Assembly: GCF_000974785.1 (NCBI RefSeq)
Contig: NZ_BBWV01000001.1
Location: 1-64,000 of the forward strand
Reading direction: 5' to 3'
Source of the DNA: Flavihumibacter petaseus NBRC 106054
Lineage (GTDB): Bacteria > Bacteroidota > Bacteroidia > Chitinophagales > Chitinophagaceae
Length of the DNA: 64,000 bases
Below the pieces are notes generated by a model. That model did no database searches and had not been told where the DNA came from. It saw nothing but the letters and a program-made list of their open reading frames with translations. Of this stretch, positions 1-64,000 are shown one piece after another; the first letter of the stretch is position 1; each line of letters opens with the position of its first letter. The position numbers were made by a program, and so were the translations under genes.

Positions 1-884
1 AAAGGCCCGGCTTCACCCGGCATGGCAAAAGTTTCAAACCAGGGTTTGCCCAATAATTGTTTTTCGTATTGACCACCCAGTTTTTTCGCTGCGTAAGGAT
101 TCAGATAGCTGATATTACCGTTCCTGTCCAGCTCAATGATCAGCAGGTGCATATTCTGCACGAGCATATTCCACCGCATGTCTCTCCAGCGTAAACTCTT
201 TTCCAGGTGATATTTTTCCTGGGTATTGACGCGCAGCCGGATGCCAATGATCACAATGAAGGCGACCAGGTTCAGGTGCAGGGGGAAGAATACATTGACG
301 CCAAGCCGGCTGGTCAGGGTATATCGGGAACCCTCATTCACCACGGAGAGGCCGAGGAGGATCCCATAGATGAGCAAGGCCGCAAGCAACCATTTGGCCT
401 CCTTTCTTTGTGCCCGCCGGAACTGATCCCTGACGGCTATCAATCCGTATAGCAATACAGTTATCAATGCGATCCGCGACAGCCAGTACCAGTCCGTCCG
501 GTCACCGTGTGTAGTGGCCATCACATAATAACTCCAGAGCAGAAAAAATTGGGTGAGATACGTAAACACCCTTTTCTTATAGCCCGTGTAATATTCAATG
601 AAGACGGGAAGCAATGCGTAATACAACCAGATAAAGATGCGCTTTACCTGCAGTTCTACAGGATAGGGTGCCTTATCGGTCATCACAAATCCACCGGGGG
701 GCAATACCAGGAAGAAAAATCCGCAGAGGCACATAATGCCGAATACAAGATCTGTCCTTTCCCCATGGGAATAGAGCCCGGCCAGAACGTTGATGATTCC
801 TGATAACAAGGCTATGCCGGCAGTTATGTACGCGATTGACAGGTATAAGGTATCCATTAGCTCCGTTTCGGTTAATGTTTGCAT
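1..884 (-). CDS. 7TM-PAS sensor protein (3' part beyond the window)
   Basis: Reading leftward from the ATG at 884, the frame stays open to the window edge (about 294 residues), so the C-terminal part is missing. The first ~225 residues hold about seven hydrophobic segments, like the N-terminal 7TM sensor modules of many Bacteroidota signalling proteins. A short charged linker follows, then from about residue 235 a PAS-like domain (IIELDRNGNISYLNPYAAKK). Such proteins usually continue into a histidine kinase, a LuxR-type or a diguanylate cyclase output; which one applies cannot be seen. An alternative ATG lies 30 bases downstream (MDTLYLS). It is separated from the next gene by about 235 bases in which I see no gene. 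The PAS assignment is fairly sure, the output domain unknown. Confidence 0.75.
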   Translation of the reverse strand, partial: MQTLTETELMDTLYLSIAYITAGIALLSGIINVLAGLYSHGERTDLVFGIMCLCGFFFLVLPPGGFVMTDKAPYPVELQVKRIFIWLYYALLPVFIEYYTGYKKRVFTYLTQFFLLWSYYVMATTHGDRTDWYWLSRIALITVLLYGLIAVRDQFRRAQRKEAKWLLAALLIYGILLGLSVVNEGSRYTLTSRLGVNVFFPLHLNLVAFIVIIGIRLRVNTQEKYHLEKSLRWRDMRWNMLVQNMHLLIIELDRNGNISYLNPYAAKKLGGQYEKQLLGKPWFETFAMPGEAGP

Positions 885-1078
885 AGCGTACGGTTACGGG
901 TGCATTTGCCCAACCCATCCAAAACATCACATTTCGGTTGGGCGTTGCGGTTCAACGCTATCGTGCGGGGGAAAGGAATGCAGCCGGTACGGTTGGGAAC
1001 GGGAGCTAGAATCAGGCTTACAGGTAATAAGGTACCTATTAATTTTCGTATCCGCAAGCACTTCGGCTGGATTTCATG

Positions 1079-1102
1079 ACAAGTTGATAAAAATCAGCTT
1101 GT
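1079..1102 (-). terminator. hairpin after the glsA-porin-amidohydrolase run
   Basis: ACAAGTTGAT and ATCAGCTTGT can pair as a 10-bp stem (one G-T pair) around a 4-base loop. It begins 18 bases past the stop codon of the small gene ending at 1120. No clear U-run follows on the minus strand, so it is only a possible terminator or 3'-end stabiliser for this operon. Confidence 0.35.
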
Positions 1103-1119
1103 TATTTCAGGTGTTAAGA

Positions 1120-1386
1120 TTACCTGTTTTGCGCAGGGCGAGATGGTCCAATATTGAATCTTTTGAATTCTTTTTCCAGTTCCCTGATCAGTTCCCTGTA
1201 TTCTTCCATGGTTCTGTGTTGTTCCTGTGAAATTTCCTGGGTTGCCCGAAGGGCTTCAAGGCAGGTGATATAATCAATACACAGGTGCTGGAAACCTTCA
1301 TCCACTGCATACAGCTTTTCTATCTGCTCCCGCTGCTGCGGAAAGCGGTCGCCGATTTCAGATAATATCTGATGCAGCGCTTTCAT
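1120..1386 (-). CDS. small charged coiled-coil protein, unknown function
   Basis: An 88-residue cytoplasmic protein without signal peptide or membrane segment. The second half is very rich in E, K and R with heptad-like spacing (EEYRELIRELEKEFKRF), suggesting a helical coiled coil. Its ATG overlaps the stop codon of the amidohydrolase gene by one base (TAATG), so it is almost certainly translated by coupling, which is the main reason to call it real. I do not recognise the family. It is the last gene of the glutaminase-porin-amidohydrolase run and the only cytosolic product in it. Confidence 0.65.
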   Translation of the reverse strand: MKALHQILSEIGDRFPQQREQIEKLYAVDEGFQHLCIDYITCLEALRATQEISQEQHRTMEEYRELIRELEKEFKRFNIGPSRPAQNR

Positions 1387-2477
1387 TATTTTCCATCTGA
1401 TGCGTGTTCACTTTCCCATTTGCGTACCCTCACCCTGGCGGCATCGTACAGCCGGGCGTAGTTGCCTTTAAGCAGTTTGAATTTTGCGTCGGGGGTCAGC
1501 AGTTTGAACAGGGGTGCATACATGGTATACACCTTGAGGTATTTTTCCGGCGTCGCCGGTGCCACCTCATCGGTTCCAAACAGGAAACGGTCGGGATATT
1601 TATTGATCACATCAGCCATTAACCGCAGCGACTGCTGGGTTGCTACAATATATTTGGCCACTTCATCCCAGGAGATGTCAATATTGACGTGTTTCAAAGA
1701 TGGATCATCCAGTGCTTTTTGCAGCATGCGCAACTGGTCATCGATCGGTTGAACTACCCTTCCCAGTCCGCAATGCGCCCAGATGATGGATGTCTGCGGA
1801 TGCCGGCGGAAAAGATCGCCCAGCTGTTTCACCAGGTAAGGCTCCTGACCATCTTTGGGAAAGGGCATATCAATGTCGTTGTGCAGCAGCACCACCAGGC
1901 CGGATTCTGCACAAAAATCCAGGATCCTGTCCAGCGCCGGGTTGGTCAGGGAAGCCACTTCCCCGGCTACTTTGGAAGACACAAATTCCTTGTGAATAGT
2001 GAACTCGCCGATGCCACTGAATACACCCGGGAAAATCTTCAGCACTCTTTTGATATGGTCCGCTGCATACATATCGGCCGGGTTAAACCCGGTGATCATC
2101 GGATCAAAACGCTGCTGTTCGGCTTTAGACAAATTCCGGTAAGCCATTGCAATCATGGCATCGGTAAAGGAGTAATAATACAGGGGCGCATCTGAAGCCA
2201 GGTAGTAGTTGGGTGCAAAATCGCCGGTGTTGCCGTGCGACCAGGTCTGCTGCAGGGGAATGCCGAAGAGTGTTGACCTGCCCGTCCGGCCGCCCATAAT
2301 GGTTAAAAACTCGCGTACCGTTATGCCTTCCTGGATATAATTGGTCAGATGGAAATGCGTATCATAAAACCAGGAAGTGTCTGATTTGGCAGGTGCCTGT
2401 GCAGAAGCCAGTGAAGGCAGCAGCAGCAATGCCAGCAGCGGCCGGAAGAGGGCCGTAAGCTTTGTTTTTGTACACAT
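1386..2477 (-). CDS. secreted amidohydrolase-fold (TIM-barrel) metal hydrolase
   Basis: Starts at the ATG giving MCTKTKLTALFRPLLALLL, a signal peptide ending near SLASAQ; the longer frame upstream lies inside the porin gene. 363 residues. Family signs are the strand-1 metal motif YDTHFH, HND in mid-protein, WAHCGLG and a late FGTDE (metal-binding Asp), the pattern of Amidohydro_2-type enzymes that hydrolyse or decarboxylate small carboxylic or amide substrates. The substrate cannot be told. One base separates it from the porin stop, and its own stop overlaps the next ATG, so it is translationally coupled on both sides. Periplasmic location fits a shared role with the porin and the periplasmic glutaminase: hydrolysis of an amide or amino-acid derivative entering through the outer membrane. 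Confidence 0.8.
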   Translation of the reverse strand: MCTKTKLTALFRPLLALLLLPSLASAQAPAKSDTSWFYDTHFHLTNYIQEGITVREFLTIMGGRTGRSTLFGIPLQQTWSHGNTGDFAPNYYLASDAPLYYYSFTDAMIAMAYRNLSKAEQQRFDPMITGFNPADMYAADHIKRVLKIFPGVFSGIGEFTIHKEFVSSKVAGEVASLTNPALDRILDFCAESGLVVLLHNDIDMPFPKDGQEPYLVKQLGDLFRRHPQTSIIWAHCGLGRVVQPIDDQLRMLQKALDDPSLKHVNIDISWDEVAKYIVATQQSLRLMADVINKYPDRFLFGTDEVAPATPEKYLKVYTMYAPLFKLLTPDAKFKLLKGNYARLYDAARVRVRKWESEHASDGK

Positions 2478-2478
2478 G

Positions 2479-3816
2479 TCAGAGTAGTATGTCGGTTCCG
2501 ATCGTAACCGTGGTTCCTGTTTGGCCGGCGGTGTACAAACCAAAAGTTCCTCCCGCCGAACTTTTATATACATGGTGTAATTGTCCGTTCAGGCGCCAGC
2601 TCCTGCTTTTGAAGGGGTAAACATTCACGCCACCACCGAGTTCCCAGGGATGCCGCTTGAACTCGTCAAAGAAATAGGAATGGATGACATACACGTTCAG
2701 GATCTTTGGCACCACCATATGTGATAGCTGCAGGCTGTAGCCGACATCCTGGATCCTGTTGATCGGAACAGGACCGTCAGTGTCGAATTTTGACAGTACG
2801 CGGTTGTAGATCTCAGCCTGCGCATTGAAGCCTTTGTATTTTACGCCCAGGTCGAAGGCAATCATATCATAGTTTGCCTCCTGTACGGTAACACCATCAG
2901 CCAGCGCACCCGTCTCAAAAAACAGTACGCCATCTGTCATGCGCACCTGGGTATTGTCCGGTGATGGCTGTCCCGTATTGTTGAAACGATTGTCCCTGTC
3001 GTGCGTATAGCTCATACCAAATCTTGTAGAGACCTCTTTGTGATTTTCGAAATCGATCAGTCCGCCTCTCGGACCATATTCACCGGTTGTCGGCATCCAT
3101 GTCAGCCCCACACCTTTCGACAGCGTTCGCGTCAGTTTGGCTGCCTGTACACCCAGTGTACTGAGATTATTGCCCAGGAACAGGGCGTAGTTTAACCGCG
3201 GTACAATCTCACCTTTCAGTGTGATGCCATTGGTGAACCCTGCCCGCAGGCTTTCCTCTCCCATGGTCCGGTCGGTTGAGAGATAAAACGGGAACGGCCC
3301 CTGCATCGACCGGACAGAAATGTTCGGCATAATACCCGCAGCCAGTGTGAAATTCTTATTGAAGCGATACTGGATATTACCATAAACCAGCGTCTGCTGG
3401 GTGGTCATTACAGACCACACCGTGGCGACATAGGTCAGCTTTGGCGTAAACAGTTGCCCCGAGAACCACAACATCGCACGATGCCAGTGAAAATCATTCC
3501 TCCCGGTGAATTCCCTGTCCCTTCCCAGGTGATCCTGCCAGGTCTGTTTGCCCGGCATCTGGTTGAGGTAACGGACCATGGCATAAATGCTCAGGTTCAG
3601 GGTGGCAATTTTTGTCTTGACAAGACTGAACCCCTTGCCCGGTGTAAACTCACCGGAAGTGGTATTCGGATAGGTGGGGAAAATTGAATCTCCCCTTACT
3701 GTCGTGTCCCGGAACAGCGTCGACTGCTCTAGCTGGGCGGAAGCACCGTTCCCTAAAAAACACAGGATCACCACGGGCAATAGCGCCCTTACAACCACTT
3801 TCACAGGCAGCATCAT
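2479..3816 (-). CDS. outer-membrane porin (beta-barrel)
   Basis: About 445 residues from MMLPVKVVVRALL, a signal peptide cleaved after GNGASAQ. The rest alternates aromatic and polar residues in amphipathic strands typical of a 16-18-stranded porin (for example RYLNQMPGKQTWQDHLGR, YTHDRDNRFNNTGQ), and the chain ends in a strand with a hydrophobic terminus. It resembles phosphate/anion-selective type porins of Bacteroidota, but specificity cannot be read. The start was put at the ATG pair 3811-3816 because the longer frame begins with TTG and would spoil the signal peptide. It lies 33 bases after glsA and 1 base before the amidohydrolase, clearly one operon. Confidence 0.8.
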   Translation of the reverse strand: MMLPVKVVVRALLPVVILCFLGNGASAQLEQSTLFRDTTVRGDSIFPTYPNTTSGEFTPGKGFSLVKTKIATLNLSIYAMVRYLNQMPGKQTWQDHLGRDREFTGRNDFHWHRAMLWFSGQLFTPKLTYVATVWSVMTTQQTLVYGNIQYRFNKNFTLAAGIMPNISVRSMQGPFPFYLSTDRTMGEESLRAGFTNGITLKGEIVPRLNYALFLGNNLSTLGVQAAKLTRTLSKGVGLTWMPTTGEYGPRGGLIDFENHKEVSTRFGMSYTHDRDNRFNNTGQPSPDNTQVRMTDGVLFFETGALADGVTVQEANYDMIAFDLGVKYKGFNAQAEIYNRVLSKFDTDGPVPINRIQDVGYSLQLSHMVVPKILNVYVIHSYFFDEFKRHPWELGGGVNVYPFKSRSWRLNGQLHHVYKSSAGGTFGLYTAGQTGTTVTIGTDILL

Positions 3817-3849
3817 AAAGTATTTATTTGAGAACAACGTACCGTCCGC

Positions 3850-4923
3850 CTATTTCGGCTGGACCAGATATGGGTTTACATTGAGCTTCTTAACGATATC
3901 GTAGATGGTCTTCTGGGCTTTGACACTGTTGCCGGCTGCATTGAGCGGCGGAGAGATCACGGCGATGCCGAACTTACCGGGACATACCGCGATAATACCA
4001 CCGCCAACACCACTTTTGGCAGGCAGGCCGACAGCATACAGCCACTGGCCGGAATCATCATACAGACCGGCAGTCGCCATTACAGACAGCGTGAATGCGG
4101 TCGTTTCCGGTGATACCACTTTCTTTTTGGTTATCGGGTTTACACCACCGTTGGCAAGTGTTGCGGCCATGATGCCAAGGTCACGGGCATTTACATTGAT
4201 GGCGCATTGTTTTGTGTATACGTCGGTACTCTGTACCGGGTCAAAATACATCCGGCCATATGCCAGCAACAGGTGGGCGATCGCCTGGTTGCGCAGGTTG
4301 TCACCGGCCTCACTGATGTATACCGGTCCATTCAACTGAAGATCGGCACCTGCAAATTCATCGTGCGTCTGCAGGATGTTCTTCCATTTCGCTGCAGAGT
4401 CTGCTCCGTTAACCAGGCTCACTGCTGCGATCGCTCCGGGGTTCACCAGCGGGTTGATCTCCTTTCCTTTCTGCAGTTCGATGGCCACTATGGAATTAAA
4501 CCGCAAACCCGTCGCATCCACACCGATCTTGTCCATCACGTACTTCGCACCATGTTCCTCTATAACCCTTGCCAGTGTAAATACTTTTGAAATAGATTGA
4601 ATAGACACTCTTGAGTCCAGGTCGCCTTTTGTGTACACTGTTCCATCAGCTGTGACCAGCGCAATACCGTAAATATTCGGATCTACGTTGGCGAGTTCCT
4701 TGATGTAATCTGCATTCTTTCCTTCCTTGCTGTCTTTATTGGCATTGTAGGCATCATTGATTGCTGCCTCAATGTTTTCCTTTGACAATCCGGTAGTGGC
4801 TGCAGCTGAAGGCGTTGTGCCCTTCTTTTTTTTCTGGGCACCAGCAGTCATGGTAATGGAAACTGCTGCCAGCACCAACACAGCAGTGGCGCAATATTTC
4901 CCGAAAAAGAGTGCGCGTTTCAT
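3850..4923 (-). CDS. glsA: glutaminase A with signal peptide (periplasmic)
   Basis: Hydrolyses L-glutamine to glutamate and ammonia. The serine-dependent glutaminase family is plain: SISK (catalytic Ser-x-x-Lys), NPLVNPGAIA, SEAGDNLRNQA (Glu and Asn of the active site), the AYGRM tyrosine, and the closing AKSGVGGGI loop. Unlike the cytosolic E. coli and Bacillus enzymes, this one begins with a strong export signal (MKRALFFGKYCATAVLVLAAV, cleaved near TAGAQ) followed by a lysine-rich tether. Start is the ATG at 4923; a longer in-frame start would place extra residues before the signal. 357 residues, about 50 more than cytosolic GlsA, as expected from the leader. It heads the minus-strand run with the porin and amidohydrolase. 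Confidence 0.92.
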   Translation of the reverse strand: MKRALFFGKYCATAVLVLAAVSITMTAGAQKKKKGTTPSAAATTGLSKENIEAAINDAYNANKDSKEGKNADYIKELANVDPNIYGIALVTADGTVYTKGDLDSRVSIQSISKVFTLARVIEEHGAKYVMDKIGVDATGLRFNSIVAIELQKGKEINPLVNPGAIAAVSLVNGADSAAKWKNILQTHDEFAGADLQLNGPVYISEAGDNLRNQAIAHLLLAYGRMYFDPVQSTDVYTKQCAINVNARDLGIMAATLANGGVNPITKKKVVSPETTAFTLSVMATAGLYDDSGQWLYAVGLPAKSGVGGGIIAVCPGKFGIAVISPPLNAAGNSVKAQKTIYDIVKKLNVNPYLVQPK

Positions 4924-5005
4924 AATATAATTTTTTGTTGGTAGAGTAAGGTGAACAAGTCCGCTAAAGGTAGCGGGTTTGCAAGGCGAACGCATGGTTT
5001 GCCGG

Positions 5006-5022
5006 CGTTTAACGGTTAAACG
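5006..5022. promoter_or_regulatory. perfect 17-nt palindrome between divergent genes
   Basis: CGTTTAACGGTTAAACG is perfectly symmetric around one central base and sits between glsA (minus, ATG at 4923) and the DUF481-like gene (plus, ATG at 5057). Its first 14 bases recur exactly at 8041-8054 upstream of another outer-membrane protein gene. It looks like the binding site of a dimeric regulator; which one is unknown. Confidence 0.45.
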
Positions 5023-5056
5023 ATTTGCCGCTATCCGTTTGTTTTAAATTGATCTG

Positions 5057-6091
5057 ATGAAAGGCGTTTTGCTGTGTGTTTGCCTGCTGCTGGGTGCATT
5101 CCTGCTTTCTGCACAGAAAGTCAGGACCAAAGACACTGTCTACTTTACGAATGGCACCAAAATCATTGGCGAAGTGAAAGGGATCAAGGTCGGGGTATTG
5201 ACTTTTGACCCTGATGATGCCAACGATATTACCGTGCAACTGCGTGTGATCAAAACACTCGCAGCCATTTCAAAAGTATTCCGGGTGGAAACCATCGACC
5301 ATCGTGTATTCTTCGGCAAAATGCTCCCCATGGAAGGCAACAAGGAGGCGCTGATGGCCACTGATGTTGACTCCACAGCAATCAGGATGGAAGACATTTC
5401 TGTGATGTACCCTTTCCGGAACTCCTTTAAACAAAGATTCACCGGAAGCGTACAACTCGGATTTGACTTCACGCGATCCAGCGAACTGGGCCGTCTCAAT
5501 TATGACGGCAAGTTGAATTACAAGGCCCGTAAGGAAGAGATCACCTTTGGCATCTCCGGCATCTATACGTTGACAGACAGTACCCTGAGCCGTGATCGTG
5601 AGGATATGAGCATCAAATACAACTATTATTTCGGCACCACCTGGTTTGGAACGCTGCTCCTGAAATACCAGCGCAACCTTGAACTTGGCCTCCAGCGCCG
5701 TTACCAGGAAGGTATTGGTGCGGGCAATAAATTCATCACCAGCAAACACGTTTATGCATGGACCCGCGGGGGCTTCGTATTCAACCAGGAAACGAGCACC
5801 GAAAATGTAAAGTCCGGAACACTTCCCGAAGGATTCCTGCAGCTGGAATTCAATTTCTTCCGGTTCACGAAACCCAAGATCAGTGTCGTTCTGGCACAGG
5901 CCGGTTATTATAGCCTGTCTTCCAGCGGCCGTTTCCGTAACGATGGACAACTTGACACCAGCTGGGAGATCATCAAGGACCTCAACCTTACCCTCACCTT
6001 CTACAACAACTTCGACAGTCAGCCGCCCACTGCGGAAAGCAGAAAATTCGACTTCGGAACTATCTTTGGCGTTAGTCTCGTAATCAGGTAA
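5057..6091 (+). CDS. DUF481-type outer-membrane protein
   Basis: 344 residues with a cleavable signal peptide (MKGVLLCVCLLLGAFLLSAQ). The first part after it (residues ~22-115) is a small beta domain with the pattern TKIIGEVKGIKVGVLTFD. The C-terminal ~215 residues are a DUF481-like barrel (FTGSVQLGFDFTRSSELGRL, strands with conserved aromatics, ending FGVSLVIR). Members are outer-membrane barrels of unknown function that resemble salt-stress-induced proteins. It is monocistronic or co-transcribed with the next gene (98 bases downstream) and is divergent from glsA across a palindrome. Confidence 0.8.
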   Translation: MKGVLLCVCLLLGAFLLSAQKVRTKDTVYFTNGTKIIGEVKGIKVGVLTFDPDDANDITVQLRVIKTLAAISKVFRVETIDHRVFFGKMLPMEGNKEALMATDVDSTAIRMEDISVMYPFRNSFKQRFTGSVQLGFDFTRSSELGRLNYDGKLNYKARKEEITFGISGIYTLTDSTLSRDREDMSIKYNYYFGTTWFGTLLLKYQRNLELGLQRRYQEGIGAGNKFITSKHVYAWTRGGFVFNQETSTENVKSGTLPEGFLQLEFNFFRFTKPKISVVLAQAGYYSLSSSGRFRNDGQLDTSWEIIKDLNLTLTFYNNFDSQPPTAESRKFDFGTIFGVSLVIR

Positions 6092-6188
6092 ATTCGTTTT
6101 ACGGTGAAACGAGGCACATACTCAAGGGTTTCGGGTTAGCGGCAGAGGTAAATTAGTAGCGCATTCCATCCAGATCAAATTACCATTT

Positions 6189-7310
6189 ATGCAAAAAATC
6201 AGCACCCTCTTCGTTGCCCTGATCCTTATCCTGGGAAAATTATCCGCCCAGTATTCCGCCGACATGGTAGTGGGCAAAAAGAATCTCGACACGCGCGACA
6301 GCATGAAGACTGCCTCCTATCCCTATATATTGCCGATATGGGGACAAAAAGCGACCAACAAGGGATTCAATCTCCCCTACTCTGCCGGGCTCAGCATGCA
6401 GTACATTTATCAGCAATCTGACATTATTATCAACAACCTCCAGGTTGGGTTCAATAACGGTCCGATGCACAATATGGATCAGATAGTCCGGTTCGATAAT
6501 TCAGTAGCTACTTCCAATGGTCTCAATATTCGTCCCGACTTCTGGATCCTGCCCTTTCTGAATGTCTATGCGATTTTTGCGAAGTCGAAAACATCCACAG
6601 CCATCAATGCAGGCGTTTATCTGCCAGACAGCAGCGACACCTGGCACAGGATAACAGATATCAATACCAAGGCTGAGTTTGATGCAACGACGTTCGGGTT
6701 TGGGTTGACACCGACCATTGGTATCGGGGGTGCTTTCCTGGCATTGGACATGAACTTTTCGTGGACGGATATCGATGAGCTGGATAAACCTGCGTACGTA
6801 TTCATTTTTGGTCCAAGGCTGGGAAAAAACTTTAAACTCAAAAAGAAGGATCAGAACGTTGCCGTTTGGGTCGGCGGCTTCCGGGTGAAGATGAACAGTG
6901 GTACCAACGGGAACATTTCCGCATCAGAACTTTTCCCGACAGATCAGTGGGGAGAGAAAGTAAATACCGGACTTGAAAAAGTGGCAGACGGTCAGCAAAA
7001 AGTAGATGCCTGGTGGGAAGACCTTACCCCGCAGGAACAAAAAAACCCAGTGAATATTGCCAAATACAACACTGCCAACAACGTACTTTCCAGGGCTGGT
7101 AATTTCTTCAATGCTGCGTCAGAAATTGTCAGCAATGCGGGCAATGGTTCGATTCAATATTCACTGGACAAAAAGCCGAAAGACAAATGGAACTTTATTG
7201 TGGGTTCACAATTCCAGCTTAATAAAAGCTGGATGCTGCGGGTCGAATATGGTTTTCTCAGTTCAAGGCAGCAGTTTATCGGGGGATTGCAATACCGGTT
7301 CGGGTTGTGA
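6189..7310 (+). CDS. predicted outer-membrane beta-barrel protein
   Basis: 373 residues; signal peptide MQKISTLFVALILILGKLSAQ. Body shows barrel-like strands (LSMQYIYQQSDIIINNLQVGF, FIVGSQFQLNKSWMLRVEYG) and the typical outer-membrane C-terminus QYRFGL. An internal, more helical and hydrophilic stretch at about residues 265-325 (VADGQQKVDAWWEDLTPQEQ) may be a periplasmic or extracellular loop. It resembles conserved Bacteroidota proteins annotated only as hypothetical; I do not know its cargo. Its stop is five bases from the stop of the convergent gene at 7315. Confidence 0.7.
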   Translation: MQKISTLFVALILILGKLSAQYSADMVVGKKNLDTRDSMKTASYPYILPIWGQKATNKGFNLPYSAGLSMQYIYQQSDIIINNLQVGFNNGPMHNMDQIVRFDNSVATSNGLNIRPDFWILPFLNVYAIFAKSKTSTAINAGVYLPDSSDTWHRITDINTKAEFDATTFGFGLTPTIGIGGAFLALDMNFSWTDIDELDKPAYVFIFGPRLGKNFKLKKKDQNVAVWVGGFRVKMNSGTNGNISASELFPTDQWGEKVNTGLEKVADGQQKVDAWWEDLTPQEQKNPVNIAKYNTANNVLSRAGNFFNAASEIVSNAGNGSIQYSLDKKPKDKWNFIVGSQFQLNKSWMLRVEYGFLSSRQQFIGGLQYRFGL

Positions 7311-7314
7311 GGGC

Positions 7315-7980
7315 TTATTTCTTAGCACCCTGCAGCCGGAAGGTAAGTCCGCCGCCGAGGCCAAACTGCAACATGGAGGAGTAAGTAGATACACCTGTTC
7401 CCACACCACCTGTTCCAAAATAAATACCGCCGCCGGCAGCCTGGGTACAGGAAAGCAATTGCGCCTGCAGCTTAAGGCCAATTGCGCCGGAGGTCCAGAT
7501 ATTGGTTCCCAGTCTCAGGCCCCAGGCAAATTTGGTGGCACTTCCCTTGAAATCGGTATCGGGGTTTTCGGCATCAATAATACCCACGCCCAGCATAAAA
7601 CCGCCATAGGGTTCAAAACGCTCACTACGGGCAAAATTGCGGGCGCCGCCGATCAGGATGTAGTTGACGGCAACATCAACATTGGAATATTTTTCCCGCA
7701 GCGAATTGTAGTCATAATAGGTAATTGGCGCTTTGGTATCCTGCCTGTAGTACAGCAGTTCAATGCCGTAGGCGTCATGCAGCCTGTATTCAATACCGGC
7801 GCCCCACTGGAAGCTTCCCTGGATGGTTCCGTTGAAATAGCTGGTATTGCTGTAATAGGAATCTACATTATCGTCAAAAACATAGCCGGCATAAGCATTG
7901 AGGCGTATTTTCTGTGCCTGGGCGGATTGCAGCAACGCGGCGAGGCAGAAGAGGCAGGTAAATCCAAGGAGCTTTTTCAT
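7315..7980 (-). CDS. small outer-membrane beta-barrel protein
   Basis: 221 residues; signal peptide MKKLLGFTCLFCLAALLQSAQ, then an eight-stranded-type barrel (RLNAYAGYVFDDNVDSYY, FQWGAGIEYRLHDAYGIELL, GGGLTFRLQ), the OmpA-like/PorT-like small barrel group. The late segment is rich in glycine with one cysteine. Probably structural or an adhesin/assembly factor; no specific function can be assigned. Convergent with the gene ending at 7310. A good -7 box lies 20 bases upstream of the ATG. Confidence 0.75.
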   Translation of the reverse strand: MKKLLGFTCLFCLAALLQSAQAQKIRLNAYAGYVFDDNVDSYYSNTSYFNGTIQGSFQWGAGIEYRLHDAYGIELLYYRQDTKAPITYYDYNSLREKYSNVDVAVNYILIGGARNFARSERFEPYGGFMLGVGIIDAENPDTDFKGSATKFAWGLRLGTNIWTSGAIGLKLQAQLLSCTQAAGGGIYFGTGGVGTGVSTYSSMLQFGLGGGLTFRLQGAKK

Positions 7981-7999
7981 ATACGATGGTTATGGTTAT

Positions 8000-8054
8000 C
8001 AAATGTAGCCGATAAGCCAGCCGGCGGCAGGAATCCGCAGCGTTTAACGGTTAA
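8000..8054 (-). promoter_or_regulatory. promoter of the small barrel gene with shared palindromic motif
   Basis: On the minus strand TACATTTG (8007 to 8000) matches the Bacteroidota -7 consensus TAnnTTTG and ends 19 bases before the ATG at 7980. Upstream, at 8041-8054, lies CGTTTAACGGTTAA, identical over 14 bases to the palindrome at 5006-5019. The motif would sit about 35-45 bases upstream of the -7 box, a normal activator position. Confidence 0.45.
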
Positions 8055-8218
8055 GTCAAGACAGGCCTCCCTTTATGGTTTCGCCATTTCCCGGAAAAAA
8101 ATATGAGTGCCGGTAGGTCAGCCTGCAGCGTGCTTACGATCACGATCAGTTGACGGGCTGATGCCAGTCATTCAGTGCGACCGCAAAACGGCGTTCCTTC
8201 GTTAACAAATTGAAGGCT

Positions 8219-8692
8219 ATGATCGGAAAACTCACCAGCGCCGAAATTGAGCAGGTGCTGTCGCAGCAGGTGATCGGCAGGATCGGTTGCCATGCAAAAG
8301 GAAAAACTTACGTGGTGCCCATCAGCTATGCCTATGACGGAGATTTCATTTACGGGCATACCCAGGAAGGTCTTAAAATTGACATGATGCGGGATAATCC
8401 ATCGGTATGTTTCGAAACGGATTGTTTCGATGATATGGCCAACTGGAAATCCGTCATTGCCTGGGGATTGTTTGAGGAGATCCGGGATGCCGGTGACCGG
8501 GAACACGCCCTGAATCAGCTGCTGCAGCGAAACCTTCCGATGATCAGCAGTGAGACCACCCATATCACCCCGAACTGGCCGTTTGTGCCGGAAAACCGCA
8601 ATGAGATCGGCGGTATTGTATACCGGATCTGGCTGCGGGAAAAGACCGGCCGCTACGAGAAAACTGCGGTTTTCCATGAGGCTGCATGGTGA
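8219..8692 (+). CDS. pyridoxamine 5'-phosphate oxidase-like flavoprotein (Nim-related)
   Basis: 157 residues from the ATG at 8219; a TTG nine bases upstream is less likely. The split-barrel flavin-binding fold of the PNPOx-like superfamily is suggested by IGRIGCHAKGKTYVVPISYAYD, the GHTQEGLKIDMMRDNPSVCFE strand pair and the terminal RKTGRYE-like segment. This subgroup includes nitroimidazole-resistance NimA proteins and FMN- or F420-binding oxidoreductases. The substrate cannot be deduced. It stands alone, with about 238 bases upstream and a gene-free repeat region downstream. Confidence 0.75.
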   Translation: MIGKLTSAEIEQVLSQQVIGRIGCHAKGKTYVVPISYAYDGDFIYGHTQEGLKIDMMRDNPSVCFETDCFDDMANWKSVIAWGLFEEIRDAGDREHALNQLLQRNLPMISSETTHITPNWPFVPENRNEIGGIVYRIWLREKTGRYEKTAVFHEAAW

Positions 8693-8779
8693 TGGCCCCG
8701 ACCGCATTGGCGTAAAAAATACGAGGTCCAACAGACTTGGAACATATTCACCAGGGAGGTTGAACTGACCCGTAAATGA

Positions 8780-8878
8780 GGCTAAAAATAGCCTTATCCT
8801 TGTGTCAAAGTAGTCTCTTCCCTGGGTAAAGCCCCCCCTTTATACGGGGATGACACAAGGATAAGGCCATTTTTAGAC
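8780..8878. repeat. long imperfect inverted repeat (28-bp arms, 43-nt loop)
   Basis: Arms 8780-8807 and 8851-8878 match at 26 of 28 positions when one is reverse-complemented; the inner 17 bases of each arm (GCCTTATCCTTGTGTCA) are identical. The loop contains a C-run and a smaller hairpin-forming part. It begins the gene-free stretch 8693-9210. It could be a miniature transposable element, a structured RNA or a strong transcription barrier between convergent transcripts. Confidence 0.75.
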
Positions 8879-9079
8879 CACTTTTAAGCATAGTCCTTTG
8901 GCCTCTTTGCTACCTCTGTTCAACCTCTGTAGGACCTCAATTTCTATACGCCGGGTACTCGGGTTTGCCTCGAAAACAGAGGAGAACACCTCGGATTCCG
9001 AGGCGAACCAGTGGTCCCACATAGGGAACAAAGGCCGGGAACAGAGGCGAAATCAAGGGTTTTGTGATCTCATCCCTGA

Positions 9080-9145
9080 AAAAGTGCAACCTCGTCCCGC
9101 CAAAAGTGCAACCTCGTCCCAGGAAAAGTGCAGCCTCGTCCCAAA
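9080..9145. repeat. three tandem 22-bp repeats
   Basis: Units 9080-9101, 9102-9123 and 9124-9145 each begin AAAAGTGCARCCTCGTCCC and differ only in the last three bases and one internal base. A decayed fourth unit may precede them (CTCATCCCTGA). The stretch 8895-9079 just before is rich in CCTC/GAGG words and contains the palindrome CCTCGGATTCCGAGG at about 8993. The short minus-strand frame across it looks like a by-product of the repeat. No gene is seen between 8693 and 9210. Confidence 0.8.
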
Positions 9146-9210
9146 TCACATTCCCCGTTGAAAAGCGTTGCTAATTTTGTATCCAGTTCTTTGAAAGGGA
9201 GGTCAGAAAA

Positions 9211-11616
9211 TTAAAACTCCACCGACGCAGTGGTGAGTCCCGGCGAAATTGCGGTCAGTTTCACTTTACCGGTTGTTTTTCCTGCCTGCAAAATCACCTG
9301 GCATTTTCCGCTGAAGAGGGAACGCTGCCAGGCGCCCGGAACACAATGGTCGGGTTCGTGACTGCTTGGGTCACCATTCCCCACACCGATGATCTTTGCA
9401 TCTCCTTCCAATGCAAAGCGGATCATGTTGCCGGCATCAGGCACTTCCCGTCCCTGGCTGTCCAACGCAATAACATTCACCACCACGGCATCTTTTCCGT
9501 CTGCTGTTAAGGTGGTTTTCGACGGTTTTAACAGGATTGCTGCTGCTGCACCGGTCGTTTCGACAACCGTCCTGATTTCCCGGCCATGCCTCACCGCAAC
9601 AGCCTCCAGCTTGCCGGGTTCATATTGCACGGTCCACCGCAGGTGACTGTTTCGCGGCATGGCTTTGCTGCCAAGGTTTTTGCCATTGAGAAAAAGGGTC
9701 ACAGTATCTGCATTGCTGTTCACCCAAACTTCGGTCTGCTCTCCTACAGGCACCGGTTCATTCCAATGCGGGGAAATATGCAGCACGTCTTTATTGCGCC
9801 ACCAGGATTGATAGTAGTAGTAAATATTTTTAGGAAACCCACAGGCGTCCATCACCCCGAAATGGGAACTGATGTTCGGCCAGGAATAGGGCGTTGGCTC
9901 TCCCCGGTAGTCAAATCCCGTCCAGATAAAGCCACCGAGCCAGAAGTCAGCATTGGCAGCCAGCTGCCACCATTCTTCTGCACGGCTTGCCCACCATGGC
10001 GCAGTTATGTCCTGGTCAGGGAGGTATGCGCGGACAGTATCTTTTTTCCAGATGCCGCGTGTAGTTACCGTACTGCCCATTTCTGTTCCCAGCAAAGGCT
10101 GCTGCGGATGGTCACGATGATAATCGGCAACCGCAAACTGGCGGTAATTAAAACTCCTGATGGGGATCACTTCATTTACGCCGGGATAAACATTGGCCAT
10201 ATCTGCGGCATACGTTGAGGTGCGGGTAGGATCAAGCTGCTTTAATTTGCGCATCAATGTTCCGGCGATCAGCCTGCCGGTGGAATTGCCCTGGATAAAA
10301 CCTTCCTCATTGCCGATACTCCAGAGAAAAACGCTGGTGCGGCTGCGGTCACGTTTTACCAATCGTTCAAATTGGCCCAGGTATTCCGGTCCGCTGTTCA
10401 GCAGGCGTTGCTCATCAAGCACCAGCATACCGAGACTGTCACAGGCATCCAGCAATTCAGGTGTGGGTGCATTGTGGCTTGTGCGAAAGGCATTGCTGCC
10501 CATCTCCTTCAGCAATTGAATCCGATAATATTGCAGGTAATCAGGAAGTGCGGCACCCAGGCCGGCATGATCCTGGTGATTGTTCGTTCCAAGGATTTTC
10601 AGATGCTTCCCATTTAGGTATACACCGTTTGTCCGGAGCTCGATACTCCGGAATCCGAAACGCAGTTGCTGGCGGTCAATCAGTTTCCCATTTTTCTTCA
10701 ATTCCACCACCACCCGATGCAGGTAAGGGTCTTCCAGTGTCCAGATCCGGGGTTGCTTTACATTGATTTGCTGAATGAACGTGCGGCTATTGCCGGAGCG
10801 TAATGACGTCGTTACCGGTTTTCCAGTGGCCAGTTTTCGACCGTCCCTGTCCGTGAGGTAGGCAACCACTTCAACAGGGCTATCTCCTGCTGCCTGCACC
10901 CCTTCCGTTGCTATCGTTGTTTCAACGGTCAGTGCAGCCCGTTCTCCTGCAATTTCAGCATGTGCAAAAATGCCGTCAGTAGTAATATGCGCGTTGACAA
11001 AACTGTTCAGCCACACATGGCGGTAGATGCCCGCGCCTTCATAAAACCAACCTTCGTATTGGGAAGCGTCCACACGAACCGTGATGATGTTCTCCTTATG
11101 AAAAAATAAAAAGTCGGTTACATCATAGTTGACGCCCAGGTATCCGCTTTTGTTGTTGCCGAGGTAAAACCCATTGATCCAAACCTGTGCATCGCGGAAG
11201 ATACCATCGAACTGTATTTCAAATCTTCGCCCCGAGTCTGCGGGCGATAAAACAAAGTGTTTACGGTACCAGCCGATACTGGTCGCCGGAAACAGGCCGC
11301 CCACCGCTTTGTAGCCATGACTTTCCACTTCTTTGCTGTCGACCTGCACAAAAGGAAGTTCCACTGCCCAGTCGTGCGGCAGATCCAGTTTCCTCCAGCT
11401 GCTGTCATTAAACGCAGGATCAATGGCGGTACCTGTTGCTCCTCCTGACTTGGAGTATACCGTCCTGAGGCTGTAGCTGAAATCTTTTTCCGGAAGCGCG
11501 GCATGTCCGAATGCGAAACGCCATCCCTCATCAAATAACTCATGGCTGCGTTGCGCGCTGGCCTGGATGGTCAACGCCGCAAAAAAAACGAATAGTATCA
11601 GTGAATAGAGACGCAT
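9211..11616 (-). CDS. GH2 family beta-galactosidase, exported
   Basis: 801 residues from the ATG at 11616; signal peptide MRLYSLILFVFFAALTIQ. Domain order is classic GH2: jelly-roll sugar-binding domain (IQFDGIFRDAQVWINGFYLG), Ig-like domain, then the TIM barrel beginning near residue 310 (LKILGTNNHQDHAGLG). Acid/base Glu is in WSIGNEEG (about residue 435) and nucleophile Glu in LLGTEMGS (about 511). C-terminal DUF4982-like and Ig-like segments follow (FLNGKNLG, ALDSQGREVPDAGN). It would release terminal beta-galactose from galacto-oligosaccharides made by the GH53 enzyme, most likely in the periplasm. One base separates it from the preceding stop (TAA-C-ATG). Last gene of the susCDE run. Confidence 0.9.
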   Translation of the reverse strand: MRLYSLILFVFFAALTIQASAQRSHELFDEGWRFAFGHAALPEKDFSYSLRTVYSKSGGATGTAIDPAFNDSSWRKLDLPHDWAVELPFVQVDSKEVESHGYKAVGGLFPATSIGWYRKHFVLSPADSGRRFEIQFDGIFRDAQVWINGFYLGNNKSGYLGVNYDVTDFLFFHKENIITVRVDASQYEGWFYEGAGIYRHVWLNSFVNAHITTDGIFAHAEIAGERAALTVETTIATEGVQAAGDSPVEVVAYLTDRDGRKLATGKPVTTSLRSGNSRTFIQQINVKQPRIWTLEDPYLHRVVVELKKNGKLIDRQQLRFGFRSIELRTNGVYLNGKHLKILGTNNHQDHAGLGAALPDYLQYYRIQLLKEMGSNAFRTSHNAPTPELLDACDSLGMLVLDEQRLLNSGPEYLGQFERLVKRDRSRTSVFLWSIGNEEGFIQGNSTGRLIAGTLMRKLKQLDPTRTSTYAADMANVYPGVNEVIPIRSFNYRQFAVADYHRDHPQQPLLGTEMGSTVTTRGIWKKDTVRAYLPDQDITAPWWASRAEEWWQLAANADFWLGGFIWTGFDYRGEPTPYSWPNISSHFGVMDACGFPKNIYYYYQSWWRNKDVLHISPHWNEPVPVGEQTEVWVNSNADTVTLFLNGKNLGSKAMPRNSHLRWTVQYEPGKLEAVAVRHGREIRTVVETTGAAAAILLKPSKTTLTADGKDAVVVNVIALDSQGREVPDAGNMIRFALEGDAKIIGVGNGDPSSHEPDHCVPGAWQRSLFSGKCQVILQAGKTTGKVKLTAISPGLTTASVEF

Positions 11617-11617
11617 G

Positions 11618-13900
11618 TTAATGGAGCGAAATTTGGTAAATGTCAAGGGTAGCATCTGTCAGCTTTACCGGCTGCCGATTGTTGTCCAGGCTCACCTGGA
11701 GCTTTTCAATGTTTCTTAATTGAAGTTTCGGTTGACTGATCGCAGGGGAAAACTGCAATGGCTGGAACCCGGGAAATGGTCGCGGCAGCAGCAGTGCTGG
11801 TCCTGGCAGCAAAGTGTTGACCGGAATAAAATAAGTTCTCCTGTCTTTTCCAATGGGAACCTCCGCTGCATATCCCTGGCCCTGGTTGTCCACCAGGGTC
11901 AGGCGCAGGAGCAGTTGATCCGCTCCTGTACCACTGGCCGTCACTGCCAGGGTATCGGGTTCATCACCCGTCGCCTTCCTGTCCACTACTAACAGAGACT
12001 GAATATTGTTGCCGATAAATTGCTGGAAACCCATTAGCTCGTCCCCTTCCATGTTTTTGATGGAAAGCCGGAATGCTTCTGCTGACGGTTCCCTGTCGAA
12101 GTGGGTGGTAGAAAATCCTTTACGATATTGCGGTGTTACTGTGATCATCCTGTCGGTGGCGGGATTAAACAATATTGCAGTGGCAGGTGTCACTATTTCG
12201 GTATGATCATCCGATAGCGATGATGAACCAGCGTTAGTCGAAATGGCTGCTGTTGCTTCCGGGGCGACAAACTCCTGAGATGGCTGAATTCCTGCGGGCG
12301 CACCTTTGCGGCGAATAACATATACCCCAGGCTGTATGCTTATGGTTCCTTTTACCGCATTTGCTGAATATTTATTTCCGGTATTGATGCCCTGAACCGA
12401 AAAATCAGTTCCCAGCCCGGGAAGGTTGACCGACATTGATTTTGACTGCCAGGATATTGCTGTTACCGGTTTACCTGTTTCCGGCCGGCCAAAGGGATCT
12501 CGAAGCCGGATCACATCCGGCATCACTTCCAGCCGCCATTCATCCGGCGCCATCCTGTCAAGGAAGTAGGCGCCAGTACCGGAGTACCGAACGAGCACCG
12601 AGTTCCCTGCCCCGGCGATATGCTGCAATGCCGCAGCATCAGCGGGTTTCAGACTGGTGTTGTTGCTGTAATAGAATTTATCCTGCGATGCCATTACACT
12701 CAACTCTTTTTCATAGTCCACATGAAAACCATCAAATGCAGTATCGGTAGGATAGACACCCCAGGATTTATTCCTCGGCAGGTGGCGGAAAGCTTCTGCA
12801 GCGATCATCAGCGCTATCGCTTTGTGAGGCGTATAGGCCAGGTTGAGATAATGTGTCTGGTATTCTGTGTTCACATCGGCGATGGCCATCGGGTCGTAGG
12901 CAAACTGCGTTGCCCATTGAAATCCTGCTTCCCGGAAGCTGCGGGCCATCGCAGGATACATGGATGGATTCATCACATCCGCCGCATCAAACTCATACAC
13001 CATGAGTGCGCGGTTGGCAAACGCCGGTATGGTGTCCCGGAACGGAATGCGGTATTTGTCCACCGCCGGCAGCGAGTTGCCCGGCAGTATTCGGTTGCCC
13101 ACAAGACCTGTGGGATACCATTGAAAACTGAACCCATCGATATTGGCAGCTGCCACTGCATCTGCATACCACGGCCCCTGGGCAATATTGTAAAATACCG
13201 GCTTGCTCCAGCCGGTTGACCGCACCGCCGCCGCGAGGCGGTTGATATAAGCCGTTACGCCGGCTTTCGGACCGCTGTGCGCCGGCTCATTGTTCAGTTC
13301 TACGGCAATGATATCCTTATCTGCCTCATAACTCAGTTTCGTATAAGGGTTGACGTGGGAAAAGAATTGCCGCAGGTAGTTCTCCTGTGCAGCGATCGCA
13401 GTGTCATTGGTGGTGAGTTTTCCCCTGCCGTAATAGCGCGAGAATCCGGGTGTTGGTTCATCTCTATCGGGGTAGCCATTGCCCCAGAAAGCGATTGGTG
13501 TTACAATGGTTTTAATGCTTCTCTTTTTCAGTTCCGCCAGCAAAAAATCAAACAGCCGCAGATGTTCATTCTGCAGGAGGTTTCCCGCCGTATCGCTGAT
13601 CTCCGTATCCCAGACATGCACGCGAAAGGCATTCAGGCCAAGACGGGACAAATGATACACATCATTCCTGATCGCCTGTTCCAGGTTCACCCCTTTTGCT
13701 TTCTGTGCCCGATAGGCATGCGCAAACGGTGTCGTATAATTCACGCCAAAAAAACTGGCCTCGCTGTTGTCTGCAGTATAGCGCATGACGCCTTCTTTGT
13801 CCACATACACCAGGTTCGTTGAGGCTGGAGGCAGTGAGTTGATCTGTGCCATCAAATCGGCAGACAGCAGCGCGAGTATAGTCATCAACATCATTCGCAT
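11618..13900 (-). CDS. clan GH-A glycoside hydrolase with C-terminal accessory domains
   Basis: 760 residues; signal peptide MRMMLMTILALLSADLMAQ. The N-terminal half is a TIM barrel of clan GH-A: acid/base in VELNNEPAHSG (about residue 204) and nucleophile in LMVYEFDAADV (about 302). The last ~350 residues are beta-rich and probably carbohydrate-binding or linker domains. In a galactan locus the obvious candidates are families such as GH147 (exo-acting beta-galactosidases described from Bacteroides pectin loci) or a GH5/GH35-like group; I cannot decide between them by eye. The ATG at 13900 was chosen for its signal peptide. It lies four bases after the GH53 stop and one base before the GH2 start. 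Confidence 0.8.
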   Translation of the reverse strand: MRMMLMTILALLSADLMAQINSLPPASTNLVYVDKEGVMRYTADNSEASFFGVNYTTPFAHAYRAQKAKGVNLEQAIRNDVYHLSRLGLNAFRVHVWDTEISDTAGNLLQNEHLRLFDFLLAELKKRSIKTIVTPIAFWGNGYPDRDEPTPGFSRYYGRGKLTTNDTAIAAQENYLRQFFSHVNPYTKLSYEADKDIIAVELNNEPAHSGPKAGVTAYINRLAAAVRSTGWSKPVFYNIAQGPWYADAVAAANIDGFSFQWYPTGLVGNRILPGNSLPAVDKYRIPFRDTIPAFANRALMVYEFDAADVMNPSMYPAMARSFREAGFQWATQFAYDPMAIADVNTEYQTHYLNLAYTPHKAIALMIAAEAFRHLPRNKSWGVYPTDTAFDGFHVDYEKELSVMASQDKFYYSNNTSLKPADAAALQHIAGAGNSVLVRYSGTGAYFLDRMAPDEWRLEVMPDVIRLRDPFGRPETGKPVTAISWQSKSMSVNLPGLGTDFSVQGINTGNKYSANAVKGTISIQPGVYVIRRKGAPAGIQPSQEFVAPEATAAISTNAGSSSLSDDHTEIVTPATAILFNPATDRMITVTPQYRKGFSTTHFDREPSAEAFRLSIKNMEGDELMGFQQFIGNNIQSLLVVDRKATGDEPDTLAVTASGTGADQLLLRLTLVDNQGQGYAAEVPIGKDRRTYFIPVNTLLPGPALLLPRPFPGFQPLQFSPAISQPKLQLRNIEKLQVSLDNNRQPVKLTDATLDIYQISLH

Positions 13901-13904
13901 GTCG

Positions 13905-14960
13905 TCAGTTTTTAAAAGGATCCAGCGCAATCGTGGGTTTGCCGGTGTTATCAAATGCCCCTAATGTATATCCCTTCCATCCGCCATATGCTTCGGGCTC
14001 CCAATAAAAGACGCCCAGTCCCCTGTCATCCTTTACCGATGCCGTCTTTCTGATAAGGTCGTCGAGAAAAGCTTTTGATGTAGCTGCGTCATCCCAGGGC
14101 ATGCCGGCTTCCACTACCATCACGCCTTTGTTGTACCGTGTTACAATATCATTCATAATGGCCAGGCAGGCAGTATTGGCAGCAGCCCATCCGGATGGTG
14201 CATAACCGGGATACATCGACAGTCCGACAATATCAAATTTCGCTCCGGCCGCTGCCAGTCCGCCGATGTTCCATCGGAACAGATCATTGTCCCAGCCATT
14301 CGATACATGCACGATCACTTTTGCTGACGGATAGACGCTTTTGGCCGCATCAAATGCTGCAGTGATCAAAGCGGCATAGTTGTCCATATGTTCAGAGGCT
14401 TTCCCGTCCGGCCACAACATGCCATCATTGGTCTCGTTACCGGCCTGCACCCATTGTACGGTCACACCTTCCGATTTCAATTGCTGCAATACCGATTGGG
14501 TATGTTGTGCCACTGCGGCTTTGAGTTCACCGAAGGTCAGTGTAGCCCAGGTTGCAGGCTTTTCCTGATGCCCCGGATCTGCCCAGGTATCGCTGTAGTG
14601 AAAATCGATCATCACCTGCAATCCCAGTGCTTGTGCCCTTTTTGCCTTGGCGACTACATCAGCAACGCTGTTGTAGTTGTCCGCCGGATTCACCCAAACC
14701 CGCAGGCGAATGGTATTAAAGCCGAGTGATTGCATCAGCGCGAAACATTCCTTCTCCTGACCACCTGCAGTATAAAATTTCTTACCGGCGGCTTCCATTT
14801 CGGTCACCCAGCTGATATCAGCACCTTTTATGGAAACAGTTACCGGGGGATCAGGCGGAACAGGGTCCGGATCAGGATCAGAAGACTTGCTGCAGGCGCT
14901 CATAACGATGCAAAGGGCAACTGCCGCCTTCCACAAAATACTACTCTGGATACGTATCAT
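13905..14960 (-). CDS. GH53 arabinogalactan endo-beta-1,4-galactanase lipoprotein
   Basis: Cuts beta-1,4-galactan chains internally. 351 residues; a type II signal with lipobox MSAC|S and an acidic-proline tether (PDPDPVPPDPP) places it on a membrane surface, probably the outer face. GH53 hallmarks: KGADISWVTEMEAAGKKFY at the start of the barrel, NTIRLRVWVNP, DFHYSDTWADPG, acid/base in QAGNETNDGMLWP (about residue 175), HVSNGWDN, and nucleophile in VVEAGMPW (about 283). Full length for the family. TAATG junction with the upstream susE-like gene. This enzyme defines the target of the locus as (arabino)galactan. Confidence 0.95.
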   Translation of the reverse strand: MIRIQSSILWKAAVALCIVMSACSKSSDPDPDPVPPDPPVTVSIKGADISWVTEMEAAGKKFYTAGGQEKECFALMQSLGFNTIRLRVWVNPADNYNSVADVVAKAKRAQALGLQVMIDFHYSDTWADPGHQEKPATWATLTFGELKAAVAQHTQSVLQQLKSEGVTVQWVQAGNETNDGMLWPDGKASEHMDNYAALITAAFDAAKSVYPSAKVIVHVSNGWDNDLFRWNIGGLAAAGAKFDIVGLSMYPGYAPSGWAAANTACLAIMNDIVTRYNKGVMVVEAGMPWDDAATSKAFLDDLIRKTASVKDDRGLGVFYWEPEAYGGWKGYTLGAFDNTGKPTIALDPFKN

Positions 14961-16024
14961 TATTCGAAAGAATAGGTATAGGAACCGTCTCCTGCACTGA
15001 GATCAAGAATTACGGTATAGGTTCCGGTACCCGGTGCCGGTATATTGTTGCCGGACCAGTTCGGGGGACCGGCATAGATCAGCTTGCCATCACCATTTAC
15101 TTTATAACTCAGGTCATAGCCACCATTGGCTGTAAAAACAAATGCGTTACCGGCCGTAAAATTCACACCGGTGGCAATGAGACGATGCGTTACGGGATCA
15201 TAGGTCATAGGCGTAGCTTCAGTATCCCAGCCATTATGGTCGCCCGTAACAGTGAAAGTAACCGGAACAAAATTCACCGTACCTGCCTTTGTATCGGCAT
15301 TCACTTTCATGAAATTCGGTGCCGGCGTAAACCACAGGTTGCCCGAAGCCCCGGCAGTCATGGTGTTGGCGGTGCCTCCCCATCCATAGGTAACACCGCT
15401 GCTTTCCACCATGAGTTTCAGTGCATCGCCTCCCCAACCGTCGGCATTTGGCAAATTGATATAGCCTTCATATTTGTCGTCGTAATTGGGTGATGTCAAT
15501 ACAAATCCGTTGGTTCTGACAGCAGGCGTCTGCCAGGAATTTCCACCCAGTACCAGCAATGCCGGGAATGCAACCTGATAGGGTGTTACGGTCAGCTGGC
15601 TGACTTCGGAATAAATAAAAACAGAATCACTGAGCAGCGACTTTATGCGGATGTCCAGGTCACCGGTTTCCCCGGCAGCGATACCGAGTCCGATCGCCAG
15701 TTCATTCAGTACAGAACCCAGGTATTTCAGTTGCGGTACGGTACCGGTATTGACTGATTTGGGCGCAGCAAAGCCGCCACCGGCCAGGTCAATTTCAACG
15801 GTATAACTAACGGCAGCTGAATAACCGAAATCGGCACGGGTCCAGCTGATGGTCTCTACGGTGTCGGATGCCGTTGACTCACTGAGCTCCAGGGTCTGGG
15901 GCGACAGGGTCACATCCGGCGCGGTTCCATCTGTTTTAAAGGTCTGCGAAATATCCTTTTTACAGGAAAACATTCCTGCCAGCAGCAGTCCTGTTAATCC
16001 GAGTTGTATGATATAGCGTTTCAT
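14960..16024 (-). CDS. SusE/SusF-like surface glycan-binding lipoprotein
   Basis: 354 residues from the ATG at 16024 (a TTG further up is not credible). Lipoprotein signal with cysteine at AGMFSC|KK. The first domain is SusE-type (ISWTRADFGYSAAVSYTVEIDL), followed by two beta-sandwich modules containing repeated SusF-like motifs (TGDHNGWDTEATPMTYDP, GAGDGSYTY-like end). Such proteins hold polysaccharide at the cell surface next to SusCD. Position after susD and before the GH53 gene supports the role. It starts 27 bases downstream of the susD stop. Confidence 0.85.
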   Translation of the reverse strand: MKRYIIQLGLTGLLLAGMFSCKKDISQTFKTDGTAPDVTLSPQTLELSESTASDTVETISWTRADFGYSAAVSYTVEIDLAGGGFAAPKSVNTGTVPQLKYLGSVLNELAIGLGIAAGETGDLDIRIKSLLSDSVFIYSEVSQLTVTPYQVAFPALLVLGGNSWQTPAVRTNGFVLTSPNYDDKYEGYINLPNADGWGGDALKLMVESSGVTYGWGGTANTMTAGASGNLWFTPAPNFMKVNADTKAGTVNFVPVTFTVTGDHNGWDTEATPMTYDPVTHRLIATGVNFTAGNAFVFTANGGYDLSYKVNGDGKLIYAGPPNWSGNNIPAPGTGTYTVILDLSAGDGSYTYSFE

Positions 16025-16050
16025 CGTTTCAAATTTTGTTGGCTGTTGGA

Positions 16051-17679
16051 TCAATAGCCACTGTTTTGATGCAGGTTGGGATTGGAGGACAAATCGGTAG
16101 CCGGAAGCGGGAAAATATTGTATTTGGCATCAGCGCCTCTCCCCGCTTGTACACCTCCTTTCCAGGCCCACAGGTATGCTTCAGTAGTAAAGCGGTTATA
16201 TCGGATCAGGTCAGTACGCCGGTGCGCTTCATAGTATAATTCGCGACCCCGCTCATCAAGAATAAAATCAAGGTTCAGCTCACCAGCCGTGATGTTGCCA
16301 TCGGTTTCACCGTCATAAGCGCGGGTGCGTAATTCATTGATATAATCAAGCGCCTCGTCCTGGCTACCGCCGGAGCCCCCGCGCAAAACGGCTTCTGCAA
16401 AAATGAGATAGATCTCGCCCAGCCTGAATAAGGGAAAGTCGATGTCTGCCCAGTTGCCGTTGGGATCGGCATGCGGAGCCGGGTCACCACTCCGTGTTTT
16501 GTTGCGGTACTTGTTGGAGGAATAACCGTCAGTGCTCACATACAATTCGGTCATTTGTTTATTCTGTCCGGAGGTATAAAACTGTGCGCGTTTGTCTGTA
16601 TTGCCGGAAGGATCTTCAAACAGGTCAGTAAACTGTTCGGGGTGACGGAGTCCTCCCCAGGTGCCACTGGTTCCTGAAATATCGCCGGGCACTGCTGCAG
16701 GACCATGCGCCAGGTAAGTGGTGCCACCCCAGTTTTGGGTGTACTGGGCATCATAGGCGATCATGAAAATATTCTCATCAGCGTTGAGATTGTTGTCTGC
16801 CAGCGTCAGCTCACGGTAGTCAGGATGCAGGGTATATCCGGCATCAATGATCCTTTTGCACCAGGTTATGGCTTCCGTGTTCTTATCCGTACCGGTATAG
16901 ACTTTGGCGTTCAGGTAAAGCCTCGCAAGGAGCGCCCAGGCTGCAGCCTTGTCTGCCCGCCCATACTCATTCGTACGCGGTTCAGCCAGTTCGCCATCAA
17001 TGGCAGTCAGTTCAGCTTCGATCCAGGCATAGAGATCGGCCCGGCTGATCTGTTTTGGCAATCCCGTAGCAATGGGAGAATTCTCGTCCACGAAAGGCGG
17101 ATTAGCAAAGAGGTCCATCAGTACCCAGTACTGGTAGGCACGCAGGAATCTTGCTTCAGCTCGATATTTTTTAATTTCTTCTGCATCCGTGCCGGTAAAC
17201 CCACGGGAAGCAATCTTGTCATCCGTAGACTGGCGGATAAAATCATTGCAGACAGTGATCTGGAAGAAGGCGCGATAATATACGCCATTCACGATCGGGT
17301 TATTCGCTGACCAGCTCATCTCTTTCAATCCCCTGATTCCGGCATCATTCTGCCAGCTCCAGGCGGCTTCATCGGTAGTAAGCTCCTGCAGGTTAAAATA
17401 GAGCCGGAGAAAATCAGAGTTGCCTTCATCATTGATGATCTGTGTGGAAATATCGGGCGACCCGGTGCCGCCGGTATTGCCGGTCAGCGCAAATGCGCCG
17501 TATGCCTTGGCCAGGGCCTGCTTGTAGCCCTGCGCGGTACTGTACACCGCATCTGCTGTTACATCATTAGTGGGAACAAGGTCCAGTTTTTTAGTACAGG
17601 CAACAAATCCCGCCGTCAGCAGCAACAGGACCAGGCCGATTTTATAGGAAGTTTTCATACCAGTCATTTTGTTGTTCAT
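16051..17679 (-). CDS. susD: SusD/RagB glycan-binding lipoprotein
   Basis: Outer-membrane lid protein that captures oligosaccharide and closes over SusC. 542 residues; lipobox AGFVAC|TKK. Typical SusD features: DVTADAVYSTAQGYKQALAKAYGAF near the N-terminus, the RAEARFLRAYQYWVLMDLFANPPF tetratricopeptide-like helix, and the C-terminal RRTDLIRYNRF. The ATG overlapping the susC stop (TAATG at 17677-17681) was kept; an internal ATG seven codons later (MKTSYKIG) would give a more usual lipoprotein leader and may be the true start. Confidence 0.93.
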   Translation of the reverse strand: MNNKMTGMKTSYKIGLVLLLLTAGFVACTKKLDLVPTNDVTADAVYSTAQGYKQALAKAYGAFALTGNTGGTGSPDISTQIINDEGNSDFLRLYFNLQELTTDEAAWSWQNDAGIRGLKEMSWSANNPIVNGVYYRAFFQITVCNDFIRQSTDDKIASRGFTGTDAEEIKKYRAEARFLRAYQYWVLMDLFANPPFVDENSPIATGLPKQISRADLYAWIEAELTAIDGELAEPRTNEYGRADKAAAWALLARLYLNAKVYTGTDKNTEAITWCKRIIDAGYTLHPDYRELTLADNNLNADENIFMIAYDAQYTQNWGGTTYLAHGPAAVPGDISGTSGTWGGLRHPEQFTDLFEDPSGNTDKRAQFYTSGQNKQMTELYVSTDGYSSNKYRNKTRSGDPAPHADPNGNWADIDFPLFRLGEIYLIFAEAVLRGGSGGSQDEALDYINELRTRAYDGETDGNITAGELNLDFILDERGRELYYEAHRRTDLIRYNRFTTEAYLWAWKGGVQAGRGADAKYNIFPLPATDLSSNPNLHQNSGY

Positions 17680-20669
17680 TAGAAATTGAGGTTTAAACCA
17701 ACGGTGAATACGCGCGGACGCGGATACAGGTTATTGTCCACCCCATTGCTGATTTCGGGATCGAGTCCCTTGTATTTCGTGATCACAAATACATTTTGTG
17801 CACTCAGGTATAACCTTAGCGCAGCCTTGCTGTTGATCACTCTTCCCGCATCATACCCGACCAGGAAATTATCCATGCGCAGGAATGATCCGTTCTGGAT
17901 ATAATAGTCGCTCAGCAGGTTATTGCTGTTGCCATGGAATCTTGTTTCCAGGTAATTGGAGGATGCATTGTACAATACTGCACTGCCAAGGATCTGCAAC
18001 AGGTTACCGATATTGCTGTATATATTGTTGTATACATAATTTCCGATGCTTGCCCGCAATACAAATCCAGCATTGAACCGCTTATAACTGACATTGGTAC
18101 TGAAACCCATGAACACATCGGGAACCGCACTCTCTGTTTTGGTCAGGTCATCCTGGTTGATGATCCCATCACCGTTCACATCCACAAAAACATTCTCTAC
18201 CGGCTTACCACTCTTATCGTATACCTGCTGGTAAAGGTTAAAAGTATTCCGGCTGTACCCTACCTGCTGAATTTGTGAAAAACCGCCGCCTACGCCACCG
18301 GAGATCGCACCATCCTGGATACCGCGATAAGTCGGATCATTCGGCACCACGGTGAGATTGGTGATCCGGTTCCGGTTATACGTCACATTGAACGCGGCAT
18401 CCCAGGTCCAGTCATTATTCTTAACGGGTGTTGCATTGATGTTGAACTCAATTCCCTTGTTTTCCATACTGCCCACGTTGGCAATAAAGAAAGCGGAGAA
18501 ATTGGATCCTGCTGGTTGCGGGATATTATTGAGGAGATCGTCCGTCTTTTTAATGTAAGCATCAATGCTACCGGTAATCCGGTTATCCAGGAATCCAAAG
18601 TCAAGCCCGATATTGCTGGTAGTGGTTTCCTCCCATTTGATGTTTGGGTTGTAAGCCCCGGGACGATACATCTGGTAGTAGTTGTTACCGAACTGGTAGG
18701 TGGCATTGGGTGAGCTGAGGGCATAAAACGAAAGGAAATCATAGTTGTTGATGCCATCCTGCTGCCCGGTAACGCCCCAGCCTAACCGAAGTTTCAGATC
18801 AGACAGGACTCTTGCGTCCTGCAGGAATTTTTCGTCTTTGATCCTCCAGGCGAATGCTACGGAAGGGAACATACCCCAACGGTTGGCTTCAGCGAAGCGG
18901 CTGGAACCGTCGCGCCGCAGGGTTGCCGTCAGCAGGTACCTGTCATGGAAGGTATAGTTCAACCGGCCGAAGAAGGAGACCAGGGTGTTTTCCGGTTCAT
19001 TATAGGGAAACGCCGGATCGGAGTTCGGGTATTTGACGCCCTGTGCGTTAAAGCTGGCATAATTGTAAACCTTGGTCAGGAAGTTATTATAGGAATATCC
19101 TGCTGTAAGGTCCACCCGGCTGTTGAGGCCGCCGAACAATTTATTGTAATTGAGGTAAAAATCAAATATGGTATTCGTGCGGTCCTGCCGGTACTGGTTG
19201 TTTTGCCCGCCTGCTCCACCAGCTGCATAATCTGAAGCGGCACTGTCACTCACAAAAATGGTGCCTTTGCCTCTTGCCACATCATATCCCATATTGACGT
19301 TGGCCCGCAATTCTGGAAGAAAATGGAACTTGTAATCGAGTTGCAGGTTACCGATGCTGCGGATAGGCTCACTTTCGTCAAAACGTTGCTCGAGTAGTCC
19401 CACAGGGTTCCGGCCCACGAGGTTGACGAGTCCGGTCGGGCTGTTCGGATCGCGCCATTCCCAGTATCCGCCGAACCGGCCATCACCCTTATCATCATAC
19501 ACCGGGTGAGTCGGATCAAAGCTCAGGGCACTGCCGATCGCTGCACTGTTTCCGAAGCGGGTTTTCTGTACTGTTCCCTTGAAGTTCAGATCAACCTTCA
19601 AGTGATTGTCAAGGAAGGTAGGATTCAGCGCAAGGGATAGAGAACCCCGCTGCATCTTGTCAGTCAGCAGCACACCACTCTGATTGGTATATCCCAGTGA
19701 AAGGCGGTAAGGCAGTTTTTTGATACCACCGCTAACGGATATATTATTGTCGGTGGCGAAGGCAGTGCGGTAGATCTCGTCCTGCCAGTCGGTGTTGTGG
19801 CTGCCCATCATCGCTTTCTGCGCATCGGTACCATTCTGGTTGACGATTTCACGGAAAGTGTCTGCATCCAGCACGTCTACTTTGTTGGCTATGTTGGAAA
19901 CAGAGAAATTGGTGGAAAAGTTAATCCGCAACTTTCCACCGGTACCTTTCCGGGTGGTGATCAGGATCACCCCGTTGGCCGCGCGGGTGCCGTAGATGGC
20001 AGCTGCCGAGGCGTCTTTCAGCACCGTAAAGGTCTCAATATCGTTCGGGTTGATAAAGCTGAGCGGATTTGAGGCGCCGGGAATCGTTCCCGATTCCATT
20101 GGTACGCCATCGATCACGATCAGCGGATCATTGCTGGCACGCAGGGACGAACCACCCCTGATCCTGATCGTACTACCCGAGCCTGGCTGTCCGCCATTGG
20201 ATATGATGGATACACCCGGAAGTTTTCCTGCGATCATCTGTTCCGGTGTCGAGATCTGTCCCTTCTGAAAATCTTTTGCGGAAACGCTGGCGACTGAGCC
20301 GGTGAGATCAGTTTTCCGCGAGGTACCATAACCGATCACCACCACCTCGTTGAGGTTGCCGGCCAGCGGGGTCATCTGGATCGTCAGGGACTCGTCCGCC
20401 CCAACTGTCCGTTCCAGGGACGAGACGCCAATGGAAGTGAAGACCAGCACATCGCCAGGGTTGACATTCTGGAGGCGGAAGGTACCGTCCACCCCGGTCG
20501 CCCCGGCATTTTTTTTACCTTTTACAGAAACGGTTACCGCTGAAAGGGGCTTTCCGGCGGTGTCGGTCACAGTGCCGGTGATCGTGCGGCCCTGACCATA
20601 CAATAAAGAGGAGCATAACATAAGCAGTACAGCAAAGCTGCCTGATCGCAATCGTTTAAGCGCATTCAT
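17679..20669 (-). CDS. susC: SusC/RagA TonB-dependent glycan importer
   Basis: 996 residues; signal peptide MNALKRLRSGSFAVLLMLCS, then a carboxypeptidase-regulatory-like domain (TITGTVTDTAGKPLSAVTV), TonB box region, plug with SusC signature (VVVIGYGTSRKTDLTGSVASV, GGSSLRASNDPLIVIDGVP) and a 22-strand barrel ending VGLNLNF. No N-terminal STN domain, so it is not coupled to an anti-sigma factor, in line with control by the adjacent hybrid regulator. It imports galacto-oligosaccharides with SusD. First gene of the minus-strand operon; divergent from the regulator with a 177-base shared promoter region. Confidence 0.95.
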   Translation of the reverse strand: MNALKRLRSGSFAVLLMLCSSLLYGQGRTITGTVTDTAGKPLSAVTVSVKGKKNAGATGVDGTFRLQNVNPGDVLVFTSIGVSSLERTVGADESLTIQMTPLAGNLNEVVVIGYGTSRKTDLTGSVASVSAKDFQKGQISTPEQMIAGKLPGVSIISNGGQPGSGSTIRIRGGSSLRASNDPLIVIDGVPMESGTIPGASNPLSFINPNDIETFTVLKDASAAAIYGTRAANGVILITTRKGTGGKLRINFSTNFSVSNIANKVDVLDADTFREIVNQNGTDAQKAMMGSHNTDWQDEIYRTAFATDNNISVSGGIKKLPYRLSLGYTNQSGVLLTDKMQRGSLSLALNPTFLDNHLKVDLNFKGTVQKTRFGNSAAIGSALSFDPTHPVYDDKGDGRFGGYWEWRDPNSPTGLVNLVGRNPVGLLEQRFDESEPIRSIGNLQLDYKFHFLPELRANVNMGYDVARGKGTIFVSDSAASDYAAGGAGGQNNQYRQDRTNTIFDFYLNYNKLFGGLNSRVDLTAGYSYNNFLTKVYNYASFNAQGVKYPNSDPAFPYNEPENTLVSFFGRLNYTFHDRYLLTATLRRDGSSRFAEANRWGMFPSVAFAWRIKDEKFLQDARVLSDLKLRLGWGVTGQQDGINNYDFLSFYALSSPNATYQFGNNYYQMYRPGAYNPNIKWEETTTSNIGLDFGFLDNRITGSIDAYIKKTDDLLNNIPQPAGSNFSAFFIANVGSMENKGIEFNINATPVKNNDWTWDAAFNVTYNRNRITNLTVVPNDPTYRGIQDGAISGGVGGGFSQIQQVGYSRNTFNLYQQVYDKSGKPVENVFVDVNGDGIINQDDLTKTESAVPDVFMGFSTNVSYKRFNAGFVLRASIGNYVYNNIYSNIGNLLQILGSAVLYNASSNYLETRFHGNSNNLLSDYYIQNGSFLRMDNFLVGYDAGRVINSKAALRLYLSAQNVFVITKYKGLDPEISNGVDNNLYPRPRVFTVGLNLNF

Positions 20670-20712
20670 CGCAATCGGTTTTGTTTGGCAATAGCAACAT
20701 GGGTAAGAGTTT

Positions 20713-20720
20713 CAAATCTA
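20713..20720 (-). promoter_or_regulatory. possible -7 box of the susC operon
   Basis: On the minus strand TAGATTTG matches TAnnTTTG and ends 44 bases before the susC ATG. No convincing -33 TTG stands at the usual spacing, which is common in promoters that need an activator. The rest of 20670-20846 would hold the site for the hybrid regulator; I could not pick out a clear direct repeat. Confidence 0.35.
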
Positions 20721-20846
20721 TTGAAAAGGCTGCGCGGTCATTTTCCCCAGCTATCCGAACTTTGTTTCAAATCGTCATTCTTGCTACCGGCCTTGTTTTC
20801 AGCGATCTTTTTTCCTGTAAATTGAACAACACGCTTAATTGCCGAC

Positions 20847-23800
20847 ATGCCCGGAAGACGCCGTATCATATTATTATTGCTGCTGACTGCCTGCTGCCAG
20901 GGCCTGACTTTGTGGTGCGAGGCACAGTCACCTATCATTAATTTCCGTCATATAAAAAGTGAGAACGGGTTATCGAACAGTACGATCGAATCCATTCTTC
21001 AGGACAGCCGAGGCTTTCTCTGGTTTGGAACCCGCGACGGATTGAACCGGTATGATGGCTCACAGTTCCAGGTGTACCGGAATCACCCGGCAGACACTAC
21101 CTCTTTAAGTGACAATTATATCACTGCCCTGCATGAAGACAGCGAGCAGACACTATGGGTGGGCACCTTAAATGGCCTCAGTCGTTTCCAACCCCGCCTG
21201 AATAAATTCACCCGATATCGCTTCCCTAAAGATCATGGTAATGGTAACACCAACCGTATTGCAACCATCATCGGCGACAGTAAAGGCAGGGTTTGGGTGG
21301 GTACTGCGGGAGGCGGTCTCCAGGTTTATGAAAAAGGCTCCGGTCGCTTCCGTACCGTCAGTTGCGTGCTGGGTGATCGTACCGAACCTTATATCTATGC
21401 CCTCCTGGAAGACAGCCGCGGTAATCTCTGGGCGGGAACCGAATCCGGCCTGTATTTGTATAATACCCGTGCGGCACAATTCGAAAATATACTGCTGCCG
21501 GCTGAACTAAATGGCAAAGCCACCATCAGTGCACTGGCCGAAACGGCAGATGGCCGACTGCTCCTGGGCATGTCAGACAACGGCCTTGTTATTTACCATC
21601 CCTCCTACCACAGTTTTCAGCACTTTGTACATCGCGCCGATGATCCCACGTCATTAAGTAGTAACCTGGTCAGGTCTGTGCAGGTCAGTAAAAAAGGGGA
21701 TGTCTGGATAGGGTCGGTGAACGGCGGGCTCGATCATCTTGATGCATCTTCCGGAAAATTCATCAACTACCAGTACCAGCCCGACAATCCAAACAGCCTC
21801 AGCCAGCGAACCGTATCGGCATTGTACGAAGACCGGCAGGGCAATATCTGGATCGGTACCCACCGCGGTGGGATCAACCTGTACATGCCGGGTGCGGAGA
21901 AGTTCAGGCTGTACCGGCAGAAACCCTTCGATAACAGCCTTAGTTATAATGATGTCAAAAGTTTCTGCGAAGACCGTTCCGGCAATATCTGGATCGGTAC
22001 GGATGGCGGCGGACTGAACCTGTTTAACCGCAAACTGAACCATTTCACCCATTACAAACATGACCCCTTCAACCGGAGAAGCCTTGGCTCCAATGAAGTA
22101 ATGGACATCCGGGAAGACCGGGAAGGCACGCTCTGGGTGGCGACCTGGGGCGGCGGGCTTTGCCGGTATGATCCGCGCACCAATGATTTCACCCGGTTTA
22201 CCAGCGCCGCTGCCAATTATATACAATGCATTTTTGAGGACCGGGACAGCAGTCTGCTGATTGGTACTTATTTCAGCGGCCTGCATGCCTTCAATAAAAG
22301 GACGGGGCAATTCTCCCGCATCACCAGGAGCCCATCCGGAAAAACATCCATCTCAGGAAATAATATCCTTTCCATTACACAGGACCGGGACGGAAATATA
22401 TGGATGGGTACCGATGACGGTGGCCTTAACCGTAAGGATGCAGGGACGGGAGAATTCAGCCAGTATTTCCGTAATGAAGACAAACTCCCTGATATTCGGG
22501 TATTGTTCACCGATAGCCGCGGCGGTATCTGGGCCGGGCAGGCCGGACTATACAAGTATGATTCCGGCCGGAATGACTTTTTTATTTATACCCAGCAGGA
22601 AGGGCTGGCCGACGTCTTTATTAAGGGGATGGTGGAAGACAACAACGGGCAATACTGGATCACCACATCTGCCGGGCTTAAAATGCTGGATACGGAAACC
22701 GGCCACGTTCGAAGCTTCAATACAGGAGATGGCCTGCAGGAGATGGAATTTGAAGCCAATGCCTTTACCAAAACCCGCGACGGGCAGATTTATATCGGGG
22801 GCGTGAACGGATTCAACAGTTTCAATCCGAAAGAAATCAAGGCCAACGATTTCGTTCCCCCGGTTTTTGTCACGGATTTCCAGGTGCAGAACCACCCGGT
22901 ATCAGGTGGTTCCGGCAGCAAGGTACTGAAGGAAGACATCAGCTTTACCCATGAGATTACCCTGAGTTATAAAGAAGCGACATTTTCTTTTGGCTTTGCT
23001 GCCCTGAGTTATACTGCGGCGGAAAATAATCGCTTTGCCTATAAACTGGAGGGATGGGACAAAGACTGGATCTATACGGCACAGGAAAAAAGAGCCTCTT
23101 ATACCAATGTACGGCCGGGCACCTATACTTTTACGATCAAGGCATCCAACAACGATGGCATCTGGAACAACCAGGGATACAGTATCCGGGTCATTATCAC
23201 TCCCCCGTTCTGGAACACCTGGTGGTTCCAGTTGCTCACTATTGCGCTGCTTGCCGGCGTATTGTATTATATCTACCATATCAGGCGGAAGGTGCAGCTG
23301 CAGCAATTTGAAGAGCAGAAAAAAGAAGAGATCCACCAGATGCAGTTGCAGTTCTTTACCAATATTTCCCATGAATTCCGCACACCACTTTCACTGATTA
23401 CCGGTCCGGTTGAAAAACTGTTGCAGGAAGACGCCGACAACAAACATCATCACCTCTACCAGGTGATCCACCGGAATGCGAACCGGCTGCTGCAGCTGAT
23501 CAATGAGCTGATGGATTTCCGGAAAGCAGCATCAGGCGCCCTTCACCTCCAGGTGATGCCCGGCAACCTCCCGTTGTTCCTGCATGAGATCGCCGAAGAG
23601 TTCAGTGAACTGGCGTTGCAGAAGAATATCCGTTTTACCGTTTCCGCACAAACCAAAAAATCCGAGATCTGGTTCGATCGGCAGGTGCTGGAAAAGATCA
23701 TCACCAACCTGCTCAGCAATGCCTTCAAATATACCAATGACTATGGGCGTGTTTCCCTGCAGTTGCTGGATTCCCTGGATCAGTTCCATCCCCAGTATGA

Positions 23801-24962
23801 AAATAAATTACTGATCGGCAATCAGCCGGAGAACCGGGGCTGGGTCTATGTTCGCGTGTCGGATAATGGTATCGGCATTTCCGGTGAATCAATACGGCAC
23901 CTGTTCGAGCGGTACTATCGGGTCTCTGATACGCATCTCGGTTCGGGCATCGGCCTTGCCTTTGTAAAAACACTGACACAACTGCACCATGGAAATATCT
24001 ATGTGTACAGTGAAAGGAATAAGGGCACCGAGATCATTATTGCGCTGCCAGCCGAAAAATCGGCTTACTCCCGGAAGGAAAGATGGCTGCGGCCGGCTGA
24101 ACTCCCCGATACCGGCGAATTGATTCAATCAGGGCTTTCCAATGGTACTGTCGTCACCCCGGCTACGCCTGTACCGGGATTGACAACAATTGCTGAAGGC
24201 AGCAGAAACCAGATTTTGATTGCTGAAGACAATCCTGAATTGCGGCAATTTCTTAAAGAATCGCTCGAATCCCAATACCAGGTAATCGAGGCGGCAGATG
24301 GCCGTGAAGCCATGGAAAAGACCGCCACGCAATTTCCGGATGTGGTGATCAGCGACATTATGATGCCGGTAATGGATGGCATTGAATATTGCCGTGCAGT
24401 AAAGAACAATGCTGACACCGCACATATTCCCTTTATTTTACTGACTGCCAAAAACGGGATGGAATCGAGGCTGGAAGGTGCGGAAACCGGTGCTGACTAC
24501 TATTTTTCCAAACCGTTACGTATGGACCTGCTGCAACTGACCTTGCAGAATATACTCAGCCAGAAAGAAAAGCTGAAGGCCTATTACCGGAAAGATCAGC
24601 ATGCTGAGATCAGGGAGCTGGCGCATTCGGAACGCGACCGGCAATTTCTTGAAAGACTCATTGCCGTGATCGAAGAAAATCTTTCCAAGCCTGAAATGGA
24701 TATTGAATATATCTGTACACAGATTGGCATGAGCCGCACCAAGCTCTACAACCTCGTAAAAAATATTACGGGTCAGGCGATCGGCGACTTCATCCGCACC
24801 GTCCGGCTGAAACGCGCTGCAACATTGCTTACCAAGGGTGAATTGTCGATGTCTGATATCATGTACAGTGTAGGTATCCAGACGCAATCCTATTTTTCCA
24901 AGGCATTCAAGCAGGAGTTCGGCAAAACACCTACGCAATACCTGAAGGACCTGGAAAAATGA
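20847..24962 (+). CDS. hybrid two-component system regulator (HTCS) of the galactan locus
   Basis: 1371 residues in one chain: signal peptide 1-26; a two-bladed seven-repeat propeller sensor (repeated GLSNSTIESILQDSRGFLWFGT-like units, residues ~30-690); Y_Y_Y domain (~700-775); one membrane helix near residue 790; HisKA with FFTNISHEFRTPLS (about 835-900); HATPase (N-box LLSNAFKYT, about 950); receiver domain (IAEDNPELRQF, phospho-Asp in ISDIMMPVMDG at about 1169); AraC-type HTH at the C-terminus (MSRTKLYNLVKNITGQ). It senses an oligosaccharide in the periplasm and activates the divergent sus operon. Complete and of usual length. Confidence 0.95.
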   Translation: MPGRRRIILLLLLTACCQGLTLWCEAQSPIINFRHIKSENGLSNSTIESILQDSRGFLWFGTRDGLNRYDGSQFQVYRNHPADTTSLSDNYITALHEDSEQTLWVGTLNGLSRFQPRLNKFTRYRFPKDHGNGNTNRIATIIGDSKGRVWVGTAGGGLQVYEKGSGRFRTVSCVLGDRTEPYIYALLEDSRGNLWAGTESGLYLYNTRAAQFENILLPAELNGKATISALAETADGRLLLGMSDNGLVIYHPSYHSFQHFVHRADDPTSLSSNLVRSVQVSKKGDVWIGSVNGGLDHLDASSGKFINYQYQPDNPNSLSQRTVSALYEDRQGNIWIGTHRGGINLYMPGAEKFRLYRQKPFDNSLSYNDVKSFCEDRSGNIWIGTDGGGLNLFNRKLNHFTHYKHDPFNRRSLGSNEVMDIREDREGTLWVATWGGGLCRYDPRTNDFTRFTSAAANYIQCIFEDRDSSLLIGTYFSGLHAFNKRTGQFSRITRSPSGKTSISGNNILSITQDRDGNIWMGTDDGGLNRKDAGTGEFSQYFRNEDKLPDIRVLFTDSRGGIWAGQAGLYKYDSGRNDFFIYTQQEGLADVFIKGMVEDNNGQYWITTSAGLKMLDTETGHVRSFNTGDGLQEMEFEANAFTKTRDGQIYIGGVNGFNSFNPKEIKANDFVPPVFVTDFQVQNHPVSGGSGSKVLKEDISFTHEITLSYKEATFSFGFAALSYTAAENNRFAYKLEGWDKDWIYTAQEKRASYTNVRPGTYTFTIKASNNDGIWNNQGYSIRVIITPPFWNTWWFQLLTIALLAGVLYYIYHIRRKVQLQQFEEQKKEEIHQMQLQFFTNISHEFRTPLSLITGPVEKLLQEDADNKHHHLYQVIHRNANRLLQLINELMDFRKAASGALHLQVMPGNLPLFLHEIAEEFSELALQKNIRFTVSAQTKKSEIWFDRQVLEKIITNLLSNAFKYTNDYGRVSLQLLDSLDQFHPQYENKLLIGNQPENRGWVYVRVSDNGIGISGESIRHLFERYYRVSDTHLGSGIGLAFVKTLTQLHHGNIYVYSERNKGTEIIIALPAEKSAYSRKERWLRPAELPDTGELIQSGLSNGTVVTPATPVPGLTTIAEGSRNQILIAEDNPELRQFLKESLESQYQVIEAADGREAMEKTATQFPDVVISDIMMPVMDGIEYCRAVKNNADTAHIPFILLTAKNGMESRLEGAETGADYYFSKPLRMDLLQLTLQNILSQKEKLKAYYRKDQHAEIRELAHSERDRQFLERLIAVIEENLSKPEMDIEYICTQIGMSRTKLYNLVKNITGQAIGDFIRTVRLKRAATLLTKGELSMSDIMYSVGIQTQSYFSKAFKQEFGKTPTQYLKDLEK

Positions 24963-24975
24963 GGAAAGTTTTGAC

Positions 24976-25009
24976 TGCTGAAGCTTTAGCGTAAGCAGTA
25001 ACTTCAGCA
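24976..25009 (+). terminator. hairpin downstream of the HTCS gene
   Basis: TGCTGAAG (24976-24983) and CTTCAGCA (25002-25009) form an 8-bp stem, with a second partial palindrome (GCTTTAGCGTAAGC) inside the loop. It starts 14 bases after the stop codon. A run of G rather than T follows, so intrinsic termination is doubtful. Confidence 0.35.
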
Positions 25010-25040
25010 AAGGGGGGGACCAGCTTTTTAGAAAGTGGTC

Positions 25041-25352
25041 AATTCATAAAACCGAGTGAAATGAGGCACCACACTGCATTTCACAAAATTAAACGTTTGC
25101 ATATGTTTATTGCAAACACGTGGTTATATGTCATCGTGGACACTTATAATTGTTGCCCCAGCTGTCTGTAAAGATTTTCAAGTACTGGATCATATAAGTT
25201 TCCCGAATAATACGTTTCCGCTAAGTAAGTTTCCCGGCTATGATTTCTCCGTTGGACAATTTACCCGTTTAGAAAAACGGAATTTAAACAAGTAATACAC
25301 ATACGCTTCTGAAACTAAGTGTGGTGGCTCATTTCACTCAGTTTTATGAATT
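25041..25352. mobile_element. MITE-like element, 312 bp with 35-bp terminal inverted repeats
   Basis: Terminal arms 25041-25075 and 25318-25352 pair at 33 of 35 positions (mismatches at arm positions 13 and 26). Both ends begin AATTCATAAAA. The interior has a hairpin (GTTTGCA...TGCAAAC near 25094-25118), two copies of TAAGTTTCCCG about 31 bases apart, and a 55-codon frame 25128-25295 that I do not recognise. No transposase is inside, so movement would need an element elsewhere. AATT at both outer edges could be a 4-bp target duplication or simply part of the arms. The rest of 24963-25523 holds no gene I can support. Confidence 0.6.
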
Positions 25353-25523
25353 GCATCAATTTGAAAATTAGATACCTCCCGCTTATTCGGGGAATCCACA
25401 CAGCGTGAACACATAATTCCTTCAACAAAGCATGGAAAGAAAACTATATGCGTCTAACCCAACTCCAAACCCCAACCTTAATCTTTTTTCTCCCGATTTT
25501 GTCCGAACTTGTAAGGAACGGCT

Positions 25524-27674
25524 ATGACGACCATCACCAGACGATCCTTTCTCAAAAATGCCGGGGGCGCAGGCGTTGCCCTCTGGCTGGGGTTGTATGT
25601 TCACGGTGAAGTGGGAAAGACAACCAGTCCGGTGACGGCAGCACACTTTACACCATGGATCCTGATAGAATCCGGCGGAAAGATCACCATTTACAATACC
25701 AAACCCGAGATCGGCCAGGGTACATTCCAGGCGATCCCGGCGCTGATCGCCGAGGAGCTCGAAGTGTCTCTTGACCAGGTAACCATCCTGAACTCAAACG
25801 GCGAAAAAGAATTGGGCACCGCACAGCGGGCCGGAGGCAGCGCATCTGTGCGTACCAGTTTTTCTGACCTGCGGAAGGTGGGCGCTTCAGCAAAAGAAGT
25901 ACTGATCCAGGCTGCAGCAAGTACCTGGGGCGTTGATGCCGCAACCTGTTATGCTGAAAACGCAACGGTGTACCATCGCGCGTCCGGAAAATCGATCGCC
26001 TACGGTGACCTGGTGGAAACTGCAGCGAAAATCGAATTGCCCAAAACACCAGTTCTGAAAGACGGGAAGGATTTCAAAATAATCGGGAAGTCCATGCGGC
26101 GGCCGGATGTTCCGCTGAAGACCAATGGAAGTGCTGTTTTCGGCATCGATGTGAAAGTAGACGGGATGCGTTATGCGTCAGTGGAAAGATGCCCCGTGAT
26201 CGGAGGCACCCTGAAACAGTTTGATGCCTCCGCTGCCCTGAAAATAAAGGGCGTGGTTACAGTGGTTCCTGTGGAAAGGGTTTATGGCATTCATCGCAAT
26301 ACCGGTGTGGCCGTGATCGCAGATAATTATTGGGCGGCCCTCCAGGGCAGGAAGAAACTGCGCGTGGAATGGGACACAAAGGGATTTGAACATTTCCAAT
26401 CGGATGAATATGAAGCGGGCCTCCGGTTGATGGTGTCACAGGAAGGCCTGACCGACAAAAATAAAGGCGATATTGACGCACTTACCATTGCACCGGAAAA
26501 CCTGGTGGAAGCTTTTTACGAAACCCCGATGGTTGCCCATCATCCGATGGAACCGTTGAACTGTATTGCCCAGGTAAAAGACGACCAGGTGGAACTCTGG
26601 ACTTCTACCCAGGTGCCCAGTAATGTTACCGGCAGTGGTCCCAATGACCTTCACAAACTGATCGGCGTGGCACCGGAAAATATTAAACTGCATGCAACTT
26701 TTGTAGGCGGCGGTTTTGGAAGACGGTTGTATCTTGATTTCATCGTGGAAGCCGTAAATATTGCAAAACAGGTGAACTACCCGGTAAAAGTGATCTGGAC
26801 AAGAGAGGACACCACCGAACAAGGACCTTTCCGTCCCATGACCTTTTCACAGCTGCAGGGCGGCTTCAGTGCTGAAGGAAAACTGGTGACCTTCCGGCAC
26901 AAAGTGATCAGCCCCTCCTACGCTGAATCGGTCGGCCGGAATTTTGATCCCAATAAAGTAGACGGTACCATGGTGGAAGGAATTGCGGAGCAGGCTTATG
27001 AGATTCCGAATATCCGGACAGCGTATGTCCGTGCAGGTTATCATGTTCCTGTTGCAGCCTGGCGATCTGTTACCAGCTCTACGGTTGCCTTTGCACAGGA
27101 GTGTTTCCTGGACGAGCTGGCCTGGAAAGCCGGGATGGATCCCATGTCCTTCCGCTTATCCTTATTATCCGCGCCTTCAGATACAAAAAGAGTATTATTG
27201 ACACTGAAGGAAGTATCGGGATGGGACCGTCCGCTGCCCAAGGGAAGCGGACGCGGCGTGGCGACCTGGGAATTCTTTGCAGGCCTTTGCGGGCAGACCG
27301 TGGAAGTAACGCATTTGTCCGATGGCCGGATACGGATTGATAAAGTAGTAGCCGTGATCGACCTGGGAGAAGTGGTGAATCCTGATAATGTCAGGAACCA
27401 GACGGAGGGTGCCATCATCATGGCATTGGGTGCCGCAGTAAAACCGGATATCCGCCTGAAGCATGGCAAGGTGACCCACCATAATTTTTATGACAACCTG
27501 CTGCCACGGATCAGTGAGACGCCGTTGATTGACGTGCATATCCTGGCCGAAGGAGGTAAGGTTAAGGGTGTGGGTGAACCCGGATTACCGCCATTCGCCC
27601 CGGCCCTGGCCAATGCGATCTTTGCAGCAACAGGAAAGCGTAACCGGAAAATGCCTTTTGATCTTCATGTGTAA
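25524..27674 (+). CDS. molybdenum hydroxylase large subunit (isoquinoline 1-oxidoreductase/aldehyde dehydrogenase type)
   Basis: 716 residues. A twin-arginine signal, TRRSFLKNAGGAGVALWLG, sends the folded protein to the periplasm. Family signs of the molybdopterin cytosine dinucleotide type: KPEIGQGTFQAIPALIAEEL, GTAQRAGGSASVRTS, FVGGGFGRRLYLDF, a PVAAWRSV loop, and the catalytic glutamate region GVGEPGLPPFAPALANA. It resembles IorB-type large subunits that hydroxylate N-heterocycles or oxidise aldehydes; the true substrate is unknown. Together with the 2Fe-2S subunit 12 bases downstream, a dihaem cytochrome c and XdhC it forms a complete periplasmic dehydrogenase module. Confidence 0.9.
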   Translation: MTTITRRSFLKNAGGAGVALWLGLYVHGEVGKTTSPVTAAHFTPWILIESGGKITIYNTKPEIGQGTFQAIPALIAEELEVSLDQVTILNSNGEKELGTAQRAGGSASVRTSFSDLRKVGASAKEVLIQAAASTWGVDAATCYAENATVYHRASGKSIAYGDLVETAAKIELPKTPVLKDGKDFKIIGKSMRRPDVPLKTNGSAVFGIDVKVDGMRYASVERCPVIGGTLKQFDASAALKIKGVVTVVPVERVYGIHRNTGVAVIADNYWAALQGRKKLRVEWDTKGFEHFQSDEYEAGLRLMVSQEGLTDKNKGDIDALTIAPENLVEAFYETPMVAHHPMEPLNCIAQVKDDQVELWTSTQVPSNVTGSGPNDLHKLIGVAPENIKLHATFVGGGFGRRLYLDFIVEAVNIAKQVNYPVKVIWTREDTTEQGPFRPMTFSQLQGGFSAEGKLVTFRHKVISPSYAESVGRNFDPNKVDGTMVEGIAEQAYEIPNIRTAYVRAGYHVPVAAWRSVTSSTVAFAQECFLDELAWKAGMDPMSFRLSLLSAPSDTKRVLLTLKEVSGWDRPLPKGSGRGVATWEFFAGLCGQTVEVTHLSDGRIRIDKVVAVIDLGEVVNPDNVRNQTEGAIIMALGAAVKPDIRLKHGKVTHHNFYDNLLPRISETPLIDVHILAEGGKVKGVGEPGLPPFAPALANAIFAATGKRNRKMPFDLHV

Positions 27675-27686
27675 ACAATACCAATT

Positions 27687-28163
27687 ATGATCAGATTAAC
27701 CGTTAACCAGAAAACACATAAAGTGGACGTTGATCCCGATATGCCCTTGCTTTGGGTAATCAGGGATATCATCGGACTTACCGGAACGAAGTATGGCTGT
27801 GGCGTTGCACAATGCGGCGCCTGTGTAGTGCACCTGAACGGGGAAGCAGTCCGTTCCTGCGTCACGAAAGTTTCCCGTGCAGCCAATCAGAAAATCGTAA
27901 CGATCGAAGGGCTTTCTCTCCATAATGATCATCCTTTGCAGCAGGCATGGGCGGAGATTGACGTTCCGCAATGTGGATATTGCCAAAGCGGCCAGTTGAT
28001 GTCTGCAGCAGTACTGTTGAAAGAAAATCCACAACCCGACGACGCTGCAATCGATGCTGCCATGTCGGGCAACCTTTGCCGCTGCGGCACCTACCCCCGC
28101 ATCAGAAAAGCAATTCATCGTGCTGCTGAGCTGCAGCAGGAAGCCGGAAAAAAACCATTCTAA
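27687..28163 (+). CDS. 2Fe-2S subunit of the molybdenum hydroxylase
   Basis: 158 residues carrying both iron-sulfur clusters: the plant-ferredoxin type with Cys38, Cys43, Cys46 ([11 protein letters not shown]) and Cys58, and the helical C-terminal cluster with Cys96, Cys99 (QCGYCQSGQ) and Cys131, Cys133 ([14 protein letters not shown]). It passes electrons from the molybdenum site to the next carrier. No signal peptide, so it must travel through Tat as a passenger with the large subunit. Two bases from the cytochrome gene. Confidence 0.95.
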
Positions 28164-28165
28164 CT

Positions 28166-28807
28166 ATGCCTGTCAACCACAATCTTCCAGTAAGAACATT
28201 TTCCGTAGTCACCGGGCTTTTCGGATTATTCGCATTACTGTCTTTCAGTATCCGTAAAGGGCACATCGAGCAGGATGCCCCGACGGGCCATGACAGCCTT
28301 ATGATCGTGAAAGATAGTGCTGCATCAGTTAAAGCTTTCCTGGAAGTATACAACGTATTGATGAGTCCGCGTTGCATGAATTGTCACCCATCCGGCGATG
28401 TACCGCTGCAGGGAGATGACAACCACCTGCATACCATGCTTCCCCAGCGGGGTAAGGACGGCAAGGGAGTATATGCCATGAAATGCGCCAATTGCCATCA
28501 ACCAACCAATACGCCCGGGGAACATACACCTCCAGGCAATCCCAACTGGCATCTTCCGCCCGCTGATATGAAAATGGTATTCCAGGGAAAAACACCGCAT
28601 GAGCTGGCTAAACAAATCATGGATCCTGCTCAGAATGGTAATAAGACACCGCAGCAATTGCTGGAACATGCACATGATGGATTGGTGGTGGCCGCCTGGA
28701 ATCCGGGTGAAGGAAGAACCTTGCCCCCAATGACACATGATGCATTTGTAAAAGCCTGGACTACCTGGCTGAAAACCGGTGGGTTTGCCCCACAAGCGAA
28801 CCCGTGA
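28166..28807 (+). CDS. dihaem cytochrome c, electron acceptor of the hydroxylase
   Basis: 213 residues with an N-terminal membrane anchor or uncleaved signal (residues ~10-28, FSVVTGLFGLFALLSFS). Two c-type haem motifs, CMNCH at 70-74 and CANCH at 107-111, with Met-rich stretches (PPADMKMVF, LPPMTHD) that could supply axial ligands. It would take electrons from the 2Fe-2S subunit to the respiratory chain. Overlaps the next gene by four bases (GTGA). Confidence 0.85.
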   Translation: MPVNHNLPVRTFSVVTGLFGLFALLSFSIRKGHIEQDAPTGHDSLMIVKDSAASVKAFLEVYNVLMSPRCMNCHPSGDVPLQGDDNHLHTMLPQRGKDGKGVYAMKCANCHQPTNTPGEHTPPGNPNWHLPPADMKMVFQGKTPHELAKQIMDPAQNGNKTPQQLLEHAHDGLVVAAWNPGEGRTLPPMTHDAFVKAWTTWLKTGGFAPQANP

Positions 28808-29943
28808 CGAAAGAAATTCATGATATCATCAATGCTTACCACAAAGCCAGGCGGGAGGGAAAGCAAATGGCGCTCGCGACTGTGGTGCATGTGGAAGGAT
28901 CTTCCTACCGGAGACCCGGCGCGCGCATGCTGGTGGAGGAAGATGGAAAAATGACGGGTGCCATCAGTGGCGGATGCCTGGAAGGCGATGCGCTTAGGAA
29001 AGCGCTGCTGGCGATACATCAGCAAGCAAACCGGCTGGTTACCTACAACACGCTGGAAGACGATATGGCATTCGGTGTACAGCTCGGATGCAATGGCATC
29101 GTGCATATTCTCTTTGAACCGGTCGACCCGTCAAAAACTAATCATCCCGTAACATTGCTTGAACAATGCGCATCGGCTCGCGAACCGCTGGTGCTGGCAA
29201 CGGTTTTTAACCTGAACCGCAATCCACATCAACAGTTCGGCACCTGCCTGTTATCCGATGGAGAAAAGTCAGTTCACGCAGGCAACACCCCGCCTGACCA
29301 ACTTCCATTGGTTACAGCATTAACAGCAGATGCTATACAAGCCCTGGACACACAATCTTCCCGGCTGGAACACTATCCTGCAACGGGCGACAGTGCCTTC
29401 CTCGAATACCTTCAACCAGCCATATCCCTGTACGTTGTGGGCGGTGGTAATGATGCCCTTCCGCTGGCAGCAATGGCGTCACTGCTGGGCTGGCCCGTGA
29501 CGGTGATCGACGGAAGAATTACGCATGGCAACCGTCAGCGTTTTCCGGCGGTGGAGAATATTATCAACGGTAAACCTCAAGCCGTTCTGCCGCAGCTACA
29601 GATCGACCATCGCTCCGCAGTCGTGCTGATGACACACAATTACCATTACGACCTGGCGATGCTGAAAGGCCTGCTGCCGATGGAGCCCGGGTATATCGGC
29701 TCTCTTGGCCCAAAAAGTAAATTCTTAAAAATGCTGGACGACCTCCGGCACGAAGGTATTGAACCGAGCCAGGAGCAGCTTGAAGGCGTATACGGCCCTA
29801 CCGGGTTGGATATCGGCGCAGAAACAGCCGAAGAGATTGCGCTTTCCATCATAGCCGAGATCAAGGCAGTGATGTGCGGAAGGAAGGGAAATTTTCTGAG
29901 GAACAGGCAAAACAGCATCCATCACCACGTTACAGAACAGTAG
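28804..29943 (+). CDS. XdhC/CoxF family molybdenum-cofactor maturation factor
   Basis: 379 residues starting at GTG, supported by the four-base overlap with the cytochrome stop. N-terminal XdhC/CoxI domain (GSSYRRPGARMLVEEDG, GAISGGCLEGD) and C-terminal Rossmann domain (LYVVGGGNDALPLAAMASL). These proteins carry Mo cofactor, help its sulfuration and insert it into xanthine-dehydrogenase-like apoenzymes. It serves the enzyme encoded just upstream. Glycine-rich dinucleotide-binding loop and the closing VEE.. helix pattern look intact. Confidence 0.9.
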   Translation: MTKEIHDIINAYHKARREGKQMALATVVHVEGSSYRRPGARMLVEEDGKMTGAISGGCLEGDALRKALLAIHQQANRLVTYNTLEDDMAFGVQLGCNGIVHILFEPVDPSKTNHPVTLLEQCASAREPLVLATVFNLNRNPHQQFGTCLLSDGEKSVHAGNTPPDQLPLVTALTADAIQALDTQSSRLEHYPATGDSAFLEYLQPAISLYVVGGGNDALPLAAMASLLGWPVTVIDGRITHGNRQRFPAVENIINGKPQAVLPQLQIDHRSAVVLMTHNYHYDLAMLKGLLPMEPGYIGSLGPKSKFLKMLDDLRHEGIEPSQEQLEGVYGPTGLDIGAETAEEIALSIIAEIKAVMCGRKGNFLRNRQNSIHHHVTEQ

Positions 29944-29957
29944 CCATATTCAACACC

Positions 29958-31235
29958 ATGAGATTGCCCTTTACCTCCATCGAAAAAGCAGTTGAACTTG
30001 TTCAGTCCGGCGACCGTGTATTTGTTCACGGCAGTGCTGCCACGCCTCTTTCCCTCGTGAACGCCTTACTCGAAAGAGCTCCTGATCTGAAAAACATTGA
30101 GATTGTTTCCATCAGCACATACGGTGATATTCAATGGAAAAGACCTGGTATCACCGGCAGTTTTTACCTCAATTCCCTATTTGTTTCAGCCAATGTGCGG
30201 GAATGGGCCAATAGCCACTACGGAAGTTATGTGCCAATATTTCTCAGCGAAATCCCCAAACTCTTCCGGGAAAACATGCTCCCGCTCCAGGTAGCAATCG
30301 TTCAGGTGTCGCCGCCCGACATGCATGGCTATGTTTCGCTGGGCACGTCCGTGGACGCAGCCCTGGCCGCTGTACAGACAGCCCCGATCGTGATTGCACA
30401 AGTCAACCCCCGTATGCCGCGGGTATTCGGCGACGGTGTCATTCATGTTTCCCGGTTCACGGCGCTGGTCGAAGAATCAGCCGAACTTCCTGAAGTGGAT
30501 TATGGCAGTAAATCAGATGCCGTGTCGCAGGAAATCGGCAAACATGTTGCGGGCCTCATCGAGGATGGTGCCACACTGCAACTGGGCATCGGTGCCATAC
30601 CCGATGCAGTACTCAAACAGCTTACCCACCATCGCCGGCTAGGCATTCATACTGAAATGTTCTCAGACGGCGTGATCGATCTGGTGGAACGCGGGGTGAT
30701 CACCAACGAACACAAAGTGATCAAACCCGGAAAGATCGTCACTTCATTTTTACTCGGAACAAGAAGGCTCTACGATTTTGTAGACAATAACCCCTTTATT
30801 TCGAGTAAGGATATCAGTTGGGTAAACGATACCGACATTATCCGCCGCAATCCGAAAATGATTGCGATCAACAGCGCCATCGAAATTGATCTGACCGGTC
30901 AGATCTGTGCTGATTCAATTGGCACCTATCAGTATTCAGGTATTGGCGGACAGATGGATTTCATGCGGGGTGCCGCCTTGTCTCCGGGTGGTAAAGCGAT
31001 CATTGCGCTCCCCTCCACAACCAAAAAAGGGATTTCCCGCATTGTCCCCTTTCTCAAGGAAGGCGCCGGTGTGGTCACCACGCGGGGGCATGTGCATTAC
31101 GTGGCAACCGAATACGGTGTGGTGAATCTGTTCGGAAAGAATATGGAACAGCGCGCGAGGTTGCTGATCAGCATTGCGCATCCGGATCATCGTGACACCC
31201 TGGAGAAAGCACGCATAGAGCGGTTCTCGCGATAA
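29958..31235 (+). CDS. acetyl-CoA hydrolase/CoA-transferase (4-hydroxybutyrate CoA-transferase type)
   Basis: 425 residues from the ATG at 29958; a longer upstream frame overlaps xdhC and lacks family homology. Two-domain class I CoA-transferase: N-terminal part with DRVFVHGSAATPLSLVNALL, C-terminal part with LGIGAIPDAVL, the catalytic glutamate in HTEMFSDGVIDL, GIGGQMDFMRGAALS and GHVHYVATEYGVVNLFGK. It moves CoA between acyl-CoA and a short acid, often 4-hydroxybutyrate, acetate or propionate. Only 14 bases after xdhC, so probably co-transcribed, which hints that the hydroxylase product enters an acid-to-CoA pathway; that link is inference. Confidence 0.88.
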   Translation: MRLPFTSIEKAVELVQSGDRVFVHGSAATPLSLVNALLERAPDLKNIEIVSISTYGDIQWKRPGITGSFYLNSLFVSANVREWANSHYGSYVPIFLSEIPKLFRENMLPLQVAIVQVSPPDMHGYVSLGTSVDAALAAVQTAPIVIAQVNPRMPRVFGDGVIHVSRFTALVEESAELPEVDYGSKSDAVSQEIGKHVAGLIEDGATLQLGIGAIPDAVLKQLTHHRRLGIHTEMFSDGVIDLVERGVITNEHKVIKPGKIVTSFLLGTRRLYDFVDNNPFISSKDISWVNDTDIIRRNPKMIAINSAIEIDLTGQICADSIGTYQYSGIGGQMDFMRGAALSPGGKAIIALPSTTKKGISRIVPFLKEGAGVVTTRGHVHYVATEYGVVNLFGKNMEQRARLLISIAHPDHRDTLEKARIERFSR

Positions 31236-31269
31236 GCATCAGGCGCAGTTTTATCACGCTGTGTTTTCC

Positions 31270-31303
31270 CGCAAGGGCGCAGGCGCCCCGCAAAGGAGCA
31301 AAG
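31270..31303. repeat. 34-bp GC-rich repeat, left copy
   Basis: Starts CGCAAGGGCGCAGGCGCC and ends GCAAAGGAGCAAAG. Its exact reverse complement lies at 33009-33042. It stands directly left of the proposed IS110 element, whose left junction appears to be at its edge. Contains the inner palindrome GGCGCC. Confidence 0.8.
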
Positions 31304-31395
31304 ATTTCATGCTTTCATTAGCAATAAAGAAGCTTCTGTATTAGGTGTAACTTTTGGTTGTCAAAATCAATCAATCACACTTAAAAACAGAAGCC

Positions 31396-32466
31396 ATGAC
31401 ACAAGGTAAGAAATTGGACTTTGGCGGTCAATCGATTTTTTGTGGTATTGATGTACACAAAAAGTCCTGGAGCGTTTGCCTGCGGACTGCCGATCGGGAG
31501 CTTCAGTGCTACACCCAAAATCCGGATCCGGAATTGCTATCGGATCGCCTTAACAAGTCCTATCCGGGGGCCAGCATTCAGCTGGTATATGAAGCCGGTT
31601 TTAGTGGTTATTGGACGCAACAAAAGCTGAGTTGCAGGGGCTTTGACTGCCGGATTGTGCATGCCTCCGATGTGCCTCAGACCGATAAGAACCGACGCTT
31701 TAAGACCGATCCGGCAGACTGCCGTAAATTAGCCTGGGAATTAAGTAAGGGCTCTTTAAACTTTATTCATATTCCACAGCCCATTACCATAGAGAACCGT
31801 AGTCTGGTGCGCAGCCGCGAGCAACTGGTGAAGGACCAGACCCGCTATAAGAACCGGATTCACTCGTTTTTGGATTTTATGGGGGTTGCTGTTCCTGAAA
31901 ACTTCACCAAAAGCACTCATTTTAGCCGGGCGTTCCTGAAGTGGCTGGAGCAACTGGATTTACCCGGGCACAGTAGAGCTGCCTTAAAAGTGAAACTCAG
32001 CATGTTAGAGGCCATACGCGGTCAGCTCTTAGAGGTGAACCGGGTACTCAAAGCCCTGGCTAAAAGTGACGCCTATCAAAAGCAAATGGGTTTACTCATG
32101 ACCATCCCCGGCATTGGGTGGCTAAGCGCGTTAATCATCTTTACCGAACTTGAGGATATCAGAAGGTTCAAAAACTTTGATCACCTGGCCAGTTATGTAG
32201 GCTTTAAACCCGACATCTACGCTTCAGCAGAGAAAAGCAGCGTAAAGGGCATTACCCATCACTGCAATCATTTGCTTCGGGAAACAATGGTAGAATGTGC
32301 CTGGATGGCTATATCAAAAGACCCCGCGCTCACTCAGTCATACTACCAACTCAAGGGGCGTATGCACTACAATAAGGCGATTCTGAGGATCGCCAAAAAA
32401 CTACTGAACCGGGTCCGCTTTGTACTGATCAATGAACAACCCTATCAGATTGAAACTGTATCCTGA
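31396..32466 (+). CDS. IS110-family transposase (DEDD/serine type)
   Basis: 356 residues from ATG 31396; an upstream TTG frame is less likely. N-terminal RuvC-like DEDD domain with the first Asp in FCGIDVHKKSWSV, Glu in VYEAGFSGYW and the two Asp of KTDPADCRKLA. C-terminal Tnp_IS116/IS110/IS902 domain with IPGIGWLSALIIFTELEDI, NFDHLASYVGFKP and a serine in the SSVKGITHHCNHLLR region for the covalent intermediate. Looks complete. A hairpin (GCTTCTGT 31332-31339 with ACAGAAGC 31387-31394) ends one base before the ATG and could hide the start from ribosomes. Confidence 0.95.
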   Translation: MTQGKKLDFGGQSIFCGIDVHKKSWSVCLRTADRELQCYTQNPDPELLSDRLNKSYPGASIQLVYEAGFSGYWTQQKLSCRGFDCRIVHASDVPQTDKNRRFKTDPADCRKLAWELSKGSLNFIHIPQPITIENRSLVRSREQLVKDQTRYKNRIHSFLDFMGVAVPENFTKSTHFSRAFLKWLEQLDLPGHSRAALKVKLSMLEAIRGQLLEVNRVLKALAKSDAYQKQMGLLMTIPGIGWLSALIIFTELEDIRRFKNFDHLASYVGFKPDIYASAEKSSVKGITHHCNHLLRETMVECAWMAISKDPALTQSYYQLKGRMHYNKAILRIAKKLLNRVRFVLINEQPYQIETVS

Positions 32467-32735
32467 TGGCGCCAAAGTATAGGTATCTAGTTTTATAGGG
32501 AAACGGATTAAAACTTTTGCTGCGAAATAAAATTTTCCAAAAAGCTGCCAACGTTAATTTGCGCCTGCAGCAACCAACAAGGATCGTCTGTCTAGCAAAG
32601 AGTGCGCAGCTTCTAATGAACCTGAACAAAATCCTGCAGCGGCCAACTGCCTGTCTGCCAATAGGAGAGTGAATTTATTACAGCAGTACAAAGCCTATCC
32701 AAAAGCAAAACCCAATCAGATGAAACATAGGAGGC
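32467..32735 (+). ncRNA. candidate bridge RNA region in the IS right end
   Basis: 269 noncoding bases between the transposase stop and the proposed right end. IS110 relatives make a structured RNA with two loops that pair with target and donor DNA; in the IS1111-type group it comes from the right end. The left end here is too short for it, so this stretch is the place to look. I saw several short self-complementary words but could not fold the RNA. Inference from family knowledge, not a direct reading. The stretch 32746-33008 that follows holds no gene I can support. Confidence 0.3.
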
Positions 32736-33008
32736 GCAAAGATTTTTGTGAAGATGTTTTGGGGAGTTTTGTAAATGAGATACCGGGTATTATAAAAGAA
32801 AGCAGCCTTCAGCTTTAATATTGTCATAGGCCAAATTTCCGGGACATTTCTTGCATTACTCCGGCTCTTCTCCCGCATCCGGCTGGCCCTTTTCCCGCAA
32901 CTTTCCAGCGTAAAGGCGGCGCGTACCCGGCTTCTGCATTGCTCTACTTCTATTTACCCGATGTTACGCCGATCCTAATCCTCACTGAAACCAATACTAC
33001 CTTCGCGC

Positions 33009-33042
33009 CTTTGCTCCTTTGCGGGGCGCCTGCGCCCTTGCG
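33009..33042. repeat. 34-bp GC-rich repeat, right copy (inverted)
   Basis: Exact reverse complement of 31270-31303. It lies 76 bases upstream of the Kdp regulator start codon, so it may sit in that gene's leader or promoter. The two copies bracket the IS element and about 260 further noncoding bases. Its distance to the IS right end argues that it is a separate genomic repeat rather than an IS end. Confidence 0.8.
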
Positions 33043-33117
33043 TGAAAATATTGCGAGAAATAAGCTGCGCGAAAAACAATCGCGCAGCACCGCGAACTTT
33101 TCCTCAATTTTGCTCCC

Positions 33118-34446
33118 ATGCCCGGCACAATACTACTGATAGACGACGAAACGCAACTGAGAAAACTGCTCACGCGCATCATTTCACTGGAAAACTTTAC
33201 CGTTATAGAAGCCGGCTCACTGAAAGAAGCAGATGCTGCAATGGCAAGACACACTATAGATGTAGTGCTATGTGATGTGAAACTACCGGATGGCAATGGC
33301 GTGGACTTCGTAAAAAAAGTAAAACGGGACCACCCGGGCCAGGAAATTATCCTGCTGACTGCTTTTGGTAATATTTCTGACGGCGTGCAGGCGATCAAAA
33401 ATGGCGCGTTCGACTATATTGCCAAGGGGAATGACAACGACCGCATCCTGCCATTGCTGCACCAGGCCACTGAACATGTGCTGAAGCAACGGAAATCAGC
33501 TGTCCGCTTCCGTGATCAACCACATGATTTCAATGCCATTATAGGCAACAGTGCGGTCATCACAAATTGTATCAGTATTGCCCGCAGGATCGCAGACAGC
33601 AATGCAACAGTACTGATCCTGGGAGAAACAGGAACCGGTAAGGAGGTATTCGCACAAGCCATTCACCAGAATAGCCGCAGGAAAGCATTTCCTATCATTG
33701 CCATCAACTGCAGTGCTTTCAGCCGCGACTTACTGGAAAGTGAACTTTTCGGTCACAAAGCAGGCGCCTTTACCGGAGCACAGAAAGATAAAAAGGGACT
33801 GGTCGAACTGGCTGAACACGGTACCCTCTTCCTCGATGAAATAGGCGAAATGCCTATCGATCTGCAAGCTAAACTGCTCCGTTTTCTTGAGAACGGACAG
33901 TATATCAAACTCGGCGACACGAGAATATCCAAAGCAGATGTACGCATCATTGCGGCCACCAACCGCGATCCTGTGGAACAGGTAAAAGCCGGCCAATTCC
34001 GTGAAGATCTTTATTACAGGCTGAATGTATTATCCCTTATCCTGCCGGCACTGCGTGAAAGGAAAGCAGATATCGCCGCGCTTGCTTCCCATTTCCTGGA
34101 TCTGTTCAGCAGCCCTGATCACCCACCACGCTCCCTTTCGGCTGATACCCTGCGGTTGCTGGAAAATTATCCATGGAAAGGAAACATCCGCGAACTCCGG
34201 AATGTGATTGAACGTGCACTGATCCTCACGGATGGTCCGGAAATCCTGCCAGGCCATCTTCCTATTGAGATGCAGCAACAACTTCAGCTGCAAGACACAA
34301 GCCATTCATTGTCAGCAGTAGAAAAACAACATATCGTCAAAATACTGAGGCATACCGGAGGGAACAAAACCAGGGCTGCGGATTTACTGGGCATCGGATT
34401 GACCACACTCTACCGGAAAATGGAGGAATACCAGATCTCCAAATAG
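33118..34446 (+). CDS. sigma-54-dependent response regulator (NtrC family) of the kdp locus
   Basis: 442 residues: receiver domain (LIDDETQLRKLL; phospho-Asp in VVLCDVKLPDGNG near residue 55), AAA+ domain with Walker A GETGTGKE, the sigma-54 contact loop GAFTGA, Walker B LFLDEIGEM, and a Fis-type HTH at the end (NKTRAADLLGIGLTTLYRKM). It activates RNA polymerase with sigma-54. Position just ahead of kdpF suggests it replaces the usual OmpR-like KdpE. Its cognate kinase is probably the one encoded at 41384-43096. Confidence 0.92.
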   Translation: MPGTILLIDDETQLRKLLTRIISLENFTVIEAGSLKEADAAMARHTIDVVLCDVKLPDGNGVDFVKKVKRDHPGQEIILLTAFGNISDGVQAIKNGAFDYIAKGNDNDRILPLLHQATEHVLKQRKSAVRFRDQPHDFNAIIGNSAVITNCISIARRIADSNATVLILGETGTGKEVFAQAIHQNSRRKAFPIIAINCSAFSRDLLESELFGHKAGAFTGAQKDKKGLVELAEHGTLFLDEIGEMPIDLQAKLLRFLENGQYIKLGDTRISKADVRIIAATNRDPVEQVKAGQFREDLYYRLNVLSLILPALRERKADIAALASHFLDLFSSPDHPPRSLSADTLRLLENYPWKGNIRELRNVIERALILTDGPEILPGHLPIEMQQQLQLQDTSHSLSAVEKQHIVKILRHTGGNKTRAADLLGIGLTTLYRKMEEYQISK

Positions 34447-34469
34447 GTTTAACCCTTTCATTTTGACAA

Positions 34470-34496
34470 AAAACCCTTTCATTTTGAAAGGGTTTT
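34470..34496 (+). terminator. intrinsic terminator after the regulator gene
   Basis: AAAACCCTTTCA and TGAAAGGGTTTT form a perfect 12-bp stem with a 3-base loop; the T-run is inside the stem, as in A/T-rich bidirectional terminators. A direct repeat AACCCTTTCATTTTGA is present at 34451-34466 and 34472-34487. It would separate the regulator transcript from the kdpFABC transcript, which therefore needs its own promoter in 34497-34631. A possible degenerate sigma-54 box there (GG at 34590, GG in place of GC at 34602) is too weak to list. Confidence 0.75.
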
Positions 34497-34631
34497 CGCA
34501 CATCAGAACGTCCCACTCCCCTACAAACTTCTCTATAAGAACCTGAATTTCAAGGTATTTATTGTTTTGTTGTGACATCCCATCAAACAGGTATACCGTT
34601 TGGTCACGTAGCACAAACAAAACAACCTCCA

Positions 34632-34715
34632 ATGCTCACGCTGATTCTTCTAGCTGCCGGCGGTATCTGCTTCTGGTGCTTCTTTAAAACCATCGACTGG
34701 TTCGAAAAAATTTAA
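34632..34715 (+). CDS. 27-residue membrane peptide ahead of kdpF
   Basis: Encodes MLTLILLAAGGICFWCFFKT plus IDWFEKI, one hydrophobic helix followed by a short charged tail. It lies 18 bases upstream of kdpF and is read in the same direction. I do not recognise it by name; its size and placement suggest a second small Kdp accessory peptide or a leader peptide. There is no Shine-Dalgarno, as usual here. Called because of its clean hydrophobic pattern and fit in the operon, not from homology. Confidence 0.5.
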   Translation: MLTLILLAAGGICFWCFFKTIDWFEKI

Positions 34716-34733
34716 CCCTGAAATGAAAATCTT

Positions 34734-34814
34734 ATGATGCTCAGCTTATTTATCCTGTCCATCGCCGTCTTTTTTTACCTATTGTATGTATTGATCAAAC
34801 CTGAAAAATTCTGA
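34734..34814 (+). CDS. kdpF: K+-transporting ATPase subunit KdpF
   Basis: 26 residues, one membrane helix, ending in the family signature LLYVLIKPEKF. KdpF is a lipid-like stabiliser of the KdpABC complex. Two adjacent ATGs (34734 and 34737) are possible starts. Two bases separate its stop from the kdpA ATG. Far too short for normal gene calling. Confidence 0.9.
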   Translation: MMLSLFILSIAVFFYLLYVLIKPEKF

Positions 34815-34816
34815 TT

Positions 34817-36532
34817 ATGTCCGGCGAAATAATAGCCATAATATCCATCTTCCTGGTGACCCTCATTCTGGCATGGCCACTGGGGAAATACATCTCCAAA
34901 GTGTTTCGGGGAGAAAGGACACTGACCGATTTCATGTCACCACTGGAACGATTTATTTTCCGGTTCAGTGGAATTAATCCCAACGAACCCATGAGCTGGA
35001 AACAGTTTCTGAAAGCCATGCTGACTGTAAACGCATTGTGGCTATTCTATGCAATGGGTCTTTTAATTTACCAGGACCGTTTTCCGCTCAACCCGGATGG
35101 TAATGCAGCACAAACACCAGACCTGGCTTTCAACACTGCGATCAGCTTTCTGGTTAACTGTAACCTGCAACACTATTCCGGTGAAAGCGGCCTGACTTAT
35201 TTCACGCAACTGTTCGTGATTACTTTTCTTCAATTTGTGAGTGCTGCAACTGGTATAGCGTGCCTGATTGGTCTCTTCAACGGATTCAGGGAACGCACTA
35301 CCAACAATCTTGGAAACTTCTGGAACTACCTGGTTTTGAGTGTTACCAGGATTTTGCTTCCGCTGTCCATTGTTGTTGCTGTTATCCTGGTATTCAACGG
35401 AACGCCATCAAGCTTTGCCGGAAAAGATACCATTACGACGCTTCAGGGAGATACCGTGCAGGTATCCCGTGGACCAGCGGCCGGGATGATCGCCATCAAA
35501 CAGCTGGGTACCAATGGCGGTGGTTGGTTTGGCGTCAATTCCGCCCATCCGCTGGAAAACCCCAACTACCTAACCAATGCGGTAGAAACAATTTCCATAT
35601 TGCTGATCCCCATTGCGCTCATTTTTTCATTAGGCTTCTACCTGCAGCGCAGGAAACTGGCAGTTATGATCTTTGGTGTAATGTCGGTGCTCTTCATTCT
35701 CTTTACCGCAATCAATACATGGTATGAAACAAAGGGAAACCCCGCCATCGACAGGCTGGGTATTGCCCAACTCCAGGGTAGTATGGAAGGAAAGGAAGTT
35801 CGAATAGGAGCGGCTGCGACAGCATTGTGGAGTGTAGCAACAACCTCTACTTCCAATGGATCGGTTAACGGAATGCACGATAGCCTTACTCCAATTTCCG
35901 GTGGTGTGGTGATCCTTGATATGATGATCAATGCCCTTTATGGTGGTGTTGGTGTTGGGTTACTAAACTTCTTCATCTTCATTGTTATTGCAGTATTTCT
36001 TTCGGGCCTTATGGTAGGCAGAACGCCGGAGTTCATGGGACATAAAGTTGAAGCCAGGGAAGTAAAAATAGCTGCGCTAATCACACTGTTGTCCGCGTTC
36101 CTCATCAAGGGATTCACAGCACTGGCCGCTTATATGGTAGCTCATCACCCTGAAATCGCGTGGTCAGTAAAACCCGGTGCATGGCTGAACAACCCCTCTT
36201 TCCATGGATTTTCGGAAATGCTGTATGAATTCACCTCCTCCAATGCGAACAATGGAAGCGGATTTGAAGGGCTCGCAGATAACAATATATTCTGGAATGT
36301 AACAACCGGTATTGTTCTGATTCTTGGCAGGTACCTTCCGATCATCGGACCCATTGCAATTGTCGGACTACTGGCCAACAAAAAGTTCATACCTGAATCT
36401 CCGGGCACGCTCCGGACAGATTCCATCACCTTTGGGGTTATGACACTTGCAGTGATCATCATTGTAACAGCACTTTCTTACCTGCCTGCGCTTGCCCTCG
36501 GACCACTGGCTGAATATTTCTCCCTTTATTAA
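34817..36532 (+). CDS. kdpA: K+-transporting ATPase subunit KdpA (ion channel-like subunit)
   Basis: 571 residues with about ten membrane helices; binds and conducts K+. Selectivity-filter loops are visible: VNCNLQHYSGE (about residue 113), GTNGGGWFGVNSAHP (about 231) and SNANNGSGFEG (about 475). N-terminus in the inner membrane is typical (IIAIISIFLVTLILAWPLGK). Full length for the family. Part of kdpFABC. Confidence 0.97.
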   Translation: MSGEIIAIISIFLVTLILAWPLGKYISKVFRGERTLTDFMSPLERFIFRFSGINPNEPMSWKQFLKAMLTVNALWLFYAMGLLIYQDRFPLNPDGNAAQTPDLAFNTAISFLVNCNLQHYSGESGLTYFTQLFVITFLQFVSAATGIACLIGLFNGFRERTTNNLGNFWNYLVLSVTRILLPLSIVVAVILVFNGTPSSFAGKDTITTLQGDTVQVSRGPAAGMIAIKQLGTNGGGWFGVNSAHPLENPNYLTNAVETISILLIPIALIFSLGFYLQRRKLAVMIFGVMSVLFILFTAINTWYETKGNPAIDRLGIAQLQGSMEGKEVRIGAAATALWSVATTSTSNGSVNGMHDSLTPISGGVVILDMMINALYGGVGVGLLNFFIFIVIAVFLSGLMVGRTPEFMGHKVEAREVKIAALITLLSAFLIKGFTALAAYMVAHHPEIAWSVKPGAWLNNPSFHGFSEMLYEFTSSNANNGSGFEGLADNNIFWNVTTGIVLILGRYLPIIGPIAIVGLLANKKFIPESPGTLRTDSITFGVMTLAVIIIVTALSYLPALALGPLAEYFSLY

Positions 36533-36541
36533 TTGTACACC

Positions 36542-38578
36542 ATGTCAAGTTCAAAAAGAAAAATACCCCTGTTCGAACCACGGCTGGTTCGCACTGCCCT
36601 GCAGCAATCATTCATCAAGCTGCATCCCGTTAAGATGTTCCGGAACCCGGTTATGTTCTCCGTGGAAATTGCCACTGCCATCATGCTGGCGGTAGTACTC
36701 TATCAAATGAGTACAGGTGAAAAGAGCCAGGGTGGCGTCTGGTACAATACTCTGGTATTCGCGATCCTGCTCATCACCGTGCTGTTTGCCAATTTTGCGG
36801 AAGCCCTTGCCGAAGCAAGAGGTAAGGCACAGGCCGAAAGTCTGCGTAAAACACGGGAAGAGACTCCGGCCAAAAAGCTAACAGGCGGCAAGGTTAACCG
36901 TGTTTCGTCTTCACAACTGCTACTGGGCGACCTGTTTGTATGCGAGGCGGGAGACGTGATTCCTATGGATGGAGAAATCATTGACGGTATTGCTACAATT
37001 GATGAGTCCGCCATTACCGGCGAATCAGCTCCTGTGATCCGTGAATCGGGTGGGGACAAATCATCTGTAACCGGTGGTACCAAAGTACTCAGCGATAGGA
37101 TTGTCGTAAAAGTAACAACAGCTCCCGGTGAAACTTTTCTTGACAAAATGATTGCCCTGGTTGAAGGTGCATCACGGCAAAAAACGCCCAATGAAATTGC
37201 CCTGACTATCCTCCTGGCAGCCTTTACATTGATATTCGTTATCGTTTGCGTAACCCTTAAACCCTTTGCCGACTATGCAAAGACACCCATCACCATCGCG
37301 GCATTCGTTTCACTCTTTGTCTGCCTGATTCCCACCACTATTGGCGGATTACTGTCAGCCATCGGTATTGCAGGAATGGACCGGGCACTCGGCGCCAATG
37401 TAATTGCAAAAAGTGGCAAAGCAGTTGAAACCGCTGGTGACGTTGATGTATTGTTGCTGGACAAAACCGGTACCATCACCATCGGAAACAGAAAAGCCAC
37501 CAACTTTTTCCCGGTAAACGGAATGCCTGAGAACAAATTCATCGAACTCAGTGCGTTGAGTTCCTTGTCGGATGATACACCGGAGGGCAAATCCATCGTG
37601 GAGCTTGCGCAACAAAAAGGAGTCCAGGCCATCGCTGAAAAAGGAACCAGGTTTGTACCATTTACTGCTGAAACCCGCAGCAGCGGAGTGGACACACCAT
37701 CCGGCAGCAATATCCGGAAGGGTGCTTTCGATGCCATTAGTAACATGATAAAAGCCAGTGGCAACACAGTACCGCAACCGGCGGCTGAAACGGTACAACG
37801 GATTGCAGCCAACGGGGGTACTCCGCTGGTCGTTTCGCTGAACAATGAAGTAAAAGGGGTGATTGAGTTGCAGGATATTGTCAAACCCGGCATCCAGGAA
37901 AGGTTTCATCGATTGCGCAAAATGGGCGTAAAGACTGTAATGGTAACCGGAGATAACCCGCTCACGGCAAAATACATTGCCAATGTATCCGGCGTCGATG
38001 ATTTTATTGCCGAAGCCAAACCGGAAGACAAGATGCATTACATCCGCCAGGAACAGGCGAATGGAAAGCTCGTTGCCATGATGGGCGACGGTACCAATGA
38101 CGCCCCGGCACTGGCACAGGCGGATGTGGGTGTTGCCATGAACAGCGGCACCCAGGCTGCAAAAGAAGCCGGGAATATGGTGGATCTGGATAATGATCCC
38201 ACCAAATTGATCGAAGTGGTGGAAATAGGTAAACAACTGCTGATCACCAGGGGTACGCTGACCACCTTCTCAATCGCCAACGATGTAGCGAAATACTTCG
38301 CAATTGTCCCTGCACTCTTCATCAGTTCCATACCTGCCCTGCAGGCACTTAACATCATGCACCTGAAGAGTCCTGAGTCGGCCATTCTGTCTGCCATCAT
38401 CTTCAACGCGATCATCATACCGATCCTGATACCACTCGCTTTGAAGGGAGTGCAGTATCGCCCGATTGGCGCGTCTGCGCTGCTTCGCCGGAACCTGTTT
38501 GTGTATGGACTTGGCGGCATTATAGTACCCTTCATCGGAATAAAGCTGATTGACCTCCTGGTTGGCCTTTTCGTGTAA
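36542..38578 (+). CDS. kdpB: K+-transporting P-type ATPase subunit KdpB
   Basis: 678 residues from ATG 36542 (a TTG three codons earlier is unlikely). P-type ATPase marks: TGES loop ITGESAPVI (about residue 158), phosphorylated Asp in [13 protein letters not shown] (about 307), nucleotide-binding KGAFDAI region, and hinge [20 protein letters not shown] (about 516). It hydrolyses ATP to drive K+ uptake through KdpA. Ten bases after kdpA. Confidence 0.97.
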
Positions 38579-38596
38579 TCAGAAAAACAAATAATT

Positions 38597-39157
38597 ATGA
38601 AAAAGTATCTTGGTATATCATTCAAACTTTCCCTCGCACTGCTTATTCTGTGCAGCTTGCTTTTCCCTCTGCTTATTGCAGCTATCGGAAAAGCAGCCCC
38701 CGGCGGTGGAGATGGCGAAACAGTAAAAGTGAATGGAAAAGTAGTTGGGTATAAAAATATCGGTCAACAATTCTCCGAAGATAAATATTTTCAGGGTCGC
38801 CCATCTGCTGTCAGTTATAACGCAGGAGGATCCGGCGGCAGCAATAAAGGCGCCTCAAACCCTGATTACCTGCAACAGGTAAAGGACCGGATAGACACTT
38901 TCCTCGTGCACAACCCCGGCGTATCGCACGCCGATATCCCGGCAGACCTGGTAACAGCCAGCGGCAGTGGTCTGGATCCGGATATAAGTCCTGCTTCCGC
39001 CCTGGTACAGGTTAAGAGAATTGCTGCCATCCGCCATCTTCCTGAAGAAAAATTAAAATCCCTTGTTGCTGAAAATACTGAAAAACATATGCTGGGCTTT
39101 GGTCCCACTACAGTAAACGTACTCCTCCTGAATATCGCGCTAGACAATCTGAAATAA
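38597..39157 (+). CDS. kdpC: K+-transporting ATPase subunit KdpC
   Basis: 186 residues: one N-terminal membrane helix (LGISFKLSLALLILCSLLFP) then a periplasmic domain with the KdpC pattern YFQGRPSAVSYNAGGSGGSN, ASGSGLDPDISPASA, and the end FGPTTVNVLLLNIAL. Stabilises the KdpB-KdpA complex. Eighteen bases after kdpB and eight before the porin gene, so one operon. Confidence 0.97.
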   Translation: MKKYLGISFKLSLALLILCSLLFPLLIAAIGKAAPGGGDGETVKVNGKVVGYKNIGQQFSEDKYFQGRPSAVSYNAGGSGGSNKGASNPDYLQQVKDRIDTFLVHNPGVSHADIPADLVTASGSGLDPDISPASALVQVKRIAAIRHLPEEKLKSLVAENTEKHMLGFGPTTVNVLLLNIALDNLK

Positions 39158-39165
39158 AGTGCACC

Positions 39166-40269
39166 ATGAAAAAGAAAATCAAACTGCGCTCTCTTGCCTT
39201 CTTGTCATTATTGCTATGCAAAAGTCCCGTTCAGGCACAGGACACTACTGCATCCACTGCACCTGCCCCGACACTTCAGTTCAGCGGATACGCTGAAGCC
39301 TATTACTCCTATGATTTTAACGAACCAGCAGATCACAACAAAGCCACCTTCCTCTACAGTCATAGCCGGCACAATGAATTCAACCTCAACCTCGGATACC
39401 TGAAAGCCGCCTATTCGGCAGCAAGGATCAGGGCTAACCTGGCGCTTGCGGCAGGCACTTATATGAATGCCAACTACGCGGCTGAGACCGGTGTGTTGAA
39501 AAATATCTTCGAAGCCAATGCCGGTGTCCGGCTTGGCAGAAAACAATTGTGGCTGGATGCGGGCATCTTCGGTTCACATATCGGCTTCGAAAGCGCTATC
39601 AGCAAGGACTGCTGGACACTGACAAGGAGCATCCTTGCTGAAAACTCACCGTACTACGAGGCTGGGGCCAAACTGACCTATTCGACAGACAATGGTAAAT
39701 GGCTCATGAGTGTTCTTGCACTGAATGGCTGGCAGCGGATTACCCGCGTAGACGGCAATTCCATGATGAGCTGGGGCACGCAATTGCAGTACAAACCATC
39801 GGGAAATGTATTATTGAACTACAGTACATTTCTCGGTACGGATAAACCGGATACGGCCCGGCTCTTGCGGGTGTTTCACAATGTTTATGGTACTTTTCAG
39901 CTGTCTGAAAAGTGGGGCCTTACAACAGGTTTCGATATCGGTACCGAAGAAAAGACACCATCCGCTGACGGCACAAACTTATGGTATTCCCCTGTTGTTA
40001 TAGTACGTTTTGCCGTCAACAAGAAATGGACCGTTGCGGCAAGGGCGGAATATTATAACGACAAGGACGGGGTAATCATCAGTACGGAAACCCCGAATGG
40101 CTTTCAGACCTCGGGTTACTCCCTGAATATTGACTACAGTCCCGTACAAAATGCACTGATTCGCTTGGAAGGCAGGAATCTCCGGAACAAAGACGACAGT
40201 TTTGCAGGAAAAGACGGTCCCAGCAATAACGATTCATTCATCACGGCATCCATTGCCATTTCATTCTGA
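39166..40269 (+). CDS. outer-membrane porin of the kdp operon (OmpL-like barrel)
   Basis: 367 residues; signal peptide ending at SPVQAQ. The body is a beta-barrel of the putative beta-barrel porin-2 type: LQFSGYAEAYYSYDFNEP start, GYLKAAYSAARIRANLALAAG, DAGIFGSHIGFESAISKDCW, and a C-terminal strand FITASIAISF. It sits between kdpC and the KdpD fragment with gaps of 8 and 2 bases, so it probably lets K+ or another ion through the outer membrane when the Kdp system is on. This pairing is not part of the E. coli Kdp system. Confidence 0.85.
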   Translation: MKKKIKLRSLAFLSLLLCKSPVQAQDTTASTAPAPTLQFSGYAEAYYSYDFNEPADHNKATFLYSHSRHNEFNLNLGYLKAAYSAARIRANLALAAGTYMNANYAAETGVLKNIFEANAGVRLGRKQLWLDAGIFGSHIGFESAISKDCWTLTRSILAENSPYYEAGAKLTYSTDNGKWLMSVLALNGWQRITRVDGNSMMSWGTQLQYKPSGNVLLNYSTFLGTDKPDTARLLRVFHNVYGTFQLSEKWGLTTGFDIGTEEKTPSADGTNLWYSPVVIVRFAVNKKWTVAARAEYYNDKDGVIISTETPNGFQTSGYSLNIDYSPVQNALIRLEGRNLRNKDDSFAGKDGPSNNDSFITASIAISF

Positions 40270-40271
40270 TC

Positions 40272-41387
40272 ATGGAAACCATAGCAACTGATTGGCCGGA
40301 TCGCCGAAAAGAGCAAAAAGGCAAGCTCAAGATCTATATCGGGATGAGTGCCGGCGTGGGCAAGACTTACCGCATGTTGCAGGAGGCCCATACGCTGTTG
40401 CGAAATGGTATCAATTTGAAAATAGGTTATGTAGAAACGCACCGGCGCCAGGAAACTGAGGCGCTGGTGCCAGGTCTTCCACTGCTTCCACGAAGGAAAG
40501 TATTCTATAAAGGAAAAGAACTGGATGAAATGGATGTGCAGGCGATAATCCTGCTACACCCGCAGGTAGTAGTCGTTGATGAATTGGCCCATTCCAACAT
40601 TCCCGGAAGCCGGAACGAAAAGCGGTGGCAGGATGTGCTGGACATCCTGGAAGCAGGCATTGATGTAATCACTGCAGTCAATATTCAGCATATAGAAAGC
40701 ATCAATGACGATGTGAAAGCCATTACCGGCATTGAAGTTAAAGAACGTGTACCGGACAAAGTGCTTCAGCTGGCAGATGAAGTGGTCAATATTGACCTTA
40801 CAGCCCAGGAACTCATCACCAGGTTAAAGGAAGGAAAAATTTATGACCATGCAAAAGTACAACAAGCCCTAACCAACTTCTTCCAGCCGGAGAAGATCCT
40901 TCAATTGCGTGAGCTCGCACTCAAAGAAGTGGCAGGCCAGGTGGAAAGGAAGGTAGATTATGAAGTGGCAGCCGGAAACCGCCAGTGGCGGCATGAAAGA
41001 TTTCTTGCCTGTATTTCTTCCAATCATGAAACAGCACAGCACATCATCCGGAAAACTGCAAGAATGGCCTCGTATTACAACAGCCGATGGTATGTTTTAT
41101 ACGTTCAGACGCCCAGAGAAGCAGCCGATAAGATCCCACTTGCTGCACAACGACACCTGATCAATAACTTCAAAAATGCAACGGAACTGGGAGGCGATAT
41201 TGTTCAGCGGCAAAGCCGGAATGTGGCGGAAGCCATCATGGCCCTGATTGAAGAAAAAGGAATTACAACAGTCTGCATCGGAAAACCACATTTTCACCTG
41301 TGGCAGATCATTCTGAAGACAAATGTGTTCAATCATTTGCTGAAAACCTTATCCAAAAATGATGTTGATCTGGTAATTTTATCATGA
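40272..41387 (+). CDS. kdpD: KdpD N-terminal sensor half without kinase
   Basis: 371 residues covering only the cytoplasmic N-terminal part of KdpD: the KdpD domain with Walker A (GMSAGVGKTYRML) and Walker B-like VVVDELAHSNIPGSRNEKRW, then the USP-like domain (ERFLACISSNHETAQHIIRK ... VCIGKPHFHLWQ). It ends where the membrane helices and kinase of full-length KdpD would start. It is not a broken gene: it closes with an ATGA overlap into a separate histidine kinase. Presumably it senses K+ or c-di-AMP and acts on that kinase as a partner protein. Confidence 0.93.
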   Translation: METIATDWPDRRKEQKGKLKIYIGMSAGVGKTYRMLQEAHTLLRNGINLKIGYVETHRRQETEALVPGLPLLPRRKVFYKGKELDEMDVQAIILLHPQVVVVDELAHSNIPGSRNEKRWQDVLDILEAGIDVITAVNIQHIESINDDVKAITGIEVKERVPDKVLQLADEVVNIDLTAQELITRLKEGKIYDHAKVQQALTNFFQPEKILQLRELALKEVAGQVERKVDYEVAAGNRQWRHERFLACISSNHETAQHIIRKTARMASYYNSRWYVLYVQTPREAADKIPLAAQRHLINNFKNATELGGDIVQRQSRNVAEAIMALIEEKGITTVCIGKPHFHLWQIILKTNVFNHLLKTLSKNDVDLVILS

Positions 41388-43096
41388 TGGCAACAACCGT
41401 AAAAAACAAGATCCGTCTGGGAACTTTGTTCCTCTTTGTGCTCGTTTTACTTTCCTGCGGAGTAGGGATCTATAACCTGGTTCGCCTGAAACAGGATGCT
41501 GACAGAATTCTGAAGAACAATTACGAATCACTCGACTATTGTCACAGCATACAACAGTTGCTTGACAACGATGGTAATCCGTCGGCCATCGACAGCTTGT
41601 TGCGGTTACAGGAATCAAACGTTACCGAACCCGGGGAAAATGAGGCCACCAAAATAATCCGCGGTCATTTTGAAATATGGCGGAAAAAGCCGGCGGAAAA
41701 TGAAGCAGGTGCCCGCGAAAACGCACTATCAGCTATTCGGGGAGGCCTGCAGGAAGTACTCCGATTGAACATGTCGGCCATTGAGGCTAAAAACAATAAA
41801 GCGCGTGATACCGCAGATACGGCACTGGCATTTATTTCATTTATTGCAGCGATAGTATTCCTGGTCGGTCTAAGCTTCTCTTATAATTTCCCGGCTATCC
41901 TCACTGAACCGATCAACGCATTCTCGGAAGGTATTGATCAGATCAGCAAGCGAAACTACCAGTATCGAATAGAACTGAACCGCAGGGATGAATTCGGCAG
42001 GATGGCGAATGCCTTCAATACCATGGCTGAACGGCTGGAATATTTTGAAAACAGCAACCTGAATAAGATCATCTTTGAAAAGACAAGAGCTGAAGCAGTG
42101 ATCAACAGCCTGAAAGATGCCAGTTTTGGCATTGACAAAAAAGGAACCGTCCTTTTTGCCAATGACCAGGCGCTGCAGTTGCTGGGACTACAGGCAAAAG
42201 ATATTGTCGGCATGCCTGTTACCGAAGTCAGCAGCAGGAATGACCTCTTCCGTTTTTTACTGGAAGACCAGGGCAACCTTCCGTTTAAGGTTGTGGTGGA
42301 TAACCGGGAAAATTATTTTATTCGTGAACAAATGCAAATTGACCAGGAAGGTTACAGCAGCAAAGTGATCGTGCTGAAAAACATCACATCATTCAAGGAA
42401 CTTGACGTTGCGAAAACGAATTTCATTGCTACCATATCGCATGAGCTAAAAACACCGCTTGCCGCTTCAGATCTCGGGTTGAAACTACTCGAAGATGAGC
42501 GGGTAGGTCTGCTATCTGGCGAACAACGTGACCTGATCGCACAGTTAAAAGCTGACAATCTGCGAATGCTCTCAATCTTAAGTGAGCTGCTCAACATGGC
42601 ACAGGTTGAAGCGGGCAAAATTCAACTCGATATTTCTGCGGCAGCCCCGGAATCAATCATGGATAATGCCATCCGATTGGCGCAGGCAGCAGCAAAAGAA
42701 AAAAATTTAACCATTACAAGGGATTATGCCAATGGCTTGCAGGCAGTCAATGCGGATGCTGATAAAACCGTTTGGGTACTCAATAATTTCCTGACGAATG
42801 CCATCAAATATTCACCTGAAGGCGCCGGCATTTCTGTTTCCATCAGCCAGTCCGGCGATCGTATTCAATTCGCTGTAAGTGATGCTGGTCCGGGGATTGA
42901 ACCGATTTACCAGTCGAAAATTTTTGATCGTTTTTTCAAAGTACCCGGTTCAAGAGCAGGTGGAACCGGACTGGGACTGGCTATTTCCAAAGAATTCATA
43001 GAAGCGCAGGGTGGTAACATCTGGGTACAGAGCCAACCTGGCACCGGAAGCAGGTTTGGATTTGACTTGCCAACGTACCGAAATTTTAACACTTGA
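41384..43096 (+). CDS. HAMP-PAS sensor histidine kinase of the kdp locus
   Basis: 570 residues: membrane helix ~10-32, periplasmic sensor segment ~33-145, second helix ~147-168, HAMP (EPINAFSEGIDQISKRNYQY), PAS-like domain (SFGIDKKGTVLFANDQALQL), HisKA with FIATISHELKTPLAASDLGL (about residue 350), and HATPase (NNFLTNAIKYSPEG, DAGPGIEPIYQSKIFDRFF, GGTGLGLAISKEF). Overlaps the KdpD fragment by four bases. It probably phosphorylates the sigma-54 regulator encoded upstream. Last gene of the kdp run; 43097-43199 downstream has only short palindromes. Confidence 0.92.
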   Translation: MMATTVKNKIRLGTLFLFVLVLLSCGVGIYNLVRLKQDADRILKNNYESLDYCHSIQQLLDNDGNPSAIDSLLRLQESNVTEPGENEATKIIRGHFEIWRKKPAENEAGARENALSAIRGGLQEVLRLNMSAIEAKNNKARDTADTALAFISFIAAIVFLVGLSFSYNFPAILTEPINAFSEGIDQISKRNYQYRIELNRRDEFGRMANAFNTMAERLEYFENSNLNKIIFEKTRAEAVINSLKDASFGIDKKGTVLFANDQALQLLGLQAKDIVGMPVTEVSSRNDLFRFLLEDQGNLPFKVVVDNRENYFIREQMQIDQEGYSSKVIVLKNITSFKELDVAKTNFIATISHELKTPLAASDLGLKLLEDERVGLLSGEQRDLIAQLKADNLRMLSILSELLNMAQVEAGKIQLDISAAAPESIMDNAIRLAQAAAKEKNLTITRDYANGLQAVNADADKTVWVLNNFLTNAIKYSPEGAGISVSISQSGDRIQFAVSDAGPGIEPIYQSKIFDRFFKVPGSRAGGTGLGLAISKEFIEAQGGNIWVQSQPGTGSRFGFDLPTYRNFNT

Positions 43097-43199
43097 AACG
43101 GATGGAAATTATTTCCACATCAATCCGGCACTAACGGAACAGTTCTTGTGACTGGTATGAAACCAGGAATATTCCTGTGTAACCATCAATTGTTTCGTT

Positions 43200-43700
43200 A
43201 TGATAGCGCACAAAGAAACGATCTACACGAAAGACCCCAGTAACAAGAAGATGAAGGTGATCCGCGAATTTGACGCACCTGTGGAAGCCGTATGGAAGGC
43301 GTGGACGGATGCATCATTGTTGGACCAGTGGTGGGCGCCACATCCGTGGAAGGCCCGTACCCAAAGTATGGACTTCAAAGACGGCGGCACATGGTTCTAT
43401 TATATGGAAGGACCAAAAGGCGAAAAGCAACATAGCCGGGCTGATTATACCGGCATCACACCTTTGAAGGAATTCAGCGGAGATGACGCATTCTGTGATG
43501 AGAAGGGTGAAAGGATTGAAAACATGCCAACGATGCACTGGAAAAACACCTTTGCCAAAACGAAGGATGGGACCAGGGTTACCTCAGAACTAACCTTCCC
43601 AACCGCTGCCGCATTGGACAAAACAGTGGAAATGGGATTTAAAGAAGGTTTTGCTGCCGCGCACCAGAATCTTGATGAATTGCTGGAACGCAATATCTGA
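43200..43700 (+). CDS. SRPBCC (AHSA1-type) domain protein
   Basis: 166 residues, no signal peptide. The START/Bet v1-like fold of the AHSA1 group is shown by the opening VIREFDAPVEAVWKAWTDAS, DQWWAPHPW, FKDGGTWFYYMEGPKG, and the closing FKEGFAAAHQNLDELL helix. These proteins bind small hydrophobic ligands; the function is not known here. A perfect palindrome CAGGAATATTCCTG (43164-43177) lies 22 bases upstream of the start and may be an operator. Followed by a strong terminator. Confidence 0.85.
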   Translation: MIAHKETIYTKDPSNKKMKVIREFDAPVEAVWKAWTDASLLDQWWAPHPWKARTQSMDFKDGGTWFYYMEGPKGEKQHSRADYTGITPLKEFSGDDAFCDEKGERIENMPTMHWKNTFAKTKDGTRVTSELTFPTAAALDKTVEMGFKEGFAAAHQNLDELLERNI

Positions 43701-43719
43701 TGTATTTGAATTTTCTGTT

Positions 43720-43755
43720 CTCCACCCGTTGGCAACCAACGGGTGGAGTTTTTTT
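43720..43755 (+). terminator. rho-independent terminator
   Basis: CTCCACCCGTTGG and CCAACGGGTGGAG make a perfect 13-bp stem with a 3-base loop (CAA), followed at once by seven T. It ends the SRPBCC gene on the plus strand and lies directly against the 3' end of the convergent gene at 43759. Confidence 0.93.
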
Positions 43756-43758
43756 ATG

Positions 43759-44772
43759 TCAGACCGTAATCACCACCTTACCGATTGCTTTTCCACTTTC
43801 CAGCAACTGATGCGCCGCTTTGAGGTTTTCCGCTGATAGTCCCTCATAGACACGCTGTATCGTGGTCTTCAGCAGTCCATCATCAATCATCCTTGAAATA
43901 ATATTCAGGATCTCATATTGCCCGATCATATCAGTAGTTTGGAACATACTCCGGGTAAACATGAATTCCCACGAAAAAGAAACTGATTTGTTTTTGAGTT
44001 TATTCAGGGCAACCGGAACCGAAGAACCGGTTATCGAAGCAATCCTGCCCTGGGGGCGGATAAGTTCCGCCATAGTATCCCAGTAACCATTGGCATCAAC
44101 AAGGTCAATAATAAAATCGACCACCGGAAATCCGGCTTCCTTTATTTCGGGCAGCAGGTTTTTATGGTTGATCACATAGTGGGCACCCATTTGCCGGCAC
44201 CATTCGATCGTTTCCGGCCTGGAAGCAGTTGCAATCACTTTCAATCCTGCGATTTGCCTGGCCAGTTGTATCGCAATGGAACCCACACCGCCGGCACCTC
44301 CAATGATCAGCAGTGATTTGCCCTCGTCACGGTCTGCTTCAATGAGCATCCTGTCAAAAAGCATTTCCCATGCGGTAAGCGCTGTCAGGGGTAGCGCGGC
44401 AGCTTCAGCAAAATTCAGCCGGGCAGGTTTCTTACCAACGATCCGCTCATCCACCACCTGGAATTCTGCATTGCTTCCGGCACGAGTGATATCTCCCGCA
44501 TAATAAACAGGATCGCCCGGTTTGAAAAGCGTCACCTTACTTCCCGTAGCGACTACTGTTCCTGCCGCATCCCAACCGATAATTTTCGGTTGCTCCAGCC
44601 TGTTTTCGCGGGCGCTGTTCTGCCGCACTTTAAAATCGACGGGATTGACACTGATGGCCTGCACCTGTACAAGCAGGTCCCTATCCCCCGGAACCGGTAC
44701 CGGTGTTTCAAAAGCAACAAAACTATCCGGTTCTGAAATGGGCAATGACTGGTAGAATCCGATGGCTTTCAT
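43759..44772 (-). CDS. zinc-independent alcohol dehydrogenase/quinone oxidoreductase (MDR family)
   Basis: 337 residues from ATG 44772. GroES-like N-terminal domain (VQAISVNPVDFKVRQ, IIGWDAAGTVVATGSKV) and Rossmann domain with LLIIGGAGGVGSIAIQLA. No zinc-binding cysteine cluster, so it belongs with the zeta-crystallin/quinone oxidoreductase-like medium-chain dehydrogenases using NADPH. Resembles proteins annotated as zinc-type alcohol dehydrogenase-like (YogA-like). Substrate unknown. Convergent with the SRPBCC gene. Confidence 0.88.
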   Translation of the reverse strand: MKAIGFYQSLPISEPDSFVAFETPVPVPGDRDLLVQVQAISVNPVDFKVRQNSARENRLEQPKIIGWDAAGTVVATGSKVTLFKPGDPVYYAGDITRAGSNAEFQVVDERIVGKKPARLNFAEAAALPLTALTAWEMLFDRMLIEADRDEGKSLLIIGGAGGVGSIAIQLARQIAGLKVIATASRPETIEWCRQMGAHYVINHKNLLPEIKEAGFPVVDFIIDLVDANGYWDTMAELIRPQGRIASITGSSVPVALNKLKNKSVSFSWEFMFTRSMFQTTDMIGQYEILNIISRMIDDGLLKTTIQRVYEGLSAENLKAAHQLLESGKAIGKVVITV

Positions 44773-44814
44773 ACAATGGCCTAACAACAGAAAAAGCTTC
44801 TGGTTTGAATCGCA

Positions 44815-45438
44815 TCAAAAATTTACGGAGAGACTGACTACCAGAAGACCACTGGCAGTGAAGGGGTTAAAATAATAAAGTCCTGGCGTAAGGGACTTAA
44901 AGCTGTATGCTGCATAACAGCCTTTCTGGATGGAGTAATCACTGTTGTATAGTCTGGTGCGCTGGTACACAAAGCCCGTTTGAAAATTCCGGAAAGCCTG
45001 AATGGAAAGTGTGCCCCATGTATACAGGAACCAATTTTCTTCGCCTGTAAAATCGAGTACAGCTTCGGTTTCGGCATAATACTCAAGCTTTCGCCAGCTC
45101 AGGGTCCATTCTATAGCAGGTACCAGGCCATTGGTTTGTCCGAAAGCAATGCCCAGCATGGGCGTTGCCTCAAGGCGCAGCTTATTGCCCCAGGACAGGG
45201 TATATCCGCCGAAAAGGGAAGCCGTATTTCTGTCCTCGTAGTTGAACCTGCCTTCCATATGAAATCGTCCCCTGTCAGCTGTTGTAATGAACGTGAGGGT
45301 ATTTTGTTCTCCTGGCACTACGTAGTAATACCCTGACGCGCCAAAGGTCCAGTTCCCCGAAGTGTCTGTGGTTTCCTGAGCGTTCAGGCTGGTGCCGGAA
45401 AGCAGGACAAAGGAAAGCAACGGGAACCGACTAAACAT
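44815..45438 (-). CDS. secreted beta-barrel-like protein, unknown function
   Basis: 207 residues from ATG 45438 (MFSRFPLLSFVLLSGTSLNA, signal peptide). The mature part alternates aromatic and polar residues (GASGYYYVVPGEQNTLTFIT, FNYEDRNTASLFGGYTLSWG) and ends VVSLSVNF, so it is probably an outer-membrane barrel of 8-10 strands. I do not recognise a named family. A strong hairpin lies just upstream of the start. Confidence 0.65.
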   Translation of the reverse strand: MFSRFPLLSFVLLSGTSLNAQETTDTSGNWTFGASGYYYVVPGEQNTLTFITTADRGRFHMEGRFNYEDRNTASLFGGYTLSWGNKLRLEATPMLGIAFGQTNGLVPAIEWTLSWRKLEYYAETEAVLDFTGEENWFLYTWGTLSIQAFRNFQTGFVYQRTRLYNSDYSIQKGCYAAYSFKSLTPGLYYFNPFTASGLLVVSLSVNF

Positions 45439-45441
45439 AAG

Positions 45442-45473
45442 TCCGGGGTTATCTTTTGCAAAATAACCCCGGA
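45442..45473 (-). promoter_or_regulatory. hairpin in the leader of the barrel gene
   Basis: TCCGGGGTTAT and ATAACCCCGGA form a perfect 11-bp stem around a 10-base loop. On the minus strand it lies 21 bases after the stop of the DUF4382 gene and 3 bases before the ATG at 45438. No U-run follows, so it may rather control translation of the next gene or protect mRNA ends than terminate. Confidence 0.55.
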
Positions 45474-45494
45474 ACAACTGCTATTTCAAGTTTA

Positions 45495-46004
45495 TTATTT
45501 TAGTTTGATTACCGGCTTGAGTTTAAAATCTCCGGTGCCTTCCTGGAAGATCGACAAAGCCGCGTCAAAATCCACCACGATGGAATCGGATACAGGTCGC
45601 AGGTCCCGGTCAATTTTGAGCTTCAAACCTGACTCACTGCCACTGGGAATGGTCAGTGGATATTTGGTGTCGGCAATCGTGATACTGTTTTCGGAGCCCA
45701 GTACAAACCGAACTTCCTGCAACCGCCCGGCAGGGATGGAACCCTTACACACGAGTGTATCCAGGCCATTCTGGTAGTCAAGCAGATTGTAGATACCAAC
45801 ATGGGTGGGAAGGCTGATCCAGTCACTACCATCTACTTTAACATTCACCTCCCTGATATCAACATCTACTGCAGTGGCGTCATAGGGGTTGTCGGTGAGA
45901 TGCACGCTGAGTTCAGTTGTGGGTTTCTTGTCATCTTTATCACAGGCGACAAAAAACATAGTGGCGGCGAAGGCAGCTGCGAGGGTTGTTTTACGGATTT
46001 TCAT
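45495..46004 (-). CDS. DUF4382-type lipoprotein
   Basis: 169 residues; lipobox FFVAC|DKDDKK. The beta-sandwich pattern ELSVHLTDNPYDATAVDVDI ... VFVLGS-like core (RFVLGSENSITIADTKYPLT) ... and SDSIVVDFDAALSIF fits DUF4382 proteins, carbohydrate-associated lipoproteins of unknown role found in Bacteroidota. It lies between LigD and the barrel gene on the same strand, but the 66-base gap to ligD and the hairpin suggest separate control. Confidence 0.8.
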   Translation of the reverse strand: MKIRKTTLAAAFAATMFFVACDKDDKKPTTELSVHLTDNPYDATAVDVDIREVNVKVDGSDWISLPTHVGIYNLLDYQNGLDTLVCKGSIPAGRLQEVRFVLGSENSITIADTKYPLTIPSGSESGLKLKIDRDLRPVSDSIVVDFDAALSIFQEGTGDFKLKPVIKLK

Positions 46005-46070
46005 AACATTTATGTTGTTCGTGATCTTTTTTGAAAATTTCGTGCCAGCTTTTATGGTACAGTAGATTTC

Positions 46071-48872
46071 CTAACCCTGCTTCGTAATTTTGGCAAGCAG
46101 CTTCTTCAGATCGATCCCTTTTCCCAACACGGGTTTGAAAAGGTCTCCCGCAGATTTAATGCGATCCATGGCATTATGAATATTGAAATCCTTCATTTGC
46201 AATCCCTTTTTGACTTCCTCCCATTGAAGCGGCATAGACACCGTTGCGCCGGGTTTGGGACGCAGGGAATATGGTGCAGCCAGCGTGGCTTTAGGCCTGT
46301 TCTGCAGATAGTCGATATAAATTTTCTTTTTGCGGTTGCGGGTCAGCCGCTCAATGCTGGTAATATCCGGTAATAATCCATGTACCTGCGTAGCGATGAT
46401 CTTTCCGAACAACTGGCATTCATCATAAGTGTATTTCGCTCCCATAGGGAGGTAAATATGTATGCCGGTCGAACCGGAAGTTTTTGGATACCCGTCGACG
46501 TTGAATTCATCCAGCACAGTTTTAACGGCCAATGCTGTTTCGATCACCTGTTCAAAACTGTTGCCTTTGTCAGGATCCAGATCGATCATGCACCAGTCAG
46601 GATGATCGGGTTTTTTAACCGTGCTGTTCCAGGGGTTCATTTCAATCGCACCCAGGTTAGCCATGTACAGGAGATCTGCTGCCTTATCCGGCACAAGGAA
46701 ATTTTTTTGTTCACCTTCACTGGTCGTATAGGGATGCTGTTTGATCCAGGGAGGCACTTTTCCTGTCACATCTTTCTGATAAAAACTTTTCCCCCTGATC
46801 CCGTGGGGAAAACGGTTGAGGGATTGCGGCCGGTTAATGATATATGGTAGGATAAAAGGTGCAACCTGGTAATAGTAATTCAACATATCTCTTTTGGTAA
46901 TCTTTTCGCCTGGCCAGTAAATCTTGCTAAGATTGGTAAACGTCAGTTCATGACCGTCAATCTTTTTTACCTGGGTCTCTTCAGATGGATTCAGCAATGT
47001 CTTTTTGTCGCCCGCAGTAACCGGTTTCAGTAACTTATTGGTTTGCCGGTTTTCTTTATGGGACAGTACCTTGGTGCTGCTCACCGCATTCTCTGCTTTT
47101 ACATTAGCTGCAGGCTTATCCTCCCGCATGCCCTCAAAGCTGGGGTGACGCATAACACCATCACTTGTCAGTTCAGTATAACTCACTTCGCATACAAGAT
47201 CCGGTTTCAGCCAGGTGACGGTGGCATGTGGCGGGTCAGGCCGGAACCGGGAAGGCTTGTTGACATCCGGAACTTCAGTGAAGGGGCTTGTCTTCCGGAT
47301 CCGCTTGCTGAATGCTGCCATCATTTCCTTTTGCATTTTTATATTGAATCCGGTGCCAATCTTCCCGGTATACCGCAAGCCGTTTTTTTCATACACGCCG
47401 ACCAACAGGGAGCTGAAAGGTTTGTTGCTGTCATCATTCAGGGTATACCCCCCGATGACGACTTCATGCCGCTGATTGGCTTTAATCTTCAGCCAGGTGG
47501 CACTCCTGTCGCCGGGTACATATGGGCTGTCCGCCTTCTTGGCCATAATGCCTTCCATACCAAGTTTGGCGGCTGCTTCCAGAAATTCTGAGGCCGGAGA
47601 ATCGAATGATTCGCTAAACCTTATAATACTATTCCCCGGCATGCGTTCGCGTAAAAGCTGTCGTCGTTCTGTCAAGGGTAACGCTTTCAGATCGTGACCA
47701 TCAAGCCAGAGCAGATCAAAAACATAATAGACAAGGTCTCCGTCGGCTTCACTTCGCCAGTTCTGCAGGCTGCCGAAATGCGCAATGCCTTTGTTATTCA
47801 GTACACAGATCTCTCCATCCACAACACCATCGATACCCCATAACCTTACCGCCTCATACACCGGATAAAATTTTTCATTAAAAGACTTCTGGTTCCGGGA
47901 CAGCAAATCAACTTTGCCATGATGACTAAATGCAATGGCCCGGTAACCGTCCCATTTAATTTCGTGGATCCAGCCAGGTTCGTCAAAGGGTTTGTCCACC
48001 AGGGTAGCCAGCATCGGCTTGACCTGATGTGAAGGAAAAGCTGATTCAGGGCCTGCTACCGGCCGGACTTTTTTTTTACCGGAGCTTTTGGAAGCAGCCT
48101 TTTTTACAGCGGATTTCCGTGGAGCCGCATTTCCGGCTGCAGCTGCCACCACCCTTCCTGCTGATTTCTTACTTACAGGCTTCGTATCCGATGGCTTCCT
48201 GGCAGAGCCACTTTTTGTCACGGTTGATTTTTTGGCCTTAGCTGTGTTTGAGGATCCTTTTTTTTCTGCAGCATCCTTTATTCCATAAACCTTTTCCGGG
48301 CGTTTCGTCATTTGTTCAATGGACTTCCTGCTCAATACTGATTTATCCTTTGCCGTAATATCTGATTCACTGGCATATCTGTCGCGATGCTTGATCAGCA
48401 ACCAGGCATTTTCTTCAGCGTTCTTCAACTTAACCAGGGCGAACTCTCCGTTCAGCTTTTTTCCGTGAAGGTTCACTTTCAGGGAACCTGATTTTAATTG
48501 TTTCAGCAGTTTTTTTTCATCTGTTTTTTTATCTCCGCTGGGCTCTAGCGGTTCAAAATACCCCTCATCCCAAACGATCACCGTACCAGCCCCATAATTT
48601 CCCTTTGGTATGATGCCTTCAAAGTTGCGGTAGTCATACGGGTGGTCCTCCACCATCATGGCGAGCCGCTTATCCTCGGGATTGAGACTGGGCCCCTTGG
48701 GAACAGCCCAACTTTTCAGTACGCCGTCCATCTCCAGCCGGAAATCATAATGCAGTCTCGTGGCCGCATGTTTCTGGACCACAAAACGTAATCCTTTAAC
48801 CGCAGCCTTTCCGCCGGTTGGTTCAGGTGTTTGTTCAAAAGTTCGTTTTTGCCGGTATTTCGCCAGTCCCAT
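46071..48872 (-). CDS. ligD: multifunctional DNA repair ligase LigD
   Basis: 933 residues, the end-joining ligase working with Ku. Domain order: 3'-phosphoesterase (~15-165; HYDFRLEMDG, EDHPYDYRNFEG, NYGAGTVIVWDEG), a basic Lys/Ala/Ser linker of about 90 residues (~185-275), ATP-dependent ligase (~275-600; catalytic Lys in IHEIKWDGYRAI at about 303, DGVVDGEICVLN), and primase-polymerase (~640-930; GRFPHG-like RFPHGIRGKSFYQK, metal site MIDLDPDKG, SGSTGIHIYLPMG). PE-Lig-Pol order differs from the mycobacterial Pol-PE-Lig. The linker resembles histone H1 tails and may hold DNA. No Ku gene is in this window. Confidence 0.95.
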   Translation of the reverse strand: MGLAKYRQKRTFEQTPEPTGGKAAVKGLRFVVQKHAATRLHYDFRLEMDGVLKSWAVPKGPSLNPEDKRLAMMVEDHPYDYRNFEGIIPKGNYGAGTVIVWDEGYFEPLEPSGDKKTDEKKLLKQLKSGSLKVNLHGKKLNGEFALVKLKNAEENAWLLIKHRDRYASESDITAKDKSVLSRKSIEQMTKRPEKVYGIKDAAEKKGSSNTAKAKKSTVTKSGSARKPSDTKPVSKKSAGRVVAAAAGNAAPRKSAVKKAASKSSGKKKVRPVAGPESAFPSHQVKPMLATLVDKPFDEPGWIHEIKWDGYRAIAFSHHGKVDLLSRNQKSFNEKFYPVYEAVRLWGIDGVVDGEICVLNNKGIAHFGSLQNWRSEADGDLVYYVFDLLWLDGHDLKALPLTERRQLLRERMPGNSIIRFSESFDSPASEFLEAAAKLGMEGIMAKKADSPYVPGDRSATWLKIKANQRHEVVIGGYTLNDDSNKPFSSLLVGVYEKNGLRYTGKIGTGFNIKMQKEMMAAFSKRIRKTSPFTEVPDVNKPSRFRPDPPHATVTWLKPDLVCEVSYTELTSDGVMRHPSFEGMREDKPAANVKAENAVSSTKVLSHKENRQTNKLLKPVTAGDKKTLLNPSEETQVKKIDGHELTFTNLSKIYWPGEKITKRDMLNYYYQVAPFILPYIINRPQSLNRFPHGIRGKSFYQKDVTGKVPPWIKQHPYTTSEGEQKNFLVPDKAADLLYMANLGAIEMNPWNSTVKKPDHPDWCMIDLDPDKGNSFEQVIETALAVKTVLDEFNVDGYPKTSGSTGIHIYLPMGAKYTYDECQLFGKIIATQVHGLLPDITSIERLTRNRKKKIYIDYLQNRPKATLAAPYSLRPKPGATVSMPLQWEEVKKGLQMKDFNIHNAMDRIKSAGDLFKPVLGKGIDLKKLLAKITKQG

Positions 48873-48939
48873 AAAGAATTTTTCAGGTTACATGGAATTC
48901 CCGTGCCAGCATCATTTTACCTGTCTATCTTGTATAATA

Positions 48940-49731
48940 ATGAAAACCAGGAGGATATTTCCGGTAGTCATCCTGTTGCTGATTACCATATCTCAGCTTG
49001 TTGCAGTGTTCCCCGCTTCAGGCCAGGAACAAAGCAAAGGAAAGTTCCATGTACTCGCCCTCTATGAAAACGGCGGTCACCACCTGGCATTTACCAATGC
49101 TGCCGTACCCTGGCTCCGGCAACTTGCTGCGGACAGCAGTTTCGAAATTGATTTTCTGACCCGCACTGACAGCATTAACATCGGGATGCTCAGCCGTTAT
49201 CAACTATTCTTTCAATTGGATTTTCCGCCCTACGGCTGGAAACCTGAAGCTGCAACAGCATTTCAACAAGCTATCGACTCAGGGAAGATCGGCTGGATAG
49301 GCTTACATCATGCCAGTCTTCTCGGTGAATTCGATGGCTTTCCAATGTGGACATGGTTCTGGGAATTCATGGGAAGAATCAGGTTTAAGGATTATATCAG
49401 GGATTTTTCAGGCGGCACGGTAATGGTGGAGGACAGTGCCCATCCGGTAATGAAGCACCTGGGTGCAACATTTCGCATTGAGCAGGAAGAGTGGTATACT
49501 TATGACAAAAGTCCCAGGCAACAGGTTAAGGTTTTAGCACGTGTAGACGAGTCTTCTTACATCCCTCCTTCTCCTGTTCGGATGGGTGATCATCCGGTGA
49601 TCTGGACGAACCCCGCATACCCGGCCCGTAACGTTTATATTTTCATGGGACATTCTCCTGGGTTGTTCAGCGATCCAGCCTGGCAACAGTTGCTGCGCAA
49701 TGCGGTCAACTGGGCCGCCGGACACAATTGA
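48940..49731 (+). CDS. ThuA-like domain protein, exported
   Basis: 263 residues from ATG 48940 (signal MKTRRIFPVVILLLITISQL). The upstream continuation of the frame lies inside ligD on the other strand. ThuA/type 1 glutamine amidotransferase-like fold: FHVLALYENGGHHLAFTNAA, LFFQLDFPP, GWIGLHHASL, TYDKSPR-type region, VWTNPAYPARNVYIFMGHSP and a C-terminal NAVNWAAGH. ThuA proteins are linked with sugar or trehalose metabolism; their reaction is uncertain. Divergent from ligD with 67 bases between them. Confidence 0.85.
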   Translation: MKTRRIFPVVILLLITISQLVAVFPASGQEQSKGKFHVLALYENGGHHLAFTNAAVPWLRQLAADSSFEIDFLTRTDSINIGMLSRYQLFFQLDFPPYGWKPEAATAFQQAIDSGKIGWIGLHHASLLGEFDGFPMWTWFWEFMGRIRFKDYIRDFSGGTVMVEDSAHPVMKHLGATFRIEQEEWYTYDKSPRQQVKVLARVDESSYIPPSPVRMGDHPVIWTNPAYPARNVYIFMGHSPGLFSDPAWQQLLRNAVNWAAGHN

Positions 49732-49740
49732 AAGCAAGTA

Positions 49741-50037
49741 TTAATGCCATTCATAGATGCTGAGGCGGTGTTGCAGCAGTTGTTTTTCCTGCTGCATTTG
49801 TTTTAATTGTGACAACAGGTGCTGGATCACTTCTATACCTTCCAGGTTGATGTCCATATCATAGTGGAACCGGATCATCTTTTCAAGATCAGGCACCTGG
49901 TTTGCCGGAAAATAATGGTGTGTCTCTTCATGCACCAGCTCCAGCAGTCCCGCATTTGCCAGGCTCTCCAGGAAGGAAGGTTCCACCTGGTAATTAATGC
50001 AGAATGTTTCGATCTCGATCAATTCTCTTTCATCCAT
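49741..50037 (-). CDS. cbpM: chaperone modulator CbpM
   Basis: 98 residues, MerR-like helical protein: EIETFCINYQVEPSFLESLA then PDLEKMIRFHYDMDINLEGI and a C-terminal coiled coil (LLSQLKQMQQEKQLLQHRL). It binds the J domain of CbpA and blocks its action on DnaK. Four bases downstream of cbpA, the standard pairing. Confidence 0.93.
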   Translation of the reverse strand: MDERELIEIETFCINYQVEPSFLESLANAGLLELVHEETHHYFPANQVPDLEKMIRFHYDMDINLEGIEVIQHLLSQLKQMQQEKQLLQHRLSIYEWH

Positions 50038-50041
50038 GGCA

Positions 50042-50935
50042 TCAGTTTTTCTCGTGAAGATTTTTCAATTGAATGAACAGCTCTTTTTCTGCGTCAGATA
50101 AAGATTTCGGAATCTGTACATGGTAGGTCACAAACCAGTCACCGAACTGACCTTCCTTTTTGTACACAGGAAACCCCTTCCCTTTGAGGCGCACTTTGGT
50201 ACCATTCTCCGTGCCGGGCGCTACCGTAAGTTTCAGTTTGCCACCAAGCGTTTCGACCAAAGTTTCTCCGCCAAGTACAGCAGTATACAGATCGATCTTT
50301 GCCGTAGAATGGATATCATTACCTGTCCTTTTAAATGCTTCGGTATTGGGTATACTGAATTCTATCAGCAGATCACCTGCAGGACCGCCATTGACACCCG
50401 GTGTACCATAACCCTTCAGTCGGATCACCTGTCCGTCTTCAACACCAGCAGGAATCGTAATGCGGATATTCTTTCCATTTACAGAGAAGGTCTGCTGGTG
50501 GGTAGTGTAAGCATCCTGCAAACTAAGTGTCAGGCCCGCATGAATATCCTGCCCTTTGAACCGCATTTGCCCCCTTCCGCTCCTGCCCTCACGGCCGAAC
50601 ATGCTTTCGAAAAACTCAGAAAAATCACCGCCGTCAAAATCGCCGCTGAAGCCACCCTGGGCTTCTCCGGCACGCTGCCTTTGTTGTTTCGCCTGTTCGA
50701 ACTGCTCAGCTTGTTGCCAGTCCTTTCCGTACTGATCGTATTTTTTTCTTTTCTCCGGATCACTGAGTACCTCGTTTGCCTCATTGATGCGCTGAAATTT
50801 CCTGTGGGCTTCCTTATCATTCGGGTTGAGGTCCGGGTGCATCTTTCTTGCAAGCTTGCGGTAAGCTTTCTTGATATCATCTGCACTGGCGCTTTTGGGG
50901 ACGCCAAGTATTTCGTAATAGTCTACAAATTCCAT
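50042..50935 (-). CDS. cbpA: DnaJ-like co-chaperone CbpA
   Basis: 297 residues. J domain at the N-terminus with the HPD tripeptide ([10 protein letters not shown], about residue 33), a G/F and Q-rich linker ([19 protein letters not shown]), then two DnaJ C-terminal barrel domains ([39 protein letters not shown]). Lacks the zinc-finger of DnaJ, as in CbpA. Activates DnaK ATPase. In one run with the sulfurtransferase (20 bases upstream) and cbpM. Confidence 0.95.
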
Positions 50936-50955
50936 TACCTAATATACGGAAACCA

Positions 50956-51798
50956 TTATGCATTTCCTGTACCAACCGGCCGATTCGTTCTCGACCATTC
51001 GCTCCAGCTGCCCACATAAAGCGCCGGAATTTCAAGTCCGCCGGCAGCCATTGCAAGAATACTGTGACAGGCAGTTACGCCGGAACCGCAATGCACGATC
51101 ACTTGTGACGCCGGCCTTCCTTCAAGTGCCGCACCATATAATACAGCAAGCGCCTGGGGAGATTTGAACTGACCATCGGAATCAAGATTATCAGTAAGCG
51201 GAATATTGACTGCACCGGGAATATGTCCTGCAATGAGGTCAATCGGTTCCGTTTCACCGCTATACCTCCTGGGGTCTCTCACATCGATTACCAGCCATTC
51301 TTTGTCTTTCACCCTTTCTTCCACCGTTTCGATACTGACAACGGGAAGCAGCCATCCGCTTACCGGATAGTCCTTTACCGGAACCGGTGAATGCATACCG
51401 GATTCCATTGGTAACCCTGCGGCCACTGCTGCCTGAAGTCCGCCATTAAGCACCTGGGCCTTTTCATGACCAACCGCTTTCAGCATCCACCAGAAACGCG
51501 ATGCCGCATTGGCCCCCTGCTTGTCATCGTACACCACAACATGACTGCCGGGCGTGATGCCCATGGCCCCCAGCACCGCACCAAAACTTTTGATATCCGG
51601 CAATGGATGCCGGCCTCCGTGGGCGGGGTCTTTAACATTAGACAATTCATTATCAAGGTCTACTGGCAAAGCCCCTTTAAGGTGCGTTTCGCGGAAAGCT
51701 TCTCCATGACCTGCAGCTGCACGGGCGTCAACAACAATGACCCCGTTCTGGCCTAAGAGCTCCCGGAGTTCGGTGGTGGAAATTATCGGTGGAAACAT
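50956..51798 (-). CDS. two-domain rhodanese sulfurtransferase
   Basis: 280 residues from ATG 51798, giving MFPPIISTTELRELLG; a start eight codons earlier is possible. Two rhodanese domains: an inactive N-terminal one (VIVVDARAAAGHGEAFRETH) and the catalytic C-terminal one with the active-site loop VIVHCGSGVTACHSI. The CGSGVT loop resembles 3-mercaptopyruvate sulfurtransferases. Transfers sulfane sulfur to thiols or cyanide. Probably the first gene of the run with cbpA and cbpM; divergent from a lipoprotein gene. Confidence 0.92.
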   Translation of the reverse strand: MFPPIISTTELRELLGQNGVIVVDARAAAGHGEAFRETHLKGALPVDLDNELSNVKDPAHGGRHPLPDIKSFGAVLGAMGITPGSHVVVYDDKQGANAASRFWWMLKAVGHEKAQVLNGGLQAAVAAGLPMESGMHSPVPVKDYPVSGWLLPVVSIETVEERVKDKEWLVIDVRDPRRYSGETEPIDLIAGHIPGAVNIPLTDNLDSDGQFKSPQALAVLYGAALEGRPASQVIVHCGSGVTACHSILAMAAGGLEIPALYVGSWSEWSRTNRPVGTGNA

Positions 51799-51904
51799 AC
51801 TGAAAAGATAAAAAATTTTCACGGCATGGAATTAAACGCAACCCTTTCCGTGAAAATGGAGTATGGAAAGAAGACAACGATTCACTTACCTTAAAATCAG
51901 CAAG

Positions 51905-52786
51905 ATGAAAATCCTGTCCACGTTCCGTTTCCTGACGGCGACGCTGGCCATTGCCGGCGCTTTGAATTCCTGCAGCAGTGATTCTGATCCTTATGTTCCA
52001 CCGACACCCGTTACCGAAGTACAACTGACCTCCAATGCTACGTTGGGAAGTATACTCACGGACAAGGATGGTCGTACCCTTTACTATTTTGCGAATGACG
52101 ATTCTACTGTCAATCATTGCACCGGTGGATGTGAAGCCTTGTGGCCGGTATTCAATGTAGACAATCTCGCGGCAGAGAATCTCGGCACAGGGCTTACGCT
52201 GGGTGATTTTTCCCAGATCACTACATCAACTTCAGCAAAACAGCTTGCGTACAAAGGGAGGCCATTGTATTATTATGCACCGGTCAACAATGGCACGAAC
52301 ACACCTGAGCCTGCAGGTGCTATTGGCGGCGATAATTTCAATGGTATCTGGTTTGCAGCGAAACCCGACTACACTATTCAGCTGACCAATGCGCAATTAA
52401 TTGGTCATGATGGCAAGCATTATAAATCTGATTATACAGAAGGCGATGGTAAAACATTGTATTTCACTGATGGCAATGGTGTAACACTATACACTTTTAT
52501 CAACGATCGGTATGATGACAACAACTTTACCGCCGATGATTTTGCCAACAATGGCATCTGGCCGGTTTATGAAGAAGATGTCGTTGTGGTCCCCTCGAGC
52601 CTTGATAAAAACCTCTTCAACACGATCACTGTTGCAGGAACGCATAAGCAATTGACTTATAAAGGATGGCCCCTGTATTATTTTGGTCAGGATGCCGGAA
52701 AAATGGGATCCAACAAAGGAATATCCTTCCCTGCTCCGGGAGTCTGGCCAGTACCGGTGAAAGACATGGCAGAAGCAACCCCGTAA
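51905..52786 (+). CDS. lipoprotein with secreted repeats of the Lipoprotein_15 type
   Basis: 293 residues from ATG 51905; lipobox AGALNSC|SS. Contains paired repeats of the PF03640 kind: LGSILTDKDGRTLYYFANDD, the NHCTGGCEALWPVFN cysteine pair, and later KTLYFTDGNGVTLYTFINDR with NNGIWPVY and KQLTYKGWPLYYF. These are found in surface lipoproteins, some of them associated with haem or electron transfer, but the function is unknown. The last repeat lacks the CxxxC cysteines seen in the first. Confidence 0.85.
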   Translation: MKILSTFRFLTATLAIAGALNSCSSDSDPYVPPTPVTEVQLTSNATLGSILTDKDGRTLYYFANDDSTVNHCTGGCEALWPVFNVDNLAAENLGTGLTLGDFSQITTSTSAKQLAYKGRPLYYYAPVNNGTNTPEPAGAIGGDNFNGIWFAAKPDYTIQLTNAQLIGHDGKHYKSDYTEGDGKTLYFTDGNGVTLYTFINDRYDDNNFTADDFANNGIWPVYEEDVVVVPSSLDKNLFNTITVAGTHKQLTYKGWPLYYFGQDAGKMGSNKGISFPAPGVWPVPVKDMAEATP

Positions 52787-52841
52787 GAAGTACATGAGCA
52801 TATTTTAGTGTCCAGCCCGTATTCCGTCTGTGCCATGTTCT

Positions 52842-52886
52842 GAAGGCGCCGGCTATTAAGGAATTTCCTTAATTTGCTGCGCCTTC
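52842..52886 (+). terminator. two-stem hairpin followed by a T-run
   Basis: Outer arms GAAGGCGC (52842-52849) and GCGCCTTC (52879-52886) enclose a perfect 19-nt palindrome ATTAAGGAATTTCCTTAAT (52855-52873). Five bases later follow seven T (52892-52898). It would end the lipoprotein transcript. The inner palindrome is 45 bases upstream of the next ATG and could also act as an operator. Confidence 0.6.
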
Positions 52887-52917
52887 ACTACTTTTTTTCA
52901 TCCAAAAACGAAGCCAT

Positions 52918-53361
52918 ATGGTACAGATTCATCCCTACATCAATTTCAAGGGCACCTGCGAAGAAGCTTTTAAATTTTATCAGTCCGTGCTGGGCGGCGA
53001 GATCCCCTATATCGGCCGGTACAAAGACATGCCACCCAGCGAAGATGCTCATGCTATGGGCGAGGTTGATGGCGAAAAGATCATGCATATGTCGCTACAT
53101 GTTTCAAAAGATACGGTGTTGATGGGCAGTGATATCGGCGGTGAATGGGCCAAACATTCGGTGGAAGGCAATAATGTTCAGTTATCCATTAATGCATTGT
53201 CAGAGGATGACGCAAAAAAAATCTTTAATGGCCTGAGTGCGGGCGGACGGGTCACCATGCAAATGGAGAAAACATTCTGGGGTGCGCTGTTCGGAATGTT
53301 CACCGATAAATTCGGTATTAACTGGATGGTGAACTATGACTATAATCAGCAGCCGAAGTAG
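52918..53361 (+). CDS. VOC superfamily (PhnB/YjdN-like) protein
   Basis: 147 residues. Glyoxalase/VOC fold of the PhnB-like group: PYINFKGTCEEAFKFYQSVL, HMSLHVSKDTVLMGSD, NVQLSINALSEDDAKKIFNG, QMEKTFWGALFGMFTDKFGI with the final WMVN. Many such proteins are 3-demethylubiquinone-like methyltransferase relatives of unknown substrate. Stands alone between a terminator and a repeat region. Confidence 0.88.
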   Translation: MVQIHPYINFKGTCEEAFKFYQSVLGGEIPYIGRYKDMPPSEDAHAMGEVDGEKIMHMSLHVSKDTVLMGSDIGGEWAKHSVEGNNVQLSINALSEDDAKKIFNGLSAGGRVTMQMEKTFWGALFGMFTDKFGINWMVNYDYNQQPK

Positions 53362-53371
53362 TGGAGGAAGT

Positions 53372-53608
53372 AAGTTTGAAGTCTGGGGTCTGTAGTTTGA
53401 GGTTGGGTTTGAAGTTTACCAGTTGTATTTACGGCAAAACTGACCTCAAACTATTGTCAGACCTTTGCTGGTGCCGTAGCAATCTTCAGTCATGCACTGA
53501 AATCCTTTATTATTTACCCGCATAAGAAAGAATGCAGTACCGTTGATCAATTAGTCAACTTCAAACCTAAACCCAACCTCAAACCACAGACAACAAACCC
53601 CAAACTTT
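53372..53608. repeat. imperfect long inverted repeat in an intergenic stretch
   Basis: Left arm 53372-53417 and right arm about 53557-53608 share GGTTTGAGGTTGGGTTT-like words when one is reversed; the match is broken by short gaps. The arms are built from GTTTGA/GGTTTG units. The ~300 bases 53362-53659 hold no gene. Confidence 0.55.
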
Positions 53609-53659
53609 CTTCCTGTTTTTCCCGCCGTCCTCCTTACCTTTCCCCATCAATCGTTGATC

Positions 53660-55312
53660 ATGCCTTATGACGCTATAATCGTTGGCTCCGGTATCAGTGG
53701 CGGATGGGCCGCAAAGGAACTGTGTGAAAAAGGACTAAAAGTTTTACTGCTTGAAAGAGGCGCTCCTATTGAACATCCGTCATATCCCACAGCTACTATG
53801 GATCCGTGGGACTTTCCCCACCGCCAGCAACTTTCCAAAGAAGACAGGGCATTAAGGCCAATTCAGTCGCGCCATTATTCATACCGCGAAGACAATAAGC
53901 ATTTTTATATCAGGGATCTCGAGAACCCTTACAGAGAGGAAAAACGTTTTGACTGGATCCGTGGTGATGTACTGGGCGGCCGCTCACTGCTGTGGGCCAG
54001 GGCATGCTACCGCTGGAGCGACCTGGATTTCGAAGCCAACCTTCGCGATGGCCACGGCATCGACTGGCCCATCCGGTACAGCGATATTGCGCCTTGGTAT
54101 GATTATGTGGAGAGCTTTATCGGCGTCAGTGGAAATCGTGATGGCATTCCGCATCTTCCCGACGGCCCTTTTCAGCCTGCATTTGAAATGAATGCGGTGG
54201 AGAAATATTTCCAGCAAAAAGTTTCCGATAGCTATTCTGGCCGGCAGGTAATCATGGGACGAACCGCCAACCTTACCCAACCAGTAAAAGGACGGAGCAA
54301 TTGTCAGGCAAGAAATCTGTGTCACCGGGGTTGCCCATTTGGTGCTTATTTCAGCACCAACGCCAGTACCTTACCTGCTGCACAGGCAACCGGGAATCTC
54401 GTTATAAGGCCATATTCCCTCGTTAACCAGGTGCTCTATGATGAACAAAAACAGCGGGCTACCGGCGTGGAAGTAATTGATACGCAAACGAAACAAACGA
54501 TCACGTTCAATGCCCGCCTTATCTTCCTGAACGCCGCAACTGTTGCGACCACTGCCATCCTGTTGAATTCCGTTTCCCGCCGCTTTCCCACGGGCATGGG
54601 CAACGGCAGCGATCAATTGGGCCGTAACCTGATGGATCACCACAAAGGCTGGAGCATTACCGGTGATATCGACGGTTTTGAAGACAGTTATTATTCAGGC
54701 AGGAGGCCAACACCCATTTACATCCCGCGCTTCAGGAATGCGACAGAATCCACTTCAAAGTTCCTGCGGGGCTACCATTTTGGTGCCAGCGCATACCGGA
54801 AAAGACCACCTGCCGATGGCATTGGTGCTTCCCTCAAAGAAAGCTTATCCGAACCGGGCGGCTGGCAACTGGGACTGTACGCATTCGGCGAATGCCTGCC
54901 CTATCCGGATAACCGGATCACCCTGGATCATCATCAAAAGGACCCCTGGGGAAGGCCAACTATTGTGGTGGACTGCCATTTCAGGGAGAATGAAAAAATC
55001 ATGCACGAAGACATGGGCGAAGCCGGAAAGGAAATGCTCGAAAAAGCAGGATTCAAAAATATCCAGGCATCGGGCAGCATCTCCTTTCCCGGCAATGCCA
55101 ATCATGAAATGGGTACTGCAAGGATGGGCAATGATCCGAAGACATCAGTACTGAATGCCTTCAACCAGTTGCATGAAGTGCCGAATGTGCTTGTGACTGA
55201 CGGCTCGTGCATGACTTCAAGTTCCTGCGTCAATCCATCGCTGACTTATATGGCCCTTACCGCAAGGGCCTGCGATCATGCCGTTCGGGAACTGAAGAAA
55301 GGAAATATCTGA
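53660..55312 (+). CDS. GMC family FAD-dependent oxidoreductase
   Basis: 550 residues from ATG 53660 (two codons after a TTG). FAD-binding GxGxxG motif AIIVGSGISGGWAAKEL, the GMC signature GDVLGGRSLLWARACYRW, and a C-terminal His-Asn type active site region (GNANHEMGTARMGNDPKTSV ... CVNPSLTYMALTARACDHA). Close to the glucose-methanol-choline / gluconate dehydrogenase-like group that oxidises sugars; many have a small partner subunit and cytochrome, neither found here. No signal peptide visible. Convergent and directly abutting the next gene (TGATCA). Confidence 0.9.
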   Translation: MPYDAIIVGSGISGGWAAKELCEKGLKVLLLERGAPIEHPSYPTATMDPWDFPHRQQLSKEDRALRPIQSRHYSYREDNKHFYIRDLENPYREEKRFDWIRGDVLGGRSLLWARACYRWSDLDFEANLRDGHGIDWPIRYSDIAPWYDYVESFIGVSGNRDGIPHLPDGPFQPAFEMNAVEKYFQQKVSDSYSGRQVIMGRTANLTQPVKGRSNCQARNLCHRGCPFGAYFSTNASTLPAAQATGNLVIRPYSLVNQVLYDEQKQRATGVEVIDTQTKQTITFNARLIFLNAATVATTAILLNSVSRRFPTGMGNGSDQLGRNLMDHHKGWSITGDIDGFEDSYYSGRRPTPIYIPRFRNATESTSKFLRGYHFGASAYRKRPPADGIGASLKESLSEPGGWQLGLYAFGECLPYPDNRITLDHHQKDPWGRPTIVVDCHFRENEKIMHEDMGEAGKEMLEKAGFKNIQASGSISFPGNANHEMGTARMGNDPKTSVLNAFNQLHEVPNVLVTDGSCMTSSSCVNPSLTYMALTARACDHAVRELKKGNI

Positions 55313-55726
55313 TCAACCCGGCATTTTGGACATGTCCATATATAGCATGTTCCATTTATGTCCATCGGGATCCGTAAAGGCAAAGCCATACATCCAGCCC
55401 TGCATTTCAGTCGGTTCCTGGTACAGTTTCGCACCGGTTGCTCTCACCTTTTCAGCCATGGCATCAACCGCTGCCCTGGTCTCAGTGCTGAATGAAATGA
55501 TAATTTCCGAGTAATCAGGATCAGACACGACCTTGTTTTTGGTAAAGGACTGAAATATCTTTTCATCAAACAACATCACGATCACTTCCTTTTCACCAAC
55601 CATCAGGCTGGCGGAAGTATTCCCGTGATCGTACTTCTCATTTATCTTAAAGCCAATATCCTGGTAGAATTTCCGGGAGCGGGGAACATCTTTTACCGGC
55701 AGGTTAAGCCACATGTCTTTGATCAT
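55313..55726 (-). CDS. VOC family protein (glyoxalase-like)
   Basis: 137 residues. VOC fold: MWLNLPVKDVPRSRKFYQDI, ASLMVGEKEVIVMLFDE, VDAMAEKVRATGAKLYQEP, FAFTDPDGHKWNMLYMD (a typical metal-region glutamate or histidine pattern). Probably the last gene of the ArsR-SRPBCC-VOC operon, 29 bases after the SRPBCC gene. Exact substrate unknown. Confidence 0.85.
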   Translation of the reverse strand: MIKDMWLNLPVKDVPRSRKFYQDIGFKINEKYDHGNTSASLMVGEKEVIVMLFDEKIFQSFTKNKVVSDPDYSEIIISFSTETRAAVDAMAEKVRATGAKLYQEPTEMQGWMYGFAFTDPDGHKWNMLYMDMSKMPG

Positions 55727-55755
55727 AACAATTGATTGAAGATTTATTACAAAAA

Positions 55756-56244
55756 TTATTGATTATCCAGCAGGTCATCAAGCCTGTCAAAGCCCTCCCG
55801 CATGCCGTGTTCCATCCCACTCTGGATCATCCCGTCACGGTCCGCAACGGAACCGTACACGGAGTGAATGGTTACCTTCGAACGTCCATCCGGCAGGTCA
55901 TCAAATACAGCCGAGTCCAGCACAACATGGCCGCGTTCAGGCATTCCTTCAAACTCAAAGGTCTGAATCACCCTTTCAGGTTCGGTAGCTTCATGCACCA
56001 CACCATTAAATCCATAGGCATTCCCATTAGGATCGGTATGGATGTAGCGGTATTTGCCACCAGTGGTGCAATCGTAATAATCAATCGTCATTGTCATGTT
56101 CTTTGGCCCCAGCCATTGCACCACCAGTTTTGGGTCGGTAAAAGCCCTGTAGACCTTTTCGCGGGGTGCATCGAACTCGCGGACTACGAACAACTCCTGC
56201 CGTCCGGGTTCCGCTTTGATCTGCATTTGATTTTTGGTAATCAT
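55756..56244 (-). CDS. SRPBCC (AHSA1-type) domain protein
   Basis: 162 residues. FVVREFDAPREKVYRAFTDP, QWLGPKNMTMTIDYYDCTTG, YRYIHTDPNGNAYGFNGVVH, MREGFDRLDDLL mark the family. Overlaps the ArsR gene by four bases (ATGA at 56241-56244), so it is translated from the same message and under the same repressor. ArsR-plus-AHSA1 pairs are common in bacteria; the ligand is not known. Confidence 0.88.
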   Translation of the reverse strand: MITKNQMQIKAEPGRQELFVVREFDAPREKVYRAFTDPKLVVQWLGPKNMTMTIDYYDCTTGGKYRYIHTDPNGNAYGFNGVVHEATEPERVIQTFEFEGMPERGHVVLDSAVFDDLPDGRSKVTIHSVYGSVADRDGMIQSGMEHGMREGFDRLDDLLDNQ

Positions 56245-56591
56245 TTTTTCTTTTTTTTGTTTTTATATGATGCATGCATATTTCCTAAAAGGTGATCCAG
56301 TTTGCCGAACCGGTGTTCCCACAGCTCCCGCAATGGCTCCAGCCAGTCGGCTACTGCACCCAGAGGTTCCAGCTGGACTTCGCAATACCTTTCCCTTCCC
56401 TCCTGCCGGATAATAACAAGCCCGCATTCTGTAAGGATCTTGATATGCTGTGATATTGCAGGCCGGCTGATGTCAAACTCGCCGGCAATCGAATTCAGGT
56501 TCATTGGTTTTTTCGCAATCAGCCCGATAATGTTGCGGCGGGTTGGATCTGCAATCGCCTGGAATACGTCGCGTCTGGCTGCTACTGTCAT
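56241..56591 (-). CDS. ArsR-family HTH transcription regulator
   Basis: 116 residues. Winged helix: QAIADPTRRNIIGLIAKKPM, then recognition helix NSIAGEFDISRPAISQHIKI, wing RQEGRERYCEV. Lacks the classical metal-binding cysteine motif (ELCVCDL), so it probably senses something other than metal or is a constitutive-type repressor. Ends in a lysine-rich tail KNKKKKK. Its promoter is flanked by two matching palindromes (56597-56612, 56623-56638), strong evidence of autoregulation. Confidence 0.93.
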   Translation of the reverse strand: MTVAARRDVFQAIADPTRRNIIGLIAKKPMNLNSIAGEFDISRPAISQHIKILTECGLVIIRQEGRERYCEVQLEPLGAVADWLEPLRELWEHRFGKLDHLLGNMHASYKNKKKKK

Positions 56592-56596
56592 GTTAT

Positions 56597-56638
56597 GTAA
56601 GTATTCGCTTACAAAACTAAACGTAAGTATTTGCTTAC
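56597..56638 (-). promoter_or_regulatory. ArsR autoregulated promoter with double operator
   Basis: Two 16-bp palindromes, GTAAGTATTCGCTTAC (56597-56612) and GTAAGTATTTGCTTAC (56623-56638), centred 26 bp apart. Between them on the minus strand sits the -7 box TAGTTTTG (56619-56612), 20 bases before the ATG at 56591. A repressor dimer on each palindrome would cover the whole promoter. Confidence 0.85.
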
Positions 56639-56684
56639 ACGGGGTCCGTTCGCGCCGAATTGGGGGTGATTCACGACATCATAA

Positions 56685-56750
56685 TTAACCTTCATTAACA
56701 ATAAACCAAGGCTGATTAACCTCCTTACCCGCTGCTGGTCAATACTTTCG
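56685..56750 (+). promoter_or_regulatory. promoter of the OMP_b-brl_3 gene with triple TTAAC site
   Basis: TTAAC occurs at 56685-56689, 56695-56699 and 56716-56720, starts spaced 10 and 21 bp. Exactly 22 bases later comes TACTTTCG (56743-56750), one base off TAnnTTTG, and the ATG is 16 bases further on. Same layout as at 60352-60417. Confidence 0.7.
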
Positions 56751-56766
56751 GGGCAGAAGTTCGTGT

Positions 56767-59544
56767 ATGAGAGCCCTCCTGTTTCTATTGTTACTGTTAC
56801 TGCTGGCCGGCTTCTTCGCCACCGCCCAGGTGACTACCCTGAAGGGTGTCGCTTTCGACAGTACCGCCCATAAGCCACTTGCCGATGCTACCGTTACCTT
56901 GTTGTTGCAGCAGGATTCTTCCCTGGTCAGCTTCACCCTGACGGATGGCGGTGGCCGATTTGACCTAAAATCGCTTCCGGCAGGCAGATACAGGCTACTG
57001 GTCACCCATGTTGCCTACCATAATTACAGCCGGTTAATTGATATCACCGGATCCACGGCAGAAAAAGACCTCGGTATGCTTTTCCTGTCAGACAAAAGCA
57101 AAATGCTGGATAGCGTAACGGTGGTAGCGGAAGCGCCACCGGTTCTACTGCTGGGTGATACAGTGCAGTACAATGCAAATTCGTTTCGCACCCTGCCCAA
57201 CGCTAACGTAGAACAATTGCTCAAAAAAATGCCAGGTATCACGGTCGGAAAAGATGGCACCGTCAAAGCACAGGGCCGCACTGTGAACCGTGTGCTGGTG
57301 GATGGAAAGGAGTTCTTCGGCAACGACCCGAAGATCGCAACCAAAAACCTGCCGGCTGATGCAATTGATAAAGTACAGGTTTATGACCGGCTGAGTGACC
57401 AGGCGCAACTCACCGGCTTTGATGACGGCAACAGTGAGAAAACCATCAACCTCACCCTGAAAAAAGACAAAAAGAAAGGATATTTCGGCAGCGCAACTGC
57501 CGGAGCGGGTACAGCTGGCCGTTATGAAGGAAAGTTTAACCTGAATTCTTTCAAAGGTGCACGTCAGTTCTCTGCCATTGCCGCTGCCAATAATACAAAT
57601 GCCGAAGCTTTTTCCTTCATGGACATGATGAATTTTACCGGTGAACTCAAGAGAATGCTGCAGGCTGGTAACGGGAATATCAATATCAGTGCTGATGATG
57701 CCGGTAATGCTTTCGGCGGCTTTGGGAATTCCGCTAATGGCATCAATAGTATTGCCGGTGCGGGGATCAACTACAATAACATGATCGGCAGAAAAATCTG
57801 GCTCACCAGCAACTATTTTGGCAGTCGTTACAGTCCATACCAGTCAATTTTGTCGGAAAAGCAATATATGCTTCCCGACTCCTCCTATTTTGTGAGCCAG
57901 TTATCCGACAAAAGAACTACCACCTGGTCGCACCGCTTCAATTTCAGTGCAGACATCGCAATAGACTCCTTTCATTCCATCAAGATCTCACCATCGTTCG
58001 GATGGCAGTCTTCCGAAGCCCTTACCAACGAGATTTACCGCCAGCGCAGCAAGGATGGCCTTCCCGGAAATGAAGGGTTCAGCAACAACCTGGTGAACAG
58101 TGACGGATACAATTTCCGGACAGATTTTCTATTCCGTAAAAAGTTTCGGAAACGTGGCAGAACATTTTCAGCGTTCATCCAGACCACAGGTAATGGCGCA
58201 ACGGGTAACGGACATTTTCTGTCGGATAACAGTTTTACCGATACACTGCGTCAGCAATTCACTTCGGGCAACCATCTGAATGGCTATTCCGCCAGGATCG
58301 TTTATACTGAACCGCTCTGGAGGAGGTCATTGCTGGAGGGCCATCTTTCCCGAAGCAGCACAAGAAACGCATCAGACCGGCTCACCTATGATTACAATGC
58401 CACTACAAATGCCTATGACCAATTAAACGATAGTCTCACAAATGATTTCAGCAGTAATTATTCAGTAGCTGTAGGCGGATTACGGCTGCGAACGATCAGG
58501 AAGAAGTTCCAGGCTGCTGTTGGCCTGTCCTGGCAACAGGCAGTACTGGAAGGCGACAGCAAGGGCTATGGAAAAGATTCCGCCATCCGGAAGTCTTTTT
58601 ACAATTTTCTGCCCAATGCAAGGGTTCAGTACCAGTTCAGCAGAAGCAAATCCCTGCAGCTGCAATACCGGCCTTTTACCCAGGCACCTTCCATTCAACA
58701 ATTGCAGCCCCTGGCGGATATCAGTAATCCGCTTTATATCAAATCAGGAAATCCGTTTCTCCGCCAGGAATTGACACATGCTGTTCAGCTCAATTATAAT
58801 GGCGTAAATCCATTCCGGAACAGGAATATTTTCATCATGATGAATCTGATCAAAACTGACGATAAGATTGTAAATGCGGATTCATTGCTGCCTGGTGGCG
58901 TAACGGTCAGCCGGCCCGTGAATGCCAGCGGTATTTATTTCACGGAAGGTGATTTTCAGTTTTCCCTTCCGGTACGGCGCTGGAAAGCCACGGTTGACTT
59001 TGGCACCAACGCCGCCTGGCAAAGGAATAAGCAACTGATGAATGGCGCAACCAACCTGATCAGCACCACATCCGCCGGTCCCTATGCCGGTATGCGGGTT
59101 GCAGTTTCAGAAAAAATCGAATGGTCTCTGCGTGCCAGCATTCGGTACAATCATACGCAATACAGCCTGCAACCGGATTTGAATACAAGATATTTCTCCC
59201 AGTATTATGAAACAGCTCTGGAATGGCAGCTGCCGCACTTTTTCCAGTTCAGCACTGATTTCAATTATACAGTCAACAACCGGTTGTCGGACGGCTTCAA
59301 TGCAAAAGTGCCGCTCTGGAGCCTTTCCGTTTCCAGGCAATTTATGCGGTTCCAGCGGGCACAACTTAGTGTCCGGGTGCAGGATCTGCTGAACCGCAAC
59401 CAGCGAGTGGAACGCACCAGCAACCAGAATTATATTGAAGACAAAAGGACCAATACCCTCAGGCGGTATGCATTGCTCAGTTTCACTTATAACCTGCAAA
59501 AAAATGGCGCTGCCGGAGGCAACGCCATTCAATTGAGAAAATAG
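56767..59544 (+). CDS. TonB-dependent-receptor-like outer-membrane protein (OMP_b-brl_3 type)
   Basis: 925 residues; signal peptide MRALLFLLLLLLLAGFF. Carboxypeptidase-regulatory-like domain (TLKGVAFDSTAHKPLADATV), then a reduced plug (VEQLLKKMPGITVGKDGTVK, VLVDGKEFFGNDPKIATKNL) and a barrel with the outer-membrane beta-barrel family 3 signature, ending RYALLSFTYNLQ and a short tail. These proteins are distant TonB-dependent receptors of Bacteroidota with unknown substrates. Convergent with the GLPGLI gene (10 bases between stops) and co-regulated with it by its promoter layout. Confidence 0.9.
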   Translation: MRALLFLLLLLLLAGFFATAQVTTLKGVAFDSTAHKPLADATVTLLLQQDSSLVSFTLTDGGGRFDLKSLPAGRYRLLVTHVAYHNYSRLIDITGSTAEKDLGMLFLSDKSKMLDSVTVVAEAPPVLLLGDTVQYNANSFRTLPNANVEQLLKKMPGITVGKDGTVKAQGRTVNRVLVDGKEFFGNDPKIATKNLPADAIDKVQVYDRLSDQAQLTGFDDGNSEKTINLTLKKDKKKGYFGSATAGAGTAGRYEGKFNLNSFKGARQFSAIAAANNTNAEAFSFMDMMNFTGELKRMLQAGNGNINISADDAGNAFGGFGNSANGINSIAGAGINYNNMIGRKIWLTSNYFGSRYSPYQSILSEKQYMLPDSSYFVSQLSDKRTTTWSHRFNFSADIAIDSFHSIKISPSFGWQSSEALTNEIYRQRSKDGLPGNEGFSNNLVNSDGYNFRTDFLFRKKFRKRGRTFSAFIQTTGNGATGNGHFLSDNSFTDTLRQQFTSGNHLNGYSARIVYTEPLWRRSLLEGHLSRSSTRNASDRLTYDYNATTNAYDQLNDSLTNDFSSNYSVAVGGLRLRTIRKKFQAAVGLSWQQAVLEGDSKGYGKDSAIRKSFYNFLPNARVQYQFSRSKSLQLQYRPFTQAPSIQQLQPLADISNPLYIKSGNPFLRQELTHAVQLNYNGVNPFRNRNIFIMMNLIKTDDKIVNADSLLPGGVTVSRPVNASGIYFTEGDFQFSLPVRRWKATVDFGTNAAWQRNKQLMNGATNLISTTSAGPYAGMRVAVSEKIEWSLRASIRYNHTQYSLQPDLNTRYFSQYYETALEWQLPHFFQFSTDFNYTVNNRLSDGFNAKVPLWSLSVSRQFMRFQRAQLSVRVQDLLNRNQRVERTSNQNYIEDKRTNTLRRYALLSFTYNLQKNGAAGGNAIQLRK

Positions 59545-59554
59545 TAACACCAGC

Positions 59555-60337
59555 CTAATTAATGCGGATACGCATGTTCCCGTTTCCCTGATTGTTTTTC
59601 TGCATTTCCTCCATCATTTTATTTCGTTCTTGAATGAATTCTGAGGGACTGACTTTTTTCCCTTTTGCAGGTTCCCGGATAGCGGCAATATCGGCTTTGG
59701 CTTCAATAGCAGTAACCTCGTAGCGGGTACGGCCATGATTTCCTTCCAGTATCATGATCAGCCCCGGCAATTGTCCCTGCATTTCTGGTCCTGCAGGAAC
59801 GGGAATATCAATGGCAAACCAGGCGGCAACTTCCGTGGTATCTGAAAACTCCCTGCGGCTCATTTTCCCATTGTCCATCGTCATCATGCTTCGCTGGGAG
59901 ATCCGTTGACCTGTGGCTTTTCTGCAGGAATGCCCCAGTATTGTCCGGCTGGAATCACTGAGTATCCATTTGCCCTTTGCCAGTGTATCCGACACCAGGA
60001 ATTTGCGATCGAAAAACTCCCGCTGCTCCACCTTCTTTCCCGCGTTAAAATCGCAATAAATAATATCATCAGTACCACCGATGGTGCGGATCACAAGCCC
60101 TCCACCGCCGCTGACCGTTTCATCCGGAAGTTCGTCATCTGCCTTCTGCCAGATCATTTTTCCACCTGCAAAATCAAGTACAAAATTATCGGTGCGTTTC
60201 CGCTCCACAGGTCCTTCACCGTCGAGTTGCAGCTGCATAAGCGTGGTGCGGGTATAATAAACCCTCGCTTCCCTTTGCTGGCAGAAAGCGCTGCCGGCAG
60301 CCAGGGCGAAAACCCCTAAAATCAATATTCTTTTCAT
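59555..60337 (-). CDS. GLPGLI family protein
   Basis: 260 residues; signal peptide MKRILILGVFALAAGSAFC. Defines the family with its motif as GQLPGLIMILEGN near residue 190, plus FVLDFAGGKMIWQK and SSRTILGHSCRKATG. Function not known; the family usually sits beside a TonB-receptor-like protein, as here. The C-terminal tail (EEMQKNNQGNGNMRIRIN) is polar and asparagine-rich. Confidence 0.93.
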   Translation of the reverse strand: MKRILILGVFALAAGSAFCQQREARVYYTRTTLMQLQLDGEGPVERKRTDNFVLDFAGGKMIWQKADDELPDETVSGGGGLVIRTIGGTDDIIYCDFNAGKKVEQREFFDRKFLVSDTLAKGKWILSDSSRTILGHSCRKATGQRISQRSMMTMDNGKMSRREFSDTTEVAAWFAIDIPVPAGPEMQGQLPGLIMILEGNHGRTRYEVTAIEAKADIAAIREPAKGKKVSPSEFIQERNKMMEEMQKNNQGNGNMRIRIN

Positions 60338-60351
60338 ACAATAGTTTTGAC

Positions 60352-60417
60352 CAAAGCTATCCCAGCCCCAAGGCCTGGATAGTTAACACACCTTACAATA
60401 AGGTTAATAAAGGTTAA
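60352..60417 (-). promoter_or_regulatory. promoter of the GLPGLI gene with triple TTAAC site
   Basis: On the minus strand TTAAC lies at 60417-60413, 60407-60403 and 60386-60382, starts spaced 10 and 21 bp. After 22 bases comes a perfect -7 box TAGCTTTG (60359-60352), and the ATG starts 14 bases later. Same arrangement as at 56685-56750. The site lies between the GLPGLI gene and the divergent histidine kinase gene. Confidence 0.75.
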
Positions 60418-60465
60418 AGCCATAAACCGCCATCAGGAATTGGGTAGATTTTGTTTTTAGTGAAT

Positions 60466-61911
60466 ATGAAAACCATTTCCTGGTCATATGGCAGTATTCT
60501 GCTGGCGATGCTGTTGATTGCCGGTTTCCAGGTCTATTGGATCAGGGACAACTACCTGCGTGAGAAAAGGGCACTCGAAAGCCGTGCAAAATCAATATTT
60601 ACGGAAACCGTGATGCAATTGCAGGATTCTGCTGTCAAAGCACGGATTATTAAAGCTGGTGGTGATACTGCCGAGGCTCCCGGCCCCGCTGGCTTTACAG
60701 CTGCATTGCGCCGCCAGCCACCGCTACCCGGTGATTCCATCAGGCAGGTCGTTGTATTTAGGAAGGGAGGGGCTGACACCGCTTCAGGCAAGCGTTTTTT
60801 GACCGTGCGGGAGAATACCCACACGACGGATTCCGGCGGAACCAGATCAGTATCTGTCAATACGCTGATTTATACGAATGACAAAGGCCGGACCCTGCTG
60901 CTCAAAATGGATTCCCTGCTGTCTGACACAATTCCCATAGCGGTGATACAAGCCGGTTTTCGCCGATCGCTTGACCAGCAAGAAATGACTGTCGGATTCA
61001 TTGTATTTGCAGACACCGCGGTAAATGAAGCGGAGGAAGACAAACTTGCGAAACTATTGCTTTGGAAAAAGTCCGGATCATACAATTTTGTATTGGCCCA
61101 TACCTTTCCCTACCTGCTGCGTAAGATTACCCTGCCGCTGATCTTCTCGGTTTTCCTGATCGGCATTACACTTGCGGCATTTCTTCTGTTATTCCACAAC
61201 CTTCGCAAACAACACAGGTTGTCTGCGATCAAGAATGAGTTCATCAGCAATATTTCCCACGAGCTGAAAACACCTATTGCGACGGTTTCGGTTGCACTCG
61301 AAGCCTTACGGGATTTCCATGCCCGTAAAGACCCCTTGCGCACCCAGGAGTACCTCGACATTTCGCACCAGGAACTTCAAAGATTGTCGCTGCTGGTAGA
61401 CAAGGTGCTGAAGCTATCCATCTTTGAAAAAAAAGCGATCGAACTGAAAGAAGAAGCCGTGGAACTGGCAATGATCGTGGAAGAGGTCGCCGGATCAATG
61501 CGGCTTCAGTATGACAAATGCGGGGCAACCCTCCATACCAGCTTTGACGGAGATACTACTGTTATGGGCGACCGGCTTCACCTGCTGAGTGTGGTGTTCA
61601 ACCTGCTTGATAATGCACTTAAATACAGTGGACAAAGTCCGGAAGTTTTTGTGCGGGTATCGGGAACTTCCCGGGAAGTGATCCTAACCGTTCGCGATAA
61701 CGGTATTGGTATTCCTGAAGTGTATACGGAAAAAGTATTTGAGAAATTTTTTCGGGTTCCCCAGGGTAATGTACACCAGGCAAAAGGTTACGGGCTTGGA
61801 CTCAGTTATGTTGCTGCCATCATGAAGCAACACCGGGGAAGCATCCGTGCAGAAAGTATTCTTGGAAAAGGCAGCAATTTCATCCTTCATTTCCCTGCAG
61901 GCCGTTTATGA
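60466..61911 (+). CDS. sensor histidine kinase next to the GLPGLI gene
   Basis: 481 residues from ATG 60466. Two membrane helices (about 6-27 and 222-247) frame a ~195-residue periplasmic sensor. Then HisKA with NEFISNISHELKTPIATVSV (H at about residue 266) and HATPase (VVFNLLDNALKYSGQ, RDNGIGIPEVYTEKVFEKFF, GYGLGLSYVAAIMKQH). No HAMP or PAS is obvious. Overlaps the regulator gene by four bases (ATGA). Confidence 0.93.
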   Translation: MKTISWSYGSILLAMLLIAGFQVYWIRDNYLREKRALESRAKSIFTETVMQLQDSAVKARIIKAGGDTAEAPGPAGFTAALRRQPPLPGDSIRQVVVFRKGGADTASGKRFLTVRENTHTTDSGGTRSVSVNTLIYTNDKGRTLLLKMDSLLSDTIPIAVIQAGFRRSLDQQEMTVGFIVFADTAVNEAEEDKLAKLLLWKKSGSYNFVLAHTFPYLLRKITLPLIFSVFLIGITLAAFLLLFHNLRKQHRLSAIKNEFISNISHELKTPIATVSVALEALRDFHARKDPLRTQEYLDISHQELQRLSLLVDKVLKLSIFEKKAIELKEEAVELAMIVEEVAGSMRLQYDKCGATLHTSFDGDTTVMGDRLHLLSVVFNLLDNALKYSGQSPEVFVRVSGTSREVILTVRDNGIGIPEVYTEKVFEKFFRVPQGNVHQAKGYGLGLSYVAAIMKQHRGSIRAESILGKGSNFILHFPAGRL

Positions 61912-62597
61912 AAAAAACAAAAATCCTTTATGTTGAAGACGAGGTCTTTCTGGGAAAGATCGTAAAAGAAAGTCTGGAAACGCGGGGCTTTGACGTGATC
62001 ATGGAAACTGATGGCCATCTTGCGCTGCAACGATTTTCTGAAACCGAACCAGACTGTTGCGTGCTGGATATTATGTTGCCGGGAACCGATGGATTTGCGA
62101 TTGCTGACAGCATCAGGGCAGTCAATAAAACTGTTCCGATCCTGTTCCTGAGTGCACGTACGCAAACCGAAGATGTGGTAAAGGGGTTTGCCGTAGGCGG
62201 TCATGATTATATCCGGAAACCTTTCAGCCTCGAAGAACTTATTGTAAGGATACATCATATACTTCGCATTGGCAGTGCTGCTGAAACACCTGTTACAGAC
62301 GGTTGGCTTGAAATGGGCCTTTTCCGCTTTCATGATACCCGCCAGGTTTTGCAGTCCGGCAGTGAAGAACGTAAACTCACTTACCGTGAAGCAGCGCTCC
62401 TGAAGCTGTTATGTGAACATCGGAACAGGATCATCGACCGGAGGGATATCCTGAATCTGCTCTGGGGAAACGATTCTTTTTTCAACAGCAGAAACCTCGA
62501 TGTTTATATCACCCGGCTGCGCAGTTACCTGAGGCCGGATCCCCGGCTGCAGATCACCACGATCAAAGGAATCGGATACCGTTTTACCGTGGGGTAA
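61908..62597 (+). CDS. OmpR/PhoB-family response regulator
   Basis: 229 residues: receiver domain (ILYVEDEVFLGKIVKESLE, phospho-Asp in CCVLDIMLPGTDG near residue 53, Lys in IRKPFSLEEL) and winged-helix DNA-binding domain (LTYREAALLKLLCEHRNRII, RNLDVYITRLRSYLRPD, IKGIGYRFTV). OmpR-type proteins bind direct repeats spaced about 10-11 bp, which fits the TTAAC repeats 10 bp apart at the OMP and GLPGLI promoters. Confidence 0.95.
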   Translation: MKKTKILYVEDEVFLGKIVKESLETRGFDVIMETDGHLALQRFSETEPDCCVLDIMLPGTDGFAIADSIRAVNKTVPILFLSARTQTEDVVKGFAVGGHDYIRKPFSLEELIVRIHHILRIGSAAETPVTDGWLEMGLFRFHDTRQVLQSGSEERKLTYREAALLKLLCEHRNRIIDRRDILNLLWGNDSFFNSRNLDVYITRLRSYLRPDPRLQITTIKGIGYRFTVG

Positions 62598-62645
62598 ACA
62601 AAATGGTATCCCTGGTTGTTAGTGCAACCGGAATAATCATTCATT

Positions 62646-63689
62646 ATGGAATTAGGTATCAGCAGCTTCGGAGAGGTGACTCCCGACCAGAAAAGTGGCG
62701 GTGCGGAAAATGCATACCACAGGGTCCAGGAAATAATTGAAGAAATCCGGCTGGCCGATCAGCTTGGGCTTGATGTTTACGCTTTGGGCGAACACCACCG
62801 GCCTGATTATGTGATTTCCAGCCCGGAAATGATTCTCTCTGCCGCCGCTGCGGTAACTGATAAAATCAGGCTGAGCAGCTCGGTGACGGTATTGAGTTCG
62901 GCAGATCCGGTAAGGATCTTCCAGCAATTCGCCACGCTCGACCTGGTTTCCGGTGGCAGGGCAGAGATCATGGCGGGAAGGGGATCCTTTATTGAATCTT
63001 TCCCGCTTTTCGGATACGATCTGAAAGATTATGATGCGTTGTTCTCTGAAAAGCTGGAACTGCTGCTTGCGATTAACCGCGATACCACCGTCAACTGGCG
63101 TGGACAGTTCCGCTCTCCCATTAAGAATCAGGGTGTATATCCCCGGCCGCTCCAGGAGTCTTTACCGGTCTGGATCGCAGTTGGCGGCACACCTGAGTCA
63201 GCAATCAGGGCCGGGAAACTCAATTTACCAATGACACTTGCCCTGCTGGGGGGCACCCCGGATCGCTTTGTTCCACTGGTAAACCTTTTTCGCAAAAGCC
63301 ACAGCGAAGCCGGTCATGACCCTGCCTCCATCCGCCTGGCCGTGAACTCCCATTTTTATGTAGCTGAAGATTCGCAACAGGCTGCCGATGAGTTTTATCC
63401 CACCTATGCCCGCATGATGAACCGTGTGGGAAAAGAAAGGGGATGGCCGCCGTTGGACAGGGCACAATTTGAGTATCTTCGTCAGCATGGTCCCCTGCTG
63501 GTAGGTAGCCCACAGGAAGTGACCGAAAAAATCCTGTACTTCCATGAATTATTCGGGCAGGACCGATACCTCGCTCAATTCATATCAGGAAAGGATCTGC
63601 CTGTTGAAAAACAATTGAAAGCAGTTGCATTGTTTGGTGAAAAGGTAGCCCCACTGGTTAGAAAGCATGCGAAAGTACCCGGTCTGTAA
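62646..63689 (+). CDS. LLM-class flavin-dependent oxidoreductase
   Basis: 347 residues of the bacterial luciferase-like monooxygenase fold: MELGISSFGEVTPDQKSGGA, LDVYALGEHHRPDYVISSPE, LDLVSGGRAEIMAGRGSF, PVWIAVGGTPESAIRAG. Uses FMN or F420 with an aldehyde- or alkane-like substrate that cannot be predicted. 48 bases after the regulator gene but with no sign of being part of that system. Confidence 0.92.
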   Translation: MELGISSFGEVTPDQKSGGAENAYHRVQEIIEEIRLADQLGLDVYALGEHHRPDYVISSPEMILSAAAAVTDKIRLSSSVTVLSSADPVRIFQQFATLDLVSGGRAEIMAGRGSFIESFPLFGYDLKDYDALFSEKLELLLAINRDTTVNWRGQFRSPIKNQGVYPRPLQESLPVWIAVGGTPESAIRAGKLNLPMTLALLGGTPDRFVPLVNLFRKSHSEAGHDPASIRLAVNSHFYVAEDSQQAADEFYPTYARMMNRVGKERGWPPLDRAQFEYLRQHGPLLVGSPQEVTEKILYFHELFGQDRYLAQFISGKDLPVEKQLKAVALFGEKVAPLVRKHAKVPGL

Positions 63690-63720
63690 TTTGCATTTCT
63701 CATCTATAAAACCAAGTGAT

Positions 63721-64000
63721 ATGAAGCGATCCGCACTGTTAATGATGTCTTTGCTCCTTTCAGGTTTTTTCCTCTCCGCACAGGTTGTGAATGTTCCGGA
63801 AAAATCTAAAAAGCACTTTTTCGCTAAGTACCCTGGTGCCACCAATGTCGACTGGACCAACAGCGTTGCCTGGTATACTGCCAAATTTACAGACAAGGAC
63901 GGCACCCGTGAAGTGCATTATAAGCTGGATGGCACGTGGGATTATACAGAACTGGATATGCCGAAAGCCTCCTTTCCGGCACCCGTACAAACATCCGTAG
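63721..64000 (+). CDS. PepSY-like secreted protein (3' end cut by window)
   Basis: Starts at ATG 63721 with signal peptide MKRSALLMMSLLLSGFFLSA; 93 codons lie in the window before it runs off the end. VVNVPEKSKKHFFAKYPGAT and VDWTNSVAWYTAKFTDKDGT are typical of the DUF2874 PepSY-like family, a periplasmic or secreted protease-inhibitor-like fold often found in repeats. Confidence 0.75.
   Translation, partial: MKRSALLMMSLLLSGFFLSAQVVNVPEKSKKHFFAKYPGATNVDWTNSVAWYTAKFTDKDGTREVHYKLDGTWDYTELDMPKASFPAPVQTSV

Follow-up and report, generated by a model that had tools for sequence, protein, structure and literature searches.

A conserved triple TTAAC array as the putative operator of an RprY-like two-component system, GLPGLI genes and outer-membrane beta-barrel genes

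Riemerella belongs to the Bacteroidota. For PhoP of Riemerella anatipestifer, the consulted part of a DAP-seq report gives a motif with TTTAACA as the most conserved bases, 583 peaks and 50 direct targets, which move both up and down and count among them five members of the GLPGLI family and one outer-membrane beta-barrel gene, and the protein also binds upstream of its own operon (PMC9603813). The available sections on Escherichia coli ArcA, of the OmpR/PhoB type, describe pairs of direct repeats at a distance of one turn, to which some sites (trxC) add another repeat two turns off, the number and spacing of repeats being variable (PMC3798270). Mycobacterium tuberculosis PhoP, according to the sections consulted, binds as a head-to-tail tandem dimer to strictly spaced direct repeats extendable to three and four, with a 7-bp motif and a 4-bp spacer giving an 11-bp period (PMC4832192). 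No motif could be found in the papers on P. gingivalis RprY and on PG0720.

The locus described here (Table 1) lies in a window of 64,000 nucleotides, the whole stretch of DNA analysed, and contains two putative operators in which TTAAC half-sites start at 0, 10 and 31 bp (0/10/31). By motif and targets it resembles the Riemerella system, sharing a response regulator, a TTAAC core, predicted GLPGLI and beta-barrel targets (found in the window and in related loci) and probably the regulator's own operon, whereas the consulted part of that report describes neither a fixed 0/10/31 array nor a two-gene regulon (PMC9603813). Compared with TTTAACA of Riemerella, an A precedes the first TTAAC in 62% of GLPGLI and 67% of OMP_b-brl_3 (OMP) arrays and the second in 100% and 86%, respectively, and TTAAC is followed by C or A. 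Unlike the variable ArcA repeats, one geometry prevails here, and the proposed regulon, again unlike that of ArcA, comprises two genes plus the two-component system itself; with respect to M. tuberculosis PhoP, the first two half-sites are 10 bp apart and the half-site is different. This type of switch is already known, and the present one seems to be undescribed.

Table 1. Positions of genes, promoter boxes and putative operators at the locus, numbered from the first base of the window
Feature	Position	Strand	Remarks
OMP-side operator array (putative)	56685..56720	+	TTAAC at 56685, 56695, 56716 (0/10/31)
OMP promoter -7 box TACTTTCG	56743..56750	+	22 bases past array; C at -6, atypical
OMP_b-brl_3 outer-membrane beta-barrel gene	56767..59544	+	925 aa, with CarboxypepD_reg domain
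GLPGLI family gene	59555..60337	-	260 aa, start resembles signal peptide; TIGR01200
GLPGLI promoter -7 box TAGCTTTG	60352..60359 (60359-60352)	-	22 bases past array; G at -10, atypical
GLPGLI-side operator array (putative)	60382..60417	-	TTAAC from 60417, 60407, 60386 (last one ends 60382)
Kinase-regulator -7 box TAGATTTTG (probable, imperfect)	60445..60453	+	27 bases from array edge
Sensor histidine kinase gene	60466..61911	+	481 aa, probable regulator partner
OmpR/PhoB-type response regulator gene, RprY-like	61908..62597	+	229 aa, proposed array binder

The initial annotation had reported three TTAAC words 10 and 21 bp apart at both promoters, 22 bases to a -7 box and an ATG 14-16 bases further on, before two convergent genes that end 10 bases apart and adjoin an OmpR-type regulator, and all of this was confirmed: TACTTTCG is followed by 16 bases and ATG 56767, TAGCTTTG by 14 bases and ATG 60337 on the minus strand, the stops fall at 59544 and 59555, and Pfam and NCBIfam searches recovered Response_reg and Trans_reg_C domains in the regulator as well as the histidine kinase. 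With direct repeats spaced by roughly one helical turn, 0/10 and then 31, the arrays of both the window and the related loci have the layout of OmpR/PhoB-family operators. The profile searches assigned the OMP gene to OMP_b-brl_3 with E 6e-41 and the GLPGLI gene to TIGR01200 with 107.8 bits, above the cut-off of 50; this family is Porph_ging in Pfam, annotated 'protein of unknown function'. The kinase most likely starts at ATG 60466, and its sensor part has a poor predicted structure (mean pLDDT 66.9). The top NCBIfam match of the regulator, nearly full length, is RprY (NF051850), with a score of 224.3 bits below the cut-off of 370, so that the protein is RprY-like rather than RprY; PhoB of Bacteroidetes (NF053854) was likewise rejected at 153.7 bits against 270.

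Eighty related loci were retrieved via the neighbouring regulator (61-68% identical), of which 77 were usable, L042, L049 and L076 ending short of the kinase upstream region. The GLPGLI-side array occurs in 76 of the 77, and in 40 of 43 representatives at <85% regulator identity, counts that are not independent events because the loci share ancestry; the repeats, whose absence from relatives had been named beforehand as a refutation, are thus conserved. Strict searching of the 80 loci found 109 sites, 75 before GLPGLI genes, 32 before OMP genes and the other two at the GLPGLI position where the gene is cut or unrecognised, with none falling to any other gene and none in the backwards control. 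Since a strict pattern was used to find these 109 sites, their spacing is fixed by construction and uninformative, and the meaningful figures are those for the usable loci and for the genomes surveyed below. One locus (L173) has a GLPGLI gene and has lost the third TTAAC, and in another (L044) the array persists and no GLPGLI gene was recognised. All 26 whole genomes, drawn from 26 of the 80 loci, hold one array at the GLPGLI gene and one at an OMP gene, the latter inside the locus in 16 and outside it in 10, and the array was retained at 10/10 outside OMP genes retrieved. The earlier statement that the two arrays cannot be one duplicated unit also held: duplication was rejected because the arrays differ inside and belong to unrelated genes, and because OMP genes at a distance of 7 to 235 kb, or on a different contig, retain their own arrays.

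Across 244 genomes, array presence tracks regulator presence. Of 74 regulator-bearing genomes, 66 have a site and the other eight no strict site, versus 8 of 140 genomes that have neither the regulator nor a paralogue class or fragment (Fisher p 9e-37), a comparison in which the genome lists were compiled by hand and at most 11 regulator candidates were scored per genome, so that an orthologue may be missed. Six of these eight regulator-less site genomes were retrieved, and all six arrays adjoin module genes. All four other same-genus genomes surveyed, with only ~40% paralogues of the regulator, have no site. As is typical of OmpR/PhoB operators, a presumably cognate winged-helix response regulator is both close by and co-occurring with the arrays.

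The -7 box of the promoters downstream lies at 22 bases in 43/43 OMP arrays (TAnnTT[TCA][GA]; 40/43 with TAnnTT[TC]G) and in 64/78 GLPGLI arrays, and one turn shorter, at 11-12 bases, in 13/78. With this box numbered -12 to -5 (PMC6847099), C stands at -6 in 33/40 OMP boxes and G at -10 in 64/71 GLPGLI boxes, compared with 2/40 boxes that belong to other genes in these loci, and a -33 TTG is nearly absent (2/71 GLPGLI and 0/40 OMP promoters); both the atypical boxes and the missing TTG are as expected of activator-dependent promoters. The last TTAAC, which the initial annotation had placed where an activator would touch RNA polymerase, occupies -39 to -35, beside -35/-33, in most arrays, as in class II-like activator promoters, except in the 13/78 arrays with 11-12 spacing, where it lies at -28 to -24. 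The divergent kinase promoter lies beyond the opposite edge of the GLPGLI array, with TAnnTTTG at 28-30 bases in 74/78 arrays, the window being one of the four without an exact kinase-side box. In five genomes that have kinase and regulator, no GLPGLI gene was detected next to the array; there only the 0/10 pair is left, the third TTAAC is missing and the kinase box stands at 29. For G195 and G082, the retrieved pieces showed no kinase or reached a contig end.

Judging from these sequence comparisons, the arrays are very probably operators of the adjacent two-component system, which would activate the GLPGLI and OMP genes together and regulate its own operon, so that the earlier proposal of a neighbouring regulator switching on both genes appears well supported. 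The kinase could sense an envelope signal and phosphorylate the regulator, which would then bind TTAAC half-sites on one helix face at 0, 10 and, two turns on, 31, with a probably weaker or distinct contact on the intervening turn (about positions 20-26). Since the last TTAAC lies at -39 to -35, beside the missing -33 element, the bound regulator may help RNA polymerase at weak promoters, and the shared switch most likely lets the sensor turn on both envelope genes together. From its other side, the GLPGLI array, mainly through its outer half-site pair, may control the kinase-regulator operon. Such a nearly closed, sequence-defined regulon of GLPGLI, OMP_b-brl_3 and its own kinase and regulator would link two envelope proteins, and its operator is searchable across genomes and could help to identify the inducing signal.

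The word TTAAC is short and frequent, with 79 occurrences in the window on both strands, and yet a chance or compositional origin of the arrays has a practically negligible probability, because the strict 36-bp pattern has only two matches in the 5,687,994-base genome, both in the window, where about 0.003-0.012 would be expected by chance, the backwards control gives 0, and the arrays are conserved and co-occur with the regulator; the pattern is genuine and far above chance. The genome scan, which tolerated one mismatch, gave one further, non-strict match (C22:797825), rejected as a third copy since in the other orientation its TTAAC words form an 11/10/10 array, flanked by a TolC-like gene and a regulator that is a 40% paralogue. 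No such array was present within 3 mismatches in 3090 bases at the genome's second GLPGLI gene, or in 7001 bases around another paralogous regulator. TTAAC cores are common to arrays of several paralogous regulators, and a paralogue or other protein could bind in place of the neighbouring regulator, but this is improbable given that array presence tracks that regulator, that same-genus genomes with only distant paralogues lack the site, and that the third-turn word matches the adjacent regulator's type. The fixed kinase-side spacing and the survival of the 0/10 pair without GLPGLI would fit an array serving autoregulation only, with the target genes as bystanders; this is still less probable, as the outside OMP genes own arrays, although a different kinase (28-32% identical) occurs further on in two of the ten pieces, and as the third TTAAC disappears in the five GLPGLI-less genomes.

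A regulator that binds the arrays and represses both genes until released by the signal is an unlikely alternative to activation, but the least improbable of those considered. It would suit the 13/78 GLPGLI arrays whose last TTAAC lies inside the promoter, and, in the consulted part of the Riemerella report, two directly bound GLPGLI genes rise on PhoP deletion, whereas three GLPGLI genes fall (PMC9603813). The half-site stands at the activator position in most arrays, however, and with the -33 TTG missing and atypical -7 boxes the targets look too weak to need repression, which favours activation.

Between the second and third TTAAC stands a word that varies with regulator type: FFNS..IT[KR] helices go with AA at 23-24 (often AAGG), as in the OMP-side array of the window, FFNS..IRK helices with TT(C/A)CC, and YFIS..IR[RK] helices with TTGG, in classes defined after data inspection and with paralogue loci selected for having a site near a regulator. 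It is possible, if still doubtful, that TTAAC 0/10/31 forms a common frame for an RprY-like subfamily in Bacteroidia, in which the third-turn word is the discriminator for the recognition helix; shared ancestry is an alternative source of the pairing. Seven predictions were fixed beforehand, and all five with a regulator in the retrieved piece fitted, the other two being L201 and L202; these, together with L199, L200, L204, L205 and L206, hold no regulator of the relevant type in the retrieved pieces and so are no test of the helix idea. L203, with a window-type helix and no AA at 23-24, contradicts the pairing, and AAGG is typical of GLPGLI arrays (50/77), not of OMP arrays (6/32), for which reason the window-type word was redefined as AA at 23-24; because of both observations our confidence in the discriminator was slightly lowered. 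If true, this would separate several parallel sensor systems within one cell, every one of them linked to an envelope module of its own (GLPGLI-OMP, or else a TMEM260-like O-mannosyltransferase), and would allow a test of whether two-component paralogues may escape cross-talk through a shared frame with one word changed. The kinase-side promoter, the atypical -7 boxes and the possibly regulator-specific third turn extend beyond the initial annotation.

The triple TTAAC layout that the initial annotation had described at two promoters was confirmed in its positions, spacings, -7 boxes and ATG distances. Both arrays carry TTAAC at 0, 10 and 31, followed by 22 bases to the -7 box and an ATG 16 (OMP_b-brl_3) or 14 (GLPGLI) bases on, and the two genes behind them adjoin a sensor histidine kinase and an OmpR-type regulator. 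The strict pattern, TTAAC-N5-TTAAC-N16-TTAAC, has exactly two matches in the 5,687,994-base genome, both of them these arrays, against 0.003 to 0.012 expected and none for the backwards control.

Conservation was assessed in the best 80 loci (L-numbers) from a regulator scan of named genomes, with regulators 61-68% identical and genera of the Chitinophagaceae such as Terrimonas, Niastella, Chitinophaga, Sediminibacterium and Filimonas. The repeats are kept in these relatives, as had been proposed for checking: the GLPGLI-side array is present in 76 loci; three others (L042, L049, L076) stop short of the region, and in L093 the array is reduced. Across all 80 loci (1,194,221 bases) the strict pattern gave 109 sites (backwards control 0), 75 before GLPGLI, 32 before OMP, one at L044 where GLPGLI was unrecognised and one at L089 where it is cut, and none was assigned to any other gene. 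The array also occurs in 40 of 43 representatives with regulators less than 85% identical.

The common operator might be a by-product of neighbourhood or duplication, and the OMP-side array does lie within the locus in 16 of the 26 genomes searched whole, which represent 26 of the 80 loci. In the other 10 it is 7 to 235 kb off or on another contig, and each of the ten stands ahead of an OMP gene that is 40-55% identical; since OMP genes outside the locus keep their own array, this explanation was rejected, and the earlier view that the two sites are not one duplicated unit is borne out. All 26 genomes have one array at GLPGLI and one at the OMP orthologue (57 sites in total, two in 21 genomes and three in 5; backwards control 2); around four of the five extra sites the fetched 4-5 kb contained none of the four module proteins, and the fifth stands behind a paralogous regulator.

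The earlier link between the arrays and the neighbouring regulator is supported by co-occurrence in 244 family genomes, tallied from hand-typed genome lists with orthologues defined by E below 1e-80 and at least 56% identity: the strict site occurs in 66/74 orthologue-bearing genomes vs 8/140 without orthologue, paralogue class or fragment (Fisher p 9e-37). It was also found in 15/26 paralogue-class and 3/4 fragment genomes, and the backwards control matched 25 of the 244, including 5 of the 74. Six of the eight site-bearing genomes without regulator were fetched, and in all six the array adjoins module genes (L169-L172, L205, L206); of the eight orthologue genomes without strict site, six keep TTAAC-N5-TTAAC only (G064, G067, G115, G161, G264, G275) and one stops at a contig edge. 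Sequence comparison thus supports the arrays as a conserved predicted operator of the two-component system. A close regulator is absent from all 14 other genomes of the same genus (best 41-43%) and present in other genera, and this patchy distribution of the module possibly reflects horizontal transfer.

At the target promoters, TAnnTT[TCA][GA] stands 22 bases past 43/43 OMP and 64/78 GLPGLI arrays, and at 11-12 bases, one turn less, in 13/78 GLPGLI arrays; the stricter TAnnTT[TC]G stands at 22 bases in 40/43 and 60/78, and at 11-12 bases in 11/78. Both kinds of box are atypical. GLPGLI boxes have G at -10 in 64/71, and OMP boxes have C at -6 in 33/40; the corresponding figures for boxes of the remaining genes in these loci are 2/40 and, among TAnnTTNG, 7/57. 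A Flavobacterium johnsoniae study (PMC6847099) places the -7 box at -12 to -5, with G at -10 or -9 "virtually zero"; in its numbering the last TTAAC covers -39 to -35. TTG 19-21 bases ahead of the -7 box is almost missing (2/71 GLPGLI, 0/40 OMP), which is less informative because the same study describes the -33 motif as generally weak. The GLPGLI and OMP promoters would appear to be activator-dependent.

On the kinase side of the GLPGLI array, TAnnTTTG lies 28-30 bases off the outer edge in 74/78 arrays, 72 of the 74 boxes being TAHHTTTG; the exact box is missing in the window, which has TAGATTTTG at 27, in L083, in L092 and at the second array of L036. Five further loci (L187, L188, L190, L191, L193; pair and box of L193 read by eye) have kinase, regulator, 0/10 pair and kinase box at 29; the third TTAAC is gone, and the fetched pieces showed no GLPGLI gene. 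This natural dissection suggests that the pair may act for the kinase operon, and the third TTAAC for GLPGLI. Exceptions are L173 (GLPGLI present, third TTAAC lost) and L044 (array kept). By eye and uncounted, the kinase ATG in L029-L108 often lies about 10 bases past the -7 box, so that the leaders may be very short.

The mechanism itself is of a known kind; a further idea, on specificity, concerns the third-turn word, which lies between the second and third TTAAC. DNA-binding-domain identity and array-interior identity are correlated over 15 regulator/array pairs (Spearman 0.76; 0/2000 Mantel permutations). With helix classes defined after seeing the data, YFIS..IR[RK] goes with TTGGG in 4/4 and FFNS..IRK with TT[CA]CC in 7/7. 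The window's orthologue set has FFNS..[IV]T[KR] in 73/76 loci, with AA at 23-24 in 68/77 GLPGLI-side and 31/32 OMP arrays, AAGG in 50/77 and 6/32, and TTGG or TT[CA]CC in none of 109 arrays. All five testable predictions noted beforehand fitted, two others having no regulator in the fetched piece; L203 is a misfit, with the window-type helix and no AA at 23-24. Shared ancestry could still account for this co-variation, and the idea that this word sets regulator specificity is interesting and testable.

The same frame was examined at 14 loci of paralogous regulators, selected for having a site. Their downstream genes are GLPGLI-OMP (5), a large TMEM260-like-domain protein (5; domain checked in L155, L157 and L161, with L158 and L166 assigned only because their starts are alike), an OMP gene after the regulator (2), AhpC/TSA (1) or the kinase itself (1). 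The TMEM260-like protein O-mannosyltransferase genes may possibly link envelope sensing to protein glycosylation. A tighter pattern matched 14 of 198 genomes of the class vs 6 for the backwards control, so that the pattern alone is weak evidence at this breadth. Twelve sites lie in genomes other than G070 and that of the window: nine adjoin a divergent kinase and have a regulator at a distance of 1.5-2.0 kb, one precedes an OMP gene and two are unrelated. Five of those nine, from two other families (L177, L178, L180, L181, L182), have an extra TTAAC at 20, giving 0/10/20/31, and suggest that the full array would comprise four half-sites.

The predicted GLPGLI structure is of good quality (pLDDT 88). 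It resembles PNGase F-II-type structures (six chains, E 6e-8 to 1e-5, TM about 0.5 of query) and, weakly, ependymin-related proteins, which have a lipid-carrier-like (LolA) fold; Pfam PNGase_F-II_N matches a paralogue (L160). Our guess is that GLPGLI might be a periplasmic carrier partnered with an outer-membrane barrel. The literature search, with subscription papers mostly outside its scope, found GLPGLI in three papers and, among the papers listed, none on this operator; no paper in its scope combined TTAAC with Bacteroidetes and a histidine kinase. In Riemerella, one report (PMC9603813) gives TTTAACA as most conserved in the PhoP motif, and five directly bound GLPGLI genes change upon PhoP deletion, 2 up and 3 down.

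Two alike 16-base near-palindromes near the OMP array are a likely ArsR operator. Elsewhere in the same genome, a TTAAC array and a gene for a TolC-like outer membrane efflux protein come after a 40% paralogous regulator.

Coordinates of the features discussed
Feature	Coordinates	Strand	Remark
Module	window 56685-62597		
GLPGLI protein	window 59555-60337		
ArsR-family gene	window 56241-56591	-	
Near-palindromes	window 56597-56638		GTAAGTATTCGCTTAC and GTAAGTATTTGCTTAC; upstream of ArsR-family gene, 47 bases before OMP array
Paralogous regulator locus	L003 1502-1557; contig C22 near 797,830		array starts TTAAC 1502, 1513; TTAAT 1523; 1533
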